DNA of 64,000 bases from NCBI GenBank assembly GCA_036496605.1, contig DASXKV010000033.1, positions 62,001 through 126,000 of the forward strand, written 5' to 3'. Origin of the DNA: Gemmatimonadaceae bacterium. GTDB lineage: Bacteria > Gemmatimonadota > Gemmatimonadetes > Gemmatimonadales > Gemmatimonadaceae. The notes under the pieces were generated by a model. The model searched no databases and had not been told where the DNA came from. It saw only the letters and a list, made by a program, of their open reading frames with translations. The translations under genes were made by a program, and so were the position numbers. Positions 1 through 64,000 of this stretch are shown here, piece by piece (within the stretch, counting starts at the first letter, position 1; each line of letters begins with the position of its first letter).

Positions 1-1321
1 GCTCGACATCCAGTGGGACCTCGGCGAGCAGGCCGCTTTCTCCAGCGACGCCATGTGGCAGGAGGCGCGTCGTGCCGTCGACGAGGGCACGGACGCCAAG
101 ATCAATCGCGCACAGGGCGATACTACCGTTAGGCAGAGCGAGGGGACGCGAACCGTCGAGGCAACATACGAACTCCCCTTCCTCGCACACGCGTGTATGG
201 AGCCGATGAACTGCACGGCCTCCGTCACGGCGGATAAGGTGGAGCTTTGGCTGCCAAGCCAGTTTCCCGAGCCAGCGCGTGGTGTGGCGGCGCGGCTTGC
301 GAATGTTCCCCTCGACCACGTCGAAGCGCACGTGACGTTCATGGGCGGTGGCTTTGGCCGCCGCGCGTATCAGGATTTCGTGGTCGAAGCGGTTCAGCTA
401 TCGCAGCGCGCCGGGGCGCCGGTCAAGGTCGTCTGGACACGCGAAGACGACATTCAGCACGACATGTATCGTCCGGCGCAATTGCAGAGCTTCCGTGCCT
501 CGCTCGACGCCAATGGACGCCTGATCACGCTCCAGAATCGCATCGTCGGCCCGTCCACCGAAGCATGGTGGAATCCCGCGACGACGACTCCGCAACGCCG
601 CGAGGGAGGCGAGACGCCGCCCTACGATTATGTGAATACGCTCAACGACTTCGTCCGCGTTCCCGCACCTGTGCCACTCGGTGCATGGCGCGCCGTTCAG
701 AACGGCCAGAATGGCTTCTGCTTCGAATCGTTCATCGACGAATGCGCGCACGCCATGCAAATCGACCCGGTCGCGTATCGACTGATGCTCCTCGGCCCGA
801 ATCGGCCTCGCCAGCAGGCGGTCGTTAGGCTCGCTGCGGAGAAGGCGCGCTGGGGCACGCCGCTGCCGCGCGGGCGTGGCCGTGGCATCGCCTTCTTCGA
901 CTACGACGGCACGTACGTCGCCGAAGTCGCCGAAGTCACGGTGACGAAACGTGACGGCGTCCACGTCGACCGCGTCGTCTGCGCCTTCGATTGCGGCACG
1001 ATCGTGAATCCGGACACGGTGCGCGCGCAAGCCGAGAGCGCGGTGATCTGGGCGACGAGCGCGGCCCTGTTCGGCGAGATCACGATGAAGGACGGACGTA
1101 CAGTCCAGAGCAACTTCCACGATTATCGCGTGCTACGCATGGCAGACTCGCCGGCGGTCGAGGTGCATCTCGTGCGCAATAACGAGATCCCGACGGGCGT
1201 GGGTGAGCCGGCCGTACCGCCGCTCGGGGCCGCGATCGCGAACGCGATCTTCGCTGCCACCGGTCAGCGTTTGCGAAAAACGCCCTTCCGCCTGGCGGAC
1301 TTGAATATCGCGGCCATGTAA
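1..1321 (+). CDS. Molybdopterin-binding xanthine dehydrogenase/isoquinoline 1-oxidoreductase beta-type subunit (5' truncated)
   Basis: This is the C-terminal part of a large molybdenum hydroxylase subunit. The reading frame is open from base 2, so the gene begins before the window. The motif GGGFGRR and the later GAWRAVQNGQNGF and VGEPAVPPLG segments match the IorB-like branch (isoquinoline 1-oxidoreductase beta subunit), whose members bind the molybdopterin-cytosine cofactor and hydroxylate aldehydes or N-heterocycles using electrons passed to a 2Fe-2S subunit. The family is usually over 700 residues, so roughly half is present. The partner 2Fe-2S gene is not visible; a separate aldehyde-oxidase set lies at 18.3-22.1 kb but belongs to a different branch. 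Substrate unknown. Confidence 0.88.
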   Translation, partial: LDIQWDLGEQAAFSSDAMWQEARRAVDEGTDAKINRAQGDTTVRQSEGTRTVEATYELPFLAHACMEPMNCTASVTADKVELWLPSQFPEPARGVAARLANVPLDHVEAHVTFMGGGFGRRAYQDFVVEAVQLSQRAGAPVKVVWTREDDIQHDMYRPAQLQSFRASLDANGRLITLQNRIVGPSTEAWWNPATTTPQRREGGETPPYDYVNTLNDFVRVPAPVPLGAWRAVQNGQNGFCFESFIDECAHAMQIDPVAYRLMLLGPNRPRQQAVVRLAAEKARWGTPLPRGRGRGIAFFDYDGTYVAEVAEVTVTKRDGVHVDRVVCAFDCGTIVNPDTVRAQAESAVIWATSAALFGEITMKDGRTVQSNFHDYRVLRMADSPAVEVHLVRNNEIPTGVGEPAVPPLGAAIANAIFAATGQRLRKTPFRLADLNIAAM

Positions 1322-1376
1322 GGGCGTGCTAGGGCCCAGCACCTAACACTTTCCGCGTCATGCCGCATCTTTCGGC

Positions 1377-4300
1377 ATGACCACGGCGATCGATAGTCCT
1401 TCTCTCGTAGATTCGCTGCCTGCGATCCTCGCGCTCTACGACGAGGGGCAGTGCCTCGACGCCTGGAAGCTCGCGCAGCGCTTCGGTCCTGTCGACCAGT
1501 GGCCGGGCATCGAACCGCGCATTCTCGCCGGACGCCTCGTGAGGCACCTGGGGGCTGGTCGGCTCTCGATGCTGATACACCTTCGCCTCTTTCGCGGCCA
1601 TCCGCACCACGCCACCGCACAGTACTATCACCTCTATCGCGTCCACGAACGTCGCGGCGCGCTGGCCGCATGGCGAGAACGGCAGCGCTTTGGCGCGCCG
1701 CCGATCGATGATGCCGAAGTCGTCGCCGATTACCATGGACAGTGCGCACAGCTCCTCGGCTCGTTGAGAGACTTCGAACGTGCCGAGCATCACCTGGCAC
1801 TCGCGCGCGAGGCGCGGGAATCGCGCCCATACTGGTACGTCGAGCGCACTGGGCTCTTCCTCAGCCAGGACAAATACCCGGAAGCGCTCGCGGCCACGCA
1901 GGAAGGACTCGCACGGTTCCGGCGATATCCCCCGCTCGTCACCTACACGGCCGACTGTCTCCAACTGCTCGGTCGCGCGGACGAAGCCCTCGACATACTT
2001 CGATCGGCCGCGCCAGATTCCCAGAGCAGCTACGTCGTCGGGCACCTCATCCGGTTCCTCATGCAACGCAGATTGCACGATGAGATCCCGGCGGCGCTCG
2101 CGCGTTTCGAGGGCTTGACACCGTTACGCGAGAAGGCGCTCGACATGTGGCTTACGAGTGCACGCGCCGACGTCGCCATGTATCGCGGCGACTACACGGC
2201 AGCGATGGAGTCCATCGAGCATCTCGAAGACCCCTATCACAAACGCATCGGTGAGAATCTTCGCGCGTTTTTCGTCGATCCTGCGCGCCACGCGCCGCGA
2301 CGCGTCGAGATACCCGTGCCCTTCGTGCGCCAGCATCATCTGACCTGCGCGCCCGCAACACTCACTGCCGTCAGCCAATTCTGGAATCGCCCGGCCGAGC
2401 ACCTCTCGGTCGCGGAGGAAATCTGCTACGATGGGACGCCCGATTACAGCGAGCGAAACTGGGCCAATGCGAACGGTTGGAAGACGAAGGAGTTCCGCGT
2501 CGACTGGTCGTCGGCTCGCGCCGTCATCGACCGGGGCATTCCGTTCACGCTCACGACGAGCGACGTGGCAGCGGGACATCTTCAGGCGGCGATGGGATAC
2601 GACGAGCCGACCTGCGTTCTGCTCGTGCGCGATCCAACCGTACCACACACGATCGAGATCAACCTCCACGATTATCTCGCGTATCAGGCCAGCAGCGGTC
2701 CTCGTGGAATGGCGCTGGTTCCCACCGAACACGCATCGCTGCTCGACGATCTGCATCTGCCTGACGACGAACTCTACGACCTCTATCACGAGGTGCAGCT
2801 CGCACTCGACCGGCACGATCGTGCGCGGGCCCGCGAATCGTATCAGCGCCTGATCACGAGGGATCCGGCGCATCGCTTGACGCACACCGCGCGTCGCGCA
2901 ATCGCCGTCTACGACGAGAATGTTCGCGAGGATCTCGCCGCAACTGACGCATTGCTCGCGCTATTCCCTAACGATCAGCGACTCGAGATCAATCGACTCA
3001 AGTGCCTGCGTCAGCTGTCCACGCGCGCCGATCGCCTGGCATGGCTCGAGACGGCGTGCGCCAACCCGAGATCCGATGCGCTTCTCTGGCTCGAGTACGC
3101 CATCGAGCTCAGGGCGGACCACCGTCGTCTTCCGGAAGCCCTGCATCAGATACGGCGCGTCCTGCGTCGCCGTCCCGACAACCCCGAAGCGATCCGCCTG
3201 CTCGCTGATCTCGAATGGCAGCAGGGGCACCACGCCGGCGCCGCGGAGCTATATCGATTCGCGTCGTGTCTCAGCCCGATGCGAGAGGATTTTGCGCAGG
3301 CATACTTCGCCGCCTGTCGGTGGCAACGGCAGATCGAAACCGGGCTCGCGTTTCTGCGCGCCCGCTACGAGAGGATGGGCACGCAGTCTGGGCAACCGGC
3401 AATGTCGGTGTTTTGCGCGCTCGAGGATGTCGACCGCGGAGACGACGCCTTCACTGCGCTCGAGGCGGCCATCGAGCGACGGCCCGACGATGGCGTGCTC
3501 CGGCTGTTCGCCGCCACGAAATACGCGCAATACGGACGCGGCGAGGCATCGCGCTTCCACCTCGATGCCTCGCGGGGCGGCGTGAAGCACGCGGCATGGC
3601 TCGCCGAGGCAGCGCGCGAAGCGAGACTGCGCGGCGAGCACGAAGAGGCGCTCGGCTACTGGAGAGAGATCCTCGAATCGAAGCCGCTCGACCTCGAGGC
3701 GCATCGTATGACGTCGCTCCTCCTCTCGGAGACGGCAACGCGCGACGCCGCCATTGAGCATCTGCAAAACTACTGTACCAAGTTCCCGCATCATACGGGA
3801 CTGCATCGGCTCCTGTATCACTGGCGTGCGAGCGATCCCGCCACGGTGCGGGAGCCTGTCCTGCGCAAGCTGATCGAGATCGACCGGACCGATGCGTGGT
3901 CGATGCGTGAGCTCGCCCTCAACCTCAAGCAGCAGTCGCATTTCGAAGAGGCACTCGAGGCAGCGAACGAAGGGCTCGCGCTCGAGGCGAGTCATTCGTC
4001 GGGACAGTCCGTCAGAGGACACGTCCTCAAGGCCATGGGTCGCTTCACCGAAGCTGCGGTATGCTTCCGCGCGGCAATCACGCAACTGGCAGCGACCACC
4101 GAAGCAATCCAGGGCCTGCTGGACGTCTCCGGTGAAACGCTCGAGGCGCGGTCATCAGCATTGGGCTTCGTACAGTCGCAGCTCGAAACGCAGCCGGTCG
4201 TCGGCGACGGCGTGCTATCATTTCGAGCGGTCGCGCGCGCAATCCTCACGCCCGATGAGCTGCTCGCCGCGTTGCGTCGCTTGTACGAGCAACGACCTGA

Positions 4301-6482
4301 CCTCTGGCAGGCCGGCACGGCACTCGTCAGGCATCTCACCGAGATGGGCGGCCTGCGTACCGAGGAAGCGCTCGCCCTCGCCCGTCGTTTGACCGAGCGA
4401 TTCGCCACCATCGCCAGCGTCTGGTTGGAGCTCGCGTTCGTACATCGTGCCCGCCTCGAGCCGGAGGACGAGATCGCTGCACTCGCCCGCTGTCATGAGC
4501 TCAGCCCTGAATGGATAGATCCGGTTGCGAACATGGGCGATGCGCTCGAGCGCGCCCATCGTCTCGACGAGTCGCGAGAGGTTTTCGAGGCCGCGATCAA
4601 GCGTTCGCCGCTGTCGCCGGACCTCCGCGTCCGCCTCGCCCACCTCATATACCGCGCTGGCGAGAAACAGCGTGCCGTCCAGACGGTGCGTCACGCACTG
4701 CAGATCAACCCCGAGTCCGATTGGGGCTGGCAAGTGCTCGCCAACTGGTCGAACGAGGGTGGCGCGGCTGCTATTGAGGAAACACTCAACTCCGCCCGCG
4801 CCTTCGCGGAATCTCGCCCGCGCGAAGCGGCGGCGTGGATTCGGCTTGCCGAGCTTGCCCTGCGCGTCAAACGGCCCGAGGACGCCCTTGCCGCCGCGGA
4901 CGGCGCCGTGGCCGTGAATCCGCAACACGTCGACGCGCACGACATGCGCGCGGTGGTACTCACCCACCTCCGTCGCTTCCGCGACGCCGAGGAGGCGTGC
5001 CGGCCTCCGGCTCTCGCCGAGCGTGCGCCAGATCATCTCGAAGGGCGCGCGGCCTGGATCGATGCCCAGCGTGGCAATATGTCGCGCGCGATCACCCGAA
5101 TGCTGGCTGTCGTCGATCGCTCGCCCGGCTACACCTGGGGTTGGGCGCAGTTGGTCGAGTGGCACGCCTCGCGGAACGAGCTCGATGCCGCCGCCGAAGC
5201 CGCCAAGCACTGGGCATGGCTCGCCCCCACCTACATCGTACCCCTCGGCTGGCTCGGCGATCTCAAACAGCGCCTTGGTGACCGCGACGGAGCGAAGGAG
5301 GTGTTTCAGCGTGCGATGCGCCTCGAGCCGGACTATCTCTTCGCCGGAATGCGCTTCTTCGGCATTCAGCAGGAGGAGCACGACTTCGAGGGCGCTGCAC
5401 GAACGCTCGAGATCCTTCGTCCGTACCTCAGTGCGGCGGATGTCGAGGTCTCGCGTATCGAGCTCGACGCCGCGCAGTCGAATTTCGACGCGGCCCTCGG
5501 CCGCATTCGGGATCTCTGCCGCGATCCTGCCGTGGACGCCAATGCGATCTCCAGGGCGATCGACGCCATCGTGCGGCCAGCCTGGTTGCTGAAACTCGAG
5601 CGCGCGATTATCGACGTCCTTCGCGAGCCGACGTGGAACTCAGCAATGCCTTGGCTCTGGGCTCGCGTGCGAATCAGGCGGCGTCGCCTGGCGAGTTGGA
5701 AGGAGTACCGTCGGCTCGCCGGCGCGGGCGATGCCGGCAAGCGCGCTATCCACGAGCTGCTGTCGGCAATCGCCGAGCGAGCAGGACAGACCGGCGGACG
5801 CACCGCCTTCGGGTGGTATCTCGACTGGCACATCGTCCTTATCGCTTTCACTTGCCGCCGATGGCGCGGCGACGATGAGCTTTGGGCGAAGGTCGGCTTC
5901 GTGCTGCTCAGTCGCAAACGGCCGTGGGTTGCCTCCCGCTGGATGAAGGATTGGCGCACGCGAGCACGTGTTGAATGGTGGATGCTGCAGAATTTCACGA
6001 TCGCGCTGCTCGACTCTGGTCGGGACACGGAGGCTCGCGAGGTCCTTCGACATGTCATCGCGAAATTCAGTAGCAAGACGGACATCGGCTATCGGTTGAG
6101 GCTTTGGGGTGCGCTGGGCGCGGGACTCGACGGTGATCTCGACATCGCCGAGCGGTTGTTGCAAGAGACGCCACTGGAGACGGTGCTTCCTTTCGATCGT
6201 CCAGCGTACCATCTGGCTCAGGCATTGGTCGAGATCGAGCGAGCACCGCGCGGCGCCAGCCTAACGACGGACCAGCGCCGGGCGATCGTGGGCGCGGCAC
6301 GGGTCCCGTCCGCGAGCCCGAGCGCGCGACTTTGCGCGCTGGTCCGCTACCGCATCGCGCGCGAACGCGGAGAGCTCTGGACGCGGCTCCGTGCGTGGCG
6401 GCAGATGAATCCGCGCAAGTCTCTCATGTTCTTCATCCTCGTCGGGTACGCGCTCGTTCGTCTCCTCACGACGGCGGGCTAG
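1377..6482 (+). CDS. Giant TPR-repeat protein with internal C39-like cysteine peptidase domain
   Basis: A 1701-residue protein built almost entirely of degenerate tetratricopeptide-type helical repeats, interrupted at about residues 312-440 by a domain resembling the peptidase C39 fold. That domain shows Gln319 followed by Cys324 (QHHLTCAP), His401 (GHLQAAMGYD) and Asp419 (VRDPT), which line up as oxyanion Gln, Cys, His and Asp of C39/papain-like peptidases. The last 20 residues form a hydrophobic segment (FFILVGYALVRLL), a possible tail anchor. There is no N-terminal signal peptide. C39 peptidases usually trim double-glycine leaders of secreted peptides next to an ABC exporter; no exporter or small substrate gene is adjacent, so the role is open. 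The stop overlaps the convergent pxpA stop by 17 bases. The gene carries only two copies of the CCTAACG word in 5.1 kb. Confidence 0.85.
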   Translation: MTTAIDSPSLVDSLPAILALYDEGQCLDAWKLAQRFGPVDQWPGIEPRILAGRLVRHLGAGRLSMLIHLRLFRGHPHHATAQYYHLYRVHERRGALAAWRERQRFGAPPIDDAEVVADYHGQCAQLLGSLRDFERAEHHLALAREARESRPYWYVERTGLFLSQDKYPEALAATQEGLARFRRYPPLVTYTADCLQLLGRADEALDILRSAAPDSQSSYVVGHLIRFLMQRRLHDEIPAALARFEGLTPLREKALDMWLTSARADVAMYRGDYTAAMESIEHLEDPYHKRIGENLRAFFVDPARHAPRRVEIPVPFVRQHHLTCAPATLTAVSQFWNRPAEHLSVAEEICYDGTPDYSERNWANANGWKTKEFRVDWSSARAVIDRGIPFTLTTSDVAAGHLQAAMGYDEPTCVLLVRDPTVPHTIEINLHDYLAYQASSGPRGMALVPTEHASLLDDLHLPDDELYDLYHEVQLALDRHDRARARESYQRLITRDPAHRLTHTARRAIAVYDENVREDLAATDALLALFPNDQRLEINRLKCLRQLSTRADRLAWLETACANPRSDALLWLEYAIELRADHRRLPEALHQIRRVLRRRPDNPEAIRLLADLEWQQGHHAGAAELYRFASCLSPMREDFAQAYFAACRWQRQIETGLAFLRARYERMGTQSGQPAMSVFCALEDVDRGDDAFTALEAAIERRPDDGVLRLFAATKYAQYGRGEASRFHLDASRGGVKHAAWLAEAAREARLRGEHEEALGYWREILESKPLDLEAHRMTSLLLSETATRDAAIEHLQNYCTKFPHHTGLHRLLYHWRASDPATVREPVLRKLIEIDRTDAWSMRELALNLKQQSHFEEALEAANEGLALEASHSSGQSVRGHVLKAMGRFTEAAVCFRAAITQLAATTEAIQGLLDVSGETLEARSSALGFVQSQLETQPVVGDGVLSFRAVARAILTPDELLAALRRLYEQRPDLWQAGTALVRHLTEMGGLRTEEALALARRLTERFATIASVWLELAFVHRARLEPEDEIAALARCHELSPEWIDPVANMGDALERAHRLDESREVFEAAIKRSPLSPDLRVRLAHLIYRAGEKQRAVQTVRHALQINPESDWGWQVLANWSNEGGAAAIEETLNSARAFAESRPREAAAWIRLAELALRVKRPEDALAAADGAVAVNPQHVDAHDMRAVVLTHLRRFRDAEEACRPPALAERAPDHLEGRAAWIDAQRGNMSRAITRMLAVVDRSPGYTWGWAQLVEWHASRNELDAAAEAAKHWAWLAPTYIVPLGWLGDLKQRLGDRDGAKEVFQRAMRLEPDYLFAGMRFFGIQQEEHDFEGAARTLEILRPYLSAADVEVSRIELDAAQSNFDAALGRIRDLCRDPAVDANAISRAIDAIVRPAWLLKLERAIIDVLREPTWNSAMPWLWARVRIRRRRLASWKEYRRLAGAGDAGKRAIHELLSAIAERAGQTGGRTAFGWYLDWHIVLIAFTCRRWRGDDELWAKVGFVLLSRKRPWVASRWMKDWRTRARVEWWMLQNFTIALLDSGRDTEAREVLRHVIAKFSSKTDIGYRLRLWGALGAGLDGDLDIAERLLQETPLETVLPFDRPAYHLAQALVEIERAPRGASLTTDQRRAIVGAARVPSASPSARLCALVRYRIARERGELWTRLRAWRQMNPRKSLMFFILVGYALVRLLTTAG

Positions 6483-7230
6483 GCGCGCACACGTCGACGC
6501 GCGCCGCTGAGAGGCCGGCGCGCAACGCGCGCGCCATCGCGGCCGCATTGGGTCCGTCGCCGTGAATGCAGACCGTATCGGCGCGGATGGCGATGTCCTC
6601 GCCATCGACGTCGGCAACGACGCCGTCGCGCACCATGCGGAGGACGCGCCTGACGCCCTCGTTCGCATCGGACACGAGCGCGTCCGGCCGCTGGCGCGGG
6701 ACGAGCGATCCATCGTGCAGGTAGTTCCGATCGGCGAACGCCTCGCTCGCTGCGGCAATGCCCGCGCGCTCCGCAGCCTTCAACATCACGCTTCCGGCGA
6801 GTCCGAAGAGGATGAGCCGTGAATCCACGTCGTGCACGGCACGCGCGATCGCGTCGGCGAGCGGTGGTTGCGCCACGGCCATATTGTACAGCGCCCCGTG
6901 CGGCTTGACGTGTCGAAGCGCGGCGCCAGCGGCGCGGACGAATCCCCACAAGGCGCCCACCTGGTAGATGACGAGATCATAAACCTCTTGCGGCGTCACC
7001 TGCATTGCGCGACGGCCGAAGCCGACCAAGTCGGGCAACCCCGGATGAGCCCCGATCGCAACGCCGTGCTCGAGCGCGTTCGCGACCGTCGTTCGCATCA
7101 CCGAGGGATCGCCGGCGTGAAAGCCACAAGCGATGTTCGCCGACGTCACATGCTGCAGGACGTCGTCGTCGGCACCGATCTCGTACGCACCGAAACTTTC
7201 CCCCATGTCGCAGTTGATATCGACCTGCAT
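6466..7230 (-). CDS. pxpA: 5-oxoprolinase subunit PxpA (LamB/YcsF family)
   Basis: A 254-residue protein of the LamB/YcsF family, the expected length. It starts with VDINCDMGESFG and contains IACGFHAGDP, HPGLPDLVGFGRR and VKPHGALYN, all family signatures. With PxpB and PxpC it forms the ATP-dependent prokaryotic 5-oxoprolinase, which opens 5-oxoproline (pyroglutamate) to glutamate. The ATG at 7230 has a GAGGAGAG ribosome binding site and lies 8 bases after the pxpC stop, so the three genes form one operon in the order pxpB-pxpC-pxpA. Its 3' end overlaps the convergent TPR gene by 17 bases. Confidence 0.95.
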   Translation of the reverse strand: MQVDINCDMGESFGAYEIGADDDVLQHVTSANIACGFHAGDPSVMRTTVANALEHGVAIGAHPGLPDLVGFGRRAMQVTPQEVYDLVIYQVGALWGFVRAAGAALRHVKPHGALYNMAVAQPPLADAIARAVHDVDSRLILFGLAGSVMLKAAERAGIAAASEAFADRNYLHDGSLVPRQRPDALVSDANEGVRRVLRMVRDGVVADVDGEDIAIRADTVCIHGDGPNAAAMARALRAGLSAARVDVCAPSPPS

Positions 7231-7238
7231 CGCTCTCC

Positions 7239-8243
7239 TCAGTGGTGGTGCAGCGCGATCGCGGCGCGCGCTTGTCTGATGTTGCTTTCGCGCGCAAGGT
7301 ACAGCCGCTGTGCCTCGTCGAGCGAGACCGGACGAAAACGGAGTCGATCGCCGGGCTTGAGCTGCGCCAGCAGCGGCAGGTCGACGGACGCGACTTCGCC
7401 AATGCGTGGATAGCCGCCCGTCGTCTGACGGTCAGCCATCAGCACGATCGGGTTGCCACCCGGCGGAAGTTGAACGGTACCGAAGACGACAGCCTCCGAT
7501 AGCAACTCAGTCGGCTCCGAAAGCTCGATCGCAACACCCTCGAGTCGATAACCCATGCGATCCGACTGCGCACCGACGCGAAACTCCCCACTCCAGAAGC
7601 GGTCGCGTGATTCAGACGTGAGCAGACGCGCATGCTCGCCTTCGACCACCCGGATCACGGCCGACGAGGAGTAAAATGGAATCAGCGCGGCCGAAAGGCC
7701 CCATTTTGCGATTGGGACGCGATCATTCATGCGGCCCGCCTGCACCGCGGCCGCAATGCGGCGCGACAGCTCGCTCGACTTGCCGACCGGCAGCTCGTCA
7801 CCGCGACGCAGCGCGCGGCCTTCCAAACCGCCTAACGCGGCGCGCACATATGTCGAACGGCTGCCGAGCACCGGGGGCACATCGAAGCCGCCGGCGACTG
7901 CGAGGTAGCCCCGGCAGCCGCGAACCGCCGACGTGGCGCTCACCGTCGTCCCCGCGGGCACGCAGACGGGACGCCAGAGCGGGAGTGGCGTGCCATGCGC
8001 CGAGATCCCGAGGTCGGCACCGGAGAGCGCGATGAGCGCATTCTCATCGAAGCGAACCGTCGGTCCAACGAGGGTGAGCTCGAGCGCGGCCGCGTCCTCG
8101 TCGTTGCCGACGAGGAGGTTCCCGACCCGAAGCGAGAGCTCGTCCATCGGGCCGGCCACCGGAATTCCCTCGCGCTGATGGCCGCGCCGGCCGCCGTCCT
8201 GCACGGTCGCGAACATTCCCGGATGCAGCACGCGACAGTTCAC
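7239..8243 (-). CDS. pxpC: 5-oxoprolinase subunit PxpC (biotin-dependent carboxyltransferase family)
   Basis: A 334-residue protein of the allophanate hydrolase subunit 2 / KipA family. The N-terminal TVQDGGRRGHQREGIPVAGPMD and the later LMADRQTTGGYPRIG are characteristic. It should work in the cytoplasm with PxpA and PxpB in pyroglutamate ring opening. Translation begins at a GTG whose GTGA overlaps the pxpB stop by four bases, indicating translational coupling. Older annotation calls such proteins urea amidolyase-related, but the adjacent pxpA makes oxoprolinase the better name. Confidence 0.94.
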   Translation of the reverse strand: MNCRVLHPGMFATVQDGGRRGHQREGIPVAGPMDELSLRVGNLLVGNDEDAAALELTLVGPTVRFDENALIALSGADLGISAHGTPLPLWRPVCVPAGTTVSATSAVRGCRGYLAVAGGFDVPPVLGSRSTYVRAALGGLEGRALRRGDELPVGKSSELSRRIAAAVQAGRMNDRVPIAKWGLSAALIPFYSSSAVIRVVEGEHARLLTSESRDRFWSGEFRVGAQSDRMGYRLEGVAIELSEPTELLSEAVVFGTVQLPPGGNPIVLMADRQTTGGYPRIGEVASVDLPLLAQLKPGDRLRFRPVSLDEAQRLYLARESNIRQARAAIALHHH

Positions 8244-8947
8244 GCCCGCGTGCGCTCGTGGTACTCGTTAGGTGACACGCCGCGAAACGTCACGATGTCG
8301 CCGACCGAGAGCAGCGTCGGTGGCTCGCGGGTGGCGTCGAACAGCCGGACCGGCGTCCGGCCGATCAGCTGCCACCCGCCGGGCGACGTGAGTGGATAGA
8401 TGCCCGTCTGGCTCCCGCCGATGCCGACGGACCCCGCGGGCACCGCCGTGCGGGGTTCGGCTCGCCTCGGCGTCGCGATCGCGTCGGGCAGTCCTCCGAG
8501 GTATGCGAAGCCCGGCGCAAAACCAAGCATGTAGACGCGATACCTCGCCCCGCTGTGCAACTGGACCACCTCGTCCGCCGTGAGAGCGTGTTGGCGGCCC
8601 ACCTCCTCGAGGTCGGGACCATACTTACCGCCATAGCACACGGGGATCTCCACCGTGTGCGCGAGAGGAATGGCATCGAGAGCGAGATCGTGCAGGCTCT
8701 CCTCGACGGCGGCAGCGAATCGTCGGTACGGCGACGCCTCGGCATCACCGTTAGGCGCACGGCGCGGATCGTAATGAACGGCGACACTCGCGAAAGCCGG
8801 AACGAGTTCGACCAGGCCCTCGAGCTGCTCGGCCTCCAATCGCGCGCAGACGGCTCGCACCAGGCGATGTGTCTTCTCGTCGATCGTATCGCCAAGATGG
8901 ATCAACAGCGCGCGGTCGCCGAGGGGAGAAAAGCGGACATGGTTCAC
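8240..8947 (-). CDS. pxpB: 5-oxoprolinase subunit PxpB (allophanate hydrolase subunit 1 / KipI family)
   Basis: The protein has the subunit 1 hallmarks: FSPLGDRALLIHLGD near the N-terminus, IPVCYGGKYGPDLEEV, then FAPGFAYLGGLPDAIATPRR and AGSVGIGGSQTGIYPLTSPGGWQLIGRTP. It joins PxpC and PxpA in ATP-dependent cleavage of 5-oxoproline. The GTG at 8947 gives 235 residues, the usual size; a GTG at 8983 would add 12 residues of non-conserved sequence and would start only 6 bases after the upstream RND permease stop. The stop overlaps the pxpC start (GTGA). Gene spacing suggests co-transcription with the RND pump genes upstream. Confidence 0.92.
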   Translation of the reverse strand: MNHVRFSPLGDRALLIHLGDTIDEKTHRLVRAVCARLEAEQLEGLVELVPAFASVAVHYDPRRAPNGDAEASPYRRFAAAVEESLHDLALDAIPLAHTVEIPVCYGGKYGPDLEEVGRQHALTADEVVQLHSGARYRVYMLGFAPGFAYLGGLPDAIATPRRAEPRTAVPAGSVGIGGSQTGIYPLTSPGGWQLIGRTPVRLFDATREPPTLLSVGDIVTFRGVSPNEYHERTRA

Positions 8948-8989
8948 GCGCTCAATTTGGCGCGCCCATTGGCGCTCCGTCACCCCTCG

Positions 8990-11900
8990 CTACGCCGGCG
9001 CGGACTCCGGCGCCGCGGCAGGAGCGGCGGCGCGTGCCCGTCTTCGCGAGAATCGTTGCTGCAGCTCATCCAGGTACGTGTAGAAGACCGGCGTCACGTA
9101 CAGCGTCACGAGCTGCGAGAACGCGAGGCCGCCGACGACCGCCACGCCTAACGGGCGACGCGTCGATGCGCCGGCACCCCAACCCACGGCGATCGGAATC
9201 GCACCCATCAGCGCCGCCATCGTCGTCATCATGATCGGCCGGAAACGCACGCTCGCGGCTTCGAGAATCGCGTCCGCCGGCGACCGATTCCCCGCGCGCT
9301 GCGCCTCGATCGCGAAGTCGATCATCATGATCGCGTTCTTCTCGACTATACCGATCAACATGATGATCCCGACGAAACCATAGATGTCCAGATCCAGGCC
9401 ACAGATGATCAAGGTGACGAGCGCGCCGAAGGCAGCGAACGGCAGACCCGACAAAATGGTCACTGGATGAATGAAGCTCTCGTACAGCACGCCAAGAATC
9501 ACATAGATCACGAATACCGCAAGGATCATCAGCATGATGAGGCCCTGCTGTGTCGTCACGAATGCTTCGGCGAGTCCGGAGAATCCGGCGGCAACGGTTG
9601 CGGGCAGCGCCTGCGACGCTTCGCGCGTCACGGTCTGGAGGCCGGTACCTAACGAGACACCGTTTGCCAGATTGAACGAGATCGTCACCGAGGGCAGCTG
9701 GCCGGAGTGGTTCACGGTCACGGGCCCAACGCTGTTCACGAACTTGGCGACGGTGCTGAGCGGGACGAGCGGGCCACGGCTCGAACGCACCCAGAGCTTC
9801 CCCAACGACGGAATGTCGCTCTGGAACTGTGGCAAGAGCTCCATCACCACCCAGTATTCGTTCGTCGAAGTGTAGATCGTCGACACCTGCCGTTGGCCGA
9901 AGGCGTCGTACAGCGTGTTCTCGATCTCCATCGCCGACACCCCGAGCTGGCCGGCCGTCTCACGATCGATGTCGACGGTAACCTGCGGATTCTCGATCAG
10001 GAGGTCGCTCGTGACATCGGTGAGCGCCGGCTGCTGGCGGAGTCGCGACTCCAGCTCGCGCGCCGCCGTATTGAGGGTGTTGATGTCGCCACTCTGCAGC
10101 GTGTACTGGTAGAGACTCTTCGACGCCAAGCCGCCGATCGAGATCGCCGGCGGATTCTGGATGAACACGGAAATGTCGGGCACGCTCTGGACGAGCTTCG
10201 TGAGGTCGCGTGCGATCTCGTCGGCGCTGCGATTGCGCTGGTCGATCGGCTTGAGATCGATCGTGAGCTGCCCCTGATTCGCCGCCGCCGTCGTGCCGAC
10301 CGACGAGGTCACCGAATGCACGTCGGGGTCGCGCGCGATCACCGTCGCCACGTCGCGCTGATGGTCGACAAGTGCGTCATACGAGACGCCTTCCGCGGCC
10401 TCCGTCGTCGCGAGCAACTGCCCCGTGTCGTCCGTCGGAAAGAGCCCTTTTGGCATCGACAAGAAGAGCCAGCCGGTCGCGACGAGAATGATCAGCGAGA
10501 AGACGAGTGTCGCCGGCCGGCGCGCCATCACCCAGGCGAGGCTCCGCTCGTATACGCCTAACGTGCGGTCGTAGAATCGCTCGGTGGCCGCATACATCCG
10601 ACCATGCGTGCGCTCGTGCTCCGAGCGCAGGAACCGGCTCGACAACATCGGTGTCAACGTCAGCGAAACGAAGCCGGACACGAGGATCGCGACGCCGATC
10701 GTCACCGCAAACTCATGAAACAGCTTGCCGATGATGCCGCCCATGAACAGGAACGGGATGAAGACGGCTGCCAACGACAACGTCATCGACAGAATCGTGA
10801 AGCCGACCTCGGCCGCTCCATCGATCGCCGCCTGCATCCTTGCCTTTCCCATCTCGAGATGCCTAACGATGTTCTCGAGCATGACGATCGCGTCATCGAC
10901 CACGAAGCCGACGGCGAGCGTCAGAGCCATGAGCGAGAGGTTGTCGAGACTGTAGTTCAGCAGATACATCACCGAGAAGGTCCCGATGATCGACATCGGC
11001 AGTGCGAGGCTGGGGATCACCGTCGCCGAGATGTTCCGGAGGAACAGGAAGATGACGAGGACGACGAGCAGCAACGTCAGCTCGAGCGTGAACGTGACGT
11101 CTTTCACGGAGGCTTCGATCGTGGCCGACCGATCGTAGAGCGTCGAGACTTTGACTGACGGCGGGATCTCGGTTTGCAGTTTCGTGAGAGCTGCCTTCAC
11201 GCGATTGGCGACATCGACGGTGTTGGTTCCAGGCTGTCGCTGAATCGCCAACACGATCGACCGCGCGCCATCGTACCAGCTCGCCGTCTTGTTGTTCTGC
11301 ACGTCGTCGGTGATCCGTCCCAGCTCGCTCAGGTGCACAGGTGCGCCATTGCGATACGCGACGATCATGTCTTTGAACGCGAGGGCGTTGTCGAGCTGGC
11401 CCGTCGCCTGAATCGTGAGTGCCGTCTTGGGTCCCCAGAGCACGCCCGTCGGCATGTTGACGTTCTGGTTCGTCACGGCCGTGGCGACGTCCTCGAGCGC
11501 AATGCCGCGCGTCGCGAGCTGTGACGGATCCAGCTGGATCCGAACCGCGTACTTCTGCGCGCCATAGACGAGCACCTGCGCCACGCCGCCAACCATCGAG
11601 AGCCGCTGCGCGAGTGTCGTCTCACCGAACTCGTCGAGCGTGGATAACGGCACCTCGTTCGACGTCAGCGCCAAAGTAAGAATTGGCGCATCTGCGGGAT
11701 TAGTCTTTTGATAAGAAGGCGGGATGATGCCCTGCGGCAATTGTCTGATAGTCTGCGCGATTGCCGCCTGCACGTCCTGCGCAGCCGCGTCGATGTTCCG
11801 ATCGAGAGCGAACTGAATGACGATTTGCGATTGTCCGAGGCTCGACGTCGACGTCATGTTGTCGATGCCGGCGATCGTCGAGAATTCCTTCTCGAGCGGC

Positions 11901-12094
11901 GTCGCGACCGTGGCCGCCATCGTCTGCGGGCTCGTCCCCGGAAGCGTGGCGCTCACCGTGATCGTGGGGAAGTCCACGTTCGGCAGATCGCTCACCGCCA
12001 GCTGCCGGTAGGCAACGATGCCGAAGACCAGAATCGCGATCATGACGAGCGTCGTCATGACCGGGCGTTTAATGAAGACAGTCGTGAGATTCAT
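8990..12094 (-). CDS. RND efflux permease, second of a tandem MdtB/MdtC-like pair
   Basis: A 1034-residue inner-membrane permease of the HAE1 RND family, full length. It begins FIKRPVMTTLVMIAILVFGI (first membrane segment) and carries the typical LVVLVIFLFLRNISATVIPSLALPM and GFVVDDAIVMLENIVRHLE segment, where the paired Asp residues of TM4 relay protons, and in the C-terminal half GIVEKNAIMMIDFA and ASVRFRPIMMTTMAAL. It should export hydrophobic compounds by proton antiport with a periplasmic adaptor and an outer-membrane channel. It lies 150 bases downstream of a homologous permease and adaptor; this arrangement resembles MdtABC, where two different permeases form one trimer. No TolC-like gene is nearby. 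The ATG at 12094 has only a weak ribosome binding site. Confidence 0.93.
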   Translation of the reverse strand: MNLTTVFIKRPVMTTLVMIAILVFGIVAYRQLAVSDLPNVDFPTITVSATLPGTSPQTMAATVATPLEKEFSTIAGIDNMTSTSSLGQSQIVIQFALDRNIDAAAQDVQAAIAQTIRQLPQGIIPPSYQKTNPADAPILTLALTSNEVPLSTLDEFGETTLAQRLSMVGGVAQVLVYGAQKYAVRIQLDPSQLATRGIALEDVATAVTNQNVNMPTGVLWGPKTALTIQATGQLDNALAFKDMIVAYRNGAPVHLSELGRITDDVQNNKTASWYDGARSIVLAIQRQPGTNTVDVANRVKAALTKLQTEIPPSVKVSTLYDRSATIEASVKDVTFTLELTLLLVVLVIFLFLRNISATVIPSLALPMSIIGTFSVMYLLNYSLDNLSLMALTLAVGFVVDDAIVMLENIVRHLEMGKARMQAAIDGAAEVGFTILSMTLSLAAVFIPFLFMGGIIGKLFHEFAVTIGVAILVSGFVSLTLTPMLSSRFLRSEHERTHGRMYAATERFYDRTLGVYERSLAWVMARRPATLVFSLIILVATGWLFLSMPKGLFPTDDTGQLLATTEAAEGVSYDALVDHQRDVATVIARDPDVHSVTSSVGTTAAANQGQLTIDLKPIDQRNRSADEIARDLTKLVQSVPDISVFIQNPPAISIGGLASKSLYQYTLQSGDINTLNTAARELESRLRQQPALTDVTSDLLIENPQVTVDIDRETAGQLGVSAMEIENTLYDAFGQRQVSTIYTSTNEYWVVMELLPQFQSDIPSLGKLWVRSSRGPLVPLSTVAKFVNSVGPVTVNHSGQLPSVTISFNLANGVSLGTGLQTVTREASQALPATVAAGFSGLAEAFVTTQQGLIMLMILAVFVIYVILGVLYESFIHPVTILSGLPFAAFGALVTLIICGLDLDIYGFVGIIMLIGIVEKNAIMMIDFAIEAQRAGNRSPADAILEAASVRFRPIMMTTMAALMGAIPIAVGWGAGASTRRPLGVAVVGGLAFSQLVTLYVTPVFYTYLDELQQRFSRRRARAAAPAAAPESAPA

Positions 12095-12105
12095 ATCACC
12101 GAAAC

Positions 12106-12235
12106 TGTCATCCTGAGCGAACCGAGAGCCCTCCTGTCACCCTGAAGGAGCGTCAGCGACGAAGGTTCTAGTTTCCTTTACCCGGAGCCGGCTCCTATCA
12201 CGAGACAGAGATCCTTCGCTCCGCTCAGGATGACA
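12106..12235. repeat. Inverted repeat with CATCCTGAGCGAA-type arms
   Basis: The left arm reads TGTCATCCTGAGCGAACCGA from 12106; the right arm, ending at 12235, is its near-complement TCGCTCCGCTCAGGATGACA. The spacer also holds a related GTCACCCTGAAGGAGC copy. The element fills the 150-base gap between the two RND permease genes. A single arm of the same family occurs at 17833-17851. Arms of this kind (CATCCTGAGCGAAGCGAAG) are recalled as dispersed intergenic repeats in several soil bacterial genomes; function unknown. As RNA it could fold into a stem within the RND operon and affect relative expression of the two permeases (inference). Confidence 0.75.
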
Positions 12236-12244
12236 TAGTTAAAG

Positions 12245-15200
12245 TCAATCCGCACCAACCGGCGCGAGCTCGCCCGTCGCGGCGCGCCGGCGCAGGGTTT
12301 TACCAGCCCACGCCTGCAGTTCGTCGAGATAGGTGTAGAACACCGGCGTCACGTACAGTGTCACGATCTGCGAGAACGCCAATCCACCAACAACCGCGAT
12401 GCCTAACGGCCGCCGCGACGCCGCGCTCGCGCCGACGCCGATCGCGATCGGCAGCGTACCCGCGATCGCCGAGACTGTCGTCATCATGATCGGCCGGAAC
12501 CGCACGCTCGCCGCCTCGACGATCGCCTTGGCCGGCGACACTCGCTCCGCGCGCTCTCGCGCAATCGCGAAATCGATCATCATGATCGCGTTCTTCTTCA
12601 CGATCCCGATCAGCATCACGATCCCGACGTACCCGTACACACCGAGCTCGAGGTGCGCGACCCACAGGGCGAACAACGCGCCGAAGGCCGCGAAGGGTAG
12701 ACCTGTAAGGATGGTTATCGGATGAATAAAGCTCTCGTACAGGATCCCGAGGATGATGTAGATCACGAACACCGTGATCAGGAGCAGCAGCCCCAGTCCT
12801 TTCTGTGACGCCTCGAACGCCTGCGCCTGGCCAGAGAAGCCCGTCGTGATCGTCGCCGGCAGATTCTGCCGCGCGAGGCGGTTCACGCCATCGACCGCCG
12901 CGCCGAGCGACACGTTAGGCGCCAGATTGAACGAGAGCGTCACCGACGCCATCTGCCCCGAATGGGCAACGCTCAAGGGTCCCGTCGTGTGCTCGAAGTA
13001 GGCCACGTCCGTGAGCGGTACCTGCTTGCCCCCGGCCGCCGGGACAAAGAACTGTTCCAGCGAGTGCGCGTCGAGCTGCGCGCTCGGCACCGTCTCCATC
13101 ACGACCCAGTATTCGTTCGTCGGTGTATAGATCGTCGAGATCTGCTGCTGGTTGAAGGCGTTCGCCAGTGCCTGTTCGATCGCCTGCGGCGTTACACCTA
13201 ACGACAGCGCCCGCGCCCGATCGATGTGCACCTTCAACAGCGGACTCCGGTTGAGGAGGTCCGATGTCACTCCGGTCAGCATCGGCTCGCGCTCGAGTAG
13301 CGTCATGAACCGCGACGCTTGCCGATACAGCTCGTCGATGTCCGGACCCCGCAAGGTGAACTGATACTGACTCTTCGCGGACCGACCGCCGATGCGGATC
13401 GCCGGGGGATTCTGCACATAAAACGCCAGTCCGGGAATGCCGGACATGCGCCGCATCAACTCGTTCACCATCATGTCCGCGCTCGGCCGCTGACCCTCGG
13501 GCTTCAATGTCAGGTTGAACTGTGCCTGATTACTGGAGCCCATCCCGCCACCGACGTTCACGGTGAACGACGCGATGTCGGTGTCGCGGTCGAGCCGCCG
13601 CATCGCGATCTGCACGAGGCGAAGCATCTCCGGATAGGAAGTCCCCTGTGACGCCTCTGCTGTCGCGTTCAGCTGGCCCGTGTCATCCGGTGGGAAAAGG
13701 CCTTTCGGGATCACGACCCACAACACGACCGTGAACACCAGGACTGCCGCGGAAAACACAAGCGCCACCGGCCGGTGCGTCATGATCCAACTGAGACTTC
13801 GCTCATACGCGCCCAGCGAGGCGTCGAACAACCGTTCGGTCGCGAGAAAGAGACGTCCGTGCTGCTGTGCGCCGTGCGGTTTGAGCAACCGACTGCACAG
13901 CATCGGCGTGAGCGTGAGTGATACCAAGCCCGAGACGAGGATCGCGACGGCGATCGTGATCGCAAATTCCTTGAACAGTTGGCCGATGATGCCGCCCATG
14001 AACATGAGCGGGATGAAGACCGCCGCGAGCGACAGCGTCATCGAGAGAATCGTGAACCCAACCTCCTGCGCTCCCTCGAGAGCAGCCTCCATCGGCTGAC
14101 GTCCCATCTCGACGTGCCGCACGATGTTCTCCAGCATCACGATCGCATCGTCGACGACAAATCCCACAGCGAGCGTGAGCGCCATCAGCGACAGGTTGTC
14201 GATACTGAAACCCAAGACCTTCATCACCGAGAAGGTGCCGATGATCGACATCGGCAGCGTCAGCGTCGGGATGAGAGTTGCGACCACGTTGCGCAGGAAG
14301 AGGAAGATCACGAGTATGACGAGCGCCAGGGCGACGAGCAGCGATAGCTTCACATCGCTGACCGACTGCTCGATCGACACCGAGCGATCGTACTGCACGC
14401 GAAGCTTTAGCGTTGGTGGCAACCCCTTCTCGATCTCGGCCAGGGCCGCCTTAGCCGCAGTCGCCACCGCGACGGTATTCGTGCCCGGTTGGCGATCTAC
14501 CGCCAAGCCGATCGAGCGCTCGCCGCCAACCCAGCTCGCCGTCTTGTTGTTCTGAATGTCGTCCTGAACCGTCCCGAGGTCGCCAAGCCGCACCGCAGCG
14601 CCATTCTTGTACGTCACGATCAGACGCCGGAACTGATCAGCGTTGCTCATCTGACCAGTGGCCTGGACAGTCAGGGTCTTGTCCGGTCCATACAGCACTC
14701 CCGTCGGCAGCATCACATTGTTCTGTCGGATCGCGTTGGCGACCTGCGACACGCCTATTCCACGCGACGCGAGCTGCTGCGGGTCGAGTTGCACGCGCAC
14801 TGCGTACTTCGCCGAGCCCCAGACGCCGACCTGCGCCACCCCCTCGACCATCGACAGCCGTTGCGCGATCGTCGTCTCAGCATACTCGTCGAGCTGCGTC
14901 AGCGGCAGCACGTTCGACGTGAGCGCGAGAAAGAGAATCGGCGCCGATGACGGATTGTGCTTGTGTGCCGACGGCGGAAGCATGTTCGACGGCAGATACG
15001 GCATCGTCTTCGAGATCGCCGCGTTCACGTCCTGCGACGCGCTCTCGAGGTCGCGATCGAGCGAGAACTGCAACGTGATGTTCGTCGAGCCGAGGCTCGA
15101 GTTCGACGTGATCTCGTCGATTCCGGCGATCGCGGAGAACGCCTTCTCGAGCGGCGTCGCGACGGTAGCCGCCATCGTCTCCGGGCTCGCGCCCGGTGAG

Positions 15201-15349
15201 TTCGCGCCGACGCCGATCGTCGGATAATCCACCGTTGGCAGGTCGCTCACCGGCAGCTGCCGGTAGGAGACGATCCCGAACACCAGAATCCCGATCATGA
15301 GCAACGTCGTCATGACGGGTCGCTTGATGAAGAGATTCGTTAGGCTCAA
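12245..15349 (-). CDS. RND efflux permease, first of a tandem MdtB/MdtC-like pair
   Basis: A 1034-residue HAE1-type RND permease, homologous throughout to its downstream neighbour. It has the N-terminal FIKRPVMTTLLMIGILVFGI membrane segment, LVILVIFLFLRNVVATLIPTL, the TM4 segment GFVVDDAIVMLENIVRHVE with the proton-relay Asp pair, and GIVKKNAIMMIDFAIARERA near the C-terminus. It acts in the inner membrane with the adaptor encoded just upstream. The start codon is TTG, supported by an AGGA box (CGAGGACCCA before TTG) and by the conserved N-terminus. A CGTTAGGC word (15338-15345, top strand) lies within its first codons. It is the first permease after the adaptor, the usual MdtB place, but orthology to MdtB is not proven. 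Confidence 0.93.
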   Translation of the reverse strand: MSLTNLFIKRPVMTTLLMIGILVFGIVSYRQLPVSDLPTVDYPTIGVGANSPGASPETMAATVATPLEKAFSAIAGIDEITSNSSLGSTNITLQFSLDRDLESASQDVNAAISKTMPYLPSNMLPPSAHKHNPSSAPILFLALTSNVLPLTQLDEYAETTIAQRLSMVEGVAQVGVWGSAKYAVRVQLDPQQLASRGIGVSQVANAIRQNNVMLPTGVLYGPDKTLTVQATGQMSNADQFRRLIVTYKNGAAVRLGDLGTVQDDIQNNKTASWVGGERSIGLAVDRQPGTNTVAVATAAKAALAEIEKGLPPTLKLRVQYDRSVSIEQSVSDVKLSLLVALALVILVIFLFLRNVVATLIPTLTLPMSIIGTFSVMKVLGFSIDNLSLMALTLAVGFVVDDAIVMLENIVRHVEMGRQPMEAALEGAQEVGFTILSMTLSLAAVFIPLMFMGGIIGQLFKEFAITIAVAILVSGLVSLTLTPMLCSRLLKPHGAQQHGRLFLATERLFDASLGAYERSLSWIMTHRPVALVFSAAVLVFTVVLWVVIPKGLFPPDDTGQLNATAEASQGTSYPEMLRLVQIAMRRLDRDTDIASFTVNVGGGMGSSNQAQFNLTLKPEGQRPSADMMVNELMRRMSGIPGLAFYVQNPPAIRIGGRSAKSQYQFTLRGPDIDELYRQASRFMTLLEREPMLTGVTSDLLNRSPLLKVHIDRARALSLGVTPQAIEQALANAFNQQQISTIYTPTNEYWVVMETVPSAQLDAHSLEQFFVPAAGGKQVPLTDVAYFEHTTGPLSVAHSGQMASVTLSFNLAPNVSLGAAVDGVNRLARQNLPATITTGFSGQAQAFEASQKGLGLLLLITVFVIYIILGILYESFIHPITILTGLPFAAFGALFALWVAHLELGVYGYVGIVMLIGIVKKNAIMMIDFAIARERAERVSPAKAIVEAASVRFRPIMMTTVSAIAGTLPIAIGVGASAASRRPLGIAVVGGLAFSQIVTLYVTPVFYTYLDELQAWAGKTLRRRAATGELAPVGAD

Positions 15350-15361
15350 TGGGTCCTCGAA

Positions 15362-15449
15362 TTGGTGCTTGGTGCTGGTACCTGGTTGCTGGTTGTTGGT
15401 TGCCGATCGACTTCACCGACCACCAATCACCAACCACCAATCACCAACT
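15362..15449. repeat. Low-complexity TTGGTG/CACCAA inverted repeat
   Basis: The 100-base gap between the adaptor stop and the RND permease start consists of GGTGCTTGGTGCTGG and GGTTGCTGGTTGTTGGTTG units on the left, and CACCAATCACCAACC units on the right, which can pair with each other. Similar composition occurs at 38440-38545 and 40861-40964. No reading frame fits it. It sits inside an apparent operon, so it could form a weak internal hairpin. Confidence 0.7.
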
Positions 15450-16763
15450 TCATCCCTTCGCGCGCCGCCGGCCGCCGCGGCCGCCCACCTGTCCCGCCGC
15501 CGCGCCACCACCTGCCGAGTCGTTAGGCGAGCGAATGAGCACGCGGGCGCCCGGCGTCAGTCGCGACTGCCCGTCCGTCACGACGCGCGCGCCGTCGGTG
15601 AGTCCACTGGCGACGATCGCGATGCCGCCGGCCGTCCGCTCGATCGACACCGGCCGCTGCCTCGCCGTATCGCCGTCGACGACGTACACGTAGGTGCCGC
15701 GCTGACCCGTGACCACTGCCTGTGTCGGCACGACCAGCGCGTTCTGCTCGACGAACAGCCGTAGCGTCGTCGACGCAAATTGCCCCGCCCAGAGCGAGCC
15801 GTCGGTGTTCGCGAACGTCGCTTTGAGCGTCACCGTGCCAGTCGTCGTGTCGACGGCGTTGTCGATGAAGCTCAACGTACCCTGCGACGGTGCCGCCACA
15901 ATCGGCCCCACGCTCGGCGGCGGATCGTCGCTCGCCCCACCCTGCAGCTTCGTCCCCGATCCACCGGCCGGCGTGAGCTGCGCCGGCGCATCGACCGGCG
16001 TCCCAGTTGACGAGTCAGCCGAGTTCGAGTTCGCCGCACCGCCAGGAATCGCGGTCACCGGAAGACCGCCACGTGCGCCATATTGCAGAATCAACGGGAG
16101 CTGAGCCGCTGGGACCGCAAACCGGACCATGATCGGCCGCACCTGATTGATCGTGACCAGCGCCGTCGCGCCGTTGGCGTGCACCAGATTCCCGACACGC
16201 ACCAGGAGACTCCCCGTCTTGCCCGAGATCGGCGCCCGGACGGTGGCGTTCTCGAGGTTGAACCTGGCGTTCGCGACCGCCGCGCGGTCCGCACGCACCG
16301 TGGCATCGGACGCGGCTGACGTCGCCTCGAGCTGATCCCCCTCCTCCTTCGTGACGTAGCGTTGCTCGACCAACCGCGCGTACCGCGCGACCTCCTTCCT
16401 CGCGTTAGCCGCCGTGGCGCTATCGCGTGCCAAGGTCGCGAGTGCTTGTTCATACGCGTTCACGTACGGGCGCTCGTCGACCTGAAAAAGCGGCTGGCCG
16501 CGCGAAACCTCCTGCCCTTCGTTGAAAAAGACTTTAGTTATGATCCCATCGACCTGCGAAGCTACCGCTGCCGACTGAATCGGCGTCACGATGCCATTCG
16601 CGTCGAGGTTGTACGGGACGGGTGCGCGACGCGCCGAAGTGACGGCGACCGCAACCGCCGGTCGCTGAGGGCGATTCTGGGGCTTCGAGCAGGCCGACGC
16701 AGTGCATGCGGCCGCATATAGAATCGCGCGCGCGTCGCGCGCGTGAAAGCGCAAGTAAGTCAT
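15450..16763 (-). CDS. RND efflux periplasmic adaptor (membrane fusion protein, HlyD/MdtA family)
   Basis: A 437-residue adaptor. The N-terminus has a short hydrophobic signal ending in an ASAC-type box at Cys25, so it may be a lipoprotein. The first lipoyl half (VDGIITKVFFNEGQEVSRGQPLFQVD) is followed by a helical hairpin (about residues 105-165), the second lipoyl half (VRAPISGKTGSLLVRVGNLV) and a beta-barrel domain with TLSFIDNAVDTTTGTVTLKATF and VPTQAVVTGQRGTYVYVVDG, typical of MdtA/MexA. A Ser/Gly/Pro-rich insertion (about residues 240-290) is unusual. The protein should bridge the RND permeases encoded downstream to an outer-membrane factor encoded elsewhere. The low-complexity C-terminal tail (GGRGGRRRAKG) is basic. 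Confidence 0.93.
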   Translation of the reverse strand: MTYLRFHARDARAILYAAACTASACSKPQNRPQRPAVAVAVTSARRAPVPYNLDANGIVTPIQSAAVASQVDGIITKVFFNEGQEVSRGQPLFQVDERPYVNAYEQALATLARDSATAANARKEVARYARLVEQRYVTKEEGDQLEATSAASDATVRADRAAVANARFNLENATVRAPISGKTGSLLVRVGNLVHANGATALVTINQVRPIMVRFAVPAAQLPLILQYGARGGLPVTAIPGGAANSNSADSSTGTPVDAPAQLTPAGGSGTKLQGGASDDPPPSVGPIVAAPSQGTLSFIDNAVDTTTGTVTLKATFANTDGSLWAGQFASTTLRLFVEQNALVVPTQAVVTGQRGTYVYVVDGDTARQRPVSIERTAGGIAIVASGLTDGARVVTDGQSRLTPGARVLIRSPNDSAGGGAAAGQVGGRGGRRRAKG

Positions 16764-16930
16764 TGATTCACGAGAAGGTCACAAGTACCGGAAGTTCGTC
16801 CGGAGCGTGTGTGCGTATAACGCATTGCTCGCGGCCGCCGTTCGGAGCCCCGGACGTAAAGAATTCTTCACCCCTGTGTAGGATTACGAGCCGTCGACCC
16901 GAAGCGCTGGCGCCGTCGATGTGCGCGCTG

Positions 16931-17833
16931 TCACGGATCGTTCTTTTCGGAACGAATCCGCACAACGGTACCCCACGGGTCCGCTGCAAGCCAGTCGCCC
17001 CGATCACTTCGGACATTGCTTCGAGCGGCTGTTAGGCTCCGGGCCGCCGCGTCGGCGTCGGCCACACTCGGCACCAACACCTCCCATTCCAGCAACCGCG
17101 CATCCTCCGCCCCGGCCGGTGGCGCCCCAGCTGCCCACGTATTCGTACCGAGATGATGGTGATACCCACCAGCCGAAAGAAAGAGCGCGCCTGGATAATT
17201 CCACACTGTTTTGTCGAGTCCGAGTGCGCCATGATAAAACTCGGCTGCACTCTCCAGGTCGCCCACGTGGAGATGCACATGACCGATCACGGTACCGTGC
17301 GGCATGCCCTTCCACGCGGCGCCGTCCGCGCTCTCCGCTGCCGCGTGCAATACGCTCGCAACGTCGAGCGGAACCGTCGTCATCACCAGTTGCCCGTCGT
17401 GATTCTTCCACGCCGAGCGTGGCCGGTCAGCGTAGACCTCGATCCCGAGTCCGTCCGGATCGGTCAGATAGATGGCCTCGCTCACGAAATGATCGGACAT
17501 ACCGGCGTACGCGCCGAGTTCTTCCAGATGGGCGAGGAAGCGACCGAGCGACGGACGATCGGGGAGAAGGATCGCAAAGTGATACAGGCCGATGCGGCCT
17601 CTCCGCGGCACCGGCTTCGCCCCGCGTAATTCTTTGAGCTCGACGAGCGGCCGGTCGTCCCCGTGGGCACCGAGCACGACATGCCCATCGCTCTTCTCGA
17701 TCACCCGCAAGCCGAGAACGCGCTCGTAGTAGGCGAGCGAGCGCGCGAGATCGCTCACCTGGAGCCGCACCCGGCCGAGGTGCGTCTCGTTAGGCAAACG
17801 ATAACCTGGGGGATGGATGCCGTATTCGGCCAT
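16931..17833 (-). CDS. VOC-family protein, CatE-like catechol 2,3-dioxygenase
   Basis: A 300-residue two-module vicinal-oxygen-chelate protein. Module one starts HLGRVRLQVSDLARSLAYYERVLGL and ends LTDPDGLGIEVYADRP; module two has GHVHLHVGDLESAAEFYHGALG, GGYHHHLGTNTW and LLEWEVLVP. His in GHVHLHV, His in YHHHLG and Glu in LLEWEV fit the 2-His-1-carboxylate metal site. The best match is the Bacillus CatE/YfiE group, which cleaves catechols extradiol; a glyoxalase-type role cannot be excluded. The ATG is the last base of a dispersed GTCATCCTGAGCGAAGCGA repeat, so no conventional ribosome binding site is available. It is the last gene of a same-strand run with doxX and the aldehyde-oxidase genes. 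Confidence 0.87.
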   Translation of the reverse strand: MAEYGIHPPGYRLPNETHLGRVRLQVSDLARSLAYYERVLGLRVIEKSDGHVVLGAHGDDRPLVELKELRGAKPVPRRGRIGLYHFAILLPDRPSLGRFLAHLEELGAYAGMSDHFVSEAIYLTDPDGLGIEVYADRPRSAWKNHDGQLVMTTVPLDVASVLHAAAESADGAAWKGMPHGTVIGHVHLHVGDLESAAEFYHGALGLDKTVWNYPGALFLSAGGYHHHLGTNTWAAGAPPAGAEDARLLEWEVLVPSVADADAAARSLTAARSNVRSDRGDWLAADPWGTVVRIRSEKNDP

Positions 17834-17851
17834 TCGCTTCGCTCAGGATGA
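17833..17851. repeat. Single-arm copy of the CATCCTGAGCGAAGCGAA repeat abutting a start codon
   Basis: On the minus strand the bases read GTCATCCTGAGCGAAGCGA, immediately followed by TG so that the repeat's last A is the first base of the VOC gene ATG. It is the same family as the paired arms at 12106-12235. It occupies the position where a ribosome binding site is expected. Confidence 0.75.
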
Positions 17852-17859
17852 CCCGCTGG

Positions 17860-18285
17860 TCACACGCCGCGTCCCATGAACCGACTCTCCACCGCGTACT
17901 CGCCCGGTCCGCCGATCGCCAACGCGATGTTCGCAGTCAACAGCGTCAGTGCGTACTCGAAGCCGTTCGGCAGAAAGAAGCCATTCTTCCCGTGCACGAA
18001 CAGAATCGCACCGCACATGTCGATCGCGAGCAGAATCGCCGCGACGCGGGTGAAGATGCCGAGAATCAACGCGATCCCGCCGAGCAATTCGACGAACGTC
18101 ACCACCGGGCCCGCAATCATCGGGAGCGGAATACCCATCTGCGAGAAGAAGCCGGTGATGCCGCCGATTCCGAACACGAACAGCTTCTGCGATCCATGAA
18201 CCAGAAAGACGATGCCGACGATGAGGCGAATGAGAGTGAGCGCAAGAGCGATCCGTCGTGGTGCAACCGCGGTGGTGCCGTTCAT
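17860..18285 (-). CDS. DoxX-family membrane protein
   Basis: A 141-residue protein with four predicted membrane segments (about residues 13-33, 53-77, 80-98 and 108-125). LIRLIVGIVFLVHGSQKLF at the start, FVELLGGIALILGIFTRVAA in the middle and GKNGFFLPNGFEYALTLLTANIAL at the end are the DoxX/DUF417-like family pattern. Family members have been linked to thiosulfate:quinone oxidoreductase and redox homeostasis, but most have no known reaction. It begins 48 bases after the aldehyde-oxidase large subunit, with GAGG upstream of the ATG, so it is probably co-transcribed. Confidence 0.92.
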   Translation of the reverse strand: MNGTTAVAPRRIALALTLIRLIVGIVFLVHGSQKLFVFGIGGITGFFSQMGIPLPMIAGPVVTFVELLGGIALILGIFTRVAAILLAIDMCGAILFVHGKNGFFLPNGFEYALTLLTANIALAIGGPGEYAVESRFMGRGV

Positions 18286-18333
18286 GGCCGGTACCTCATG
18301 GAAGGGGGAGCCAGCACGTGACGTTCGAGGATA

Positions 18334-20595
18334 CTAAACGGAAGAGCCGAGCAACTTGTCCAGCGTGATCGGCAAGTCACGGACGCGCACACCCGTAGCG
18401 TGGTACACGGCATTGGCGATCGCCGCCGCCACGCCGGTCATTCCGATCTCGCCAATCCCCTTCGCACCGATCGGGCCGACGTGTTCGTCTCGCTCGTCGA
18501 CAAACAGGATCTCCATCGGCGGGACGTCGGCGTGGACGGGGATATGGTACTCCGCAATGTCGGCATTCACGTAACGTCCACTCCGAAAATCGGTGACAGT
18601 GTGCTCCAGCAGCGCCATGCCAATTCCGTAAGTAATCCCCCCGATCAACTGGCTGCGCGCGGTCTTCGGGTTCAGCACCCGGCCAACACCGTACGCGCCG
18701 ACCACTTTCGACACCCGGATCGTCCCGAGATCAGGGTCGACGCGCACTTCGACGAATACAGCGCCGAACGAGTGCATTGCGTATCGTTGCCTTTCGTCGC
18801 CTGGCTTCGCCTCGGCCTTGCCCTGGATCGGGTGGCCGTCATGTCGCGCCAGCAGCATCCGCATCGACTCGCCGCACTCGTTGTCGCGTGCCGTTAGGCA
18901 CCCCTCCTCGATGAGGACCTCTTCGTGCCGCGCGCCGTGCAGTGGCGATTCCGGATCCCTCACGGCGAGCTGCACGAGCTGGTCGCGCGCGGCCATCGCC
19001 GCGAGGTGTACCGCCGAGCCCGTACTCGCGACCGTCATCGAGCCCGCCGAGATCGGATTCTGAGGGAGATTCGTGTCGCCCAGCTCGACGGTCACACACT
19101 CGAGTGGGACGCCGATGGCGTCGGCAGCGAGCTGCGTGAGAACCGTGTAGGTCCCCGTTCCCAGATCGTGCGACGCCGCCCTCACGACGACGCGACCGTC
19201 GGCGGAGATGCACACTTCCGCGGACGCGGGCATGCGTTGCGCCGGATACGTCGCCGTCGCCATACCCATCCCCACCAGCCAGTGGCCCTCCCGCATCGAG
19301 TGCGGCATGGGCTGCCGACGCGACCAGCCAAAGCGCTCCGCGCCTAACGTGTAACACGCCTCGAGCGACTTGCTCGACCATGGCTTGCCACTCTCTGGAT
19401 CGGTATCGGCGTGGTTCTTCAACCGGAGCGCGATGGGATCCATGTCGAGTGCGTAGGCCAGCTCGTCGATCGCGGACTCCAGCGCGAACAGTCCCGGCGC
19501 CTCACCAGGCGCTCGCATGAACGTCGGCGTCCCGACGTTGAGCTTCACCAGGTGGTGATTCGTCTCCACATTCGGGCATTCGTAGAGAATGCGCGTGGCG
19601 AGCCCCGCGGATTCCAGCCAATCCTCGATCATCGACGTGCTGGCCTTGGTGTCGTGTCGTATCGCCGTGAACGTCCCGTCACGAGTTGCACCAAGGGTCA
19701 CGTACTGGACGGTGTAGGGTCGTCCCCCGACGGGACCGAACATCTGACGCCGCGTCAGGGCAAGCTTCACGGGCCGACCAACCTGCCGCGCGGCCATCGC
19801 CGCGAGCAGGACGTGTGACCACGCCGATCCTTTCCCGCCGAAAGCGCCGCCGATGAAGTGCGATATGACGCGGACATGGTCTGGCGCGATGCCTAACGCG
19901 TTTGCGGCCACGCCGCGAACGCCGTATACATTTTGCGTCGAATCCCAGAGCGTGAGCCTGTCGCCATCCCACGCCGCGATCGTCGCATGCATCTCCATCG
20001 GGTTGTGCGTCTCCATCGGCGTCGTGTACACCTGATCGATGCGCACCTGGGCCACGGCGAGTCCCGCCTGGATGTCGCCGCGCAGCGATTTCGGCGGAAA
20101 GCGGCCGAAGATCTTCTGCGTATGCGGATACGCCGACGGCAGCGCCATTGCCATGTCGACGACCGGGGTGTCGGCGTGGTATGTCGCGCGAATCAGCGAT
20201 GCGGCGTGCATCGCGACCTCGACGCTCTCGGCGATCACCAGCGCGATTGGCTGCCCATTGTAGTGAACAAGATTGTCTTGCAACAGCGAGAGCGACCGGC
20301 CTGTTGGCGGGGTTCCCGTCCCTCCTTCACGCGCGAACTTCGCGAGACTCTCGAGGCTGGGCGTGTTGTCCGGCGTCATCACGGCGAGCACGCCGGCAAG
20401 CTGTTCGGCCGCGCTGGTGTCCAGGCGCTCGATCGTGCCGCGTGCGATCTCGCTTTGCACGATCACGGCATAGGTGATGTCGCTGAGCGGAAACTCCGTC
20501 GCATATCGCGCCGTGCCGGTGACCTTGAGCCGGCCATCGACGCGATTGATCGGCGTGCCGACCACGCCGCGCTGTTCGGCGTTGGGCGTCGTCAT
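18334..20595 (-). CDS. Aldehyde oxidase/xanthine dehydrogenase molybdenum-binding subunit (PaoC/YagR-like)
   Basis: A 753-residue large subunit with GTPINRVDGRLKVTGTARYATEFPL at the N-terminus, the substrate channel segments VISHFIGGAFGGKG and FMRAPGEAPGLFALESAIDELA, and the C-terminal GAKGIGEIGMTGVAAAIANAVYHATG that holds the conserved catalytic Glu. It binds molybdopterin cytosine dinucleotide and oxidises aldehydes or related compounds. Its ATG at 20595 forms an ATGA overlap with the FAD subunit stop; a longer frame to 20769 only adds sequence overlapping that gene. The FAD-subunit gene carries the 4Fe-4S insert typical of periplasmic PaoABC, so this belongs to that branch. No Tat signal was seen on the small subunit, so a cytoplasmic site is likely. 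Confidence 0.95.
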   Translation of the reverse strand: MTTPNAEQRGVVGTPINRVDGRLKVTGTARYATEFPLSDITYAVIVQSEIARGTIERLDTSAAEQLAGVLAVMTPDNTPSLESLAKFAREGGTGTPPTGRSLSLLQDNLVHYNGQPIALVIAESVEVAMHAASLIRATYHADTPVVDMAMALPSAYPHTQKIFGRFPPKSLRGDIQAGLAVAQVRIDQVYTTPMETHNPMEMHATIAAWDGDRLTLWDSTQNVYGVRGVAANALGIAPDHVRVISHFIGGAFGGKGSAWSHVLLAAMAARQVGRPVKLALTRRQMFGPVGGRPYTVQYVTLGATRDGTFTAIRHDTKASTSMIEDWLESAGLATRILYECPNVETNHHLVKLNVGTPTFMRAPGEAPGLFALESAIDELAYALDMDPIALRLKNHADTDPESGKPWSSKSLEACYTLGAERFGWSRRQPMPHSMREGHWLVGMGMATATYPAQRMPASAEVCISADGRVVVRAASHDLGTGTYTVLTQLAADAIGVPLECVTVELGDTNLPQNPISAGSMTVASTGSAVHLAAMAARDQLVQLAVRDPESPLHGARHEEVLIEEGCLTARDNECGESMRMLLARHDGHPIQGKAEAKPGDERQRYAMHSFGAVFVEVRVDPDLGTIRVSKVVGAYGVGRVLNPKTARSQLIGGITYGIGMALLEHTVTDFRSGRYVNADIAEYHIPVHADVPPMEILFVDERDEHVGPIGAKGIGEIGMTGVAAAIANAVYHATGVRVRDLPITLDKLLGSSV

Positions 20596-21575
20596 CGGCC
20601 CTCCAGTCGCAGGAGTGCGCGCACGAGCGTTCGGCGCGCGAGCTCGATTTTGAACGCGTTGTGTGTTCGCGGGAGCGCGCCGGCGAGTGCAGCGTCTGCC
20701 GCGCAACGATATGACGTCACGTTCGCCGGCTGTCCGCGCAGCGCCTGTTCCGCCTCGGGCGAGCGCCACGGCCGCGTACCGACGCCACCTAACGCGACGC
20801 GGGCCTCGCGCACGGTGCCTTCCACCACGTCGAGCGCCACGGCGGCGGAGGCGAGCGCGAAGGCAAAGGACGCGCGATCGCGCACCTTCAAGTACAACGA
20901 GTGTGACGCGAACCGGAGCGGCGGGATCTCGACCGCCATGATCAGATCTCCTGCCTCGAGCGTGGTCTCGCGCTCTGGATGCTGACCCGGAAGCCGATAC
21001 AACTCACTGAGGCGCATGATGCGTTCGCCCCCTGGTCCGAGGATGCGCACGCGCGCGTCGAGCGCAACGAGCGCCACTGCCATGTCGGAGGGATGCGTGG
21101 CAATGCACGAATCGCTCGTCCCGAGCACCGCATGCATGCGATTGTAGCCGCCGATCGCCGAGCAACCCGAGCCCGCATCGCGCTTGTTGCACGGCGTTGC
21201 GGTGTCGCGGAAATAGGAACAGCGCGTGCGTTGCAGCAGATTCCCGGCGGTGGTCGCCATGTTGCGCACCTGTCCGGATGCGCCAGCCAGGACCGCTTGC
21301 GAGAGCACGGGATACCGTGTGCGCACGGCCTCGTTATGCGCAAGGTCGGAATTCCGCACCATCGCGCCGATCCGGACGCCGCCGTCGCCCAGAATCGCCA
21401 ACTCGGCGAGCGGCAACTTCGAAATATCGATGAGCTGGGTCGGCTGCTCGACGTCGAGCTTCATCAGATCCACCAGCGTCGTGCCGCCGGCCAGATAGCG
21501 CGAGCGCGGATCCTCGAGCGCCAAACGCGATGCCGCTCGCACGTCTCCCGCCACGCTGTAGGAAAAAGGCTGCAT
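20592..21575 (-). CDS. FAD-binding subunit of aldehyde oxidase with extra 4Fe-4S motif (PaoB/YagS-like)
   Basis: A 327-residue medium subunit. It starts MQPFSYSVAGDVRAA, has the FAD pyrophosphate loop RYLAGGTTLVDLMK and the second FAD motif ATTAGNLLQRTRCSYF. The cysteines in RTRCSYFRD, TPCNKRD and GSGCSAIGG match the additional 4Fe-4S cluster seen in E. coli PaoB and 4-hydroxybenzoyl-CoA reductase beta. It passes electrons from the 2Fe-2S subunit to FAD. The ATG at 21575 lies 7 bases after the small subunit stop; an in-frame GTG at 21596 would overlap it by 14 bases and adds seven residues not expected in the family. Confidence 0.94.
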   Translation of the reverse strand: MQPFSYSVAGDVRAASRLALEDPRSRYLAGGTTLVDLMKLDVEQPTQLIDISKLPLAELAILGDGGVRIGAMVRNSDLAHNEAVRTRYPVLSQAVLAGASGQVRNMATTAGNLLQRTRCSYFRDTATPCNKRDAGSGCSAIGGYNRMHAVLGTSDSCIATHPSDMAVALVALDARVRILGPGGERIMRLSELYRLPGQHPERETTLEAGDLIMAVEIPPLRFASHSLYLKVRDRASFAFALASAAVALDVVEGTVREARVALGGVGTRPWRSPEAEQALRGQPANVTSYRCAADAALAGALPRTHNAFKIELARRTLVRALLRLEGR

Positions 21576-21582
21576 GACCGGC

Positions 21583-22074
21583 CTATCGCGAGTCACCGCG
21601 CACGGACTGAATCGCGGCGATGATGTTCGGATACGCGCCGCAGCGGCAGAGATTGCCGCTCATCGATTCGCGTACGTCGTCGTCGTTAGGCCCGCAGCGC
21701 TCGCCGAGCAGCGCGACCGCGGACATGATCTGGCCAGGCGTGCAGTAGCCGCACTGGAAGCCGTCCTGATCGACGAAGGCCTGCTGCATCGGATGCAACT
21801 GCTCGCCCTTGGCGAGTCCCTCGATCGTGGTGATGGCCCTGCCCTGCGCCGAGATGGCGAGCGTCAGGCACGAGAGCACGCGTCGTCCGTCGATGTGGAC
21901 CGTGCATGCACCGCACTGACCATGATCGCAGCCTTTCTTCGAGCCGGTGAGACCGAGGTGTTCGCGTAACGCGTCGAGCAGCGTCGTGCGTGGATCGATG
22001 GTCAGCTGCCTGGACGTCGAGTTGATGCGCAACTCGACGTCGACCGTTGCAACATGCGACATTAGTGTGGCCAT
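21583..22074 (-). CDS. 2Fe-2S subunit of aldehyde oxidase/xanthine dehydrogenase (PaoA/YagT-like)
   Basis: A 163-residue small subunit carrying two 2Fe-2S clusters. Cluster one, ferredoxin-like: Cys49, Cys54, Cys57 and Cys69 (GCDHGQCGACTVHIDGRRVLSC). Cluster two: Cys108, Cys111, Cys143 and Cys145 (FQCGYCTPGQ and NLCRCG). It relays electrons from the molybdenum site to FAD. The ATG at 22074 is preceded by GAGGATAGC, a good ribosome binding site; ATG at 22062 is an alternative. First gene of the operon, divergent from the patatin gene with only 40 bases between the starts. Unlike E. coli PaoA it has no twin-arginine leader. Confidence 0.95.
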   Translation of the reverse strand: MATLMSHVATVDVELRINSTSRQLTIDPRTTLLDALREHLGLTGSKKGCDHGQCGACTVHIDGRRVLSCLTLAISAQGRAITTIEGLAKGEQLHPMQQAFVDQDGFQCGYCTPGQIMSAVALLGERCGPNDDDVRESMSGNLCRCGAYPNIIAAIQSVRGDSR

Positions 22075-22114
22075 GCTATCCTCAGGAGATGACGGCGCGA
22101 CTCTGGCAAAACTA

Positions 22115-24304
22115 ATGCGCTTGGGGATCGCCCTGCTCGCCGTTGCCGTTCCGTTGGCTGCTCAGCAGCCGACCGCGACCGGCCGCTCGACCGCGGAAAA
22201 CGCGTGCGCGATGGCCGAGGCCAACGAGCCAATCGCGCTCGTGCTCTCCGGCGGTGGCGCGCACGGCATCGCGCACATCGGCGTCCTCGAGGTGCTCGAC
22301 AGCCTCGGCATCCGCCCCAGCCTCGTCGTCGGGACGAGCATCGGCGCGCTCATCGGCGCGCTCTACGCCAGCGGCATGTCGGGCAAGCAGATCGATTCAC
22401 TCGTGAGGCGGATTCCCCTCGACGAGCTCTTTCGGCGGTATCCGCCGACGGCGTTCATCACGGCCGGTGATCCCTCGACGCCGATCGTGACCCAATCGCC
22501 GGCCTTCGTCATCGAGCAATACGGCGCCAGCGTCCGCTTGCAGAGCCCGGCCGCTCGGGAGCGACAGGTCAACGCGCTCTTCGACGAGATTCTGTTGCGC
22601 GGGAACATGGCCGCCGGCGGCGAGTTCGGTCGCCTTCCCATCCCTTTCATCGCGGTGGCCACCGACATGCAGAGCCGCACGCCGGTCGTGCTGCGTCGTG
22701 GCGATCTCGCGCAGGCCGTGCGTGCCAGCGCGGCGATCCCGATCGTCTTCGCGCCGGTCGTCGTCGATGAGCATATGCTCATTGACGGTGGACTCTCCGC
22801 CAACGTCCCCGTTGGCGTCGCGCGCGAAGCGCGGCCCGGACGCGTCATCGTCTCGGACGTCGGGACGCTCGCCGGCCGCACGCTCGACGCGCAGTCGACG
22901 GCTGGCATGCTCAGCTATCTGCTCGATTTTCTCTTCACGCAGCGGCCGTACACCCTCGAGGCGGGGGACGTCAATATCAAGCCGTCTGTCGACGCCTTCG
23001 GTCTCCTCAACTTCTCCCGCGAGGCGATCGAGCCGCTCCGCGCCAACGGCTACAAGGCAGCTCGCGAGATCTTCGCCGGCTGTTCCCCGCACGGCCAGGC
23101 AGGGCGGCGCAGTAGCGCGCCGTCGAGCGACGAACGGCGCGTCGCCGACCGGCTTACCCGCCTCATGAACGAAGCCGTTTACGAAAGCGTCTGGCTCAAT
23201 CCCCGCCGACTCCTGTCGGGTCCCGACTCGCTGAGTGACTTATCGACTGGCGTCGGCCGGCTGACTTTCGCGCCGGTTGCGACGATCGCGCCTGGTCGCA
23301 TTGCTGGCGTCGGCCTCGCATACGACAGCCACGATGGACTCATCGCGTCGCTCGGCTCGACGAACAGCGCGCTTGCCGAAGGCCGTTTCGCGATCAGCGG
23401 CGCGATGAGTGTGAGCGAGTGGCGTCAGGAGCTGTTCCTGGTCGCAACGGCGCTACGACGCCATCCGCTGCGCGCCGAAAATCCGGCACGCCCCGGTAGT
23501 CTCACCGAACTGCTGCCCGATCCTCGCTTCGACGAGCCGCCCTGGTCGATGCTGACGCGGGACCTCATGCGCCCGGTGCTTAGCGTGACCGGCATCCGGC
23601 AGACGATTCGCCTGTATGACACGGACGGTCACGAGATCTCGAGTCCGGCGACGCGGGATCTCTTCGCGTTCCTCGGGGGCACCGCCACATTCAGCGGCGG
23701 CTGGCAGACCGCCGTCGGACCCGTCGAGCATGTGTGGTTCGACAACGAAGGCCAGCCCAACATGGTCTCTGACAACGCGACAGGTGGACTCCTGCGCGCC
23801 GCCAGACTCTTCGCCGCGCGCACGAGTGGTCCGGATCAGAGCTCCATTCCTGCGATTGCCGGTGAGCTGCTCGTCACGAATCGCTATCGCCGCGGCCTCC
23901 TATCCGTAGACCTCATCAGCGAGCGCGCGGGCTTCTACGTGCGGACGCGTGGCGCGTTAGGCGGCGGAAACGATCTGCCGCTCTCGGCGGAGCCCGTCCT
24001 CGGCGGTGTCGGCGGATTCCCAGGCCTGATGACCGGCGAGCGCCGCGGTGACCGCATGGCCTTCGCGAGCGTAGCGCTCTCTCACGATTTCATCGGTTCG
24101 CTCTATTGGCGTTTCGACGCCGGCCGCGGCTGGACGCAACTCGTCGCGGAGCCCACGACATCGCCGGAAACCGCACAAGCAGAAGGCTGGGTCAGTGGGG
24201 CCGACATCGGCATCGCCGCCGATACGCCGCTGGGGCCCTTGACGATCTCGTATGGTGTGTCGACCGGCGGTCGAGGAGTTTTCAAGCTCAGGATCGGGAG
24301 TTGA
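22115..24304 (+). CDS. Patatin-like phospholipase with C-terminal outer-membrane barrel-like region
   Basis: The protein has a signal peptide (MRLGIALLAVAVPLAAQ) and a patatin domain at about residues 38-240: oxyanion loop SGGGAHG, nucleophile Ser75 in GTSIG, and catalytic Asp near 223 in IDGGLSANVPVG. The remaining roughly 450 residues contain alternating beta-rich segments ending in LGPLTISYGVSTGGRGVFKLRIGS, resembling the surface-antigen (BamA-like) barrel found in PlpD-type proteins. Such proteins are type Vd autotransporters or outer-membrane lipases. The start at 22115 was chosen because the signal peptide begins there; an in-frame ATG at 22073 lies further upstream but lacks a signal. 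Divergent from the aldehyde-oxidase operon. Confidence 0.9.
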   Translation: MRLGIALLAVAVPLAAQQPTATGRSTAENACAMAEANEPIALVLSGGGAHGIAHIGVLEVLDSLGIRPSLVVGTSIGALIGALYASGMSGKQIDSLVRRIPLDELFRRYPPTAFITAGDPSTPIVTQSPAFVIEQYGASVRLQSPAARERQVNALFDEILLRGNMAAGGEFGRLPIPFIAVATDMQSRTPVVLRRGDLAQAVRASAAIPIVFAPVVVDEHMLIDGGLSANVPVGVAREARPGRVIVSDVGTLAGRTLDAQSTAGMLSYLLDFLFTQRPYTLEAGDVNIKPSVDAFGLLNFSREAIEPLRANGYKAAREIFAGCSPHGQAGRRSSAPSSDERRVADRLTRLMNEAVYESVWLNPRRLLSGPDSLSDLSTGVGRLTFAPVATIAPGRIAGVGLAYDSHDGLIASLGSTNSALAEGRFAISGAMSVSEWRQELFLVATALRRHPLRAENPARPGSLTELLPDPRFDEPPWSMLTRDLMRPVLSVTGIRQTIRLYDTDGHEISSPATRDLFAFLGGTATFSGGWQTAVGPVEHVWFDNEGQPNMVSDNATGGLLRAARLFAARTSGPDQSSIPAIAGELLVTNRYRRGLLSVDLISERAGFYVRTRGALGGGNDLPLSAEPVLGGVGGFPGLMTGERRGDRMAFASVALSHDFIGSLYWRFDAGRGWTQLVAEPTTSPETAQAEGWVSGADIGIAADTPLGPLTISYGVSTGGRGVFKLRIGS

Positions 24305-24319
24305 ACGGCGGAAACCGCT

Positions 24320-24928
24320 TCAGACGCGATTGCCGCCGTTCGCGGCTTTCTCCGTCTCCTCATCCAGCATGGCCCGCAACCTAACGATTACCGGATGATC
24401 GGACGTGAACACCCGTCCATAGCCAAGATTGAAGCGATAATCGAAGTCCGGCGGATTGGCCCCTTGGGTGTGCTGCAGGATGGTCTCGAGCTTGTCGAGC
24501 GCCTTCGCGACGCGCGCTTCGAGTGTGCTCGCGGCCTCGTACTCGTCCCAGAGCGCGGTAACCTTGGCGCGCACCGAGTCAGGAAGCGGTGCCAGCAGTG
24601 TGAGGAGATCCTCACGTTCCTGCGCCGACTTGTGTGCCGTCGGATCGCTCGCGAGACGCGCCGCCTGCACTGGCGCTGGTACGTCGCCACGGATGGCCTC
24701 GCCGAGGTCGTGCACGACGCACATCGCGAGCAACCGCGCCAGATCGACGCCAGGGAACTCGTCCCCGAGCACGAGCGCCATCAGGCAAACGCGCCACGTG
24801 TGCTCGGCGACACTCTCCGATTTTCCCTCGGACGTGTACGCACTTCGCGTCCTGACCTTGAGCTGTTCGGCAGCGCGTAGGAAATCCAGAATGCCGTCCA
24901 GATGCTCGAGCTTCGCCTCGTCGCTCAC
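24320..24928 (-). CDS. HD-domain phosphohydrolase (YfbR/HDDC2-like 5'-nucleotidase)
   Basis: A 202-residue cytoplasmic protein with the HD-domain ligands His43 (ESVAEHTWR), His73-Asp74 (CVVHDLGEAIRGDVP) and a distal Asp near 143 (AKALDKLE). The order and spacing fit the YfbR/HDDC2 group, which removes phosphate from deoxynucleoside 5'-monophosphates. Start is GTG at 24928, only 2 bases after the stop of the small membrane protein gene, so the two are probably coupled. Converges with the patatin gene 15 bases away. Confidence 0.9.
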   Translation of the reverse strand: MSDEAKLEHLDGILDFLRAAEQLKVRTRSAYTSEGKSESVAEHTWRVCLMALVLGDEFPGVDLARLLAMCVVHDLGEAIRGDVPAPVQAARLASDPTAHKSAQEREDLLTLLAPLPDSVRAKVTALWDEYEAASTLEARVAKALDKLETILQHTQGANPPDFDYRFNLGYGRVFTSDHPVIVRLRAMLDEETEKAANGGNRV

Positions 24929-24930
24929 CG

Positions 24931-25230
24931 TCAGTGCGGCGTCGTCACTCGCCCGCTCGACGTGCTCTTTTGTCCTTCTGGCAGCTGCGCGCGCTCGGAC
25001 AAGAGTTTGGTCACGAAGCGCTGGCCTTCACCCATCCGCTCCATCTCGAGCGCGATCGTATCGACCGCCTCTTCGATCCTCGCCAGACGCGCCTCGAGCG
25101 CAGGATTGCTCGGCGCCGCTCCCGTGAGTGTCGCCATTTTCTCTTTGTGCTTGAACCACATCCGTGCGAAAATCACCAACGCCGGAAGTGCAAACACAAC
25201 CGGAACGATTATGACTTCGGAATCGACCAT
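24931..25230 (-). CDS. Small membrane protein with C-terminal coiled segment (paralogue A)
   Basis: A 99-residue protein with one membrane segment near the N-terminus (VIIVPVVFALPALVIFARMWF), a charged turn, then a helix RLARIEEAVDTIALEMER and the block GEGQRFVTKLLSE, ending TTPH. The gene at 33996-34298 has the same design and shares RLARIE, AVD, EGQRF, TKLL and a final TPH, so they are paralogues. Function unknown; topology suggests an inner-membrane anchor with a cytoplasmic coiled tail. Start at 25230 chosen because it removes a non-conserved basic N-terminus. Coupled to the HD-domain gene downstream. Confidence 0.82.
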   Translation of the reverse strand: MVDSEVIIVPVVFALPALVIFARMWFKHKEKMATLTGAAPSNPALEARLARIEEAVDTIALEMERMGEGQRFVTKLLSERAQLPEGQKSTSSGRVTTPH

Positions 25231-25366
25231 GGGATGGACCGGCAAGAAGGCTGCAGCGTGAGACGACGAAGAGCGGCATCGACTGTACGACGCCCGAACT
25301 GCGTCGGTTCCAGGATGTCGAACGCTGTGTCTTTCCAGTCCCGCTGTCCAGATGCAGGAGTCCCCG

Positions 25367-26026
25367 TCAGGGCGTTCCGCGCGAGCGGGCGTCGATCCCC
25401 TTGAGCAGCACCTGGGTTCTCTGCTGTACCGATGCTTCGGGCGGCCGCCCCGCATCGATGTCCCGCTCCACCGCGGCGCGGAGCGATGCAAAGTCGTCCG
25501 CGGGCGCGCGGCGCGCCACCAATGAATCGATTGCCGCTGCGGCGGCGGGCGCGGGGACGCGCCGCGTCAATAGATCCGCGAGCGCCACGAGCGGCGTTGC
25601 GAACGACGTCCGGCGTCCGCCGGACGCACGATACGTCTCCTCGAGCCGCGTCAGCATCACCGTCGTCGCGCCAACGTGCAACGCGCTTGCCGCCGCGACG
25701 AGATCGGCGTCCTCGATGCTTGGACCCAACGCGGCTCGCGCTTCACCCAGCTCGCGCGCGAGCCTACGCACCGCGGCGATGATTCGCGCGTCCTCCGCGC
25801 CCTTGAGCACACCTTCGAGTGCTTTCGCGTACACCGGCTCGTCAGGCAGATGCGCCGCGCGCAACGAATCACCGAGTCGTGCGATGGCCTGACGAGTAGC
25901 CGGCGCAAGCTGCGCCGGCAGATCCGCGGCCGTCAGCGGAGTCACCGTCGGTCGCTGCGCCCGAACGACTGGCGCAAGAGTGCCGAGAACGACCAACGCG
26001 CCTAACGACCATCGCGATCCCGTCAT
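25367..26026 (-). CDS. Exported helical protein of unknown function, last gene of the sigma/CBM48 cluster
   Basis: A 219-residue protein with a signal peptide (LGALVVLGTLAPVVRAQ). The mature part is rich in Ala, Arg and Leu and appears all helical, with no cysteine and no motif I recognise. Its ATG overlaps the stop of the CBM48 membrane protein (ATGA), so it is translated together with it. Position and export suggest it acts in the periplasm with the other products of the cluster. Downstream 136 bases to the next gene hold nothing recognisable. Confidence 0.8.
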   Translation of the reverse strand: MTGSRWSLGALVVLGTLAPVVRAQRPTVTPLTAADLPAQLAPATRQAIARLGDSLRAAHLPDEPVYAKALEGVLKGAEDARIIAAVRRLARELGEARAALGPSIEDADLVAAASALHVGATTVMLTRLEETYRASGGRRTSFATPLVALADLLTRRVPAPAAAAAIDSLVARRAPADDFASLRAAVERDIDAGRPPEASVQQRTQVLLKGIDARSRGTP

Positions 26027-26658
26027 GTCTTTGCCCCTCCCGCCGCGACAAGTACGACCGAGCTGGGCACCCCGAAGTCGTCGTCGCCAGCGCGCGGCGC
26101 CCCCGGATCAGGCGCCAGATCCCCATCCACGATGAAAGAGTACACGTGCCGTCCTGGTGCGAGCGGCACGTCGAGCATCCACGACCGGCCGTCGCCAGAA
26201 CGGTGCATGGGCATCGCCGACGGGTTCCAGCCGTTGAAGTCCCCCACGAGCGAGACGCGTGTCGCGTAGGGCGCGACGAAGAAGAATCGGACGGTCGAAT
26301 AGGCGCCGGCTACCCCCGCGCGCTCAGCCGGAACGGGCATCGTCGCCGGGAGATTCACGAGTTGATCGCTCACGTCGCGACGCACACGACCGCCGAGGAG
26401 GAGCGCCGTGGCGGCAGCGCCGGCGAGCGCACACACAAGCCCGGCGGCGATCGCTGTCAGTGGACGCAACCGCCATTGCTTAACGGCGCGCGGGGCTTCC
26501 GCGGCTTCGCCCGGCGATGGAAGCATCGCGACGCCGCGAAGCACGCCGGCACGCCACTCCATGCGCACCGGCACTGGCGTTCGCAGCTCGGCTACAACCC
26601 GGTCGAGCGACGCGGTCACTTCGTCCGCGGTTTCGGACTCGGCTTCATGATGTGACAT
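26023..26658 (-). CDS. Single-pass membrane protein with periplasmic CBM48/AMPK-like glycogen-binding domain
   Basis: A 211-residue protein with an acidic N-terminal cytoplasmic part (residues 1-65), one membrane segment (about 67-90), a linker, and a C-terminal domain at about 120-205. That domain shows VRFFFVAPYATRVSLVGDFNGWNP, WMLDVPLAPGRHVYSFIVDG and PSSVVLV, the CBM48/AMPK beta glycogen-recognition pattern including the FNGW core. It lies directly after an ECF sigma factor and overlaps it by 14 bases, where an anti-sigma factor is normally encoded, and has anti-sigma topology. No zinc-binding HxxxCxxC motif is present. A sugar-sensing anti-sigma role is inference only. Confidence 0.84.
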   Translation of the reverse strand: MSHHEAESETADEVTASLDRVVAELRTPVPVRMEWRAGVLRGVAMLPSPGEAAEAPRAVKQWRLRPLTAIAAGLVCALAGAAATALLLGGRVRRDVSDQLVNLPATMPVPAERAGVAGAYSTVRFFFVAPYATRVSLVGDFNGWNPSAMPMHRSGDGRSWMLDVPLAPGRHVYSFIVDGDLAPDPGAPRAGDDDFGVPSSVVLVAAGGAKT

Positions 26659-27187
26659 CGTTGACCTCGCCTAACAATTCCTGGAGCCGCTCGCACGCGC
26701 GCTTCACGCGCATCTTCAGCGCCGACACGCCAGCGCCCGTCACGGCTGCCATTTCCTCATACCCAAGTTGCTCCACATGCTTGAGAAGAAACGCCTCACG
26801 TTGATCGGGATCGAGTTGCGCCAGCGCCCGTTCGATCTCGATGCGCAGCTCCGTCGCCGCGGCATGGTCGCCGCTCACCGCCCCTGCCATCGCGTCCTCG
26901 TCGGTCACGACGCGCCGAACATATCGACTCCGCTGAAGCAACGACGTCCGGCAACGATTCACCAGAATCGCGAATAACCACGTTCGGAAGCTGCTGGCGG
27001 GATTGTACGTCGCCAATGCGCGATAGGCTCGGAGCAGCGCTTCCTGAGTAACGTCCTCCGCATCATGACGGCCGCCGAGCATGCGCGTCGCGAAGCGCAG
27101 GCACGGCTGCAAATGCCGGTCGACGAGCAGGGTGAAGGCCCGTGCATCTCCGTCGAGCACGCGGCGCACGAGCGTAGCATCGGTCAT
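26645..27187 (-). CDS. ECF-type RNA polymerase sigma factor
   Basis: A sigma-70 family protein of about 180 residues. Region 2 runs from DARAFTLLVDRHLQPCLRFATRMLGG with DAEDVTQEALLRAYRAL and FRTWLFAILVNRCRTSL; region 4 has LDPDQREAFLLKHVEQLGYEEMAAVTG and ALKMRVKRACERLQELL. It directs core polymerase to a dedicated promoter set. ATG at 27187 gives the typical ECF length; a GTG at 27226 overlapping the upstream stop (GTGA) is possible and would add 13 residues. Flanked on both sides by genes for glycogen-binding-module proteins, which are likely partners or targets. Confidence 0.93.
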   Translation of the reverse strand: MTDATLVRRVLDGDARAFTLLVDRHLQPCLRFATRMLGGRHDAEDVTQEALLRAYRALATYNPASSFRTWLFAILVNRCRTSLLQRSRYVRRVVTDEDAMAGAVSGDHAAATELRIEIERALAQLDPDQREAFLLKHVEQLGYEEMAAVTGAGVSALKMRVKRACERLQELLGEVNDVTS

Positions 27188-27222
27188 GCTATCACCGTCT
27201 ACCCTCGCGACCGCGAGCGCCG

Positions 27223-28362
27223 TCACTTCCTCGCGCCCTCCGGCTCGTGCAGCGGCTCGACCACGAGCACGCCAACCTCACCGGCGAAATCGTCGCTTAT
27301 GGTCGTTAGGCCGGGCGGCGCGATCCAGCCCCCACCGTCGACGCGCGCATTCAGGCGATGTGCGCCCGCGGTGAGCGGCAGTGTGACCGTCCAACCTCCG
27401 TCCGCTGCACCCTCGAGCGGCACTGGCTTCCAGCCGGTGAAGTCGCCAGACACTTCGACGCGGTGCGCGCGCCGCGCCGTGAGGGTGATGCGATAGCGTC
27501 CGCCTCCGAGCGCGTCAACCGCGAACGCACTCAGCGCAGCCGCTGGCGTCATCGGCCGCGTGGTGATGATCGAGCTCGTTAGGTACGGCGAGATCCGCAA
27601 GCCAAGCGTCACGAAGCGGTGCTCGGCGTCGAGCGCGAACTGCCCGCCAGTGGAGCTGCCCGCGCCAATAACGAGCGCGAGGGGTGCCGACAGCCGGACG
27701 GCGATGTTCCCCGAAGCCCAGACTCCAGTCGGCACGTTGTGACTGGCGAGGCGCCCGCCCATCGCTATCTCTGCGGAGGCGCGCCGGCCTTCCCAGGCGA
27801 CCGTCGCCTGGGTTTCCGCCCATCGCTCGGAACGACGCGCGCTGTCGCCGACCGTGCGCTCGACGCGCGTCGTGTCCCAATGGCCGGTGCTGCTATCGTA
27901 GTAGGTGTTGTAGCCGGTCACGCTTCGGCTGAAGTAGCCGGACATCGCGGCGCTTCGGCGCACGGCGGAGATCGTGACCACGAGGTTGCCGACGCGGCGC
28001 CATCCGCCAGTCTCGATGCGCGGCTGCTCGACAATATCCTTGAAGCCGTTCCGATGCACCGCTGTCATCCCCACCCACCATCCCATTGGCGCTGCGACTG
28101 ACGCGAGGCGCACCCCGCCGAATGCGTCATATTGGAATGCCGCTGGCGCGGCGACGCGGTCCAACGCACCGGCGAAGAGCGTCCGAAAAGACCCTAACGA
28201 CGCAGCCTGCATCTCACCGCTCAGTCCGACGCGCGGCTGCCAGCCGAACGCCGATCCACCGGTACCAGCACCGGCGTCGAGTCGTGAGGCACCTTGCGCA
28301 GCCGCGGGCGCGGTGGCCAGCAGCAACAGCCACGGGACGAGACGGCACTCAGAGAATGTCAT
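27223..28362 (-). CDS. Exported protein with beta-rich body and C-terminal glycogen-binding-like module
   Basis: A 379-residue protein with a signal peptide (LVPWLLLLATAPAAAQ). The middle, about residues 20-275, has repeated beta-hairpin-like stretches with glycines and aromatic residues, suggestive of an outer-membrane barrel. The last 90 residues contain YRITLTARRAHRVEVSGDFTGWKPVPL, GGWTVTLPLTAGAHRLNARVDG, the same CBM48-like fold as in the membrane protein two genes downstream. ATG at 28362 is preceded by TTGGAGATACG; an upstream TTG is not needed. First gene of the operon; sigma factor follows directly. A surface glycan sensor or porin is possible but unproven. Confidence 0.82.
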   Translation of the reverse strand: MTFSECRLVPWLLLLATAPAAAQGASRLDAGAGTGGSAFGWQPRVGLSGEMQAASLGSFRTLFAGALDRVAAPAAFQYDAFGGVRLASVAAPMGWWVGMTAVHRNGFKDIVEQPRIETGGWRRVGNLVVTISAVRRSAAMSGYFSRSVTGYNTYYDSSTGHWDTTRVERTVGDSARRSERWAETQATVAWEGRRASAEIAMGGRLASHNVPTGVWASGNIAVRLSAPLALVIGAGSSTGGQFALDAEHRFVTLGLRISPYLTSSIITTRPMTPAAALSAFAVDALGGGRYRITLTARRAHRVEVSGDFTGWKPVPLEGAADGGWTVTLPLTAGAHRLNARVDGGGWIAPPGLTTISDDFAGEVGVLVVEPLHEPEGARK

Positions 28363-28618
28363 CGTATCTCCAACACGAAACACGCGGGACAAAGGGGACA
28401 GAAAGGCCCTGTCGTTCTACCCACGCATCCGGTTGCGGCGTCACATCCACTTCGCGGCAGGTTTGCAACGGGGATCGAGTCAGACCGACGGCGCCACGTC
28501 TCCCATCCTCTTCTGCCGAACGGTGACGCCAGAAGGTTCGTCACAGGTATCACCTTCGAGAGCGGCTCCAGTGCGAGCTCTCGACGGTGTTCCGACACGA
28601 CGATCATACGGAGGCTTC

Positions 28619-29110
28619 ATGCGCTTCAGACTTCTCTCAGCGACTTGCGCCGTGGTTATGCTCGCCGGCTGCAGCGGTTCCTTCGATCCCGCGCCGTCCA
28701 CCGACTTGGGTAGTGGCGGCTCGACCAGCGGGAACGACACGACGATCACGACCGGACCTCAGACGCCCTCGCAATTGCCGCCGGTCGTCTCGAGCTTCAA
28801 CCTGTCCGGCACCGTGTTTGGAATGGATGGGGGCACCGACACGACTCGCCAAACGCCGTTGCCCAACGTGAGCGTCAAGCTCGTCAAGACGATGTCGGTG
28901 CAGGGCGACACGCTCGTCCCGAGCGTCACTGTCGCCGCGGCAATCACCGACGCGCAGGGCACCTATCGAGTGGAGAATCTCTCGCCCGCCTACTACCGGA
29001 TCGAGTTCGGCGCACCGGTCGGCTCGCCATTCATGGACGGCTCGTCGGCGATCGGCCCAGCGCGTGAGACCGAGATCAAGATGAGCGTCGCGCTCCCTCG
29101 CAAGCCCTAA
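28619..29110 (+). CDS. Lipoprotein with carboxypeptidase regulatory-like beta-sandwich domain
   Basis: A 163-residue protein with a clear lipoprotein signal: hydrophobic residues then MLAGC with Cys18 as the acylated residue. After a Ser/Thr-rich linker, FNLSGTVFGMDGG through ITDAQGTYRVENLSPAYYRIEFGAP and a final IKMSVALP make one Ig-like regulatory (CarbopepD_reg) domain, in which GTYRVENLSPAYYRI is the usual core. A perfect GGAGG precedes the ATG. It is divergent from the CBM48/sigma operon across 256 bases, so it could be one of its targets (inference). The stop overlaps a CCTAACG word. Confidence 0.85.
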   Translation: MRFRLLSATCAVVMLAGCSGSFDPAPSTDLGSGGSTSGNDTTITTGPQTPSQLPPVVSSFNLSGTVFGMDGGTDTTRQTPLPNVSVKLVKTMSVQGDTLVPSVTVAAAITDAQGTYRVENLSPAYYRIEFGAPVGSPFMDGSSAIGPARETEIKMSVALPRKP

Positions 29111-29147
29111 CGAGCGGAGTGCATCTCGTGACGGCGCGCCGACGCCG

Positions 29148-29681
29148 TCACGAGGACAACGGGCGTACGACCCGCAAGTAGGCCGCCCACGGTCCTACCG
29201 CGTCCCGGTACTGCGCGGCCATGACGCGTACGATCTGCGAGAGATGCGTCAAGTCGTGCGCAACCCAGGTCGCCAGATGCTCCGCTAGCGTGACGCGGCC
29301 GAATTCCGGATGTCGTCCTTCTCGCGCCAGGTCCTTTGCTGTCAGCTCGAGCGCGGCGAGCGTATCGAGACTCACGCGTCGCGAATCCGCGAAGTCCTCG
29401 AGGAGCGTGTCGATCGGCAGTTCGCGACGCTCGGCAAAGCCAGCGGTGCGATCGAACGGCGGAAAGGGACTGTCGGCGCCGAACGCCAGAATGTGCCGCG
29501 CGCGCGGAATCCAGTCCGTCTGCTCGCCATTCGTGAGGTGCACGAGGATTTCCCGAATCGTCCATGTGTCCGGGCCCTCACTCCCACGCATCCACTCGTG
29601 ATGCAGCCCACTTAGGAGCTCGCGCAGCACGGCCGGCGTGCGGGCAAGTACTGGGACGGCGGAATCCAGATCGAAGTTCAT
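29148..29681 (-). CDS. DinB-family protein
   Basis: A 177-residue four-helix DinB/YfiT-type protein. Metal-site histidines are expected in WTIREILVHLTNGE and HLATWVAHDLTHLSQIVRVMAAQYR, both typical of the family. Members are nickel- or zinc-binding hydrolases or thiol transferases (bacillithiol or mycothiol linked) but most are uncharacterised. The ATG at 29681 has GGAG seven bases upstream; an in-frame longer start at 29783 adds a basic tail with no family counterpart. Convergent with the lipoprotein gene and divergent from the LysR gene. Confidence 0.88.
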   Translation of the reverse strand: MNFDLDSAVPVLARTPAVLRELLSGLHHEWMRGSEGPDTWTIREILVHLTNGEQTDWIPRARHILAFGADSPFPPFDRTAGFAERRELPIDTLLEDFADSRRVSLDTLAALELTAKDLAREGRHPEFGRVTLAEHLATWVAHDLTHLSQIVRVMAAQYRDAVGPWAAYLRVVRPLSS

Positions 29682-29892
29682 GTTTTTCTCCGTGAACCGC
29701 GGTGACCGCGTGAACAGCGGCGACCGTCGTAAGCGCAGTTTGGGCCTTTTACGCACTTCGCGGAATTCATGAACGAAATCCATACATTTGCGTACCCGAA
29801 TGCATTGGACTCACACGTCGCCGCTCCACAGATTGAGAAACGCGGCCTTTTCATGAAGCGGCCGCAATGGTCCGACACTGCGAGCGACCCCA

Positions 29893-30861
29893 ATGCGCCT
29901 CGAGATCCGCGACTTCCGCCTCGTTGTCGCCATCACGGAGCTCGGCACGCTCACCCGCGCCGGGCATCAACTGAACCTCACGCAGTCCGCGCTCAGTCAC
30001 CAACTGGCCGACCTCGAGCGTCGACTCGGCGCCTCGCTCTTCGAGCGCTCTGGCCGCCGCATGATTCCGAATCGGCTCGGAGCGCGTTTGGCCAGTCATG
30101 GCAAAGAGCTGTTGCAACGGCTCGGCGATGTCGAACGCGACGTCTTCGACGCCGCCGCGCGCCGAGAGGCCGTACTCCGCATCGCCACCGAATGCTACAC
30201 GTGCTATCACTGGCTGCCGCCGGTGTTGCACGAGTTTCGCCAGCAGCACCCGGCCGTCGAGGTGGAGGTCGTGCCTTCTGCCACGGCGCGGCCGCTCGCG
30301 GCACTCGTCGCCGGCAGGCTCGATCTCTCGATCGTGAGCACCGTCTCGCGTGATCGGCGCATCGCCTTCACACCGCTCTTCGAGGATGAGCTTTTGCTCA
30401 TCACGTCACCCGAGCACCGATTCGCCGGCCGGAAGTCGGTGGACCCCGCGGAACTTCGCCGCGAGCGCGTATTGCTCTACTCGAAGCCCGACGAGAGTCA
30501 TGTGTATCGCCGGGTACTCGCGCCGGCGGGCGTGAGTCCACGGCAAATCACGCCGATTCAGCTCACCGAAGCGATGATCGAGCTGGTGAGGTCGTCGATG
30601 GGCGTGGGCATCCTCGCGCGCTGGGCGGTGCAACGGGAGCTCGACGCTGGTGGTATCTGCGCCGCCTCCCTCGGCGCCGATGGCGTTAGGCGTCGCTGGC
30701 GCGCCGCGACGCGCGCCGCCGGCGCGACGCCGGACTACTTGGTCGCGTTCGTCGAATTCCTCCGCCGCGTCATCGCGCACCCACCGCGGACGTCACCGCA
30801 GTTCACGGTGCTTCGGTGCGCAACGCGGCAGGGCAAGGCTGCGGTCGCGGCGGGAGCGTAA
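29893..30861 (+). CDS. LysR-family transcriptional regulator, MetR-like
   Basis: A 322-residue LTTR. The N-terminal winged helix has LTRAGHQLNLTQSALSHQLADLERRLGASLFER, where the recognition-helix SALSHQ is characteristic of MetR. The effector domain (LRIATECYTCYHWLPPVLHEFRQQHPAVEVEV) also aligns with MetR, which uses homocysteine and controls methionine genes. No methionine gene is next to it; the divergent neighbour is a DinB gene 211 bases away, a possible target as LysR regulators often control divergent genes. The C-terminal 20 residues are a basic tail unlike the family. Confidence 0.92.
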   Translation: MRLEIRDFRLVVAITELGTLTRAGHQLNLTQSALSHQLADLERRLGASLFERSGRRMIPNRLGARLASHGKELLQRLGDVERDVFDAAARREAVLRIATECYTCYHWLPPVLHEFRQQHPAVEVEVVPSATARPLAALVAGRLDLSIVSTVSRDRRIAFTPLFEDELLLITSPEHRFAGRKSVDPAELRRERVLLYSKPDESHVYRRVLAPAGVSPRQITPIQLTEAMIELVRSSMGVGILARWAVQRELDAGGICAASLGADGVRRRWRAATRAAGATPDYLVAFVEFLRRVIAHPPRTSPQFTVLRCATRQGKAAVAAGA

Positions 30862-30878
30862 CGTCCCTCGTGGATGCC

Positions 30879-33539
30879 TCACTCCGTGCGCATCGCAATC
30901 AACGGATCCACCGACACGGCTCTCCGCATCGGGACGAGGCACGCCAGCATCGCTGTCGCGAAAAGCAACAGCGCGCCCGCCGCGAAGGAGTATGGATCGC
31001 TCCGCGGCACGCCGTAGAGCATCTTGTCGATGAACTTCGTCGCCCAGAATGCGCCGCCGAGGCCCACCGCGATGCCCATGATGGCGAGAAACGCGCCCTG
31101 CGTCAGGATTGCTCGGCCAATTGTGCGCCGCGTGGCGCCTAACGCGATGCGAATACCAATCTCCCGTGTTCGCTGCGCCACGGCGTACGCCAGGACGCCA
31201 TAGAGTCCCACGGCAGCGAGCACGAGGGCGAGGATCGTGAACGCCGCGAGCAACATCATCGTAAACCGTGGCGTGGCGATGCTCTGCTGCATCGCCTCCT
31301 CGACGTTAGTGACGTTAGGCAGAGGCAGATGGCGATCGATCGCCGGGATGAGCTTGCGCACGCTGGCGATCGGGTTCGTGCCCGGTTTCGCGCGCACGAG
31401 GATGGCGGGGTGATATCGCCCCTGGAACGGCACATAGAGTAGCGGATCGCTCGCATCCAGCGTCAACCCGCTCGTAAACGCATTGCCGACGACGCCGACG
31501 ATGGTCATCCAGTCGCCGCTCCCGTTGAAAACCACACGGACGCGGTGGCCGAGCGCGCTCCTGCCGGCGAAGTACTTCTTCACGAACCCCGCGTTGACCA
31601 TCACCTGATTGGATTTGTCGGACGTGTCCGAAAAGGTCGTTCCTTCGATGAGGCGAATGCCCATCGCGCGGAAGTAATTCGGCTGCACGCCGTTGTAGTC
31701 CACGAACGCCGTCGTCCCCAATGGCGGCGCCGGCTCTCCGTCGATTTGAAGCGCGCCGATGAGAAAGCCCTCGGAGGCCGGTGCTTCCTCCGCCATCATC
31801 GCGCTCTCGACGCCGCCGATGCTCCGCGCTCGCACCGTGAGCTCCGCGTAGAACGCTCGCCGCGCCGCGGGCGTCGCATACGCCTTCTCCGGCAAGATGA
31901 TCGTGATTCCGTACATTCCGCGCGCATCGAATCCCGCATCCATCATCTGGAGACGAACGACGCTGCGCACGAGGAGAGACGCGCCGACAAGCAGCGCCGT
32001 CGACAGCGCGATCTCGCTCACAACGAGGAGGCCGCGAAGCCGGCTCTGCCGCCGGGAATGCGAAGTGCTGAGCGCGCCCGCCTTAAGTGACTCGTGCGTC
32101 GAGTGACGCGCCGATTGCATCGCCCCAACGATTCCGAACAGGAGTCCGGTAAGTGCCGAGACGCCGATCGTCACCACTAGCGTCGTGAGATCGATGCGAG
32201 CGCCATCGAGCTCGGTAAGCGTTCCTGGTCGCAACGCGACGAGCGCCTCGAGGCCCAGCCATCCGACGAGCATTCCACCAACGCAGCCTGCCGCAGCGAG
32301 GACGAAGCTCTCCGTGAAGAGCTGCCGCACCAGCCGGCCTCTGCCCGCGCCTAACGCGGCTCGAATCGCGAGCTCGCGTTGACGCGACGCCGCGCGCGCC
32401 AGGAACAGGTGCGCGACGTTGGCGCACGCAATGAGCAGCACGAGGGCGACCGCGCCGCTGAGCAGGAGCAGAGACTCGCCGAAGCCCACCATCTGCCGCG
32501 GCGGTATCAACTTGCTGTGGAACTGCATCTTCGACTTCTCGGCGGCATCGATGCGCGTCGAGATCGAGTCCAGATCACGCTCCGCGACGGCGTACGTCAT
32601 CCCTGGGCGCAGGCGTGCCATGGTTGAGTAGCCGACGTGCTCGTTATGCAGGTCGAGCGGTAGCCAGACCTCGATCGCGGAGAACGCCCGGGGCAGACGC
32701 ACGCGAGAGGGCATCACGCCGATGATCGTGTACATCGAGCCGTCGAGCGTGAGCGTCTGGCCAATGATCGTGGACTCTCCGCCGTATCGCGACCGCCACA
32801 TTCCCTCGCTCACCATTGCCACGTGCCCGTTCGGCAGATCGCTTTCGGTGAAGGCACGGCCGAACAATGGATGTTCACCGGCGAAACGCAGGAAACTCGG
32901 CAAGATCGACGCGGTCGTCACCGACACCGCGTCACCGCGCGGCGGCACGAGCGTCATCGATGCGGACGTATACGGCTCGATATCCTCGAGTGCACGCGAC
33001 GACTCACGCCAGGCGCGGATCACGGAGGCACGCGCCGTGACCGTCACCATCATACCAGTCGTGTTGCCCTGTGTGGGCTCCTGATACAAGAACGCGACGC
33101 GATCGGCGTGTGGGTACGGCAGCGGATGGAGCAGCAAGCTACTGACGACGCTGAATACCGCGGTATTCGCGCCGATGCCTAACGCCAGTGTCAGGATCGC
33201 CACCGCCGTCCAGCCTTTCTGTCGGCCGAGCGTGCGGACGGCGAAGCTCACGTCCTGTCCAAGGGCATCGACGAGCTGGGCGCGGGTCATGCGGCGTTGC
33301 CTCCTTGTGGTGATCGTCAGGCACTCGGCACGATCGTTCGAGAGATCGCCGAGGCGTTTCACGGTCGCCGCGCGCGCCTGCGCCTCAGACATCCCCCGCT
33401 CCATGTAGTCGCGGACTCGCATCTCGATGTGAAAGCGCAGCTCGTCGTCGACGTCCGCTTCAGCGCGCGGCCCCCAGAAACGGAGATACCGGCGCCACGT
33501 CGCCGCGCGGTGTGCGTGCGGGGCGTGCTCGTCGCTCAC
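30879..33539 (-). CDS. MacB/FtsX-like ABC permease (orphan duplicated-permease type)
   Basis: An 886-residue permease. The N-terminal cytoplasmic domain DDELRFHIEMRVRDYMERGMSEAQARAA is the typical leader of the Acidobacterial duplicated orphan permease group (ADOP). It is followed by a first FtsX core with membrane segments around TAVAILTLALGIGANTAVFSVV, a large MacB-like periplasmic domain, and two blocks of three membrane segments; the C-terminus VGLYGVLAYAVAQRTREIGIRIALGAT is conserved. There is no ATPase gene beside it. Function in efflux of peptides or drugs is assumed from MacB. Start GTG at 33539 lies 1 base after the padR stop, so the two are co-transcribed. Converges with the LysR gene. 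Confidence 0.88.
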   Translation of the reverse strand: MSDEHAPHAHRAATWRRYLRFWGPRAEADVDDELRFHIEMRVRDYMERGMSEAQARAATVKRLGDLSNDRAECLTITTRRQRRMTRAQLVDALGQDVSFAVRTLGRQKGWTAVAILTLALGIGANTAVFSVVSSLLLHPLPYPHADRVAFLYQEPTQGNTTGMMVTVTARASVIRAWRESSRALEDIEPYTSASMTLVPPRGDAVSVTTASILPSFLRFAGEHPLFGRAFTESDLPNGHVAMVSEGMWRSRYGGESTIIGQTLTLDGSMYTIIGVMPSRVRLPRAFSAIEVWLPLDLHNEHVGYSTMARLRPGMTYAVAERDLDSISTRIDAAEKSKMQFHSKLIPPRQMVGFGESLLLLSGAVALVLLIACANVAHLFLARAASRQRELAIRAALGAGRGRLVRQLFTESFVLAAAGCVGGMLVGWLGLEALVALRPGTLTELDGARIDLTTLVVTIGVSALTGLLFGIVGAMQSARHSTHESLKAGALSTSHSRRQSRLRGLLVVSEIALSTALLVGASLLVRSVVRLQMMDAGFDARGMYGITIILPEKAYATPAARRAFYAELTVRARSIGGVESAMMAEEAPASEGFLIGALQIDGEPAPPLGTTAFVDYNGVQPNYFRAMGIRLIEGTTFSDTSDKSNQVMVNAGFVKKYFAGRSALGHRVRVVFNGSGDWMTIVGVVGNAFTSGLTLDASDPLLYVPFQGRYHPAILVRAKPGTNPIASVRKLIPAIDRHLPLPNVTNVEEAMQQSIATPRFTMMLLAAFTILALVLAAVGLYGVLAYAVAQRTREIGIRIALGATRRTIGRAILTQGAFLAIMGIAVGLGGAFWATKFIDKMLYGVPRSDPYSFAAGALLLFATAMLACLVPMRRAVSVDPLIAMRTE

Positions 33540-33540
33540 G

Positions 33541-33882
33541 TCACCGGCCCGCCGGCGCCGTGCGGAGCACCTTGAAGACGGCGTCCGAGAATCGCGCCCA
33601 GGTGTCATGCGACGCCGCGAGCTGCTTCTTACCGAGCACCGTTAGGCGATAGAACTTGGCCCGACGGTTATGCTCGCTGATTCCCCACTCCGCGGCGATC
33701 AGTCCCTTCTCCTCGAGCTTGTGGAGCGCCGGGTAAAGCGACCCTTCTTCCACCTGCAAGACGTCGCTCGTGCACTGCTCGATCCAGCGGGCGATGCCGT
33801 ATCCGTGCGTCGGTCCCCAGGACAAGGTCTTGAGGACCATGAGGTCGAGCGTGCCTTTCAGGAAATCGACGGAGGAATCCAT
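33541..33882 (-). CDS. PadR-family transcriptional regulator
   Basis: A 113-residue winged-helix protein. FLKGTLDLMVLKTLSWGPTHGYGIARWIEQ, VEEGSLYPALHKLEEKGLIAAEWG and RAKFYRLTVLGKKQL are the family hallmarks. It probably represses the permease gene downstream with which it forms an operon. A 46-bp palindrome begins 46 bases before its start codon and is a good candidate operator. Same length and organisation as the PadR at 59724-60065. Confidence 0.94.
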   Translation of the reverse strand: MDSSVDFLKGTLDLMVLKTLSWGPTHGYGIARWIEQCTSDVLQVEEGSLYPALHKLEEKGLIAAEWGISEHNRRAKFYRLTVLGKKQLAASHDTWARFSDAVFKVLRTAPAGR

Positions 33883-33927
33883 GTGTTGAGCGCTGAGTGC
33901 TGGGCGCGAGCGAGCCGCAAAACGGGG

Positions 33928-33973
33928 CGTACCCTAGGAGTCCGAGGTATATACATCGGAGTCCTAGGGTACG
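33928..33973. promoter_or_regulatory. 46-bp near-perfect palindrome upstream of padR
   Basis: Left arm CGTACCCTAGGAGTCCGAGG and right arm CATCGGAGTCCTAGGGTACG around a TATATA centre; 21 of 23 arm positions pair (mismatches at arm positions 13 and 19). It lies between the stop of the small membrane protein gene and the padR start. It does not resemble a terminator because no T-run follows. Likely a PadR or dimeric regulator operator, as PadR proteins bind palindromes with an AT-rich centre. The length is more than one dimer footprint, so two dimers may bind. Confidence 0.7.
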
Positions 33974-33995
33974 CAAGTCGTCTGCGCGCTGCGCC

Positions 33996-34298
33996 CTAAT
34001 GCGGCGTGATTGCCTTGGCGCGCGACATGTCCGCTGGATTCTGATGTCCCTTCTCGACCAACAGCTTGGTCGTGAACCGCTGCCCTTCGCTGATCCGCTC
34101 GACCTCGACCGACGTCGCGTCGACCGCCTGCTCGATCCGAGCGAGTCGCTGTGCCATCTCCTCCAATGTCGTGAGGGCACTTTCCTTCAGTACGGGCTTC
34201 CGACGATTCATCGCCGTGAGGATGATCCGCGTTATGCACCCCAGCGTCGCCATCAGGCCGGCGAAGACAAACACCTCATCGAGAATCCATCTATCCAT
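33996..34298 (-). CDS. Small membrane protein with C-terminal coiled segment (paralogue B)
   Basis: A 100-residue protein with one N-terminal membrane segment (VFVFAGLMATLGCITRIILTAM), a short basic turn, then RLARIEQAVDATSVEVERISEGQRFTTKLLVE and a final AITPH. The coiled part matches the protein at 24931-25230. GGAG seven bases before the ATG at 34298 supports the start. Unknown function; cytoplasmic coiled tail anchored to the inner membrane. Confidence 0.82.
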   Translation of the reverse strand: MDRWILDEVFVFAGLMATLGCITRIILTAMNRRKPVLKESALTTLEEMAQRLARIEQAVDATSVEVERISEGQRFTTKLLVEKGHQNPADMSRAKAITPH

Positions 34299-34392
34299 GG
34301 TTCGCTCCGGTGTGCGCTCGACCCCTACGCCGGCCCCAGCGACCGGGTTTCTGAAAGTTGAGACGAACGAGACGATAGTCCAGACGCCGAGA

Positions 34393-34749
34393 TCACGCCG
34401 CCGGCGTGAACCAGAGCGGGCGACGATACCGAATGCAGATCTCCTCACCCACCGCGATCGAGCGGAGCGCAACGAGGGTCACCGTCAGCTCCGCCTCATG
34501 GCAGACGACTTCGGCGTTTGGGCTTTCGGCGTGGTTGCACAACGAGATGACGCCGAGCACGATGCACGCGCGGTCCTGTCGCTCACCGAAGCGAAAATTG
34601 TAATCGCCGAGTCGGGTCTTCGAGATGCGCCCCGCGTCCTCGTCATCGTACACGATGACGGGGCAAGTGACAATCGCTGCGCCCGCGGCGATCGCTTGCG
34701 TCGCCACGATGCCGCGTCCCTTGCGCTTGAGTTGGCGAATGGCGAACAC
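34393..34749 (-). CDS. SET-domain protein (lysine methyltransferase family)
   Basis: A 118-residue protein consisting of a minimal SET domain: KGRGIVATQAIAAGAAI at the start, VISLCNHAESPNAEV (the Asn-His of the S-adenosylmethionine pocket) at about residues 67-80, and ALRSIAVGEEICIRYRRP near the end, where GEEI and the following Tyr are conserved. It could methylate lysine on a protein; substrate unknown. Start is GTG at 34749. Bacterial stand-alone SET proteins are often single genes with no conserved context, and this fits: neighbours are unrelated. Confidence 0.85.
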   Translation of the reverse strand: MFAIRQLKRKGRGIVATQAIAAGAAIVTCPVIVYDDEDAGRISKTRLGDYNFRFGERQDRACIVLGVISLCNHAESPNAEVVCHEAELTVTLVALRSIAVGEEICIRYRRPLWFTPAA

Positions 34750-34870
34750 GGAGTTGACGGTTCCCGGTGATGGATTTCGCTACCGATTTGACGCCGATAC
34801 GGACCCCTGGTCACGCACTCGTGACACCGGCGTGGTCGCGAGGTGGCGAGCGATCACGTAGTTTCGGCGC

Positions 34871-37600
34871 ATGATCGCGATTCTTCTTCCTCTCGCGTTA
34901 CTCCAGGCGACCCCGCAGCCGCCGGAACCTCGGCGCCAGATTCCCGACCCTGGCGTGATTGCCAGTTTGCAGAAGGTCACGCCCGCCGGTGTGCAATCCG
35001 TCTTCAACGGCCGCGTCACCGGCGTGCGCTTCGCGCCGAACTCGGGCGAGCTCTGGGTGGCCGTCGTTGGCTCGGCGTATCACCTCGCGTGGGCGGACAA
35101 TCGCGTGCTGGGCCGGGGCGCATTCAACGGCCCGACCGGTGTTCAAGCCGTGACAATCGATCCGGTGAAAGGACGCGCCCTCGTGACGAGCATCGGCCAC
35201 TTGCCGATCACGGCTACTGAAGCGCAGATGCCGGGTACGCTCCCGCGCCTCGAATCACGCCCGGGCGTGCAGCTGAGCTTCTTCGACGACACCGCGCGCG
35301 GCGCGAAGATCTCTCCGCGCTTCACGACAGGCGCTCTCGGAGAATACATCGTCGGCGCCCCCGCGATCGCGAGCAGGCCCAACGCGACCGGGCATCGCGT
35401 CGCCGTCGTCCCGCTCACGGTCGAAGATCGCCTAACGATTGTAGATGCCGATAACGGCGCCTCACTCGCCGCGGTTCCCCTCGGCGTCGCTCCGATTGCC
35501 TCTGCGCTCTCCGCTGACGGGTCGGTCGCGTACGTGACGAATCTCGGCGGCGACAAGCCGCGGTCTGGTGAGCGCACGGCAACGCAGTGCTGTCATCCGC
35601 GCGGGGAACCAGTACGCATCGACGCGCGCGGGATCGCGGAGCGCGGAAGCGTCATGCGCGTCGACGTGCTCGCTCACAAGGTCACGGAGTCGATCAAGGT
35701 CGGCCGGCATCCGACCGCTCTGGTCTGGGACACGCTGCGCAACCGACTCTACGTCGCCGATGGAAACGACGACGACGTGAGCGTCATCGATGTTCCGAGC
35801 AATCGCGTCATCAGCAAGTACGAGACCCCTTTCCGAGAGCGTCAGATCGGGGCGGCGCCGACTGCACTCGCGCTCACGCCCGACGGCCGCCAACTCTTCG
35901 TCGCGTTCGGCGGCCTGAATGCCGTCGCCGTGTACGACATCTCGGCCGGCGTTGCACAGGCGCGTTTTGCCGGCCTGATACCCACCGCGTGGTATCCGTC
36001 GAGTCTGGATGTCAGCCGCGACGGCCGCTACCTGGCGATCGGAGCGCTCTTCGGCGTTGGCTCCGGGGAGGGTCGGACCGGCGGCTCACCCGGCAAGAAA
36101 GGGAGATATGTATTTGCTGAACGCGGGTCCGTGAACGTCGTCGAGATTCCCACGGCGACGCAACTCGCCGCGTACACTGCGGCAGTCATCGCGAACGATC
36201 ACGTTTCGCTTTCCGGCGGCCGTCCGCGTGATTCGACTCGCCTGGCCGCCACGCCGCGCGCCGTCCCCGAGTTGCCCGGCGATTCCTCCCTCATCAAGCA
36301 CGTCGTCTACGTCATCAAGGAGAATCGAACGTACGATCAGATACTGGGCGATCTCGGTCGCGGCGACAGCGATAGCTCGCTCGTCATCTACGGCCGCGAC
36401 GTAACGCCCAATCAGCACGCCCTCGCCGAGCAATTCGTCGTGCTCGACCGCATGTTCGCTAGCGGCGGGAACTCGGCCGACGGACACAACTGGCTGACGC
36501 AGGCCAACGAGACCGAGTACGCGATGTGGCCGCTCTATCTCGGACGGAGCTATCCGTCGGAGGGAACGGACCCCCTGGTGTACTCGTCAGGCGGATTTCT
36601 CTGGGAATCGGCACAGTCAAAGGGGAAGACCGTGAGCGTCTTTGGCGAGTACGCACCGTCGGCCTCGGACTCGATTCCAGCCGTGCGCTCGTCGCTGATG
36701 GCAGAGTATCAGGCCAATCAGCAGCGAGGCAGCGGCTACTTCCGCGATCTGTTGCGCAAGCGGTACGACACGCACTCGGACATCCCCTCGCTCGACAAAA
36801 TCCTGGTGCGCGAGTATCCAGGCTGGACGCAGGAGGTGCCGGACGTCGTCAAGGCCGAGGTGATTCTCGATCATCTGCGCGAGTGGGAAAGCGAGCGCAC
36901 GATGCCGGATCTCGTGATGGTGATCCTGCCGAGCGATCACACCGTCGGTACGTCGCCGGGATGGTGCGTGCCGCGCGCGTGCGTCGCCGACAACGATCTC
37001 GCGTTAGGCAAGATCGTCGACGGATTGACGCATTCGTCTTTCTGGAAGGACATGGCGATTCTCGTGATCGAGGACGACGCGCAGAACGGGGTCGATCACG
37101 TCGACGGACACCGAACGACCGCGTTCGCCATCTCCCCGTACGTCCGTCGCGGCTCGGTCGATCACACTTTCTATAATCAGCCGAGCATGGTGAAGACGAT
37201 CGAGCTGATGCTGGGTCTACCGGCGTTGAGCTTGTTCGATCTCGTCGCGACCGACATGCGAGCGAGCTTCATCCGCCCAGGCGAGCAGCCTAACTACGCG
37301 CCGTTCACGGCCGTGCCGGCGAGTCAGGCGCTCGATCAGGTCAACGCGCGGGTGAGCGGTATTCGTGGCGCCGACGCCGCCGCGCGACGTGGTGCGGCGC
37401 TCGCGTCGCTGCGCATGCGCTTCGACGGTCCGGACGAGGCACCCTCGGACGCGCTCAACCGCATTCTGTGGCACGACGCGCGTGGCTGGAACGCGCCGTA
37501 TCCAGCCGTGCGACAGTCGTTGTTCTTCCCGATGTCGCGCGATATCGCGGATGACGATCGCGAGGAGTCACGCGGGCAGACGGTGAAGCGCGATCGTTAG
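34871..37600 (+). CDS. Exported YncE-type beta-propeller fused to a phosphoesterase (alkaline phosphatase superfamily)
   Basis: A 909-residue protein. A signal peptide (MIAILLPLALLQA) is followed by a YVTN/YncE-like seven-bladed propeller (about residues 25-430, blades with VLVWDTLRNRLYVADGNDDDVSVIDV pattern). The C-terminal half starts IKHVVYVIKENRTYDQILGDLGRGD and carries GGNSADGHNWLTQANETEYAMWP and VILPSDHT and IEDDAQNGVDHVDGHRT, the phosphoesterase/phospholipase C (AcpA-like) family pattern. It probably hydrolyses a phosphate ester in the periplasm. A GC-rich hairpin lies 55 bases past the stop. Confidence 0.88.
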   Translation: MIAILLPLALLQATPQPPEPRRQIPDPGVIASLQKVTPAGVQSVFNGRVTGVRFAPNSGELWVAVVGSAYHLAWADNRVLGRGAFNGPTGVQAVTIDPVKGRALVTSIGHLPITATEAQMPGTLPRLESRPGVQLSFFDDTARGAKISPRFTTGALGEYIVGAPAIASRPNATGHRVAVVPLTVEDRLTIVDADNGASLAAVPLGVAPIASALSADGSVAYVTNLGGDKPRSGERTATQCCHPRGEPVRIDARGIAERGSVMRVDVLAHKVTESIKVGRHPTALVWDTLRNRLYVADGNDDDVSVIDVPSNRVISKYETPFRERQIGAAPTALALTPDGRQLFVAFGGLNAVAVYDISAGVAQARFAGLIPTAWYPSSLDVSRDGRYLAIGALFGVGSGEGRTGGSPGKKGRYVFAERGSVNVVEIPTATQLAAYTAAVIANDHVSLSGGRPRDSTRLAATPRAVPELPGDSSLIKHVVYVIKENRTYDQILGDLGRGDSDSSLVIYGRDVTPNQHALAEQFVVLDRMFASGGNSADGHNWLTQANETEYAMWPLYLGRSYPSEGTDPLVYSSGGFLWESAQSKGKTVSVFGEYAPSASDSIPAVRSSLMAEYQANQQRGSGYFRDLLRKRYDTHSDIPSLDKILVREYPGWTQEVPDVVKAEVILDHLREWESERTMPDLVMVILPSDHTVGTSPGWCVPRACVADNDLALGKIVDGLTHSSFWKDMAILVIEDDAQNGVDHVDGHRTTAFAISPYVRRGSVDHTFYNQPSMVKTIELMLGLPALSLFDLVATDMRASFIRPGEQPNYAPFTAVPASQALDQVNARVSGIRGADAAARRGAALASLRMRFDGPDEAPSDALNRILWHDARGWNAPYPAVRQSLFFPMSRDIADDDREESRGQTVKRDR

Positions 37601-37654
37601 GTGGCGAGTGTGTCGTACGTCACATTGCACCGATACGCGCAGCGTGTGCGCGTT

Positions 37655-37669
37655 GCGGGCTTTGCCCGC
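37655..37669 (+). terminator. GC-rich stem-loop downstream of phosphoesterase gene
   Basis: GCGGGC, loop TTT, GCCCGC. It sits 55 bases after the stop and 48 bases before the next gene. No T-run follows, so termination is possible but not certain. Confidence 0.4.
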
Positions 37670-37717
37670 GAAGTGCCGGCGACTACGTTGCTATCGTCCC
37701 AAACGGACTGATCGACA

Positions 37718-38437
37718 ATGAGAAGACTCTCTCCGGTAGTCGCTGTTCTTGTTTTCTGCGCGGCCTTTCCGCTTGGCGCGCAGAGCATCAATGCCGTCGT
37801 TGCGTACGGCGCGCTAATCACGACGCCAGCCGGTGCGTTACCGCCCGTTCTGTCGAGCGCAATGCTGTATCGCCCGATGACGCAGCCCGACATCGCGATG
37901 CGATATGGACACATTTCTGACAACGGGACCAGCCTCAACACCTTTGACGCGAGAGTCGGCTTCCCACTCGGCACGAAGGCGATGGTGGGCGTCAACGCCG
38001 GCTATCAGGACGCAAGTTGCAGCCTCGGAAACTGTGACAGCCACTTCATTGCTGGCGCGAATGCCGAGGGTCGTCTCGCGAGTACGATGCTCGGCACCGG
38101 CACCGAGGCGGCGCAGTTGACGGTCGGCTTGAACGGCGACGCCGGATTCGGCAGGAATGCCGGCGCGACCGTGTTTGGGTTCACGGGAGGTTTGCCAATC
38201 GCTCTGGTCTCGCGCACGTCGAAGGCACTGATCGCGCCGTTTCTGACTCCGGCTTTTGGCTGGGGACGCGCGTCCGACAACGGCCTGTCTGAGAACGGCA
38301 CGCGTTTCCTCCTCGGCGGCGGCGTCACCGTGCAGAGCTTGACCAGCCCAATCGGCGCGAATTTCGGATTTCAGAAAGTTTTCATCGACGGTGGCGAGAC
38401 GGTGTTCGGCATATCGCTCGTGGTTGGAAGGCGGTGA
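37718..38437 (+). CDS. Exported beta-barrel-like protein of unknown function
   Basis: A 239-residue protein with a signal peptide (VAVLVFCAAFPLGAQ). The mature part consists of amphipathic beta strands with Gly/Ala/Asn turns and an outer-membrane-like close (NFGFQKVFIDGGETVFGISLVVGRR). Only two cysteines, close together (SCSLGNC), could form a loop disulfide. Resembles porin-like hypothetical proteins common in this bacterial group. No neighbouring gene explains the job. It ends 46 bases before a strong bidirectional hairpin. Confidence 0.82.
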   Translation: MRRLSPVVAVLVFCAAFPLGAQSINAVVAYGALITTPAGALPPVLSSAMLYRPMTQPDIAMRYGHISDNGTSLNTFDARVGFPLGTKAMVGVNAGYQDASCSLGNCDSHFIAGANAEGRLASTMLGTGTEAAQLTVGLNGDAGFGRNAGATVFGFTGGLPIALVSRTSKALIAPFLTPAFGWGRASDNGLSENGTRFLLGGGVTVQSLTSPIGANFGFQKVFIDGGETVFGISLVVGRR

Positions 38438-38482
38438 GTGCTGGTGGTTGGTGATTGCTGATCGGTGATTGGTGAATTCGGA

Positions 38483-38507
38483 GTCCCGCGAGCGACGCTC
38501 GCGGGAC
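38483..38507. terminator. Strong bidirectional stem-loop between convergent genes
   Basis: GTCCCGCGAGC, loop GAC, GCTCGCGGGAC: 11 perfect pairs. It is flanked by TTGGTGATTGG and CCAACGACCAGC repeats that extend the dyad symmetry. It sits between the convergent barrel and CocE-type genes, a fitting place for a shared terminator. Confidence 0.7.
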
Positions 38508-38544
38508 ATTCCTTGTCTACCAACGACCAGCTGCCAACGACCAG

Positions 38545-40512
38545 CTACCGATCAGCCGCCGTCGCCTTTCGCACGACCGTGAGCTTCACCGTGCTCGGAT
38601 ACTGCTTCGAGTGGTGAACGCTGTTGTGTGCCACGAGCCCCTGCGTTTCGTCGTAGTTCTTCCCGCCCGTGTTCATGTTCCGGTCGAAGCGCGGGAAGTT
38701 GCTGCTCGTGACCTCGATGCGAATGCGATGTCCGGTGTCGAAGTAATTGCTCGTCGTCATCGGGCCTAACGTGACCTTGTACGTCTTGCCCTGCTGCATC
38801 CACACCTGCTTGTCGTAGCCCTCGCGATAGCGCACACGCTGGATCGTCTCGTCGAGATTGTACGCGCGCCCATCAGGATAGACGTCGAGCACCTTCACGG
38901 TGAAGTCCGTATCCTTGCGATCCGACGATACGTACAGGGTCACCTCGATCGGACCGCTCACCTCCGTGCCCTCCTTGAGGGGTTCCGATGAGTAAACGAG
39001 AATATCCGGCCGCGCCTCCATTTTGCGCTGATCGAATGCGCCGCCGGTCACGGCGTTCCCGGTGCAGCACACGTTGCCGCCATACGACGGCACGGGGTTC
39101 ATCGGATCATACGCGAAGCCATCCGGCTTGTCCGACGCGGGCGGCGTGGTCGTCAGGCCGCCGTCGCCGTCGAGGGTATTCGCCTTGCCGCCGCTCGACA
39201 GATAATAGGTGAGGGTCTGCGCGCCGCGCGGCGGCCACGTGTCCGACGACTGCCACTTGTTCAGGCCCATCGTGTAGTAGCGGACCCTGGGCAGCGTGTC
39301 GAGCAGGTGATTGTTCTCACCCTTGAGGAACATGTCGAACCAGCCCCAGGTGAGCGCGTCGTAGTCGAGTCGCGCGTCGCCGACGCTGCGCTCGCCGACG
39401 ACGGTATTCTCCGTCGCTCGCTTGTACGAGCAGTGGAGCGTCGGCGCGATGACGGCGTACTGCTGGTTCGCAACATCGGGCCGCGCCGTTTTCCGCACGT
39501 GGTTGTACGTGGCGAGGTTCGGCCCCACCGACACGTCGTACCATGACATGAACCAGAGGCCGGGCACGTTGATGTGCATGTCGTCGTGGAACAGGCCGCC
39601 GCGATACCACGCTGAATCGTTAGGCGTGCGCTCGATCATCGCGCCGCCGGTCGCGATGCCGGGCATGCTGTCCGCAAAGATGCCGGGCGGTCCGTCGACC
39701 GCCCTGACGATGTCCTTCTCCGGCAAATGTCGTAACGCCTGCGACCAGTCCACAGGCGGCGCTTGCTGAGCGAGATCGAAGTACTTGGATTCGCGAACCA
39801 GATCGGCCTGGGATGTCCCCGGCGGGAACATCGGCCGCACCTGATTCTGTTCGCCGCTGAGCCACGCGATGAACAGCATCTGCACCGCCCCACCTCGATA
39901 CCAGTTCCCTTGCTCATAGTACGGCGCTACACGTCCGACACCGGCGCCGAAGCCCTGCGGAATGATTGCGCTCAAGCCCGGCGGCGCTTGTGCGGCGACC
40001 GCCATCTGCCACTCCGCCGTCGACGAGCAACCGATCAGACCGACCTTTCCATTCGCCCATGGTTGCGACGACATCCATTTGATCGCGTCGTAGCCATCGG
40101 TGAGCGGCGGCCCGAGGATGTCGTAATTGCCCTCGGAGAAGAAGTGGCCGCGCTCGTTCATCTCGACATACGCGTAACCGCGTTTCACTGCGTCGAGCTC
40201 CGCCGTCATGTCACGCGGTGCGCCGTTGCGCACGTCCCAGTAGTTGAAGTTGTACGGCGTGCGCACGAAGACGATCGGGACCTCGCCAGTCGCATTCTTC
40301 GGCCGATAGACGTCGGCCGCCATGCGCAATCCGTCGCGCATCGGCACCATCACTTTACGATCGATGACGGCCAGTGACTCGAGCTCCTTCTCCTTGTCCC
40401 AGCGCTGTTGCACCAGCTGAGGATTGGGTTGTCCGCGACCCTGCGCGGACACGCGCGGCGCGACCGCGGCGATTGCCGCGACCAGCACGAGAAAACGAAG
40501 TCGTGGGGGCAT
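38545..40512 (-). CDS. CocE/NonD-family alpha/beta hydrolase (X-Pro dipeptidyl-peptidase type)
   Basis: A 655-residue exported protein. A signal peptide is followed by an alpha/beta-hydrolase core with [29 protein letters not shown] and [14 protein letters not shown] (nucleophile Ser163), and a C-terminal jelly-roll domain, [31 protein letters not shown] and [22 protein letters not shown]. The nucleophile motif G-C-S-S-T differs slightly from the usual GxSYxG. Family members cleave cocaine-type esters, cephalosporin or glutaryl amides or X-Pro peptides; the substrate here is unknown. The start at 40512 was set by the signal peptide; a longer frame to 40644 is unsupported. Confidence 0.92.
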
Positions 40513-40702
40513 ATAGGACCACTGATCGGGGATGAGGCGCCGAACATGGCGCCGGATCGAACAGACAGCAATGACTCCTGCCGCGCTCGGATTCGCGGCC
40601 GATCGCCAGCGATTGGCGCGCGCATCGTTGTTCGCCGATCGCATAACGAGTCGGATGCAGCCGCGCGCGGAAAGATGGAGCCGTAGAGGACCCTGTCAGA
40701 TC

Positions 40703-40849
40703 ATGGGAGCGTTCATGCTCGCCTGCGTTGTTGCGGTCACTTCGACCGCAATGGTCCTTTGGTACCGGCGCCGCTTCTTCAGCTCTGTCGAGCAGCTCGC
40801 TACTCGTATAGAGGTGCAAGCCGGCACGTGCATTGCCCCGGGCGGATAG
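40703..40849 (+). CDS. Possible small membrane peptide
   Basis: A 48-residue open frame, ATG at 40703, with a membrane segment (AFMLACVVAVTSTAMVLWY) followed by RRRFF and a helix. No strong ribosome binding site was seen. It lies in the 461-base gap between the CocE-type gene and the small ORFs at 40974 and ends just before a repeat. Only the hydrophobic pattern supports it. The rest of this gap is the repeat at 40861-40964 and otherwise unremarkable sequence. Confidence 0.3.
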   Translation: MGAFMLACVVAVTSTAMVLWYRRRFFSSVEQLATRIEVQAGTCIAPGG

Positions 40850-40860
40850 TTCGATGGCGT

Positions 40861-40964
40861 GGCTGGTGGTCGATGGCTGGTGGTTGGTGATGGATAGTTG
40901 GCTCGCCATCCGCACAACCACCAGCAACCACAACCACAACCAACAACCAGCAACCAGCAACCAG
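40861..40964. repeat. Low-complexity GGTGGTTGG/CCAACAACCAGC inverted repeat
   Basis: The left part has GGCTGGTGGTCGATGGCTGG and TGGTTGGTGATGG, the right part ACCACCAGCAACCACAACC and CAACAACCAGCAACCAGC, and the two are mutually complementary in composition and roughly in register. Same style as the repeats at 15362-15449 and around 38440-38545. It directly precedes the start of a small hydrophilic ORF. Confidence 0.7.
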
Positions 40965-40973
40965 AGACGCGCG

Positions 40974-41204
40974 ATGACTAAGGGAGATCAGAAAGGGCCG
41001 CAGGGCCATGGCGAAGGGCAGCACGGCGACAAGACGCATTCCCGAATTCAGGAGCAGCTCCAGGACGCGCCTCCCGACGAGTCGCTCGAGGATCGTCTCG
41101 CCCGCGAGCAGAGCGAAGGCGCGGCAAAGGGTCGGCGACGGCTCGTCGAGGATCGACAGCAGCATGATGAAGCCGAGCGAAACAGCGAGCACCCCAAATC
41201 CTGA
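40974..41204 (+). CDS. Possible small hydrophilic protein, Gln/Glu/His-rich
   Basis: A 76-residue open frame with MTKGDQKGPQGHGEGQHGD and SRIQEQLQDAPPDESLEDRL. Strongly charged and lacking hydrophobic segments, so probably disordered and cytoplasmic. It lies 4 bases before another small charged ORF, suggesting a bicistronic unit. The ribosome binding site is weak (CCAGAGACGCGCG). Codon composition agrees with the surrounding genes, but no homologue is recognised; a competing longer frame on the opposite strand is not more convincing. Confidence 0.4.
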   Translation: MTKGDQKGPQGHGEGQHGDKTHSRIQEQLQDAPPDESLEDRLAREQSEGAAKGRRRLVEDRQQHDEAERNSEHPKS

Positions 41205-41208
41205 TCCC

Positions 41209-41388
41209 ATGCCATCCGCACCGAAGAAAACGCCACCGCGAGACGATGCCGAGGAGCAGCCGGAGAGTGGTTATCGCGACGGACGCCTCAGCACGAAGCC
41301 GAGCGCCGAGCCGTCCAAGGCCGACGAGACACGTCGTAGGCAGTCGGGGAGCGAGTCGGAATTCGACAGCGGGAAACCGCCGTCGTAG
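41209..41388 (+). CDS. Possible small disordered protein, Ser/Pro/charged-rich
   Basis: A 59-residue open frame starting MPSAPKKTPPRDDAEEQPE and ending DSGKPPS, entirely hydrophilic. It starts 4 bases after the stop of the preceding small ORF, which supports translation as a pair. No domain or homologue is recognised; no strong ribosome binding site was seen, so confidence is limited. Confidence 0.38.
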   Translation: MPSAPKKTPPRDDAEEQPESGYRDGRLSTKPSAEPSKADETRRRQSGSESEFDSGKPPS

Positions 41389-41425
41389 GTTTTGCGTTGG
41401 AAGTCAGGGATGGTCCGGACTGAGA

Positions 41426-41444
41426 CAATCCTTCTGAAGGATTG
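41426..41444. terminator. 8-bp hairpin in the gap after the small ORFs
   Basis: CAATCCTT, loop CTG, AAGGATTG. It lies 38 bases after the last small ORF. No T-run follows (CTGTGTC). The remainder of the 346-base gap 41389-41734 holds nothing else recognisable apart from in-frame upstream starts of the next gene. Confidence 0.4.
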
Positions 41445-41734
41445 CTGTGTCTAACGGACAAACGCGTCGCGCCGCGTCCCGAGGCCGCGTTGTGGTGAAG
41501 GAAGCTGCGCTGAACACCGCGCACGGCCCGGCTGTCCTTTTGTCGCGGCGTGACACGTTGAGTGTCCTCGTAATGCAACGCTCGTGAACGAGCGCGCCGA
41601 TGCGCTCGTGATGCCATATAGTGCGCGTCGCAACGACGAGTGAGAGAGCGATGCGAAAGATCATTCACGAAAATGATTACACGTTGGCATCCGTTCTGCG
41701 GCTCTTCATCGCCAGACTCCAGCGGTTGGACAAA

Positions 41735-42967
41735 ATGACTCGGACGCGCTCACTTCTCTTGGTCGGCGCCGCCGCCTTCGCTGCCCTGCCCATACCGACA
41801 CTCCTGTCGGCGCAGGGACCGATGATGTTCGAAGGCTTCGCGGCGCGAAAACAGCAAACCGTCGATCCAGTCTTCGGCGGCGCCGGATTCACCGGCTACA
41901 CTGGCATTTTCGGGCTAAGACTTAGCGGTGGCATGAATCTGGGCCGCGGCGAAGGCTCGGACGAAACAGCGACTTATCAGTACACGCAGTGCAGTGCCGG
42001 CCCGTGCCAGACCAAGACGATTAGCGGCAGCTATCGGAGCGAACCCGGTCTGCACCTCAACGCCTGGACAGCCGATGCCGACGTGCTCGTCGAGCCGTTC
42101 CGTCGCGTTCCCGTCATCAAGTCGCTGCTGCTCGGCTTCTCGCCATACGGATTCTTCGGCGTCGGCGGGTACGGCTTCCGTCCCAACGGTGGGGCTGACA
42201 CTTCGATCGCGACCCTCAACTACGGTGTTGGCGCACACCACAACCTGCTCGGTTGGCTCGGCGTTGGCGTCGAAGCGCGCTATCGCCGGCCGTTCCACAG
42301 CGATTCGGCGCTCACGTTCGGTACGCCGCGCAACTGGGAATACCGCCTTGGCCTAACGGCGAGCTTTGGCGGCGGCCAGCCATTCCACCGTACGTTCCGA
42401 CCGGAACCGCCGCGCCCCGTCGTCGAACGCATCTACATCGCACCCGAAGCGCCGCCGCGGCGCTACATCGTCGAGTCGAAGTCGCTGGATTCGCGGTTTG
42501 CGTCGCGCATTCTCTCGACCGCCGATGAATACGTCGGAACGAAGTTCCGCAGCGGCGGCACGAGCCCGCACAGTGGATTCGACGGCGCCGGCTTCGTGAA
42601 TTGGGTGTACTGGCGCGAAGGCGTGCGTCTGCCGCGGACGGCGCGTCGGATGGCCGAACTTGGCGATCCGGTGTCGACGCGAGCTGGAGCGCTACGTCCA
42701 GGTGACCTGCTGTTCTTCGCCAATGACGGATACAACATCAACCACGTAGGCATTTACGTGGGCGGCGATCGCTTCGTTCACTCGTCGTCGACGGGAAATG
42801 GCGTCCGCTACGATGTGCTCGGCGATGGTGATCGCGGCCGCTGGTTCGCCGGGCATCTCGTGCAAGCACGACGCATCACCGGGAACGAGCGCTTCTCCGA
42901 CTCGTATTACGACGACGATCCCAGCGCGCCGGATCGTGCACCGCGCGCGAATCGCTGGCCCTGGTAA
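41735..42967 (+). CDS. Exported barrel-like protein fused to a degenerate NlpC/P60 domain
   Basis: With the start at 41735, 410 residues: a signal peptide (LLLVGAAAFAALPIPTLLSAQ), a beta-strand-rich part (about residues 30-230, barrel-like) and a C-terminal NlpC/P60 fold (about 255-385). NlpC/P60 enzymes cut peptidoglycan stem peptides with a Cys in FDCSGF; here that motif reads SGFDGAGFVNWVY, so Gly284 replaces the catalytic cysteine. The His motif HVGIYVGGDRFVHSS is kept. It is therefore likely a non-catalytic peptidoglycan-binding or structural domain. An ATG at 41651 with a better ribosome binding site (GTGAGAGAGCG) is an alternative start but would place 28 residues before the signal sequence. 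Confidence 0.86.
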   Translation: MTRTRSLLLVGAAAFAALPIPTLLSAQGPMMFEGFAARKQQTVDPVFGGAGFTGYTGIFGLRLSGGMNLGRGEGSDETATYQYTQCSAGPCQTKTISGSYRSEPGLHLNAWTADADVLVEPFRRVPVIKSLLLGFSPYGFFGVGGYGFRPNGGADTSIATLNYGVGAHHNLLGWLGVGVEARYRRPFHSDSALTFGTPRNWEYRLGLTASFGGGQPFHRTFRPEPPRPVVERIYIAPEAPPRRYIVESKSLDSRFASRILSTADEYVGTKFRSGGTSPHSGFDGAGFVNWVYWREGVRLPRTARRMAELGDPVSTRAGALRPGDLLFFANDGYNINHVGIYVGGDRFVHSSSTGNGVRYDVLGDGDRGRWFAGHLVQARRITGNERFSDSYYDDDPSAPDRAPRANRWPW

Positions 42968-42970
42968 GAG

Positions 42971-43044
42971 GAGGGGCTAGGGGCGAGGGGAATGGGGGCT
43001 AGGGTTTCCACACTCTAGCCCTATTCTCTGGCCCTTAGCCCCTC
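42971..43044. terminator. Inverted-repeat terminator candidate between convergent genes (GAGGGGCTA/TAGCCCTA family)
   Basis: GAGGGGCTA and GGGGCTAGGG on the left, CTAGCCCTA and TTAGCCCCTC on the right, so two nested complementary pairs. It lies between the NlpC-like gene stop (42967) and the convergent stop at 43043. It may end transcription from both sides. G/C-run low-complexity repeats of this kind differ from the TTGGTG family. Confidence 0.6.
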
Positions 43045-44626
43045 ATTTCGTCAGGCGGCCAGTAATCGCGTCGGCTGCGGCTCGGGCGTCGAAGCCGTTG
43101 CTGTTCGTGAGGATGATGACCACCGCCTTGCGATCGGGAATGCGCACGAACGCATTGCGATGACCATTGGTCGTGCCGTACTCCGTAAAACGATTCACGC
43201 CATGATAGCTCTCCGCATTCCAGCCGGCGCCGCGTAGCGAAGGCTGCTGCCTAACGTCGGTCGAGCCGTCCGTCGCCGCGGTGCTGTCGACGCCGAATTC
43301 GCGATTGTGCTCGAGTGCCAACTCCCACCGATAGAGCTCGTCGACATTCGATTCCATCGGACCGTCGGGCGACACGACGGTCTTGTGCGCCCCGATCGGC
43401 GTGAAGATCCGGCGGGTCACGAGCTGATTGTACGGCGTCCCGCCCTGCTTCGATACGAGCTCGGCGAGCTGCTTTCCGCTATCGGCCCACGGGGCTTCCG
43501 CCTCGAGATACTCTCGTAAGGTCACCGAGCTGGTCGGCGTCATCGTCTGCTCGAGCGAGAACTTGCCGTCGCGAGCAAGAAGGAGCGCGGCCGTCGCGCC
43601 GAATCCGGCGGAGAGTCCACCGAGCGCGAAGTTCGGCACCGTCGTCGTCGGCATGTACTTGGCTTGTGGCGGAATGCCGTACGATCGGTCGACGAGCACC
43701 CTGCCGTTCTGGGCGACGAGGACCGTGGCGGCAGTTCCGCTGCCGATGCTCGAGAATACCGAATCGATAAAGGCGCTGCTGAATGGCGCCTCTTCGCTGG
43801 CGCGGTGCAGCACGTGCCGGTCGCCGAGGTCGTAGCGATCGCCGGGAAATAGCGTCAGGAACGGCTTGCCAGCGTCCTTAGGGTCACGGCCGCCATACAC
43901 GAATGCCTTGTTGCGCCCGATGATTTCCGCGGTATCGCCGCGGACGAGCCAAGCCGTACCCTCGTCCTCGGAGATGCCAAGGAGCTCAGAATGCTTGGGC
44001 ATGAGCGAATCGGCGAGATCGGCGAGTCGCTCACGCGCGACGACGTGCTGATCGATGGCGACGCCGCGCAGAAAGCCGAAGCCCTGCTCATAGCCGGGCG
44101 CCATGATGATCGTGTTGCCTTCACGCGCACCGCGGAGCAGATAGCTGGCGAGAATCGACGCGCCAGCCGACGAACCGCCGACCACGCCACCACGCGCGAG
44201 CACATCGTGGAACGCCTTCTCGGTTTTCGTGCCGGCGTACGAGTCGACGAGATGCCACTGCCGGCCGCCCTCGAACCAAACGCCTCCCGCGTGAGCAATG
44301 ACCGCCGCGAAGCTGTCCGTGTCGGCGAGCCTCTTGTCGACGGTGTGCAGGACGACGACGTGCTTGGCGCCAGCCGCCTTGAGCGAGCGAGTGCCCTGCC
44401 AGTCGGGAGGATACACGCTGTCGCCACCGGCGGTGGGCACGTCGATGATGAGTGCATCTGGGCCACCGGCAAGCTCGATGAACTTGCCGAGGACTTCGGG
44501 CCCTAACGAGCCACCGCCGACGACGAGCACGGAGCCATGTGCGGGGCCAACTCTCGGGGCCTGGGCGGATGCGCAGAGCGCGAACGCCAAGGGCAGGCAT
44601 GCGCCAAAAATGCGAACGCACTTCAT
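43043..44626 (-). CDS. Cyanophycinase-like (S51) exported protein fused to a degenerate beta-lactamase-like domain
   Basis: A 527-residue protein with a signal peptide (LPLAFALCASAQ). The N-terminal half is a class-I-amidotransferase-fold peptidase of the S51/cyanophycinase type: GSVLVVGGGSLGPEV, IIDVPTAGGD, then nucleophile Ser153 in VVGGSSAGASIL. The C-terminal 230 residues (ATVLVAQNGRVLVDRSYG onward, FALGGLSAGFGATAALLL, RIFTPIGAHKTVV, VVIILTNS) align with serine beta-lactamase/DD-peptidase folds, but the SxxK nucleophile and lysine are Gly337 and Ala340. So one active and one apparently inactive domain. ATG at 44626 overlaps the M1 peptidase stop (ATGA). Probable periplasmic peptide turnover. 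Confidence 0.87.
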   Translation of the reverse strand: MKCVRIFGACLPLAFALCASAQAPRVGPAHGSVLVVGGGSLGPEVLGKFIELAGGPDALIIDVPTAGGDSVYPPDWQGTRSLKAAGAKHVVVLHTVDKRLADTDSFAAVIAHAGGVWFEGGRQWHLVDSYAGTKTEKAFHDVLARGGVVGGSSAGASILASYLLRGAREGNTIIMAPGYEQGFGFLRGVAIDQHVVARERLADLADSLMPKHSELLGISEDEGTAWLVRGDTAEIIGRNKAFVYGGRDPKDAGKPFLTLFPGDRYDLGDRHVLHRASEEAPFSSAFIDSVFSSIGSGTAATVLVAQNGRVLVDRSYGIPPQAKYMPTTTVPNFALGGLSAGFGATAALLLARDGKFSLEQTMTPTSSVTLREYLEAEAPWADSGKQLAELVSKQGGTPYNQLVTRRIFTPIGAHKTVVSPDGPMESNVDELYRWELALEHNREFGVDSTAATDGSTDVRQQPSLRGAGWNAESYHGVNRFTEYGTTNGHRNAFVRIPDRKAVVIILTNSNGFDARAAADAITGRLTK

Positions 44627-46353
44627 TGATCGTTGGACAGAAGGTTGGTGTGATCGCGGAGCTTCTTGATTTGCCAAGAATCGAGAAAACTTATGTCGGG
44701 AATCGCCCGCTCGAGCGCGCGCGTCATCACGTAGAAATCTTCGTCGACCACCAGCGTTCCCTCGCGTCTCGCGCCAGCCACTCGCGTGGTGCGCCAGATC
44801 TCCGTCGGACGAAGCCACTGCCTAACGCCACCGATGGCCACGCGCACCGGCATCGCGAAACCGGGGACGACATTCGTCCAGCGATAGCGGACGATCGAAT
44901 CGGCGACGACGTACTCGAGCGTTGGGATCTGCGTCGTCATGAGATACTGCGCGAACACGGGATTGAAATCGATGCCGGCACGCCGGTTGATGTATGCCCG
45001 CACCTCGGCCCCGGTGACCGTCCGATGGTAGAACGTGCTGTTGAGGCCCCGTAGTATATCGCGCCACTTCGCGTCATCGTTGACGATCTGTCGCATCATG
45101 TGCAGCATGCTGCCGGTCTTGTAGTACATGTCGCTCGAGCCTTCCTGCTCGACGCCAAACGGCGCCACGATCGGGCGATCATTTCTGATATTCCGGCGGC
45201 TGCCGATGATGTACTTCGCGCCAGCCTCCTTCCCCGACTGGCACTCCGTGTAGAGACCCTCGGCGTAGTTGGTAAAGCCCTCCTGCACCCACATGTCCGC
45301 GGGATCCTGCGCGGTGATGTTGTTACCAAACCACTCGTGGCCGCTCTCATGGACGATGATGAAGTCCCACTTCAGTCCAAGCCCCGTCGCGGAGAGATCG
45401 CGACCCGCGTAGCCGTTCTTGTAATGATTGCCGTAGGCGATGGCGCTCTGATGCTCCATCCCGAGATGCGGCGTCTCGACAAGCTTGTAGCCATCCTGAT
45501 ACCACGGATATGGGCCGAACCAGTGCTCGAAACAGGAGAGCATCGGCTTCACCTGCTCGAACTGCTTCCGCGCCGTGTCCGCGTGATACGCGAGCGGCCA
45601 GAAATCGAGCGTGAGTCTCCCCTTCTCTCCCTGAAATGTGTCGGTGAGGTGTTCGTACACGCCGGCATTTACGGCAACGTCATAATTGTTGATCGGATTC
45701 ACGACGAACCATTCGTAGGTTGTGGTGCCATCGGCATTCTTCGTCGTACTCCTCAGGCGGCCGTTCGAGACGTCGACGATCGAACTTGGCACTGTGATCG
45801 CGATGCGCTGGCTGTCGGGCTCATCGGCCCGGAAATCCTTATTCGGCCACCAGACGCTCGCCCCGATGCCTTCATTCGCCGTCGCGATCCACGGCCGGCC
45901 AAGGCTGTCATGCGTCCAGACGAAGCCGCCGTCCCAGGGCGCGCGCCGGGCAACGCGCGGCTTGCCGTGATAGTACACGCTAATCGTATCGTGAAAGCCG
46001 ACGCGAGGCACTTCCGGCATCGTCACGAAGACCGCATCGCCGTCCCGACGATAGGACAGCGAACGACCGCGCCGGATGATGCTGTCCACGTACAGCGGCA
46101 GCCGGAGGTCGACCTGCATTTCGCTGCCAGGGGCGAGCACGCGATAAACGATCGCGTTGTATCCGCGAATGCTGCTATCCGCCGGATCGACGCGCACGTG
46201 GAGATCGTAGAAGGCGGCGTCCCACCACGCGCGGTCCGCCCCATTACTCCCACGCAGCGAATCGGCGTGCGTGAATCCGGTCGAATCCTGCGCGAGGCCG
46301 ACGCAGAATGGCAACAACACGGCTGCGGCCGCCAGTCGTTTGAGATGACGCAT
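44623..46353 (-). CDS. M1-family metallopeptidase (exported aminopeptidase)
   Basis: A 576-residue protein with a signal peptide (LKRLAAAAVLLPFCVGLAQ). The zinc site is HESGHEWFGNN near residue 335, with the downstream Glu in WVQEGFTNYAEGLY, typical of gluzincin M1 aminopeptidases. The N-terminal beta domain and the central thermolysin-like domain are recognisable; the long C-terminal helical domain of classical aminopeptidase N is absent, as in many bacterial M1 proteins of 550-650 residues. It trims N-terminal residues from peptides. Its stop is coupled by ATGA to the S51-like gene, suggesting a joint peptide-degrading function. Confidence 0.94.
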   Translation of the reverse strand: MRHLKRLAAAAVLLPFCVGLAQDSTGFTHADSLRGSNGADRAWWDAAFYDLHVRVDPADSSIRGYNAIVYRVLAPGSEMQVDLRLPLYVDSIIRRGRSLSYRRDGDAVFVTMPEVPRVGFHDTISVYYHGKPRVARRAPWDGGFVWTHDSLGRPWIATANEGIGASVWWPNKDFRADEPDSQRIAITVPSSIVDVSNGRLRSTTKNADGTTTYEWFVVNPINNYDVAVNAGVYEHLTDTFQGEKGRLTLDFWPLAYHADTARKQFEQVKPMLSCFEHWFGPYPWYQDGYKLVETPHLGMEHQSAIAYGNHYKNGYAGRDLSATGLGLKWDFIIVHESGHEWFGNNITAQDPADMWVQEGFTNYAEGLYTECQSGKEAGAKYIIGSRRNIRNDRPIVAPFGVEQEGSSDMYYKTGSMLHMMRQIVNDDAKWRDILRGLNSTFYHRTVTGAEVRAYINRRAGIDFNPVFAQYLMTTQIPTLEYVVADSIVRYRWTNVVPGFAMPVRVAIGGVRQWLRPTEIWRTTRVAGARREGTLVVDEDFYVMTRALERAIPDISFLDSWQIKKLRDHTNLLSNDQ

Positions 46354-46372
46354 GCGCGAAAACTAATTACGC

Positions 46373-47590
46373 TCAGCGGCGCGATCCTATGATCTCGCGC
46401 ACGTGTCCGACGACGGAGGCGATCTCCTCTTCGGTATTGTAATAGTGGGGCGAGATCCGGAGTGCGGACGTGGTCCCTTTTCTGGCGAAGTCGATCAACC
46501 CGTACCAGCGGAGGCTGGCCGTCGTGTTGATCCCGCGACCCGCCAGTTCACCGACGAGATCGTCCGCATCCCAGTCGCGCACGTCGATTGTCACGATCGC
46601 ACACCGATCCCGGCCGCGGTCGAGGACTCGAACGTCCTCGATGGTGGCCAGTTCGCTCCGCAGGGTTGCCGCGAGGGCGGCAGCACGCCGGCCAGCGGTT
46701 CCGACACCGACGCCGCGTGCATAACGAGCAGCAGCACCGAGGCCGAGGACGAGCGCCCGCGGAAACTCCCAGTCCTCGAAGCGCTGAGCACCGTCGACGA
46801 GCTCGTATCGATCGACATCGACCCATTTGGCGCCGCGCATGTCGACGAACAACGGATGATCGCCGCGTGCGAGTGCTCCGTCCGAGACGTACATGAAACC
46901 GATGCCGCGCGGTCCGCGCAGGAATTTTCGCGCGGTAACGGAGAGATAGTCGCAACGAATCGCCGCGACGTCGATCTCCAATTGGCCGATCGCCTGACAT
47001 GCATCGACCAGATAGGGTACCCCAGCCTCTTCGCATACGGCGCCCACCGCAGCGACATCCTGCACGAGCCCGGAGTTGGTCGGTATCCAGGAGACGTGCA
47101 CGAGGCGCACGCGCTCCCGACGCAGCATCTCGCGCACCGCAGCGGCGTCGATGCCGCCTTCGGGCAGGTCGGGCGCGTGCCGGATCTCGATGCCCAGCCG
47201 CTCCACGAGCGACAGGAAGGTGATCTGGTACGAGACGTAGTCACAGTTGCTCGTGAGGATCACATCGCCGCGGCGGAAATCGAAGGCACTCATCGATTGA
47301 ACGAAGCCTGCAGTGGCGTTCGCGACGATTGCCATGTTGCGCGCGGGCGCGCGAACGAGCGCTCCGATCTCCTCGTACACTTCGGCGCTGGCATCCTCAC
47401 GAGCCTCCTCGGCTTCGTACCCGCCGATTTCGCTCTCGAGGCGGATGTGGTCATCGATGGCCCGGATCACCGGCGTCGGCATGAGAGCCGCGCCAGCATT
47501 GTTGAGATGATTGCGGTGCGCACAACCCGGCGTGTCGGTGCGCCAACGTGTGAGCTCCGCGCTCGCGACTGCAAGATGGGAAATCGCCAT
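46373..47590 (-). CDS. Aminotransferase class V-fold PLP enzyme (cysteine desulfurase/isopenicillin-N-epimerase type)
   Basis: A 405-residue cytoplasmic PLP enzyme. HLNNAGAALMP at the N-terminus, VDACQAIGQLEIDV (Asp196 and Gln199 of the cofactor site) and the Schiff-base lysine Lys222 in LSVTARKFLRGPRGIGFMYV are typical of class V. The branch shares features with SufS and with EgtE/isopenicillin-N-epimerase-like lyases; no Cys loop characteristic of SufS was identified, so desulfurase activity is uncertain. Starts at ATG 47590 with GAGGAGAG upstream; a TTG at 47596 is less likely. It lies 19 bases upstream of the M1 peptidase gene on the same strand. Confidence 0.9.
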   Translation of the reverse strand: MAISHLAVASAELTRWRTDTPGCAHRNHLNNAGAALMPTPVIRAIDDHIRLESEIGGYEAEEAREDASAEVYEEIGALVRAPARNMAIVANATAGFVQSMSAFDFRRGDVILTSNCDYVSYQITFLSLVERLGIEIRHAPDLPEGGIDAAAVREMLRRERVRLVHVSWIPTNSGLVQDVAAVGAVCEEAGVPYLVDACQAIGQLEIDVAAIRCDYLSVTARKFLRGPRGIGFMYVSDGALARGDHPLFVDMRGAKWVDVDRYELVDGAQRFEDWEFPRALVLGLGAAARYARGVGVGTAGRRAAALAATLRSELATIEDVRVLDRGRDRCAIVTIDVRDWDADDLVGELAGRGINTTASLRWYGLIDFARKGTTSALRISPHYYNTEEEIASVVGHVREIIGSRR

Positions 47591-47655
47591 CGGCAAAAAC
47601 TCTCCTCAACGCGCGGGACAACTGCGCGAAACTGGTGCTGAAGACCTAACGGCTG

Positions 47656-48150
47656 CTACGGACGGTGGGAGAGGCGCGCAAGCTCCTCGAGCTGTGTCCG
47701 GAGGGGAGTCTCGTTCCCGACGGCAAGCGCGTGAAGCGCCTCCTCGAAGACGAGTCGCTTCACTTTCCCAGTCTTGCACACGATCAACGCGACCGGAGGC
47801 CGCACGAGCTTGTAGTCCGGACCCCATTCCAGATACACACGCCACTCGAGCGGCAGCGCGCGACGCCCCGGATACGGATCGGGGAAGCCGTCGAGAACGA
47901 GCGTCCGCTCCGTCGCCGAGGGAAGCCAGGACTCGCGGAGCACTCTCGTCCACGTCGGTCCTTCGAGGCGAACAATTACGTGCGGCCGGTCGCCCCAGGA
48001 GCGACGCACCTCGAGTGTCAACAGGCGCCGGCGCCACCACAAGTATGCCCACACGGGGAACGACACCACCGCGAGCGGGGCGAGGAGCACAACGCCGAGC
48101 GCGTCGCGCGAGAGACGTATCCACAGCGGATCCTTCCGCGTAGGGGTCAC
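47656..48150 (-). CDS. Single-pass membrane protein of unknown function
   Basis: A 164-residue protein with a membrane segment at about residues 18-38 (ALGVVLLAPLAVVSFPVWAYLWW) followed by a beta-rich soluble part of about 120 residues, with SWGDRPHVIVRLEGPTWTRVLRE and WRVYLEWGPDYKLVRPPVALIV. No motif is recognised. GTG start overlaps the MarR gene stop (GTGA), so it is translationally coupled to it. Its job may be linked to whatever the MarR regulator senses. Confidence 0.8.
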   Translation of the reverse strand: MTPTRKDPLWIRLSRDALGVVLLAPLAVVSFPVWAYLWWRRRLLTLEVRRSWGDRPHVIVRLEGPTWTRVLRESWLPSATERTLVLDGFPDPYPGRRALPLEWRVYLEWGPDYKLVRPPVALIVCKTGKVKRLVFEEALHALAVGNETPLRTQLEELARLSHRP

Positions 48151-48581
48151 GATCGAAACAATGGTTCGAGCACCTCCACGGCGCGCGCGACTACCGCGGC
48201 TTGATCGGTGTCGAGCCGGTTGAGCAAATCCTCGAGCGCAGCCAGGCGATTCGCGCGCGCGACGTCGAGCGTCTTCCGTCCGGCCGCGGTCGCGCGCAAC
48301 AGTACGACGCGATTATCCGTCTGCAGAACACTCTTCTCAACGAGACCGGCGCGCACGAGCGCCTGCACGAGCCGGGTCATCGTCGGCGCGGTCACCCCTT
48401 CGGCTTTCGCGAGCTCGGTGAGACTGATCGGACCGCGATAGATGATCACCGAGAGCGCCGACAGACGCGGCGCACTCAGCCCCGACTCGTCGTCACCGCG
48501 CCGAATACGACGCAGCAGATGAATCGCAAGCGAATGCAACCGATCGGCGAGCGCGTCGCGTTCCATCTCGAGACGGCTCAC
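48147..48581 (-). CDS. MarR-family transcriptional regulator
   Basis: A 144-residue winged-helix protein. Helix-turn-helix part GPISLTELAKAEGVTAPTMTRLVQALVRAGLVEKS and wing TDNRVVLLRATAAGRKTLDVARANRL fit MarR. Acts as a ligand-responsive repressor, likely on its own operon. The GTG at 48581 overlaps the M20 peptidase stop (GTGA); internal ATG at 48566 is an alternative. The frame can be extended to 48653 but that part lies inside the peptidase gene. Confidence 0.88.
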   Translation of the reverse strand: MSRLEMERDALADRLHSLAIHLLRRIRRGDDESGLSAPRLSALSVIIYRGPISLTELAKAEGVTAPTMTRLVQALVRAGLVEKSVLQTDNRVVLLRATAAGRKTLDVARANRLAALEDLLNRLDTDQAAVVARAVEVLEPLFRS

Positions 48582-50176
48582 GGCACCGGATGCGAGCCCC
48601 ATCGTTCGCCGATTCCCGTCAGCAAGGCGGCGTACGTCTCGATCCCATCCCACAGGTTTTGAACTCTCAGATTCTCGTTCGCGGCGTGCTGATTGTCATC
48701 GTAGTTCGCGATGGGCAGTGAGACCATCGGTGCGTGTAGCACTTGCTCGAACAGGTATGCAGGCCCGCTGCCCCCAGAGGTCGGAAGGGCGAGCAATGGC
48801 TGGGGCGCGCCGTCGTTCAGCGTGGCGAGGACCGCGCGCCCGAACGGACCGTCGAGTGGCGCCCGCTGTGGCGGGTAACCGCTCTCCCACTCCAGGCGCG
48901 CGATCTTTGGATGCGCCAGCCGCAGGCCGAGTGTCGCGCTGTCGTGAATGACGAAGTACCCTTGACGCCGAATGTGATCTTCGACGAGTCGCTGCACGCG
49001 CTCTGGTGTCTGGTTAGGCACGAGTCGCAGATCGAACGAGGCGTACGCCTCGGTTGCGATCGTATTCGAGCCAGTCTCACGCACGCCGCCCACGCGGATC
49101 CCACGCACGTTGAGCGCCGGCAGCATCGTGCGCTCGGCGAGATTCGCATTGTTCGCCTCGGTGCGGGCAAGTCCGAGCACGTGTCGAAGTGTGTCGTCAT
49201 ATGATGGAAGCGCGGCGATCGCCTTTCGTTCCGCCGGCGTGATGGGACGCACGTCGTCGTAGTACCCCGCGATCTTGATGTGCCCGTCGTCGTCGCGCAT
49301 GCTCGCGATCAAGTTCGCGATGAGCGCACCGGGATTCGGTGCCCAATTGCCATAGTGGCCGCTGTGCAGCGCGTGGGTCGGTCCGTACACGGTGAGCTCG
49401 AGACCGGTGACGCCGCGCTGGCCGAACACGAGCTCCGCGCGACCGCTCGGATGCACGGGGCCGTCACAGAAAAGCCAGGCGTCACCGCTGAGAGTCGGCG
49501 CGTAGGTCTCGAGGATTTGACGAAGGTGTCCCGAGCCGGCCTCCTCTTCACCCTCGAAAAAGAGTTTCACATTTACTGATTGCTCGAGGTGTTGCGCCCG
49601 CATCGCGTCGAAAGCCGTCAGCATCGCGATGATCGACGCTTTGTCGTCACCCGCAGAGCGCGCGTAGAGACGCGACTCCGGATCGACACGCGTCCCGGAC
49701 GCTGGCGATGGGAAAGGAATCTCCTTTCCACCATCGTTGAGCGGCCGGTCGCGTAGCACCGGCGACCACGGTGGCGCGGCCCACTGCTTTGGATCGAGAG
49801 GTTGACCATCGTAGTGCGCGTACAGCACGAGCGTGCGCGTCGCTCCAGGTGACGGCAGCTCGCCGAACACCGCTGGCGGCCCGCCGGGCACCGTGAGAAG
49901 CCGCGTGTTGCGAAAGCCGCGCGTGTTCAACATGCGAATCAACAAGTCGGCGTTGCGGCGAATATTGACAGAGTCACTCGCCAGATTTGGAATGGCGAGC
50001 AGCGTTGCGAACTCGCCCAGAATGGCCGACTCGTTATGCTCACGGTAGGCCCGAGCCGCGGCGCGCACGTTCGCGCCGCTCGGGGCACTCTGAGCGACGG
50101 CATGGCCCGGCCAGGCCATGATTCCGATGGCGAAAGCCTGGAGCTGCCATTGCGAGAAGCAGAGTCTCGAGCGCAT
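48578..50176 (-). CDS. Exported M20-family metallopeptidase
   Basis: A 532-residue protein with a signal-like N-terminus (LQAFAIGIMAWPGHAVAQ). Metal ligands sit in VLYAHYDGQPLD (His and Asp), RSAGDDKASI, FEGEEEAGSGH and the late HAANENL; a lid domain is inserted in the middle. It most resembles M20 carboxypeptidase/dipeptidase proteins. Translation starts at ATG 50176, divergent from the TVP38 gene; the 118-base gap probably holds both promoters. It is first in a coupled peptidase/MarR/membrane-protein operon. Confidence 0.93.
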   Translation of the reverse strand: MRSRLCFSQWQLQAFAIGIMAWPGHAVAQSAPSGANVRAAARAYREHNESAILGEFATLLAIPNLASDSVNIRRNADLLIRMLNTRGFRNTRLLTVPGGPPAVFGELPSPGATRTLVLYAHYDGQPLDPKQWAAPPWSPVLRDRPLNDGGKEIPFPSPASGTRVDPESRLYARSAGDDKASIIAMLTAFDAMRAQHLEQSVNVKLFFEGEEEAGSGHLRQILETYAPTLSGDAWLFCDGPVHPSGRAELVFGQRGVTGLELTVYGPTHALHSGHYGNWAPNPGALIANLIASMRDDDGHIKIAGYYDDVRPITPAERKAIAALPSYDDTLRHVLGLARTEANNANLAERTMLPALNVRGIRVGGVRETGSNTIATEAYASFDLRLVPNQTPERVQRLVEDHIRRQGYFVIHDSATLGLRLAHPKIARLEWESGYPPQRAPLDGPFGRAVLATLNDGAPQPLLALPTSGGSGPAYLFEQVLHAPMVSLPIANYDDNQHAANENLRVQNLWDGIETYAALLTGIGERWGSHPVP

Positions 50177-50294
50177 GAATAGCGTGATGGATTGGTGTGG
50201 AGCGCGACGAGCACGCTCTTTCTTGCGCGAAGATAAGGCACCGTCGGCGGTGGCGCATGGCTTGCTCGTGTATTCACCACCAACTTCGCATCCA

Positions 50295-51074
50295 GTGTCT
50301 CGCACGAAGCAATCGGCGGCCCCAAAAACGGAAAGCGCGCGCAGCCCTTCTCACGACGGTAAGGAGCAGGGCGAGACTCGTGAGCCCGCAAAGCCGTCGG
50401 ACTGGATACGTGCGGGCCTGCCGATCGCCGCGCTCGCGGTGTTCATCATCATCGCCTGGCGCCACGGGTATTTCGATCTCAAGAACCCGCAGAAGCTGGG
50501 CGCGGCCGCCGAGAGCGTGCAGGACATTCCGTGGCTGGGCCCGATCTTCGTATCCGTGTATGCCGGTCTGGCGATGCTTGCCGCGCCGGTCTCGCCGCTC
50601 GCGTATGGCGCCGGCGCTGTATTTGGCGTTATCCGTGGTACGTTATTCGTTTGGATTGCGTCGCTCATCGGCGCCAGCGCGGGATACTATCTCGCACGAT
50701 CGGCCTGGTCCGGCGTCGCACGACGCCTCCTCGGCCGCTTCCACGGTAAGCTCCGGGACCTACGCCACGGCAGCGTCTTCCTCACGACTCTGCGCATGCA
50801 GCTCCTCCCGATCATGCCGTTCGGGATCTTCAATTACGGAGCGGGCGTTGGGCACCTGCCCTTTCTGCCGTTCATCTGCGGCACGGCGGTGGGCATCCTG
50901 CCAGGGACGGTCGCCGCCGTGTATGTCGGCGAGCGCGTGATGGCGGGCATCACGGGGAGCGATCGGCGCGCATTCGTCGTCGCCGGGCTCGTCGTCGCGG
51001 CGATGTTCGCGCTGTCATTCGCGCCGTCGCTCATCAAGAGGCTGCGCGGCGCGAACGACGACGAAAACGATTAG
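50295..51074 (+). CDS. TVP38/TMEM64-family (VTT) membrane protein
   Basis: An approximately 259-residue membrane protein: disordered cytoplasmic N-terminus (SRTKQSAAPKTESARS), then five membrane segments. The central block APVSPLAYGAGAVFGVIRGTLFVWIASLIGASAGYYLARSAW and MPFGIFNYGAGVGHLPFLPFICGTAVGILPG are the VTT/SNARE-associated pattern, related to DedA flippases that move undecaprenyl phosphate or phospholipids. The start is not decided: GTG at 50295 chosen; GTG at 50268 and ATG at 50187 are also in frame, none with a strong ribosome binding site. Converges with the DinB gene at 12 bases. Confidence 0.87.
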   Translation: MSRTKQSAAPKTESARSPSHDGKEQGETREPAKPSDWIRAGLPIAALAVFIIIAWRHGYFDLKNPQKLGAAAESVQDIPWLGPIFVSVYAGLAMLAAPVSPLAYGAGAVFGVIRGTLFVWIASLIGASAGYYLARSAWSGVARRLLGRFHGKLRDLRHGSVFLTTLRMQLLPIMPFGIFNYGAGVGHLPFLPFICGTAVGILPGTVAAVYVGERVMAGITGSDRRAFVVAGLVVAAMFALSFAPSLIKRLRGANDDEND

Positions 51075-51085
51075 CGAACGCTAAT

Positions 51086-51610
51086 TTACATCTCCTTCTT
51101 CTTCGCAGTTGGCGGGAGCAGGTTGTTGAGACGAAGGTAGATCGCGGACTGACTGTAGTGGTCTGCCCAATCCCCCGTCGTCAGCGTCATGATCGCGGCT
51201 CGGGTCCAGGGCTTGCCACCGAAGAAGGGGATCTGCTCGTTGAGCTTGGAGTCGTCGAGCGAAGCGAGCGACTGATCACAGAACTGGAATGTCTCCTTGA
51301 GCCGAGCGAGGAGCGCATCCTTTCCCGCGGTCGCGTCGATCTTCGTGCGAGTTGGCGCCTTGGTGCCGCTGATCGCGCCGCAGAGGTAATCGTTGCCCTG
51401 CGCGAGATGCACGACGACATCGGCGAAGCTCATCTGGGCCGGTGTCGGCTTGAAGGAGTATTTGTCCGCCGGCATCTCCTCGGCGGCAGCGATAAGGTTC
51501 TTGCCTACGTTCTGGGCGTTCTGCTTGAACGCCTCGGCGACAGGCGCCGTTTGCGCGGCGGCGACGCATGGAAGCACTGAGACTGCGAGGGCGGTCAAAA
51601 CTCGGCGCAT
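51086..51610 (-). CDS. Exported DinB-family protein
   Basis: A 174-residue protein with a signal peptide (LTALAVSVLPCVAAAQ) and a DinB four-helix domain: NLIAAAEEMPADKYSFKPTP, FADVVVHLAQGNDYLC and WADHYSQSAIYLRLNNLLPP, the last two carrying the putative metal histidines. It differs from the cytoplasmic DinB protein at 29148-29681 by its export signal. Reaction unknown. ATG at 51610; the longer open frame is a run-through of the upstream gap. Confidence 0.88.
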   Translation of the reverse strand: MRRVLTALAVSVLPCVAAAQTAPVAEAFKQNAQNVGKNLIAAAEEMPADKYSFKPTPAQMSFADVVVHLAQGNDYLCGAISGTKAPTRTKIDATAGKDALLARLKETFQFCDQSLASLDDSKLNEQIPFFGGKPWTRAAIMTLTTGDWADHYSQSAIYLRLNNLLPPTAKKKEM

Positions 51611-51751
51611 GGTCGGATCACCGGGTGGAGGTTGGATTGACGTTGAACCGGCTCGCCCTTGCTGTCTAGTGCCCGATACAAATCGCTGACTTGTACGGCG
51701 CGCGACACGGTAACCCAACGTCACGATTCCCGCCGCACAACCGTGGCGGAT

Positions 51752-53059
51752 TTAAATCTTGAGAATCTTGCCGCGGCGATAGAGCGGCAGCAGTAGAAAA
51801 TACCAGAGCGTGACAAAGAGAAGCGAGTACACGAGCGACGCCACTCTCGCATCCATGAACGGCGCGAGCAAACGCTGGTACGCGAGCTCGTGCAGCGAGC
51901 GGAGGTGGCCATCGAAGCGCAGCTTGATCGTCGAGTCCAAGAGGACCGCCGTGAACTCGGCGCCGACGTACGCCGTAATTGGATTCGTTCCAAACACCGC
52001 GAAGCCCTGAGTCCATCGGGTCCAGCACTTCACGTCTACAACCCAGGTGATCGCGCCGAGCAGTGCGAGTGCAACACCGGCGGTGAAGAGGACGAAGGAG
52101 CTCGTCCAGAGATTCTTGTTGATCGGAAAGAAAACGCCCCACACGAGCCCCGCGACCGTCAGCACAACTCCCGCGACGACGAGTCCATACACACGCGCCA
52201 TGAGCGCACGAAGAGTGCCTAACCAGCGACCGGCCAGAACGCCGATCAGCGTCGTTGCAATCGCCGGAATCGTCGAAAGGAGACCTTCCGGATCAAAAAC
52301 GGCACTGTCCTGCCAGATGTGATTGCCCAGCCCAAATCTCGACCAATCCAGCGTGACGCGATCCATCCACGCCGCGAGTGTGCGCCCTGGGTCGTCGAGC
52401 AATCGCGCTCCGATCGCTCCATCGCCAGGCACCGGCAAGAGCGTGAGCGCGAGCCAGTAGCCAACGAGCAGCGTGACGATGATGCCGACCATGCGCTTCG
52501 TCGGCGCTCGTAAAGTGAGCAATGCAGCGGCGACATACGCGAGTCCGATCCGCTGCAGGACGCCGAGGAAGCGCAATTCCGTCAGGCGTCCAACGACGTG
52601 ATCAATAAACGTGGGCGATGGATGCCCGGGAATGGCGCCGTACTGGTAGAAGGGAAACCAATTCAGCAGCACTCCGATCCCAAATATGACGGCGCCTCTC
52701 CTGAGAATCTGCCGGCGCAACTCGCGACTGCTGTCACCGCGTTCTTGACGTGACCGTAGCGAAAGGTGCGTCGTGATCCCGACGACGAACAGAAAAAAGG
52801 GAAAGATCAAATCTGCGATCGTCCATCCATTCCACGCGCTGTGGCGAAGCTCCGAGAAGCCGGTGCGCGCATCCCCGGGATCGTTCACGAGCAGCATCCC
52901 GATGATCGTCAGCCCGCGAAAAACGTCGAGCGAGCGAAGACGCGCCCATGAAACGACGTGACGGGGGTCCTCCGCAGCTGATCCGGACGGCAATCGATGA
53001 ATCGCTCGTCTCGTGGGAGTCGCAAGGCCGTCGTGACGTTCTTCAGCTGCCCCGGTCAT
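51752..53059 (-). CDS. HGSNAT-like/DUF5009 membrane acyltransferase
   Basis: A 435-residue membrane protein with about ten membrane segments. RLRSLDVFRGLTIIGMLLVNDPGD opens the domain and is diagnostic of the heparan-alpha-glucosaminide N-acetyltransferase (NagX/DUF5009) family; WTIADLIFPFFLFVVGI and GFAVFGTNPITAYVGAEF follow. Members transfer an acetyl group across the membrane to a sugar amine. No glycan genes of this pathway lie directly beside it, but the polysaccharide-type genes at 53-57 kb start 228 bases upstream on the other strand. The ATG at 53059 has no clear ribosome binding site; 53089 is an alternative. Confidence 0.85.
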   Translation of the reverse strand: MTGAAEERHDGLATPTRRAIHRLPSGSAAEDPRHVVSWARLRSLDVFRGLTIIGMLLVNDPGDARTGFSELRHSAWNGWTIADLIFPFFLFVVGITTHLSLRSRQERGDSSRELRRQILRRGAVIFGIGVLLNWFPFYQYGAIPGHPSPTFIDHVVGRLTELRFLGVLQRIGLAYVAAALLTLRAPTKRMVGIIVTLLVGYWLALTLLPVPGDGAIGARLLDDPGRTLAAWMDRVTLDWSRFGLGNHIWQDSAVFDPEGLLSTIPAIATTLIGVLAGRWLGTLRALMARVYGLVVAGVVLTVAGLVWGVFFPINKNLWTSSFVLFTAGVALALLGAITWVVDVKCWTRWTQGFAVFGTNPITAYVGAEFTAVLLDSTIKLRFDGHLRSLHELAYQRLLAPFMDARVASLVYSLLFVTLWYFLLLPLYRRGKILKI

Positions 53060-53287
53060 CGGGTGGCGTTGCTCATCGGGTGGCTGCATCCGCCAGTGGC
53101 GCGGCTCGTTCCCCCAGTTGGCGCCAAACGAGTGCGACCCGGCCGCAAATGAAAATTGATCTAGCTCGCCGCGGAGAAGTCTACTACAATACGCCGGTCC
53201 GTTGCCGAGTTCCTGACGAGCCCTCGAGCGATCGGTCACCCCGCACGCCACCGCTCTCCAATCCGCGCCGCTGCGCCTTGGGAGTCA

Positions 53288-54493
53288 ATGACATTGTTTG
53301 GCCGCCATCACAGTCGCGCGCAACTTCGCCTGGCCGTTGGCACGCTCGTTTCATTGGGCGCCATTTGGGCTACGAGCTGCTCGGCCGATCGGGTCGTGCA
53401 GCCGTCCAGCGACGGCGACGTTTTCCTCGAGAGCGACAGCATGTTCATGTCCGCGCTCGGAAAGCCGCTACCGATCGAGTTCGAGACGTACGAAAGCTCG
53501 CAACAGGTCGTTCACCCGAGCGTCGTTGCTTTCCCGTCATCGTGGAATGGCCAGCATTTCTGGCTCGCGCTCACACCATATCCGAATAGCGACTCTCGCG
53601 TCGAGAATCCTTCGCTCTTCAGTAGCGAGAGTGGAGACTCCTGGACAGTACCGGCCGGCGTGACGAATCCGCTGGCGCGGACAGGTCGCGGCTACTTGTC
53701 GGACCCCGACCTGGCCTACGACCCCGCGACCAACGAGCTACGGCTCTACTACCGCGAGGTGGTGGAGGCACATCACGGAAGCAGGAGGCCACGACATAAA
53801 GCGGACGTTGTTTATGTCACGCGGAGCAGCGACGGCTCGCAATGGACCCCGCCGAAAGCGGTCATTTCCGACATCGGTCATTACGTGGTCTCTCCGGCGG
53901 TTGCGCGACGCGCCGACGGTGACTGGAAGATGTGGGCAGTAGATGCCGGGCGAACCGGGTGTAATTCACGGGAAACGCGAATTCTCCTCCGTCGCTCGAC
54001 GGATGGAATCGGCTGGTCGCCGGCGAGCGCGGTTTCATTCGTGCAGCCGGGCTTCATCCCCTGGCACCTCGATGTGCAGTTCGTACCGCAGCTGAATGCC
54101 TACTGGGCACTGATCGCTGCATATCGCCGCGGTTCGGCGTGCACGGCAAGCAGTTTATTCCTGGCCACGAGCACTGACGGCATTCAGTGGACGACGTATC
54201 CGTCGGCGGTGCTCGAGCGCGGCGCGTTGCCCCAGTTTTCGGCGAACGTGTATCGGTCGACTTTCGCGTTCGAGCCCGATGGGAATAGCTTGACTCTATG
54301 GTTGACGGGAGCAACGACCGTGCAGCACGGTGATCGCCGGAACGCTCCGGTATTGCGGTGGAGTGCTGCCGTGTGGCACACACAACGCCTCGCGCTACTC
54401 GAGCACGTTCGCCTCGAGCGTCAAGCGCCTCTGGTGGCTGACTCCGAGCCTTCCTTCCTGCGCCGATTGGCGGTCGAGAACGCGCTGCCGTGA
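53288..54493 (+). CDS. Lipoprotein with beta-propeller (BNR/sialidase-like) fold
   Basis: A 401-residue protein. The N-terminus carries a lipoprotein-like signal ending WATSC with Cys31. The rest has repeated blades with SxDxxxW motifs: SSESGDSWTVPAG, RSSDGSQWTPPK, RSTDGIGWSPAS and TSTDGIQWTTYP, like Asp-box (BNR) sialidase or glycosidase propellers. Catalytic residues of sialidases are not evident, so it may bind sugars only. GGGAG-type ribosome binding site upstream of the ATG. Its stop overlaps the start of the glycosyltransferase gene (GTGA), tying it to glycan work. Confidence 0.8.
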   Translation: MTLFGRHHSRAQLRLAVGTLVSLGAIWATSCSADRVVQPSSDGDVFLESDSMFMSALGKPLPIEFETYESSQQVVHPSVVAFPSSWNGQHFWLALTPYPNSDSRVENPSLFSSESGDSWTVPAGVTNPLARTGRGYLSDPDLAYDPATNELRLYYREVVEAHHGSRRPRHKADVVYVTRSSDGSQWTPPKAVISDIGHYVVSPAVARRADGDWKMWAVDAGRTGCNSRETRILLRRSTDGIGWSPASAVSFVQPGFIPWHLDVQFVPQLNAYWALIAAYRRGSACTASSLFLATSTDGIQWTTYPSAVLERGALPQFSANVYRSTFAFEPDGNSLTLWLTGATTVQHGDRRNAPVLRWSAAVWHTQRLALLEHVRLERQAPLVADSEPSFLRRLAVENALP

Positions 54494-55608
54494 GTCGCGG
54501 CGCGCGCGATTCGCGCGTGCGGCGACTGCTGTTCGTTGGTACGAACCGCGGTCCCGGCGGGACGGAAAGCCATTTTGTTTCGCTCGCGACGGGCATGGCC
54601 AAGGCCGGCTATGAAGTCGCCGCGGCTGTTCGCCCTGATGACGTCATCGCGCGTGCGCTCGCTGCCGATGGCGCGGTCGCGCTGCACGAGGCGGCGTTCG
54701 ACCACGCGGTCAGCAGGCGTGCGATACGACAGCTTGCCCGCATCTGCCGCATGGTGCGACCGGACTGGATCATCGGGAGCTTCGCAAACGAGTTCTGGTC
54801 CCTCTCGATCGTTGCTCGCTCGCAAGGGATACCGCTCGCGTTGTTTCTGCACATTCAGAAGATTTCTCGTCTCAGCGCGCCGCTCTTTCCGTGGCTCGCG
54901 AGCCGTTTCATCCTGCCCTCCGAGTACCTGCGCGATTGGGTCGTCGCTCGGCGCGGCATGCCGCGGTGGCGCACGCGCGTGCTCTACAATCCGATCGACG
55001 TCGAGCACTTTCGCCCAGATGCCGCACGACGCGACGCCGCGCGTCGTCGGCTCGGCTTCTCGCCTAACGAAGTGGTTGTCGGCTTCGCGGGACGCTTCGA
55101 GCGACAGAAAGGTGTATTCGTCCTCGCCGAAGCACTCGAACGCGTCATGGATCGGCTGCCGAACGTGCGGGCGCTCTGGGTTGGAGGAGGCGAGCTCGCT
55201 GCCGACGTCGAGTCGACGATCGCCGCATCACCACATGCGCACCGTCACGTGCGTGCGGACTGGAGCAATGATATCGTCGGCTGCTTCGCGGCGATGGACA
55301 TTCTTGCCTTTCCGCCAATTCGACGCGAGTCGTTCGGCCGCGTGTCCGCAGAGGCACAGGCGTGTGGATTGCCGGTGGTTGCTAGCCGCGTCGGTGGGAT
55401 ACCCGAGACGCTCTGCGAAGGCCGGAGCGGCGTTCTCGTGCCGCCTGGGGACGTTCACGCGTGGAGCGAAGCGCTCTCCACATTGGCGAGCGACCCGGAA
55501 CTCCGCACGCGCATGGGCGTAGCCGGACGAGAGCAAGCGTGCCAACGCTTTGCATCGGCACGAATTGCGACGGAGTTCGGTTGCATGCTGGAAGGGGTTG
55601 GGGCTTAG
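54490..55608 (+). CDS. GT4-family glycosyltransferase
   Basis: A 372-residue GT-B enzyme. The N-terminal domain starts RLLFVGTNRGPGGTESHFVSLATGM, the C-terminal domain has VVVGFAGRFERQKGVFVLAEAL and ESFGRVSAEAQACGLPVVASRVGGIPE, the E-x7-E motif that binds the sugar nucleotide. It transfers a sugar from a UDP- or GDP-sugar to a lipid-linked or cell-surface glycan. GTG start coupled to the preceding lipoprotein. Acceptor and sugar not predictable. Confidence 0.93.
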   Translation: MSRGARDSRVRRLLFVGTNRGPGGTESHFVSLATGMAKAGYEVAAAVRPDDVIARALAADGAVALHEAAFDHAVSRRAIRQLARICRMVRPDWIIGSFANEFWSLSIVARSQGIPLALFLHIQKISRLSAPLFPWLASRFILPSEYLRDWVVARRGMPRWRTRVLYNPIDVEHFRPDAARRDAARRRLGFSPNEVVVGFAGRFERQKGVFVLAEALERVMDRLPNVRALWVGGGELAADVESTIAASPHAHRHVRADWSNDIVGCFAAMDILAFPPIRRESFGRVSAEAQACGLPVVASRVGGIPETLCEGRSGVLVPPGDVHAWSEALSTLASDPELRTRMGVAGREQACQRFASARIATEFGCMLEGVGA

Positions 55609-55700
55609 GCCCCTACTAGATGTGACGCACTCGCGACCGCGCTGGTCTTGTTCACCCGATGCGGAATCACTCATCTTGATTACCGTGCCGAATCGAGCTC

Positions 55701-56975
55701 ATGACCGCGCTCGCCGCTAAGCGGCCGGTCTCCTCGGAGTACATCGACGGTGCCGTCGCGGCGCCGTTGCCTGGCCATCTCGGTAAACCACCGCGTCCGC
55801 GGCACCTGCTTCGGGCAGCAGCCGGCACCCTCTGGTTCGGGTTCACGGCGCTCTACCTCTGGTGCCCAGTTCATCGCTTCCCGCCAGCGCAGCCGTTTCA
55901 CGGATCGCGCTGGTACAACCCGTACGCCACGGTTACGGCCGCAACGGCCTGGCGGAAGGTTAATCTGCACGCACACGCGCGTGCCTGGTCCGGCCTCACG
56001 AACGGACGCGGATCAGCCGATGGCGTTCTTCGTCGCTACCGCGAGATGGGTTACGACGCAGCGCCAGTCTCCGACTATCAGACGATTACTCGAGCGCGTG
56101 GCGCCGACCCGTCCTCGCTCACCGCGTACGAGCACGGCTTCAACGTCCGTAAGGTCCACCTGCTTGCTGTGGGCGCGCAACGTGTGGACTGGCTGGACTA
56201 TCCATTGCTGCAGGGTCGCGATGAGATGCAACATCGAATCGACCGTCTGCGGTCGAGTGCCCAGCTCGTGATCATCGCACACCCGCGGCTCCGCCAGGCC
56301 GTGACCGACGCTGACCTGCGAGCTCTCACGGGCTACACTGCGATCGAGATCGGGAGCAGCTTTGGCCGCAGCGAAAGCGCCTGGAACGTGGCGCTCGACG
56401 CGGGTCGGCCTGTGTGGGCCGTGGCGAACGACGATACCCACGATGCGGAGGAGCCTAACGAGGCCGGTCGGTACTGGACGATGATCGCCGCACCATCGAC
56501 TGACGCGCACACGCTCGTGGCGGCGCTGTCGTCGGGCCAGGCGTATGCGGTGTTCGGCCACGACGGCAGCGCCGATGCCAGGCTCACGTCACTTTCGATC
56601 GTCGGGGACACACTCACGGTGGCCTTTGCCGGCGAGGCCGCAAACGTCCAGCTCGTCGGCGCTGGCGGACATGTGCTCGCGGAGGTCACCCAGACTCACG
56701 GTGCGCGCTGGACGCTCCCATGTGATGCGGGCTGGGTGCGAGTCGTCGCACGTACCGCGACGACCAGGCTCTTCCTCGAGCCCGTGCTTCGAAGCGAGAG
56801 TGGCGCCATGCCACAGCCACGGGCAACCGTCGCGCCGACTGCCACACTCGTCCGGCGCGCGATGGCGTGGGTCGTTCTGCTGCTCGCCGTCGTGCCATGG
56901 ATCGGGCGCGACATCCTTCGCTTTTCGCGCGCCGATACAATGCGGCCGCGACTGGCCCTGCGGACCGCCGCCTAA
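55701..56975 (+). CDS. Membrane-anchored PHP-domain phosphoesterase-like protein
   Basis: A 424-residue protein. A hydrophobic segment near residues 36-56 and another at about 385-405 (MAWVVLLLAVVPWIG) flank a PHP domain: His90 and His92 in NLHAHA, Asp125 in PVSDYQT, His in VIIAHPRLR, and DDTHDAEEP near the end. The canonical TDH motif is SDY here, so one metal ligand differs. PHP proteins hydrolyse phosphate esters with metal clusters. The second half, about residues 270-370, is beta-rich. Follows the glycosyltransferase by 92 bases on the same strand; possible glycan phosphate processing. Confidence 0.85.
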   Translation: MTALAAKRPVSSEYIDGAVAAPLPGHLGKPPRPRHLLRAAAGTLWFGFTALYLWCPVHRFPPAQPFHGSRWYNPYATVTAATAWRKVNLHAHARAWSGLTNGRGSADGVLRRYREMGYDAAPVSDYQTITRARGADPSSLTAYEHGFNVRKVHLLAVGAQRVDWLDYPLLQGRDEMQHRIDRLRSSAQLVIIAHPRLRQAVTDADLRALTGYTAIEIGSSFGRSESAWNVALDAGRPVWAVANDDTHDAEEPNEAGRYWTMIAAPSTDAHTLVAALSSGQAYAVFGHDGSADARLTSLSIVGDTLTVAFAGEAANVQLVGAGGHVLAEVTQTHGARWTLPCDAGWVRVVARTATTRLFLEPVLRSESGAMPQPRATVAPTATLVRRAMAWVVLLLAVVPWIGRDILRFSRADTMRPRLALRTAA

Positions 56976-57016
56976 CGGCCCAGCCGTTCGACGGCCGCGC
57001 GATTTGGGTTTAGCCT

Positions 57017-59710
57017 TTACTCTTCGCGCAGCGCCACGACCGGTTGCACGCGCGACGCCCGCAACGCAGGAAGGAATGCCGCGAGCGCAGCGCAACCGAG
57101 TAGCACACTCATCGCACTGACCAGCGAGACGACATCCGTCGGAGCAACGTTGTCGAGCAACGCGCGAAGGGACCTCGCGGCGAGCCACGACAACGGTAGG
57201 CCGAGCACGAGGCCCACGATGACAAGGCGTAATCCGTCGGTGAGCACCAGTCGGAGCACGTCCACGCGACTGGCGCCGAGGGCGGTACGAATGCCGATCT
57301 CGCTCGTGCGCCGGCTCACCGCGTAGTGCATCACGCCATAGAGTCCGACGCCGGCGAGCAACAGCGCGATCAGTCCAAAGGTGAGCGCGACGCGTGCGAG
57401 CAATTGCTCCTCTCGAATGGAGTCGCGCATCAACGCCGATAGTGGTGTCACGCGCCAGATGGGCAGATCGCGATCGATACTCGCAACGACTGCGCGGACG
57501 CTCGTTGTGAGCAACGATGGATCTCCACCCGTGCGTACAACAAAAACCAGAGACGGTTCCTCGCTGTCGCCGATTTCCTGAACGTACGGTACGTAGGCCC
57601 TGCGTCCGACGTCGCCGGCCAGCTCGCGATCGCGAATGCCGGCGACGACGCCAACGATCGTCGTCGGCACGCCGGCATCGAAGTAGATCACCTTGCCAAC
57701 GGCGCTTTGGCGTCCGAAATAGAATCGCTCCGCGACGTCATTTACGACGGCGACGCTCGGTTGGTGCACTGCGTCGCTTTCCGCGATGTCGCGACCGCGC
57801 AACAGATGCCCACCGATCGCTCGCACGTACCCCGAGCCAACGAGATCGTAAGGCAGGATGCTATCCTCGGGCGAACGACTATCAAATCCGGGAACGGCGA
57901 CCAACGCGGTCGCCCGGTGCCCGCTGAACAAACCGTTCTGGGAGTACGAGACGTCGCGCGCGCCGGGAAGACTTGCGAGACGCTCCCGCATCTGCCTGAC
58001 GAGAGCAAGGAGCCGATCGCCGCGATAGCCGCGCTTCGCGACATCGATGTCGACGACGAGCAAATGATCGCGATCGACCCCGGGGTCCTTGGTCTGCAGC
58101 TCACGGAGGCTGCGGGTGAGCAACGCGGCGCCCACGAGCAGCACGAGCGAGAGCGTAACCTGCAGCGGGATCAGCGCTCGTCCGATCGGCACGCCGCTGC
58201 GACTCGTGGAGCGTGCCACGCGGACCGCCGAGCGACCGCGCATCCGCAACGCCGAAGCGATGTCGATCGATGATACCCGCAGCGCCGGCACCAATCCGAA
58301 GAGCAGCACGGCGACGATCGTTACGAGGAACGCAAAGATGAGCACGTTCACATCAATGCGCGGCGTCGCGATCGGTACGTCGTTCGTCGCCGCCATCGTC
58401 ACCACGACGCGACTTCCTGCCCACGCGAGCGCGACACCCAGTCCGCAGCCGACGAGCGCCAGCACGCCGCTCTCGACGAGCAGCTGCCTAACGAGCAGCC
58501 AGCGTCCCGCGCCGAGCGCGAGGCGCAGCGTCATCTCTCGGCCGCGCGCAATGCCACGCGCCAGTGAAAGGTTCGCGACATTGGTGCAAACGATGAGGAG
58601 CAGGATGGCGACGCCGATGCTGAGGATCCGCAAGGGTGCAGCGTATGCCGAGCGGATGGCCGAGAAGCCCTTTCCTCCCGCGGTCACGATGACCGGCACT
58701 CGATCGTAGCGAGCCGGATCACCGGGCGGGTTGGCGTTCGCAGCGAGATTCCGCCGGATGAGCGTCGTGAACGCGGCGCGCGCCTGCGCCAGCGAGACAC
58801 CCGGGGCGAGCCGGCCGATCAGAAGGAGCCACGATCGGCCCCGGTCGTCAATCGAAACGCTGTGCGGGTCAACCAACGGAGCCATCGTGATCGGCAGCCA
58901 GATCTCGGTGGGCCGCTCGAGAACGTCACCGCCGAAACCTCGCGCCGCGACGCCGATGATCGTTAGGCGGGCCGCACCGACGCGAATCACACGCCCGACA
59001 ACGTTCGGATCGGCCCCGAACCGGTCGCGCCAATACGCATCACTCAGCACGGCGACTGGCGAGTCGCCAATCTGCCGGTCGTCACTCGCGGTGAGGACCC
59101 GCCCTCGCTCCGCGGACACGCCGAGCACGTCGAAATAATTTCCGGATACATAGCGTCCGGCGGGATGCTCGAAATCATCGATGGCGCCGATGCGCACGTC
59201 GAGACGGCGAGCAGTGCCCGTGGCGGCCAGGCCAGTGACGAGATGCTTGTCATCGCGCAGGTCGCGGTAGAGCGGAAACGAAAGCACGTCACCGCGGGGC
59301 GCGCCAATGGTGTACGCCTCGACCGCGGTCGACTTGCCGATCGCGATCAGCTCGTTCGGGGCGCGTACCGGGAGCGCGCGAAACAGCACGGCATCGGCGA
59401 CGGTGAAGATTGCCGTGTTCGCCGCGATGCCGATCGACAGCGTCAGAACGGCGATGATGGTCACCGCTGGATCGCGGCGCAGCGTGCGGAGAGCATAGCG
59501 TAGGTCACGCGTGACGCCCATGAGCCACGCCCCGCGGCGCGTATCGCGAACTGCTTCGGCCACCTGTGCCATGCCTCCCATCTCGAGCAGCGCGTTACGC
59601 CGCGCCTCGTCCGGCGTCATCCCAGCGCGAATTCGTTCGTCGATGAGCAAGCCCACATGCGCCCGCAATTCCTCGGCGAGCTCCCCATCGGCGTTCCGTC
59701 GGCGTCTCAT
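57017..59710 (-). CDS. MacB/FtsX-like ABC permease (orphan duplicated-permease type)
   Basis: An 897-residue permease with the cytoplasmic leader ELAEELRAHVGLLIDERIRAGMTPDEARRNALLEMGG, a first FtsX block starting VTIIAVLTLSIGIAANTAIFTVADAVLF, a large MacB-like periplasmic part, and a second block with GLYGVMHYAVSRRTSEIGIRTALGAS. It forms an operon with the PadR gene 13 bases upstream. It probably needs an unlinked ATPase; no ATPase gene lies beside it. ATG at 59710 is the start; upstream in-frame sequence overlaps padR and looks non-coding. Confidence 0.88.
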   Translation of the reverse strand: MRRRRNADGELAEELRAHVGLLIDERIRAGMTPDEARRNALLEMGGMAQVAEAVRDTRRGAWLMGVTRDLRYALRTLRRDPAVTIIAVLTLSIGIAANTAIFTVADAVLFRALPVRAPNELIAIGKSTAVEAYTIGAPRGDVLSFPLYRDLRDDKHLVTGLAATGTARRLDVRIGAIDDFEHPAGRYVSGNYFDVLGVSAERGRVLTASDDRQIGDSPVAVLSDAYWRDRFGADPNVVGRVIRVGAARLTIIGVAARGFGGDVLERPTEIWLPITMAPLVDPHSVSIDDRGRSWLLLIGRLAPGVSLAQARAAFTTLIRRNLAANANPPGDPARYDRVPVIVTAGGKGFSAIRSAYAAPLRILSIGVAILLLIVCTNVANLSLARGIARGREMTLRLALGAGRWLLVRQLLVESGVLALVGCGLGVALAWAGSRVVVTMAATNDVPIATPRIDVNVLIFAFLVTIVAVLLFGLVPALRVSSIDIASALRMRGRSAVRVARSTSRSGVPIGRALIPLQVTLSLVLLVGAALLTRSLRELQTKDPGVDRDHLLVVDIDVAKRGYRGDRLLALVRQMRERLASLPGARDVSYSQNGLFSGHRATALVAVPGFDSRSPEDSILPYDLVGSGYVRAIGGHLLRGRDIAESDAVHQPSVAVVNDVAERFYFGRQSAVGKVIYFDAGVPTTIVGVVAGIRDRELAGDVGRRAYVPYVQEIGDSEEPSLVFVVRTGGDPSLLTTSVRAVVASIDRDLPIWRVTPLSALMRDSIREEQLLARVALTFGLIALLLAGVGLYGVMHYAVSRRTSEIGIRTALGASRVDVLRLVLTDGLRLVIVGLVLGLPLSWLAARSLRALLDNVAPTDVVSLVSAMSVLLGCAALAAFLPALRASRVQPVVALREE

Positions 59711-59723
59711 CGGCACAGCATCG

Positions 59724-60065
59724 TTAGGTCGATCCGAGCGCCATGTTGATCGCCATCGCAACGCGGGACCATTCGTCCGTCTCATCCTTGAACTGACGTC
59801 GTCCGGCCGCAGTCAAGCGATAGTATTTGGCGCGACGCTTCGCCGCGGACTCTCCCCACGACGAGGCCAGCCACCCGGCCTCCTCCATCCGATGGAGTGC
59901 CGGAAACAGCGAGCCAGGTTTGACACGAAAGGTGCCCTTGGTGAGCTGCTCGATGCGGCGCGAGACGCCGAGCCCGTGCAGCTCGCCGAGGACGAGCGAT
60001 TTGAGGATGAGCAGGTCGAGCGTTCCCTGCAGGAGCTTCGTCTGCTCGGTCTTCGCTATCGACAT
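59724..60065 (-). CDS. PadR-family transcriptional regulator between two divergent permeases
   Basis: A 113-residue regulator: TKLLQGTLDLLILKSLVLGELHGLGVSRRIEQ, VKPGSLFPALHRMEEAGWLASSWG and RAKYYRLTAAGRRQFKDE. It very probably represses its own operon and the divergent permease at 60195. A TTGACA box at 60099-60104 (minus strand) stands 17 bases before CATTCT, and the ATG follows shortly after, so the mRNA would have almost no leader. Confidence 0.94.
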   Translation of the reverse strand: MSIAKTEQTKLLQGTLDLLILKSLVLGELHGLGVSRRIEQLTKGTFRVKPGSLFPALHRMEEAGWLASSWGESAAKRRAKYYRLTAAGRRQFKDETDEWSRVAMAINMALGST

Positions 60066-60079
60066 TCTATACGAGAGAA

Positions 60080-60103
60080 TGACATCCCTCATATCGAATG
60101 TCA
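60080..60103. promoter_or_regulatory. TGACAT-N12-ATGTCA dyad overlapping the padR promoter
   Basis: Six perfect pairs around a 12-base spacer; a further GACATTC half-site in inverted orientation lies at 60061-60067 over the padR start codon. The dyad covers the TTGACA -35 box of padR and lies in the 129-base region between the divergent padR and permease starts. It is a good PadR operator candidate, so PadR may repress its own transcription and the permease. Confidence 0.6.
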
Positions 60104-60194
60104 ATAGGTCTCCGACCAGTCTCCATTCCCGCTCTTGCGCCTCGGTCGGCGCAACCGTATCGTCTCTTGTAGAAGCGCAAAGGGAGAGACCGTC

Positions 60195-62888
60195 ATGCTG
60201 AATGAGCTCTGGAGCGACCTTCGCTACCGCGTCCGCGCGATCCTGCGTCGCGGGGCCCTCGAGCACGACATGGATGACGAGTTGCGCTTTCACCTCGAGC
60301 GCGAAACCGAGAAGTACGTGCGCATGGGCCTCTCCCGCGACGATGCCGCGCGGCGCGCCCGCCTTGCATTTGGCGGCGTCGAACGCGCGAAGGAGGAGAG
60401 CCGCGACATACGTGGGACGATCCTGCTGGAGCACACGCTGCAGGATCTGCGGTACGCGATGCGCGGGCTCCGTGCGCGGCCAGCGTTCACACTCGGTATC
60501 GTTCTGACGCTCGGACTCGGCATCGGCGCGAACGCAACGATGTTCGGCATCATCGACCGGCTGCTGTTCCGTACGCCGCCGTATCTGCGTGACGCGCAGC
60601 AGACGCATCGTGTGTACTTGACGTGGAGATCCGATGGCAGCGATCGAACCGAGCGGCAGATGCAGTTCGCGCGCTATTTCGACTTCACGCGATGGACGCA
60701 CACCTTCTCGTCTATCGCCGCCTTTGCGACATGGCGGCCACCCGTCGGTGATGGCGACGCAGCGCGCCAGCGGCCGGTCACGGCGGCGAGCGCGAGCTAC
60801 TTCGATCTTTTCGATGCGAAGCCCGTGCTCGGCCGCTTCTTCACGGCGTTCGATGATAGCGTGCCGCGCGGCTCGCCGGTTGTCGTCCTCGGATATTCAT
60901 TCTGGCAGTCGGAATTCGGCGGCCGCGCCGCTGTGCTCGGGACTCGCCTCCGCATTGGCCACACGTTGTGTACGATCATCGGCGTGGCGCCGGAGCGCTT
61001 CACCGGCGTATCCGACCAAGGTGTCCCGGCGGTGTACGTCCCGATCACGACTTTTGCCTGGGACCTGCGCGGCTCGGATTACTCGGGCCTGTACACCTGG
61101 AGCTGGCTCGAGATTGTCGTTAGGCGCAGGCCCGAGATGAGCGTGGCCGCGGCAAACGCCGATCTGACGTCGGCCCTTCGTCGCAGCTGGGTTGCTCAGG
61201 CGTCGGCGACGGGCGCACCCGCCGCGCTCGAGTCGTATCGTCCGCGGGCGGCGCTCGGACCGATTCAGCTGCAACGCGGGCCGCAGGCGGGCGCCGAGGG
61301 CAAGGTCATGGCCTGGGTGAGTGGCGTCGCGGTCATTGTCCTGCTCATCGCGTGCGCGAACGTCGCCAACCTGCTGCTGTCCCGGGCGCTTGCGCGCCGG
61401 CGCGAGATCGCGCTCCGGCTCGCGCTCGGCGTGAGTCGCGGACGATTGATTCGACAGCTGCTCACTGAGTCGCTTTTGCTCGCACTGTTCGGAGGGCTAC
61501 TGGGACTGGCTGTCGCGCAGTGGGGTGGTGGCGTGCTGCGCGCGTCCTTTCTCTCCGGTGATTCGCCGGGTGGCGCGCTGACTGACCCGCGAACGCTCAT
61601 CGTCGCGCTCGTCGGCAGCGCCGTGACGGCGCTGCTCACTGGCATTGCTCCGTCGTTGTATGCGCTACGTTCGGACGTTGCGCACGCGCTCGGCGCCGGG
61701 GGACGCGACGCCGGTGCGCACCGGTCGCGCGCGCGCACGATGCTCCTCGTGCTACAGGCGACACTGTCGGTCGTGCTGCTCGTCGGTGCGGGGCTGTTCG
61801 TTCGTAGCCTGCAGAAGGTGCGCGCGATGCGGCTTGGCTATGACGTCTCGCCAGTACTCGTCGTCGCGGTCAACAGACGTGGCGTAGTGCTGAGCGACAC
61901 ACAGCACATGAGGCTGGAAGATCGCTTAGTGGCCGAGGCGCGGGCAACGCCGGGCGTGCTCAGCGCGAGCCAGGTCGCGTCGGTCCCCTTCTGGGCGAAC
62001 GAGGGGCGTCCTCTCTTCGTGCCCGGTGTCGACAGCGTCGGCGCGCGCGGAAGCTTCTATCTCCAGGCCGGCAATTCCGAGTACTTCAAGACGATCGGCA
62101 CGCGACTTCTCCGCGGACGCAATTTCGATACGCGAGACGATGCCCGCTCGCCACGCGTTGCCATCGTCAGCGACGGCATGGCGCGCGCCCTCTGGCCAGG
62201 TGCCGACCCGTTAGGCGAGTGCATTCGTATTTCCGCCGACACCGCACCGTGTACGACGGTGGTCGGCGTCGTCGAGGAAATGCGCCTTCGCTCGCTCACG
62301 GCGGAGCGAGAACACACCTACTATCTGCCGATCGCGCAGTATGGCGAGGCGACGGGCATGCTCCTCGTCCGCGTCGCGGGCGACGCCGACGACTATGGCG
62401 ATCGCGTGAGGCGCCGGCTGCAGCGACTGATGCCCGGCGCGGCGTATGTGTCGGTCATGCCGTTCCGAGACGCGGTGGACCCAACGATGCAGAGTTGGCG
62501 TTTCGGCGCGACGATGTTCGTCGCGTTCGGCGCGCTCGCGCTCACGCTCGCCGGCGTCGGGCTGTATGGCGTCATTGCATACGGCGTCGCCCAACGACGG
62601 CAGGAGATCGGCGTGCGGCTGGCGTTAGGCGCTTCGACGATCCATGTCGTGCGTCTCGTCGTCGGCGACGGCCTGCGCCTGGTGGTCGTCGGCGTCCTTT
62701 TCGGCAGCGCGGTTGCGCTCTTCGCGAGTCGCTGGGTGGCGGCGCTTCTCTTTCAGGAGTCGCCGTCGGATCCTGTGGTGTACACGATCGTTGCAACGGT
62801 GCTGCTCGTTGTCGCAGTGCTCGCGACGGCTGGGCCGGCGGCGGGTGCGGCACGAGTGGATCCGAACGTAGCATTGCGCGCGGACTGA
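60195..62888 (+). CDS. MacB/FtsX-like ABC permease (orphan duplicated-permease type)
   Basis: An 897-residue permease of the same family and length as its divergent neighbour. Cytoplasmic leader HDMDDELRFHLERETEKYVRMGLSRDDAARRARLAFGG, first FtsX block FTLGIVLTLGLGIGANATMFGIIDRLLF, a MacB-like periplasmic domain, and a C-terminal GLYGVIAYGVAQRRQEIGVRLALGAS with three membrane segments. Ribosome binding site AGGGAGAG before the ATG. Divergent from the PadR gene and likely in its regulon. Ends 108 bases before the carbonic-anhydrase-like gene. Confidence 0.88.
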   Translation: MLNELWSDLRYRVRAILRRGALEHDMDDELRFHLERETEKYVRMGLSRDDAARRARLAFGGVERAKEESRDIRGTILLEHTLQDLRYAMRGLRARPAFTLGIVLTLGLGIGANATMFGIIDRLLFRTPPYLRDAQQTHRVYLTWRSDGSDRTERQMQFARYFDFTRWTHTFSSIAAFATWRPPVGDGDAARQRPVTAASASYFDLFDAKPVLGRFFTAFDDSVPRGSPVVVLGYSFWQSEFGGRAAVLGTRLRIGHTLCTIIGVAPERFTGVSDQGVPAVYVPITTFAWDLRGSDYSGLYTWSWLEIVVRRRPEMSVAAANADLTSALRRSWVAQASATGAPAALESYRPRAALGPIQLQRGPQAGAEGKVMAWVSGVAVIVLLIACANVANLLLSRALARRREIALRLALGVSRGRLIRQLLTESLLLALFGGLLGLAVAQWGGGVLRASFLSGDSPGGALTDPRTLIVALVGSAVTALLTGIAPSLYALRSDVAHALGAGGRDAGAHRSRARTMLLVLQATLSVVLLVGAGLFVRSLQKVRAMRLGYDVSPVLVVAVNRRGVVLSDTQHMRLEDRLVAEARATPGVLSASQVASVPFWANEGRPLFVPGVDSVGARGSFYLQAGNSEYFKTIGTRLLRGRNFDTRDDARSPRVAIVSDGMARALWPGADPLGECIRISADTAPCTTVVGVVEEMRLRSLTAEREHTYYLPIAQYGEATGMLLVRVAGDADDYGDRVRRRLQRLMPGAAYVSVMPFRDAVDPTMQSWRFGATMFVAFGALALTLAGVGLYGVIAYGVAQRRQEIGVRLALGASTIHVVRLVVGDGLRLVVVGVLFGSAVALFASRWVAALLFQESPSDPVVYTIVATVLLVVAVLATAGPAAGAARVDPNVALRAD

Positions 62889-62996
62889 GCTTTCGGCGCG
62901 GCGAGGCGATCTCGCTTGCCAATGAAATGATGGGACCGCCGCGATGTCAGCCGGACGCCGAGAGTGGCCGGACTCGTCGGGATTATGTTTGTCTCC

Positions 62997-63533
62997 ATGC
63001 CCGAAATTCTGTCCGTCGAGAAGCCGGTCGACATTCTGCCGATTTATCGCGGGACTCCGGTTGGCCATCTGCTCGAGTACCACAACCTGGGGCGGCCCCT
63101 CAACGGGGGTACGCGACCCGAGCTGCTCATCGGCATGTGCATGGACAGCCGCAAAACGCTGCGCATACCTAACGATTTCGCGTTCGTCCTGCGCACTGCC
63201 GGGGCCAATATGCGCGACAACGAGTTTCGCATCTCGTACGCGATTGCCGTGGGCGGGGTACGCACGATCGCACTCATCGCGCACACGGACTGCGGCATGG
63301 CGCGCCTCCAGCAGCGCCGTGAGCAGTTTATCCAAGGCATGGTGGCCAGCGCCGGCTGGGACCGCGCTCGCGCGGAGCGGCACTTCGCCGAGAGTGCGCC
63401 GAAGTTCGGGATCCGCGACGAGGTGGAGTTCGTGCTGCAGGAAGCCGCGCGACTCTGCGCGATCTACCCCAAGATCCAGGTCGCACCGCTGCTGTACAAG
63501 GTCGATGACGATCTATTGTACCAAGTGCTATGA
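62997..63533 (+). CDS. Beta-carbonic-anhydrase-like protein
   Basis: A protein of about 178 residues with the zinc-ligand motifs LIGMCMDSR and IAHTDCGMARL (Cys, Asp, His, Cys), as in beta-class carbonic anhydrases that interconvert CO2 and bicarbonate. Some proteins of this clan have other roles, so the reaction is not certain. The start is not clear: ATG at 62997 chosen, with ATG at 62985 and GTG at 62964 in frame. Same strand as the permease upstream. Converges with the coiled-coil gene 9 bases later. Confidence 0.85.
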   Translation: MPEILSVEKPVDILPIYRGTPVGHLLEYHNLGRPLNGGTRPELLIGMCMDSRKTLRIPNDFAFVLRTAGANMRDNEFRISYAIAVGGVRTIALIAHTDCGMARLQQRREQFIQGMVASAGWDRARAERHFAESAPKFGIRDEVEFVLQEAARLCAIYPKIQVAPLLYKVDDDLLYQVL

Positions 63534-63542
63534 CGGGTCACC

Positions 63543-64000
63543 TCAGCCGACGTCGAGATTCCGCACGTAGTCATCCAAGTCCTTACGCTGAACGTCTCGG
63601 CGGGCTCCGAGTTCCTCGCGATCGCGCTGGAGTTTCTCGATTTCAGACTCCTGATCGTTGAGCTTCGCCAAGAGACGCGCGTAATAGGGAGTATTCGGGG
63701 AGACGGTTTTCATGTCCTCCCGAATGCGCGCCTGTTCTTGGGTGATGACTGCGAGTCGCTGCGTGCGGTCCGCGATCTGGCGTTCGGTTTCCGTTAGTTC
63801 CTGGCGAAACTGCGCCGCTCTCGCGAGGGCGTCGCGTACGTCGCTCGGCAGCTCGCCGCTGCGCCAGGCCAGGAGCAGCGGGCCGAAATCGGCGCCAAGG
63901 AGAGACACGGTCGACGAGGCGATGAATTCCTCTTTGACCGTGAATGTTGCGACCTTGCCGGCGGGCGCGATGCCTTCGAATCGATAGAGACCGGGAAGCG
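63543..64000 (-). CDS. C-terminal part of a DUF4139-like protein with coiled-coil tail (5' truncated)
   Basis: The frame is open from the window edge (first visible residues LPGLYRFEGIAPAGKVATF) to a TGA at 63543. The segment APAGKVATFTVKEEF resembles the end of DUF4139 beta-sandwich domains. It is followed by a long helix, FRQELTETERQIADRTQRL onward, a heptad-like coiled coil of about 85 residues ending VRNLDVG. Function unknown. The start lies outside the window. Confidence 0.75.
   Translation of the reverse strand, partial: LPGLYRFEGIAPAGKVATFTVKEEFIASSTVSLLGADFGPLLLAWRSGELPSDVRDALARAAQFRQELTETERQIADRTQRLAVITQEQARIREDMKTVSPNTPYYARLLAKLNDQESEIEKLQRDREELGARRDVQRKDLDDYVRNLDVG

Follow-up and report, generated by a model that had tools for sequence, protein, structure and literature searches.

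The window, the whole 64,000-nucleotide stretch of DNA that was analysed, carries on its minus strand four genes in the order OM-type CBM48 protein, ECF sigma factor, one-pass membrane CBM48 protein and exported helical protein (Table 1). This order and these domain types, given in the initial annotation, were borne out by the open reading frames and by Pfam and NCBIfam matches, and the order recurs far beyond chance. The annotation had also joined the genes by overlaps. Those between the sigma factor and membrane protein genes (14 nt, 26645-26658) and between the membrane and helical protein genes (ATGA, 26023-26026) stand, whereas the GTGA overlap of the OM-type and sigma factor genes (27223-27226) is doubtful, because it needs a GTG start and orthologues of the same subfamily (L072 and L073) start at the equivalent of ATG 27187. 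A start at that ATG would leave a 35-nt gap behind the stop of the OM-type gene and no overlap.

Table 1. Features of the locus, in window coordinates.
Feature	Position	Strand	Description
OM-type exported protein	27223..28362	-	signal peptide, beta-strand-rich middle, C-terminal CBM48 (~residues 290-370)
ECF sigma factor	26645..27226	-	start GTG 27226 or, likelier from orthologues, ATG 27187
Putative anti-sigma factor, periplasmic CBM48	26023..26658	-	2 cytoplasmic helices, TM ~68-97, CBM48 ~121-205
Exported helical protein, cassette-specific family	25367..26026	-	motif LPxEPxxxKALEGxxK
Predicted operon promoter, TGTGAC-N17-GGGTA	28418..28445	-	motif scan
Predicted divergent promoter, GGTGAC-N18-GGTAT	28522..28550	+	upstream of lipoprotein gene
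Divergent lipoprotein, CarboxypepD_reg-like domain; likely regulon member	28619..29110	+	lipobox LAGC

The sigma factor consists of regions 2 and 4 (Pfam PF04542, Sigma70_r2, 66 bits; PF08281, Sigma70_r4_2, 51 bits; both far over the cut-off) and lacks region 3, which places it among the ECF sigma factors; NCBIfam TIGR02937 matches it with 101.8 bits against a cut-off of 42.9. The OM-type protein matches Pfam AMPK1_CBM with 27.5 bits (cut-off 26.8). Its AF2 model predicts long strands, with low confidence (mean pLDDT 61), together with a CBM48 at a pLDDT of ~90, and its Foldseek matches, to the AMPK beta CBM, cover essentially the CBM48 part alone; for these reasons, it can be called only a putative barrel. 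The helical protein has no family match in Pfam or NCBIfam. Of the 200 genomes surveyed from the phylum, 122 encode a member of its family, mostly adjoining the CBM48 membrane protein; the sequences in the family alignment (A6) diverge too much for it to serve as a scan profile. The CarboxypepD_reg assignment of the divergent lipoprotein rests on a Pfam match of 26.0 bits, below the cut-off of 32.3.

Occurrence of the cassette in the phylum

Gemmatimonadota, a little-understood phylum, are abundant in soils. In a survey of 200 genomes, with the phylum taken as Gemmatimonadota, the CBM48 membrane protein was found in 129 (~65%), and the named records that carry the cassette are almost all Gemmatimonadetes. 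A search for sigma/CBM48 neighbours revealed that the gene order is kept: 142 distinct cassettes extended far enough upstream to be scored, and in 138 of these an ECF sigma factor gene lies directly upstream. Of six matches that have no such gene directly upstream, two do not represent this type of cassette and the other four are full-length anti-sigma types; in at least one of these four (L122) the sigma gene lies further downstream. The sigma and CBM48 genes usually overlap by 4-20 nt, and in the usual cassette they are followed by the genes for the helical protein and the CBM48-tipped OM-type protein.

The window genome has four cassettes, the other three being located on contigs C46 (one) and C3 (two) and carrying the sigma factor, CBM48 membrane protein and helical protein genes in identical order. 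In two of these three the OM-CBM48 gene comes after the helical gene, and the cassette at C3:108542 has none nearby. The arrangement with the OM gene first, as in the window, recurs in two further genomes, G080 and G019 (loci L072 and L073). With its occurrence in roughly two thirds of the sampled genomes, in up to several copies each, the cassette would constitute one of the main envelope signalling routes of Gemmatimonadota.

A probable anti-sigma role for the membrane protein

An anti-sigma role, already proposed from its topology, is very probable for the CBM48 membrane protein and is now favoured by the PDB matches of full-length relatives, by a zinc finger in relatives from a second phylum and by covariation with the sigma factor. 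The AF2 model of the window protein contains helices at residues 3-24 and 32-43 (pLDDT ~84), a transmembrane helix at ~67-96 and a beta domain with a pLDDT of 92-96. As had been noted, the zinc motif HxxxCxxC is absent from this protein. Its N-terminal domain has no direct match to any family model, the profile of the reduced N-terminus alone gave only chance-like matches and no anti-sigma structure when compared with the PDB, and pairwise hhalign values of the reduced domain alone were weak.

Distant family members keep a longer cytoplasmic domain, of the LDGE type. Among 177,635 PDB sequences, the N-terminal profile of these full-length relatives ranked RseA first (1or7_C, RseA bound to sigma-E; E 0.008) and RsiW second (5wuq_C; E 0.2), and the helix 3-4 part of their N-termini matched the reduced N-terminus in a pairwise hhalign comparison with an E value of 8e-4. 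Furthermore, four second-phylum relatives with the same CBM48 protein (L112, L180, L184 and L191; L112 translated with X at one in-frame TAG) carry a zinc anti-sigma finger (HxxxCxxC) over the Pfam zf-HC2 cut-off, and an ECF sigma gene lies beside each of them (4/4). In the least ambiguous of the four, a PPYLKARVMA-type helix comes next after the zinc finger and aligns with DISSRVMAAI of RseA and with the DxxFDARVMAAV conserved in the reduced Gemmatimonadota domain.

Covariation over 138 sigma/partner pairs was calculated on a matrix of 118 x 123 variable columns, a first run having been swamped by near-invariant columns. The top pair joins column 65, in sigma region 2, to the partner column aligned with RseA S56, two residues ahead of RVM. 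S56 lies in RseA helix 4, the element that binds sigma region 2, and contacts that region (PMC7406223). An aspartate in this partner column is mostly paired with arginine at sigma column 30, and valine or isoleucine with tyrosine. The N-terminus accounts for 8 of the top 20 covarying pairs against 5.2 expected, a modest excess. Columns of the periplasmic CBM48, which is unable to touch the sigma factor, covary with it as well, reflecting a high background from shared descent; because of this shared ancestry, how high the top pair ranks and where it falls carry more weight than the overall excess. A sigma-binding surface in the membrane protein is indirectly supported by these comparisons.

The RVMA helix is itself divergent in the window copy, reading GVLRGV (subfamily EWRAGVLRGV), and the helix-1 (LDGE) part is absent in the window family, which consequently does not form the helix 1-3 bundle of class I (ASDI) anti-sigma factors. 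In class I, helix 1 contacts sigma region 4. Because helix 1 is missing and the RVMA helix has diverged, the window protein was filed as a reduced class I-like derivative and not as a canonical member. It resembles class I, including its zinc-containing ZAS members, in the adjacency of the genes, in membrane topology, in the homology revealed through full-length relatives and in the covariation of helix 4 with sigma region 2; unlike that class, the window family is without the helix-1/2 part and bears a CBM48 sensor, which in the literature examined is not described for class I. The domain of the window family is read as a cut-down, zinc-free form of the anti-sigma domain.

Alternatively, the CBM48 membrane protein might have a structural role in the envelope and have no more than its operon in common with the sigma factor, which would be controlled in some other way. 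The shortness of the window N-terminal domain, which no family model recognises directly, is what this proposal has in its favour. It is rendered very improbable by the RseA and RsiW matches, the zinc finger in homologues, the covariation of helix 4 with sigma region 2 and the near-invariant adjacency of the sigma gene.

Promoter motif and predicted regulon

A bipartite motif, GTGAC-N16-18-GG[GT][TAC], precedes the sigma gene in 66 of 137 cassettes, against 4.3 expected from Markov shuffles (maximum 12 in 200) and 2 in equal stretches inside sigma genes; about half of the cassettes are without a match. A reversed-sequence control was discarded, as it merely mirrors the data. The motif takes the forms TGTGAC-N16-18-GGGTA/GGTCT, of which TGTGAC-N16/17-GGGTA is commonest. 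The OM gene and the divergent lipoprotein gene had been proposed as targets of the sigma factor; in agreement with this, a predicted promoter of this type precedes both (upstream of 28362 and 28619). The whole 6-Mb genome contains only 4 strict matches, of which the operon site is one. The strict pattern was rejected as a genome-wide regulon finder: it returned 4 and 3 matches, of which the window operon alone was convincing.

The motif allows regulons to be read from sequence. At the two orthologous loci, L072 and L073, it lies ahead of the OM, sigma and lipoprotein genes, in L073 in the spacing-18 form before all three. The divergent or adjacent genes at other loci encode lipoproteins of the DUF4382/CarboxypepD_reg type or members of an OM-type protein family, and no enzymes of alpha-glucan or glycan degradation were seen among the recurrent regulon genes. 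From these predicted targets, the gene content of the putative regulon points to an envelope role. A weak match to the motif was also observed ~300 nt ahead of a gene for an exported NlpC/P60-like protein (L092).

Sensor domain, candidate signals and relation to known systems

The initial annotation had recognised a carbohydrate-type module in the membrane protein, and this identification holds: Pfam CBM_48 (38.3 bits) and AMPK1_CBM (35.7 bits) both match over their cut-offs, the domain superimposes on the CBM of AMPK beta1 with a Z score of 13.7 and 1.7 Å over 87 residues (VIA-align), and its FNGW motif contains the first stacking tryptophan. AMPK, the human energy-sensing enzyme, binds glycogen through this domain type. 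In AMPK beta1, we take W133 (the second stacking tryptophan), N150 and K126 to be residues of the glycogen site; in the window anti-sigma factor their equivalents are Leu, Ser and Ser, respectively. The window copy therefore lacks the combination of both tryptophans and the asparagine that marks the AMPK glycogen site, a comparison that concerns glycan binding and not the fold. Across the family, all 49 homologues compared have the first stacking tryptophan and about three quarters have the second, which is missing from the window copy and from its orthologues L027 and L033; the K126 equivalent is gone throughout. The OM-type CBM48 keeps both stacking tryptophans (W311 and W346), which are invariant across its alignment (A10).

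On the computed evidence, namely the conserved gene order, the folds, the family's descent from anti-sigma factors, the covariation and the promoter motif, it is highly likely that the cassette encodes an autoregulated ECF sigma/membrane anti-sigma pair of Gemmatimonadota with an AMPK-type CBM48 as its periplasmic sensor. We infer the steps of inhibition and release, and the nature of the signal. At rest, the cytoplasmic helices, chiefly the equivalent of RseA helix 4, would mask sigma region 2, so that the sigma factor is kept from binding RNA polymerase. The trigger would be a change at the periplasmic CBM48, caused by a bound glycan or by the state of the two exported partners, the helical protein and the CBM48-tipped OM protein, and the sigma factor would then be released, probably by membrane proteolysis. 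Because the window genome contains an RseP homologue, release by intramembrane proteolysis is possible, with this homologue the probable protease. The free sigma factor would transcribe its own operon, including the genes for the OM protein and the inhibitor, and the divergent lipoprotein gene via the TGTGAC-N16-18-GGGTA/GGTCT promoters.

As to the trigger, glycan sensing as first proposed is so far not supported: the window sensor has lost the second tryptophan, N150 and K126, and no glycan-degrading enzymes were seen among the recurrent regulon genes. That the periplasmic CBM48 binds alpha-glucan or another periplasmic glycan, thereby freeing the sigma factor, is nevertheless a serious possibility for the cassette, at somewhat less than an even chance. 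It is consistent with the close fit to the AMPK beta1 glycogen-binding domain, with the retention of the first tryptophan in all homologues examined and the second in most, with the intact pair in the OM partner, and with the clostridial SigI/RsgI systems, which respond to extracellular polysaccharides (PMC4711584, PMC12203970). Against it stand the absence of the second tryptophan from the window copy, L027 and L033, the Ser at N150 in the window, the family-wide loss of K126, a regulon in which no alpha-glucan enzyme was seen and the fact that a CBM48 fold by itself is no proof of glycan binding. The anti-sigma CBM48 might instead read a protein partner, likeliest the OM-CBM48 or helical protein, so that the sigma factor raises OM and lipoprotein output according to envelope state. 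This is suggested by the location of the OM-CBM48 and helical genes beside the sigma gene in most cassettes, and behind its predicted promoter in the window, by the recurrent lipoprotein (DUF4382, CarboxypepD_reg-like) and OM-type targets, by the relationship of the N-terminus to RseA and by a window sensor whose sugar site is eroded while the domain itself is retained. RseA and RseB offer a parallel, in that they report unassembled porins. However, the C3:108542 cassette has no nearby OM-CBM48 gene to be read, and we know of no precedent for a CBM48 as a periplasmic protein receptor. Because the window sensor keeps only the first tryptophan, most of the family keep the second and the OM protein keeps both, sensing of OM state was given the same weight as sensing of glycan.

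The ECF/anti-sigma pair is of a known kind; an AMPK-type CBM48 sensor on such a pair appears to be new, in that no earlier description was found. Literature joining a CBM48 or AMPK-type domain with anti-sigma factors was not encountered in a partial coverage, and a mention in the 2021 ECF reclassification is possible. Like RpoE-RseA(-RseB-DegS-RseP) of Escherichia coli, the cassette encodes an ECF sigma factor followed by a probable one-pass membrane anti-sigma factor with a helix 4 (RVMA), and autoregulation, envelope targets and an RseP homologue are predicted or present. Unlike in that system, where RseA has a periplasmic tail that acts with RseB, the sensor is a CBM48, the anti-sigma domain is reduced to about two helices in the window family, and genes for the OM and helical proteins form part of the cassette.

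SigI-RsgI of Clostridium thermocellum likewise couples a sigma factor and its membrane anti-sigma factor to carbohydrate-type recognition outside the membrane, with several paralogous pairs per genome and a sigma factor that controls its own gene, as predicted here. RsgI anti-sigma factors are polysaccharide-responsive and are cut by RseP (PMC4711584, PMC12203970), a mode of release that is established there and proposed here. In contrast to the ECF sigma factor of the window, SigI is not an ECF sigma factor, and the N-terminal domain of RsgI belongs to a different family; no RsgI domain occurs among the Pfam or NCBIfam matches of the window, which places the cassette outside SigI-RsgI. Furthermore, the CBM48 of the cassette faces the periplasm of a cell with two membranes, and no polysaccharide-degrading regulon was seen. 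The sensor shares the fold, the FNGW motif and the first stacking tryptophan with the AMPK beta glycogen-binding domain and differs from it in its location at the periplasmic face of a bacterial membrane and in the second tryptophan, K126 and N150, which the window copy does not keep.

In its fullest form, the proposal describes a phylum-wide, repeatedly duplicated cassette in which a sigma factor is gated by an AMPK-like periplasmic domain, matched by a second CBM48 on an OM-type protein, so that glucan or OM state would be read across the envelope, and in which the anti-sigma domain would have been reduced from a zinc-finger domain to two helices that clamp sigma region 2; as a whole, it is put forward tentatively, at nearly even chances. 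Its significance would lie in the use of the AMPK type of glycogen-binding domain by an anti-sigma factor, in the periplasm, and in a traceable series that leads from the zinc anti-sigma domain to the two-helix domain.

Genes beside the cassette

Divergent to the sigma factor-CBM48 cassette, a family of OM-type proteins of about 500 residues (AQLISLKTVPVAAGDQF...) is encoded, and the same predicted promoter motif is found in both directions; the one family member tested had no Pfam match. The cassette is also repeatedly adjoined by DUF4382 lipoprotein genes, a recurrence that may point to a function for DUF4382 in these bacteria.

Cassettes at individual loci

In a cassette of the full-length anti-sigma type (L122:1085-4093), gene order differs, running from CBM48 anti-sigma through OM-CBM48 and sigma to the helical protein. 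A complete Gemmatimonadota-type cassette lies on a contig labelled Candidatus Eisenbacteria (L097), which is probably mis-binned or mislabelled. At L112:3627-4297, in a deep-sea MAG, the gene for a zinc anti-sigma/CBM48 protein has a TAG codon in frame within its finger region (MRKCNEIEPLIYGYITGDILS*QRRVLDDHIKECDEC), which may reflect read-through, recoding or assembly error.

CBM48 on ParA/MinD-type ATPases

C-terminal CBM48/AMPK1_CBM modules are fused to ParA/MinD-type ATPases (AAA_31, 184 bits) across several phyla, namely Omnitrophota, Latescibacterota and that of genome G200, in some cases beside a stand-alone CBM48 protein. These fusions possibly function in glycogen granule positioning or partition.

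Features at loci from other genomes
Feature	Location	Strand
OM-type protein	L074:3754-5466	-
OM-type protein	L076:3562-5073	-
OM-type protein	L078:6531-8153	+
DUF4382 lipoprotein	L077:4431-5381	-
DUF4382 lipoprotein	L085:8724-9512	-
DUF4382 lipoprotein	L075:7635-9089	+
ATPase-CBM48 fusion	L113:3190-4252	+
ATPase-CBM48 fusion	L193:1485-2571	-
ATPase-CBM48 fusion	L108:2160-3234	+
Further ATPase-CBM48 fusions	L118, L189, L194

Follow-up and report, generated by a model that had tools for sequence, protein, structure and literature searches.

A 48-bp palindrome as a probable twin operator of a PadR-ADOP operon, and a recognition code suggested across its PadR paralogs

The window, i.e., the whole 64-kb stretch of DNA that was analysed, contains a long inverted repeat in front of a repressor gene and a permease gene. 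The features of this locus are the following.

33927-33974, no strand assigned: inverted repeat of 48 bp, two 24-base arms with no gap, 22 of 24 positions paired (92%)
33541-33882, minus strand: gene for a PadR-family repressor of 113 aa (TIGR03433 padR_acidobact; Pfam PF03551)
30879-33539, minus strand: gene for an ADOP duplicated permease (TIGR03434; 779 bits, cut-off 622.3)
33996-34298, minus strand: small upstream gene of about 100 aa, its start inferred from the open reading frame

The PadR/permease operon that the earlier note had placed behind the palindrome was confirmed, the PadR gene being followed by a permease of the ADOP/MacB-FtsX type whose start is likely the GTG at 33539, one base past the PadR stop codon. 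Both proteins pass the curated NCBIfam cut-offs of TIGR03433 and TIGR03434, the repressor with 144.7 bits (cut-off 101.8) in addition to 72.6 bits for Pfam PF03551. No Pfam match was found for the small upstream gene. A small stand-alone SET-domain protein (PF00856, 48.7 bits) is encoded at 34393-34749 of the window on the minus strand.

The AlphaFold2 monomer model of the focal PadR (mean pLDDT 82; 56-69 for the remaining four models) predicts helices at residues 11-20, 27-37, 46-58 and 82-108 and, as the wing, strands at 62-68 and 74-80. It resembles LmrR and other PadR structures matched in the PDB, LmrR being among the closest solved folds. With a winged helix-turn-helix (wHTH) PadR domain, a length of about 110 aa and one C-terminal helix, the protein belongs to the PadR-s2/TIGR03433 type. 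The signature tyrosines of the wHTH, Y28 and Y50, were matched to Y28 and Y48 of LftR via the motifs YGYE(I/L) and EGT(L/I)YP, as given in the parts of PMC6457526 and PMC3506622 drawn on here; among 23 sequences Y50 is invariant and Y28 variable.

The assembly (5.97 Mb, 70 contigs, 97.4% complete) contains 65 PadR matches and at least 67 ADOP permeases over the curated cut-off (67 of 168 candidates scored). A long co-oriented ORF begins within -60 to +250 of the PadR stop at 57 of the 65 loci, these ORFs having been picked by position and strand. The nearest named relatives of the focal PadR come from Gemmatimonadota metagenome assemblies. One PadR copy of the same genome (L063, contig C55) carries an in-frame TAG and is perhaps a pseudogene.

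Within the 64-kb window the repeat is the only gap-free palindrome with 24-base arms and at least 20 pairs, whereas the best palindromes of 100 dinucleotide-shuffled windows reached 16 to 19 pairs. It is the palindrome reported earlier at 33928-33973 (21 of 23 pairs), extended by one pair at each end, and TATATA at 33948-33953 is indeed its middle. A search of the assembly for further copies, which the earlier note had proposed, allowed up to 3 mismatches to the ideal dyad core and returned the focal palindrome alone, through the two focal dyads described below. The reversed core pattern, searched as a control in the same way, gave 20 matches per strand, so such words are generally rare in this assembly. 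The canonical PadR box, ATGT-N8/10-ACAT, was ruled out as the identity of the palindrome by direct reading of 33927-33974: the sole ATGT on the gene strand lies 2 bp from a TACC/ACCT-type sequence, with no ACAT at 8-10 bp.

Among 148 genomes sampled from the family, seven clear orthologs of the focal PadR were found (loci L068 to L074, 76-89% identity), the next relatives having about 66% identity or lower. With gaps counted as differences, the repeats of L068 to L074 match the focal one at 43, 41, 38, 37, 29, 36 and 37 of 48 positions, in that order, while the upstream flank (70 bp) matches at 14-31 positions and the downstream flank (40 bp) at 5-18. Conservation in close relatives, on which the earlier note had staked its reading, was thus observed: the palindrome is recognisable at 7 of 7 loci, with a degenerate copy in L072 and a perfect 42-bp version in L068, where ATGT-N4-ACAT is present. 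The downstream permease is also orthologous where loci are long enough, with 70-77% identity in L097 and L098 and 50% in L099 (comparison permeases L101-L103: 32-35%).

The persistence of the palindrome amid poorly conserved upstream DNA is also relevant to its possible action as RNA. Since it lies 21 bp past the stop of the small gene at 33996-34298, on the same strand, and can pair with itself, it might act as a hairpin that terminates that gene's transcript or makes it more stable. No terminator-like site, with a G+C stem followed by a T run, and no Rfam match were found, however, and self-pairing would explain neither the common half-site core nor the covariation with the PadR protein reported below. 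With both the terminator scan and the Rfam search empty, a hairpin or terminator is unsupported, and we regard it as most improbable.

The build of the palindrome can be read from two of the orthologs. In L074, TACCTAGGACTCCTTGGTA is a 19-bp dyad of its own; the middle of that locus is GGTA-CGA-TACC, with TACGATA in place of TATATA, and its dyad centres are 22 bp apart, against 21 bp at the focal locus. L070 reads TACCTAGGACTCAGAGGTA-TA-TACCACGGTGTCCTAGGTA. Because of these sequences, the focal palindrome is most likely composed of two abutting, odd-centred 21-bp dyads, O1 and O2, whose centres lie 21 bp apart, with presumed promoter elements placed as follows.

33971-33976, minus strand: presumed -35, TTGCGT; TTG at the same position in 8 of 8 loci (focal and seven orthologs)
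33951-33971, minus strand: operator dyad O1, 21 bp, centre 33961, within the promoter spacer; from the twin-dyad scan
33948-33953, minus strand: presumed -10, TATATA, 17 bp from the -35 and at the midpoint of O1 and O2; retained at 7 of 8 loci
33930-33950, minus strand: operator dyad O2, 21 bp, centred at 33940, immediately past the -10; from the twin-dyad scan

None of 60 shuffles matched the twin-dyad score of the focal locus. A scan for sigma-70 consensus promoters reported none at the palindrome, and the focal -35 and -10 consequently rest on position and conservation. With the promoter elements assigned in this manner, a dyad overlaps the padR promoter, as is characteristic of a PadR autoregulatory operator.

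By itself, O1 pairs at 5 of 9 or 10 positions and O2 at 6 of 10, so that O1 alone falls short of the twofold symmetry seen over the full palindrome (22/24). This difference would favour one long operator occupied by a single PadR dimer at the middle (GATGTATATACCTC), the outer arms serving as flanks or as a bending aid, as would the conservation of the centre GTATATAC in 7 of 8 loci and the importance of an AT-rich centre for cdPadR1 (PMC5050560, as far as drawn on here). Yet the extra central base of L074 leaves both dyads in place, pairing at 5 and 8 of 10 positions with a spacing of 22 bp, many paralogs have dyads 32-34 bp apart without the focal centre, and the LmrR dimer corresponds to 22 bp according to the consulted part of PMC5428041. 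Once two dyads had emerged in orthologs and paralogs, a single long operator was disfavoured, and we consider it improbable. The earlier statement that the palindrome is longer than most PadR operators therefore holds for the string, but orthologs and paralogs indicate that its length is that of two abutting operators.

To place the focal layout in the family, 245 unique PadR upstream regions, left from 255 loci after removal of 10 with a duplicate or short upstream region, were scanned for two odd-centred 21-bp dyads with common half-sites, with 60 shuffles each and reaching 20 bases into the gene. Twin dyads beat 60 of 60 shuffles in 95 regions where about 4 were expected (25 of 65 from the same genome, 46 of 107 from relatives and 24 of 73 from named genome contigs of several phyla), and at least one of 60 shuffles was equally good in the other 150. 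Some of the 95 significant regions are low-complexity sequences or plain repeats. Odd centres scored higher than even ones in 88 regions and lower in 4. The mean half-site of the 95 regions, from the outer end to the centre, is roughly T-[CT]-C-C-[CA]-T-A-G-A-N, and a core with T at position 5 and G at position 3 (T5/G3) is present in 77 of them and absent from 18. Across the 95 regions, centres are most commonly 32-34 bp apart (42 cases), the -35 then falling within O1; among the 77 T5/G3 loci, centres are 21-23 bp apart in 14, 31-36 bp in 47 and otherwise spaced in 16. A -35-like TTG[AC] starts at O1 base +5 in 38 of the 47 wide-spaced loci and at -5 relative to O1 in 6 of the 14 close-spaced ones. 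The focal promoter thus follows the family layout, with O1 moved downstream by one helical turn and so merged with O2 into a single palindrome.

Operators within the genome are partly alike. Among 20 consensus half-sites, those of L002 and L048 are identical over nine bases (ATATGTAGA) and those of the focal locus and L027 differ by one, leaving full orthogonality of these operators unsupported. The half-site common to L002 and L048, whose similarity makes cross-talk possible, includes ATGT, as the classical PadR box does. Two further loci of this genome depart from the usual arrangement of two dyads: L049 (contig C27) has three dyads with a TCTCCT-type half-site in a row upstream of one PadR, and the displayed upstream region of L017 (contig C16) is a caaccct tandem repeat in which no operator can be called.

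Covariation between repressor and half-site was analysed in 50 non-redundant pairs, 27 of 77 having been dropped by thinning at 75% identity; the filter on this training set required T5 and G3, and Ala48 loci were consequently under-sampled. Pairs whose repressors agree at the presumed DNA contacts also have similar outer half-sites (r 0.48, partial 0.44), whereas the partial correlation with the rest of the PadR protein is 0.003. Only 1 of 200 random residue sets equalled the contact set, which was taken from wHTH geometry and from the LftR and BsPadR papers and was set after the first ranking had been seen. The strongest single pairs were residue 48 with base 3, Tyr28 with base 7 and wing residue 72 with base 9, and the top 20 also included residues 20, 35, 37, 38, 88 and 98, which are not expected at DNA. 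On average, recognition-helix columns score on bases 2-8, with a peak at base 4, and wing columns on bases 8-10; in the AlphaFold2 model, residue 48 is near the start of helix 46-58 and residues 71-72 are between the wing strands.

The alignments suggest that recognition-helix residue 48 goes with base 3 of the half-site, Ser with G, Ala with A and Pro with T. The focal PadR and its seven orthologs all have Ser48, and all four focal half-sites carry G3. Dyads were called in 57 of 168 held-out loci (none in 111), blind to bases 1-4 but with T5 required, and part of this DNA had been displayed before the test; Ser48 went with G3 in 47 of 56 half-sites and Ala48 with A3 in 43 of 48. A combined prediction of bases 3 and 4 succeeded in 131 of 176 cases in the held-out set, mostly owing to base 3, because the second component, Glu45 setting base 4 as the covariation had hinted, failed in replication (C 25, A 19, T 13 and G 13 in 70 half-sites) and was rejected as a general rule.

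For replication, the rule was written down first and applied to 90 further loci of the same phylum, near relatives of earlier loci included; dropping 11 duplicates with identical upstream regions left 79 unique loci, 41 called and 38 uncalled. The relation predicted these unseen members in 57 of 68 half-sites from 34 loci (Ala-A 36/46, Ser-G 19/20, Thr-G 2/2), against a mean of 32.8 and a maximum of 53 in 5000 permutations of the set. The seven Pro loci, for which there was no prior prediction, were kept outside this count and had T3 in 12 of 14 half-sites. Over all 143 called loci the half-site counts are 125/140 for Ser-G, 90/108 for Ala-A, 14/16 for Pro-T and 19/20 for Thr-G; after exclusion of half-sites containing TTG, which a -35 might impose, they are 92/107, 90/102, 14/16 and 7/8, respectively. 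Counted per locus, the rule fits 110 of the 112 Ser/Ala loci with a clear base 3, the exceptions being L040 and L340; 12 of 124 were set aside for an ambiguous base 3.

In the Pro48 repressors of L056, L280, L290, L299, L300, L313 and L318, LYT replaces LYP, and their half-sites are near-identical, starting with TCCCCTCT or ACCCCTCT. L335 is an eighth Pro48 locus, with A as base 3. At the wing, Asn72 was found with C at position 9 in 48/70, 65/104 and 51/62 half-sites of three sets and Gly72 in 0/14, 2/6 and 2/20, a tendency and no strict rule, from which the focal module itself departs (Asn72 with A or T at position 9 of its half-sites).

A relation of this kind could be inherited with clades of PadR and need not be a contact code. 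The tree was computed with the DNA-binding columns left out. On the best tree residue and base each change 10 times, and 9 of these changes coincide in branch and direction, one of the nine being a reversal; this argues for a code, as do Pro-T3 as a third letter and the persistence of the relation outside TTG-containing half-sites. Support for the branches is poor, however, and independent pairs on the starred, well-supported branches are few (3 in one analysis and 1 in the replication); the base did not differ in 7 of 200 replication pairings, and, as noted, the replication loci were drawn from the same phylum, some of them being closely related to loci already used. On balance, clade history is an unlikely explanation of the residue-48 relation.

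The same covariation bears on the identity of the regulator. PadR binding at the palindrome is deduced from sequence, which would allow for some regulator besides the adjacent PadR, but the palindrome accompanies the focal PadR through seven relatives, is the sole close match in the assembly and has half-site letters that covary with PadR residues across loci. An operator for another regulator is therefore scarcely to be expected.

The window contains a second PadR gene, for which the earlier note had raised the possibility of a different recognition rule.

59724-60065, minus strand: second PadR gene, 113 aa
60056-60107, minus strand: two candidate dyads of the second PadR, found by eye, at 60091-60107 and at 60056-60072 (over the ATG)

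These candidates are not significant, 55 of 60 shuffles being as good in a scan ending at the ATG, nor did the second PadR outscore every shuffle in the family scan, which extended 20 bases into the gene. The dyad over the start codon would suit a leaderless transcript or a later start. What stands of the earlier claim is that half-sites differ, CCTAGG-type at the focal locus and, by eye, TATAGA/TATCGA-type at the second PadR; but the odd-centred dyad, T at position 5 and the relation between residue 48 and base 3 are common across the family, and the second PadR has Ser48 and by-eye dyads with G3. The neighbouring modules look like one rule read in different letters, not two rules.

Conservation, promoter-like elements and protein-DNA covariation together support well the earlier proposal that the palindrome is the PadR operator of the PadR/permease operon. 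We consider it very probable that the PadR-ADOP operon is autoregulated from this palindrome, an operator-promoter made up of two adjacent, mutually inverted dyads. Each 21-bp dyad would be the site for one PadR dimer, the four half-sites of type TACCTAGGA pointing at two centres 21 bp, or two helical turns, apart, with the -10 TATATA between the dyads and the -35 TTGCGT at the upstream edge. With two dimers bound to one face of the helix, the core promoter would be occluded and RNA polymerase kept out. Repressor and permease would both be expressed once PadR leaves the DNA, presumably in response to a ligand, as with LmrR. Paralogous PadRs of the same genome would use their own variants of the dyad, with residue 48 (Ser in the focal PadR) setting base 3 (G in the focal half-site).

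Several dimers per promoter and autoregulation are already known for LmrR and cdPadR1 (PMC4534193, PMC5428041, PMC5050560, each as far as drawn on here). The Clostridioides difficile PadR-s2 protein cdPadR1, like the focal PadR, has two inverted repeats in its own promoter, each bound separately in EMSA, one over the predicted -35/-10 and the other nearer the gene, a placement that fits autoregulation. Unlike the focal dyads, they are not described as fused into a long palindrome in the consulted part of that report, and their motif, TACT-N11/12-AGTA, has about 200 genome matches (PMC5050560), against a single close match for the focal operator in its assembly. LmrR of Lactococcus lactis is likewise a small PadR-s2 repressor of a transporter and binds with more than one dimer per promoter, as proposed here, but differs in its PadR box, ATGT-N8/10-ACAT, and in controlling the ABC pump LmrCD instead of an ADOP permease (PMC4534193, PMC5428041). 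TIGR03433 and TIGR03434 name the proteins, and no operator description was found for either. In the LacI family, a code obtained from local regulation also correlates few residues with few bases (PMC2978694, in the part used here); LacI is nonetheless another family, and the PadR-s2 code is spread over dozens of paralogs per genome. PMC5045206 was also consulted. The open-licence literature yielded nothing on PadR operators in Acidobacteria, on PadR with MacB permeases there, on ADOP, on PadR specificity residues or on PadR in Gemmatimonadetes; the search covered open-licence papers only and is thus weak evidence of novelty. The kind of operator is known; neither its fused layout nor the code turned up in the open papers searched.

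As the probable operator of an autoregulating repressor, the palindrome is ordinary in kind and uncommon in its twin layout; a family-wide, testable recognition rule is the more interesting outcome. In 2012 a conserved recognition-helix motif was taken as a hint of a common operator (PMC3506622), and in 2019 the grasp of operator reading by small PadR repressors (PadR-2) was called highly limited (PMC6457526), according to the parts of these papers drawn on here. Many natural repressor-operator pairs now show a common geometry and a residue-to-base match. We lean towards the view that recognition by PadR/ADOP paralogs, in Gemmatimonadota as in Acidobacteriota, follows a near one-letter code in which residue 48, next to a Gly of the recognition helix on its C-terminal side, sets base 3 and the wing tip biases the outer bases. 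Mutation at these few positions would let dozens of repressors within a cell keep largely separate promoters, the focal palindrome being a fused variant. If this is right, the operators of unstudied PadRs would be partly predictable, specificity could be tested with a single mutation, and the family would offer a large natural set of parallel repressors in which cross-talk can be measured.
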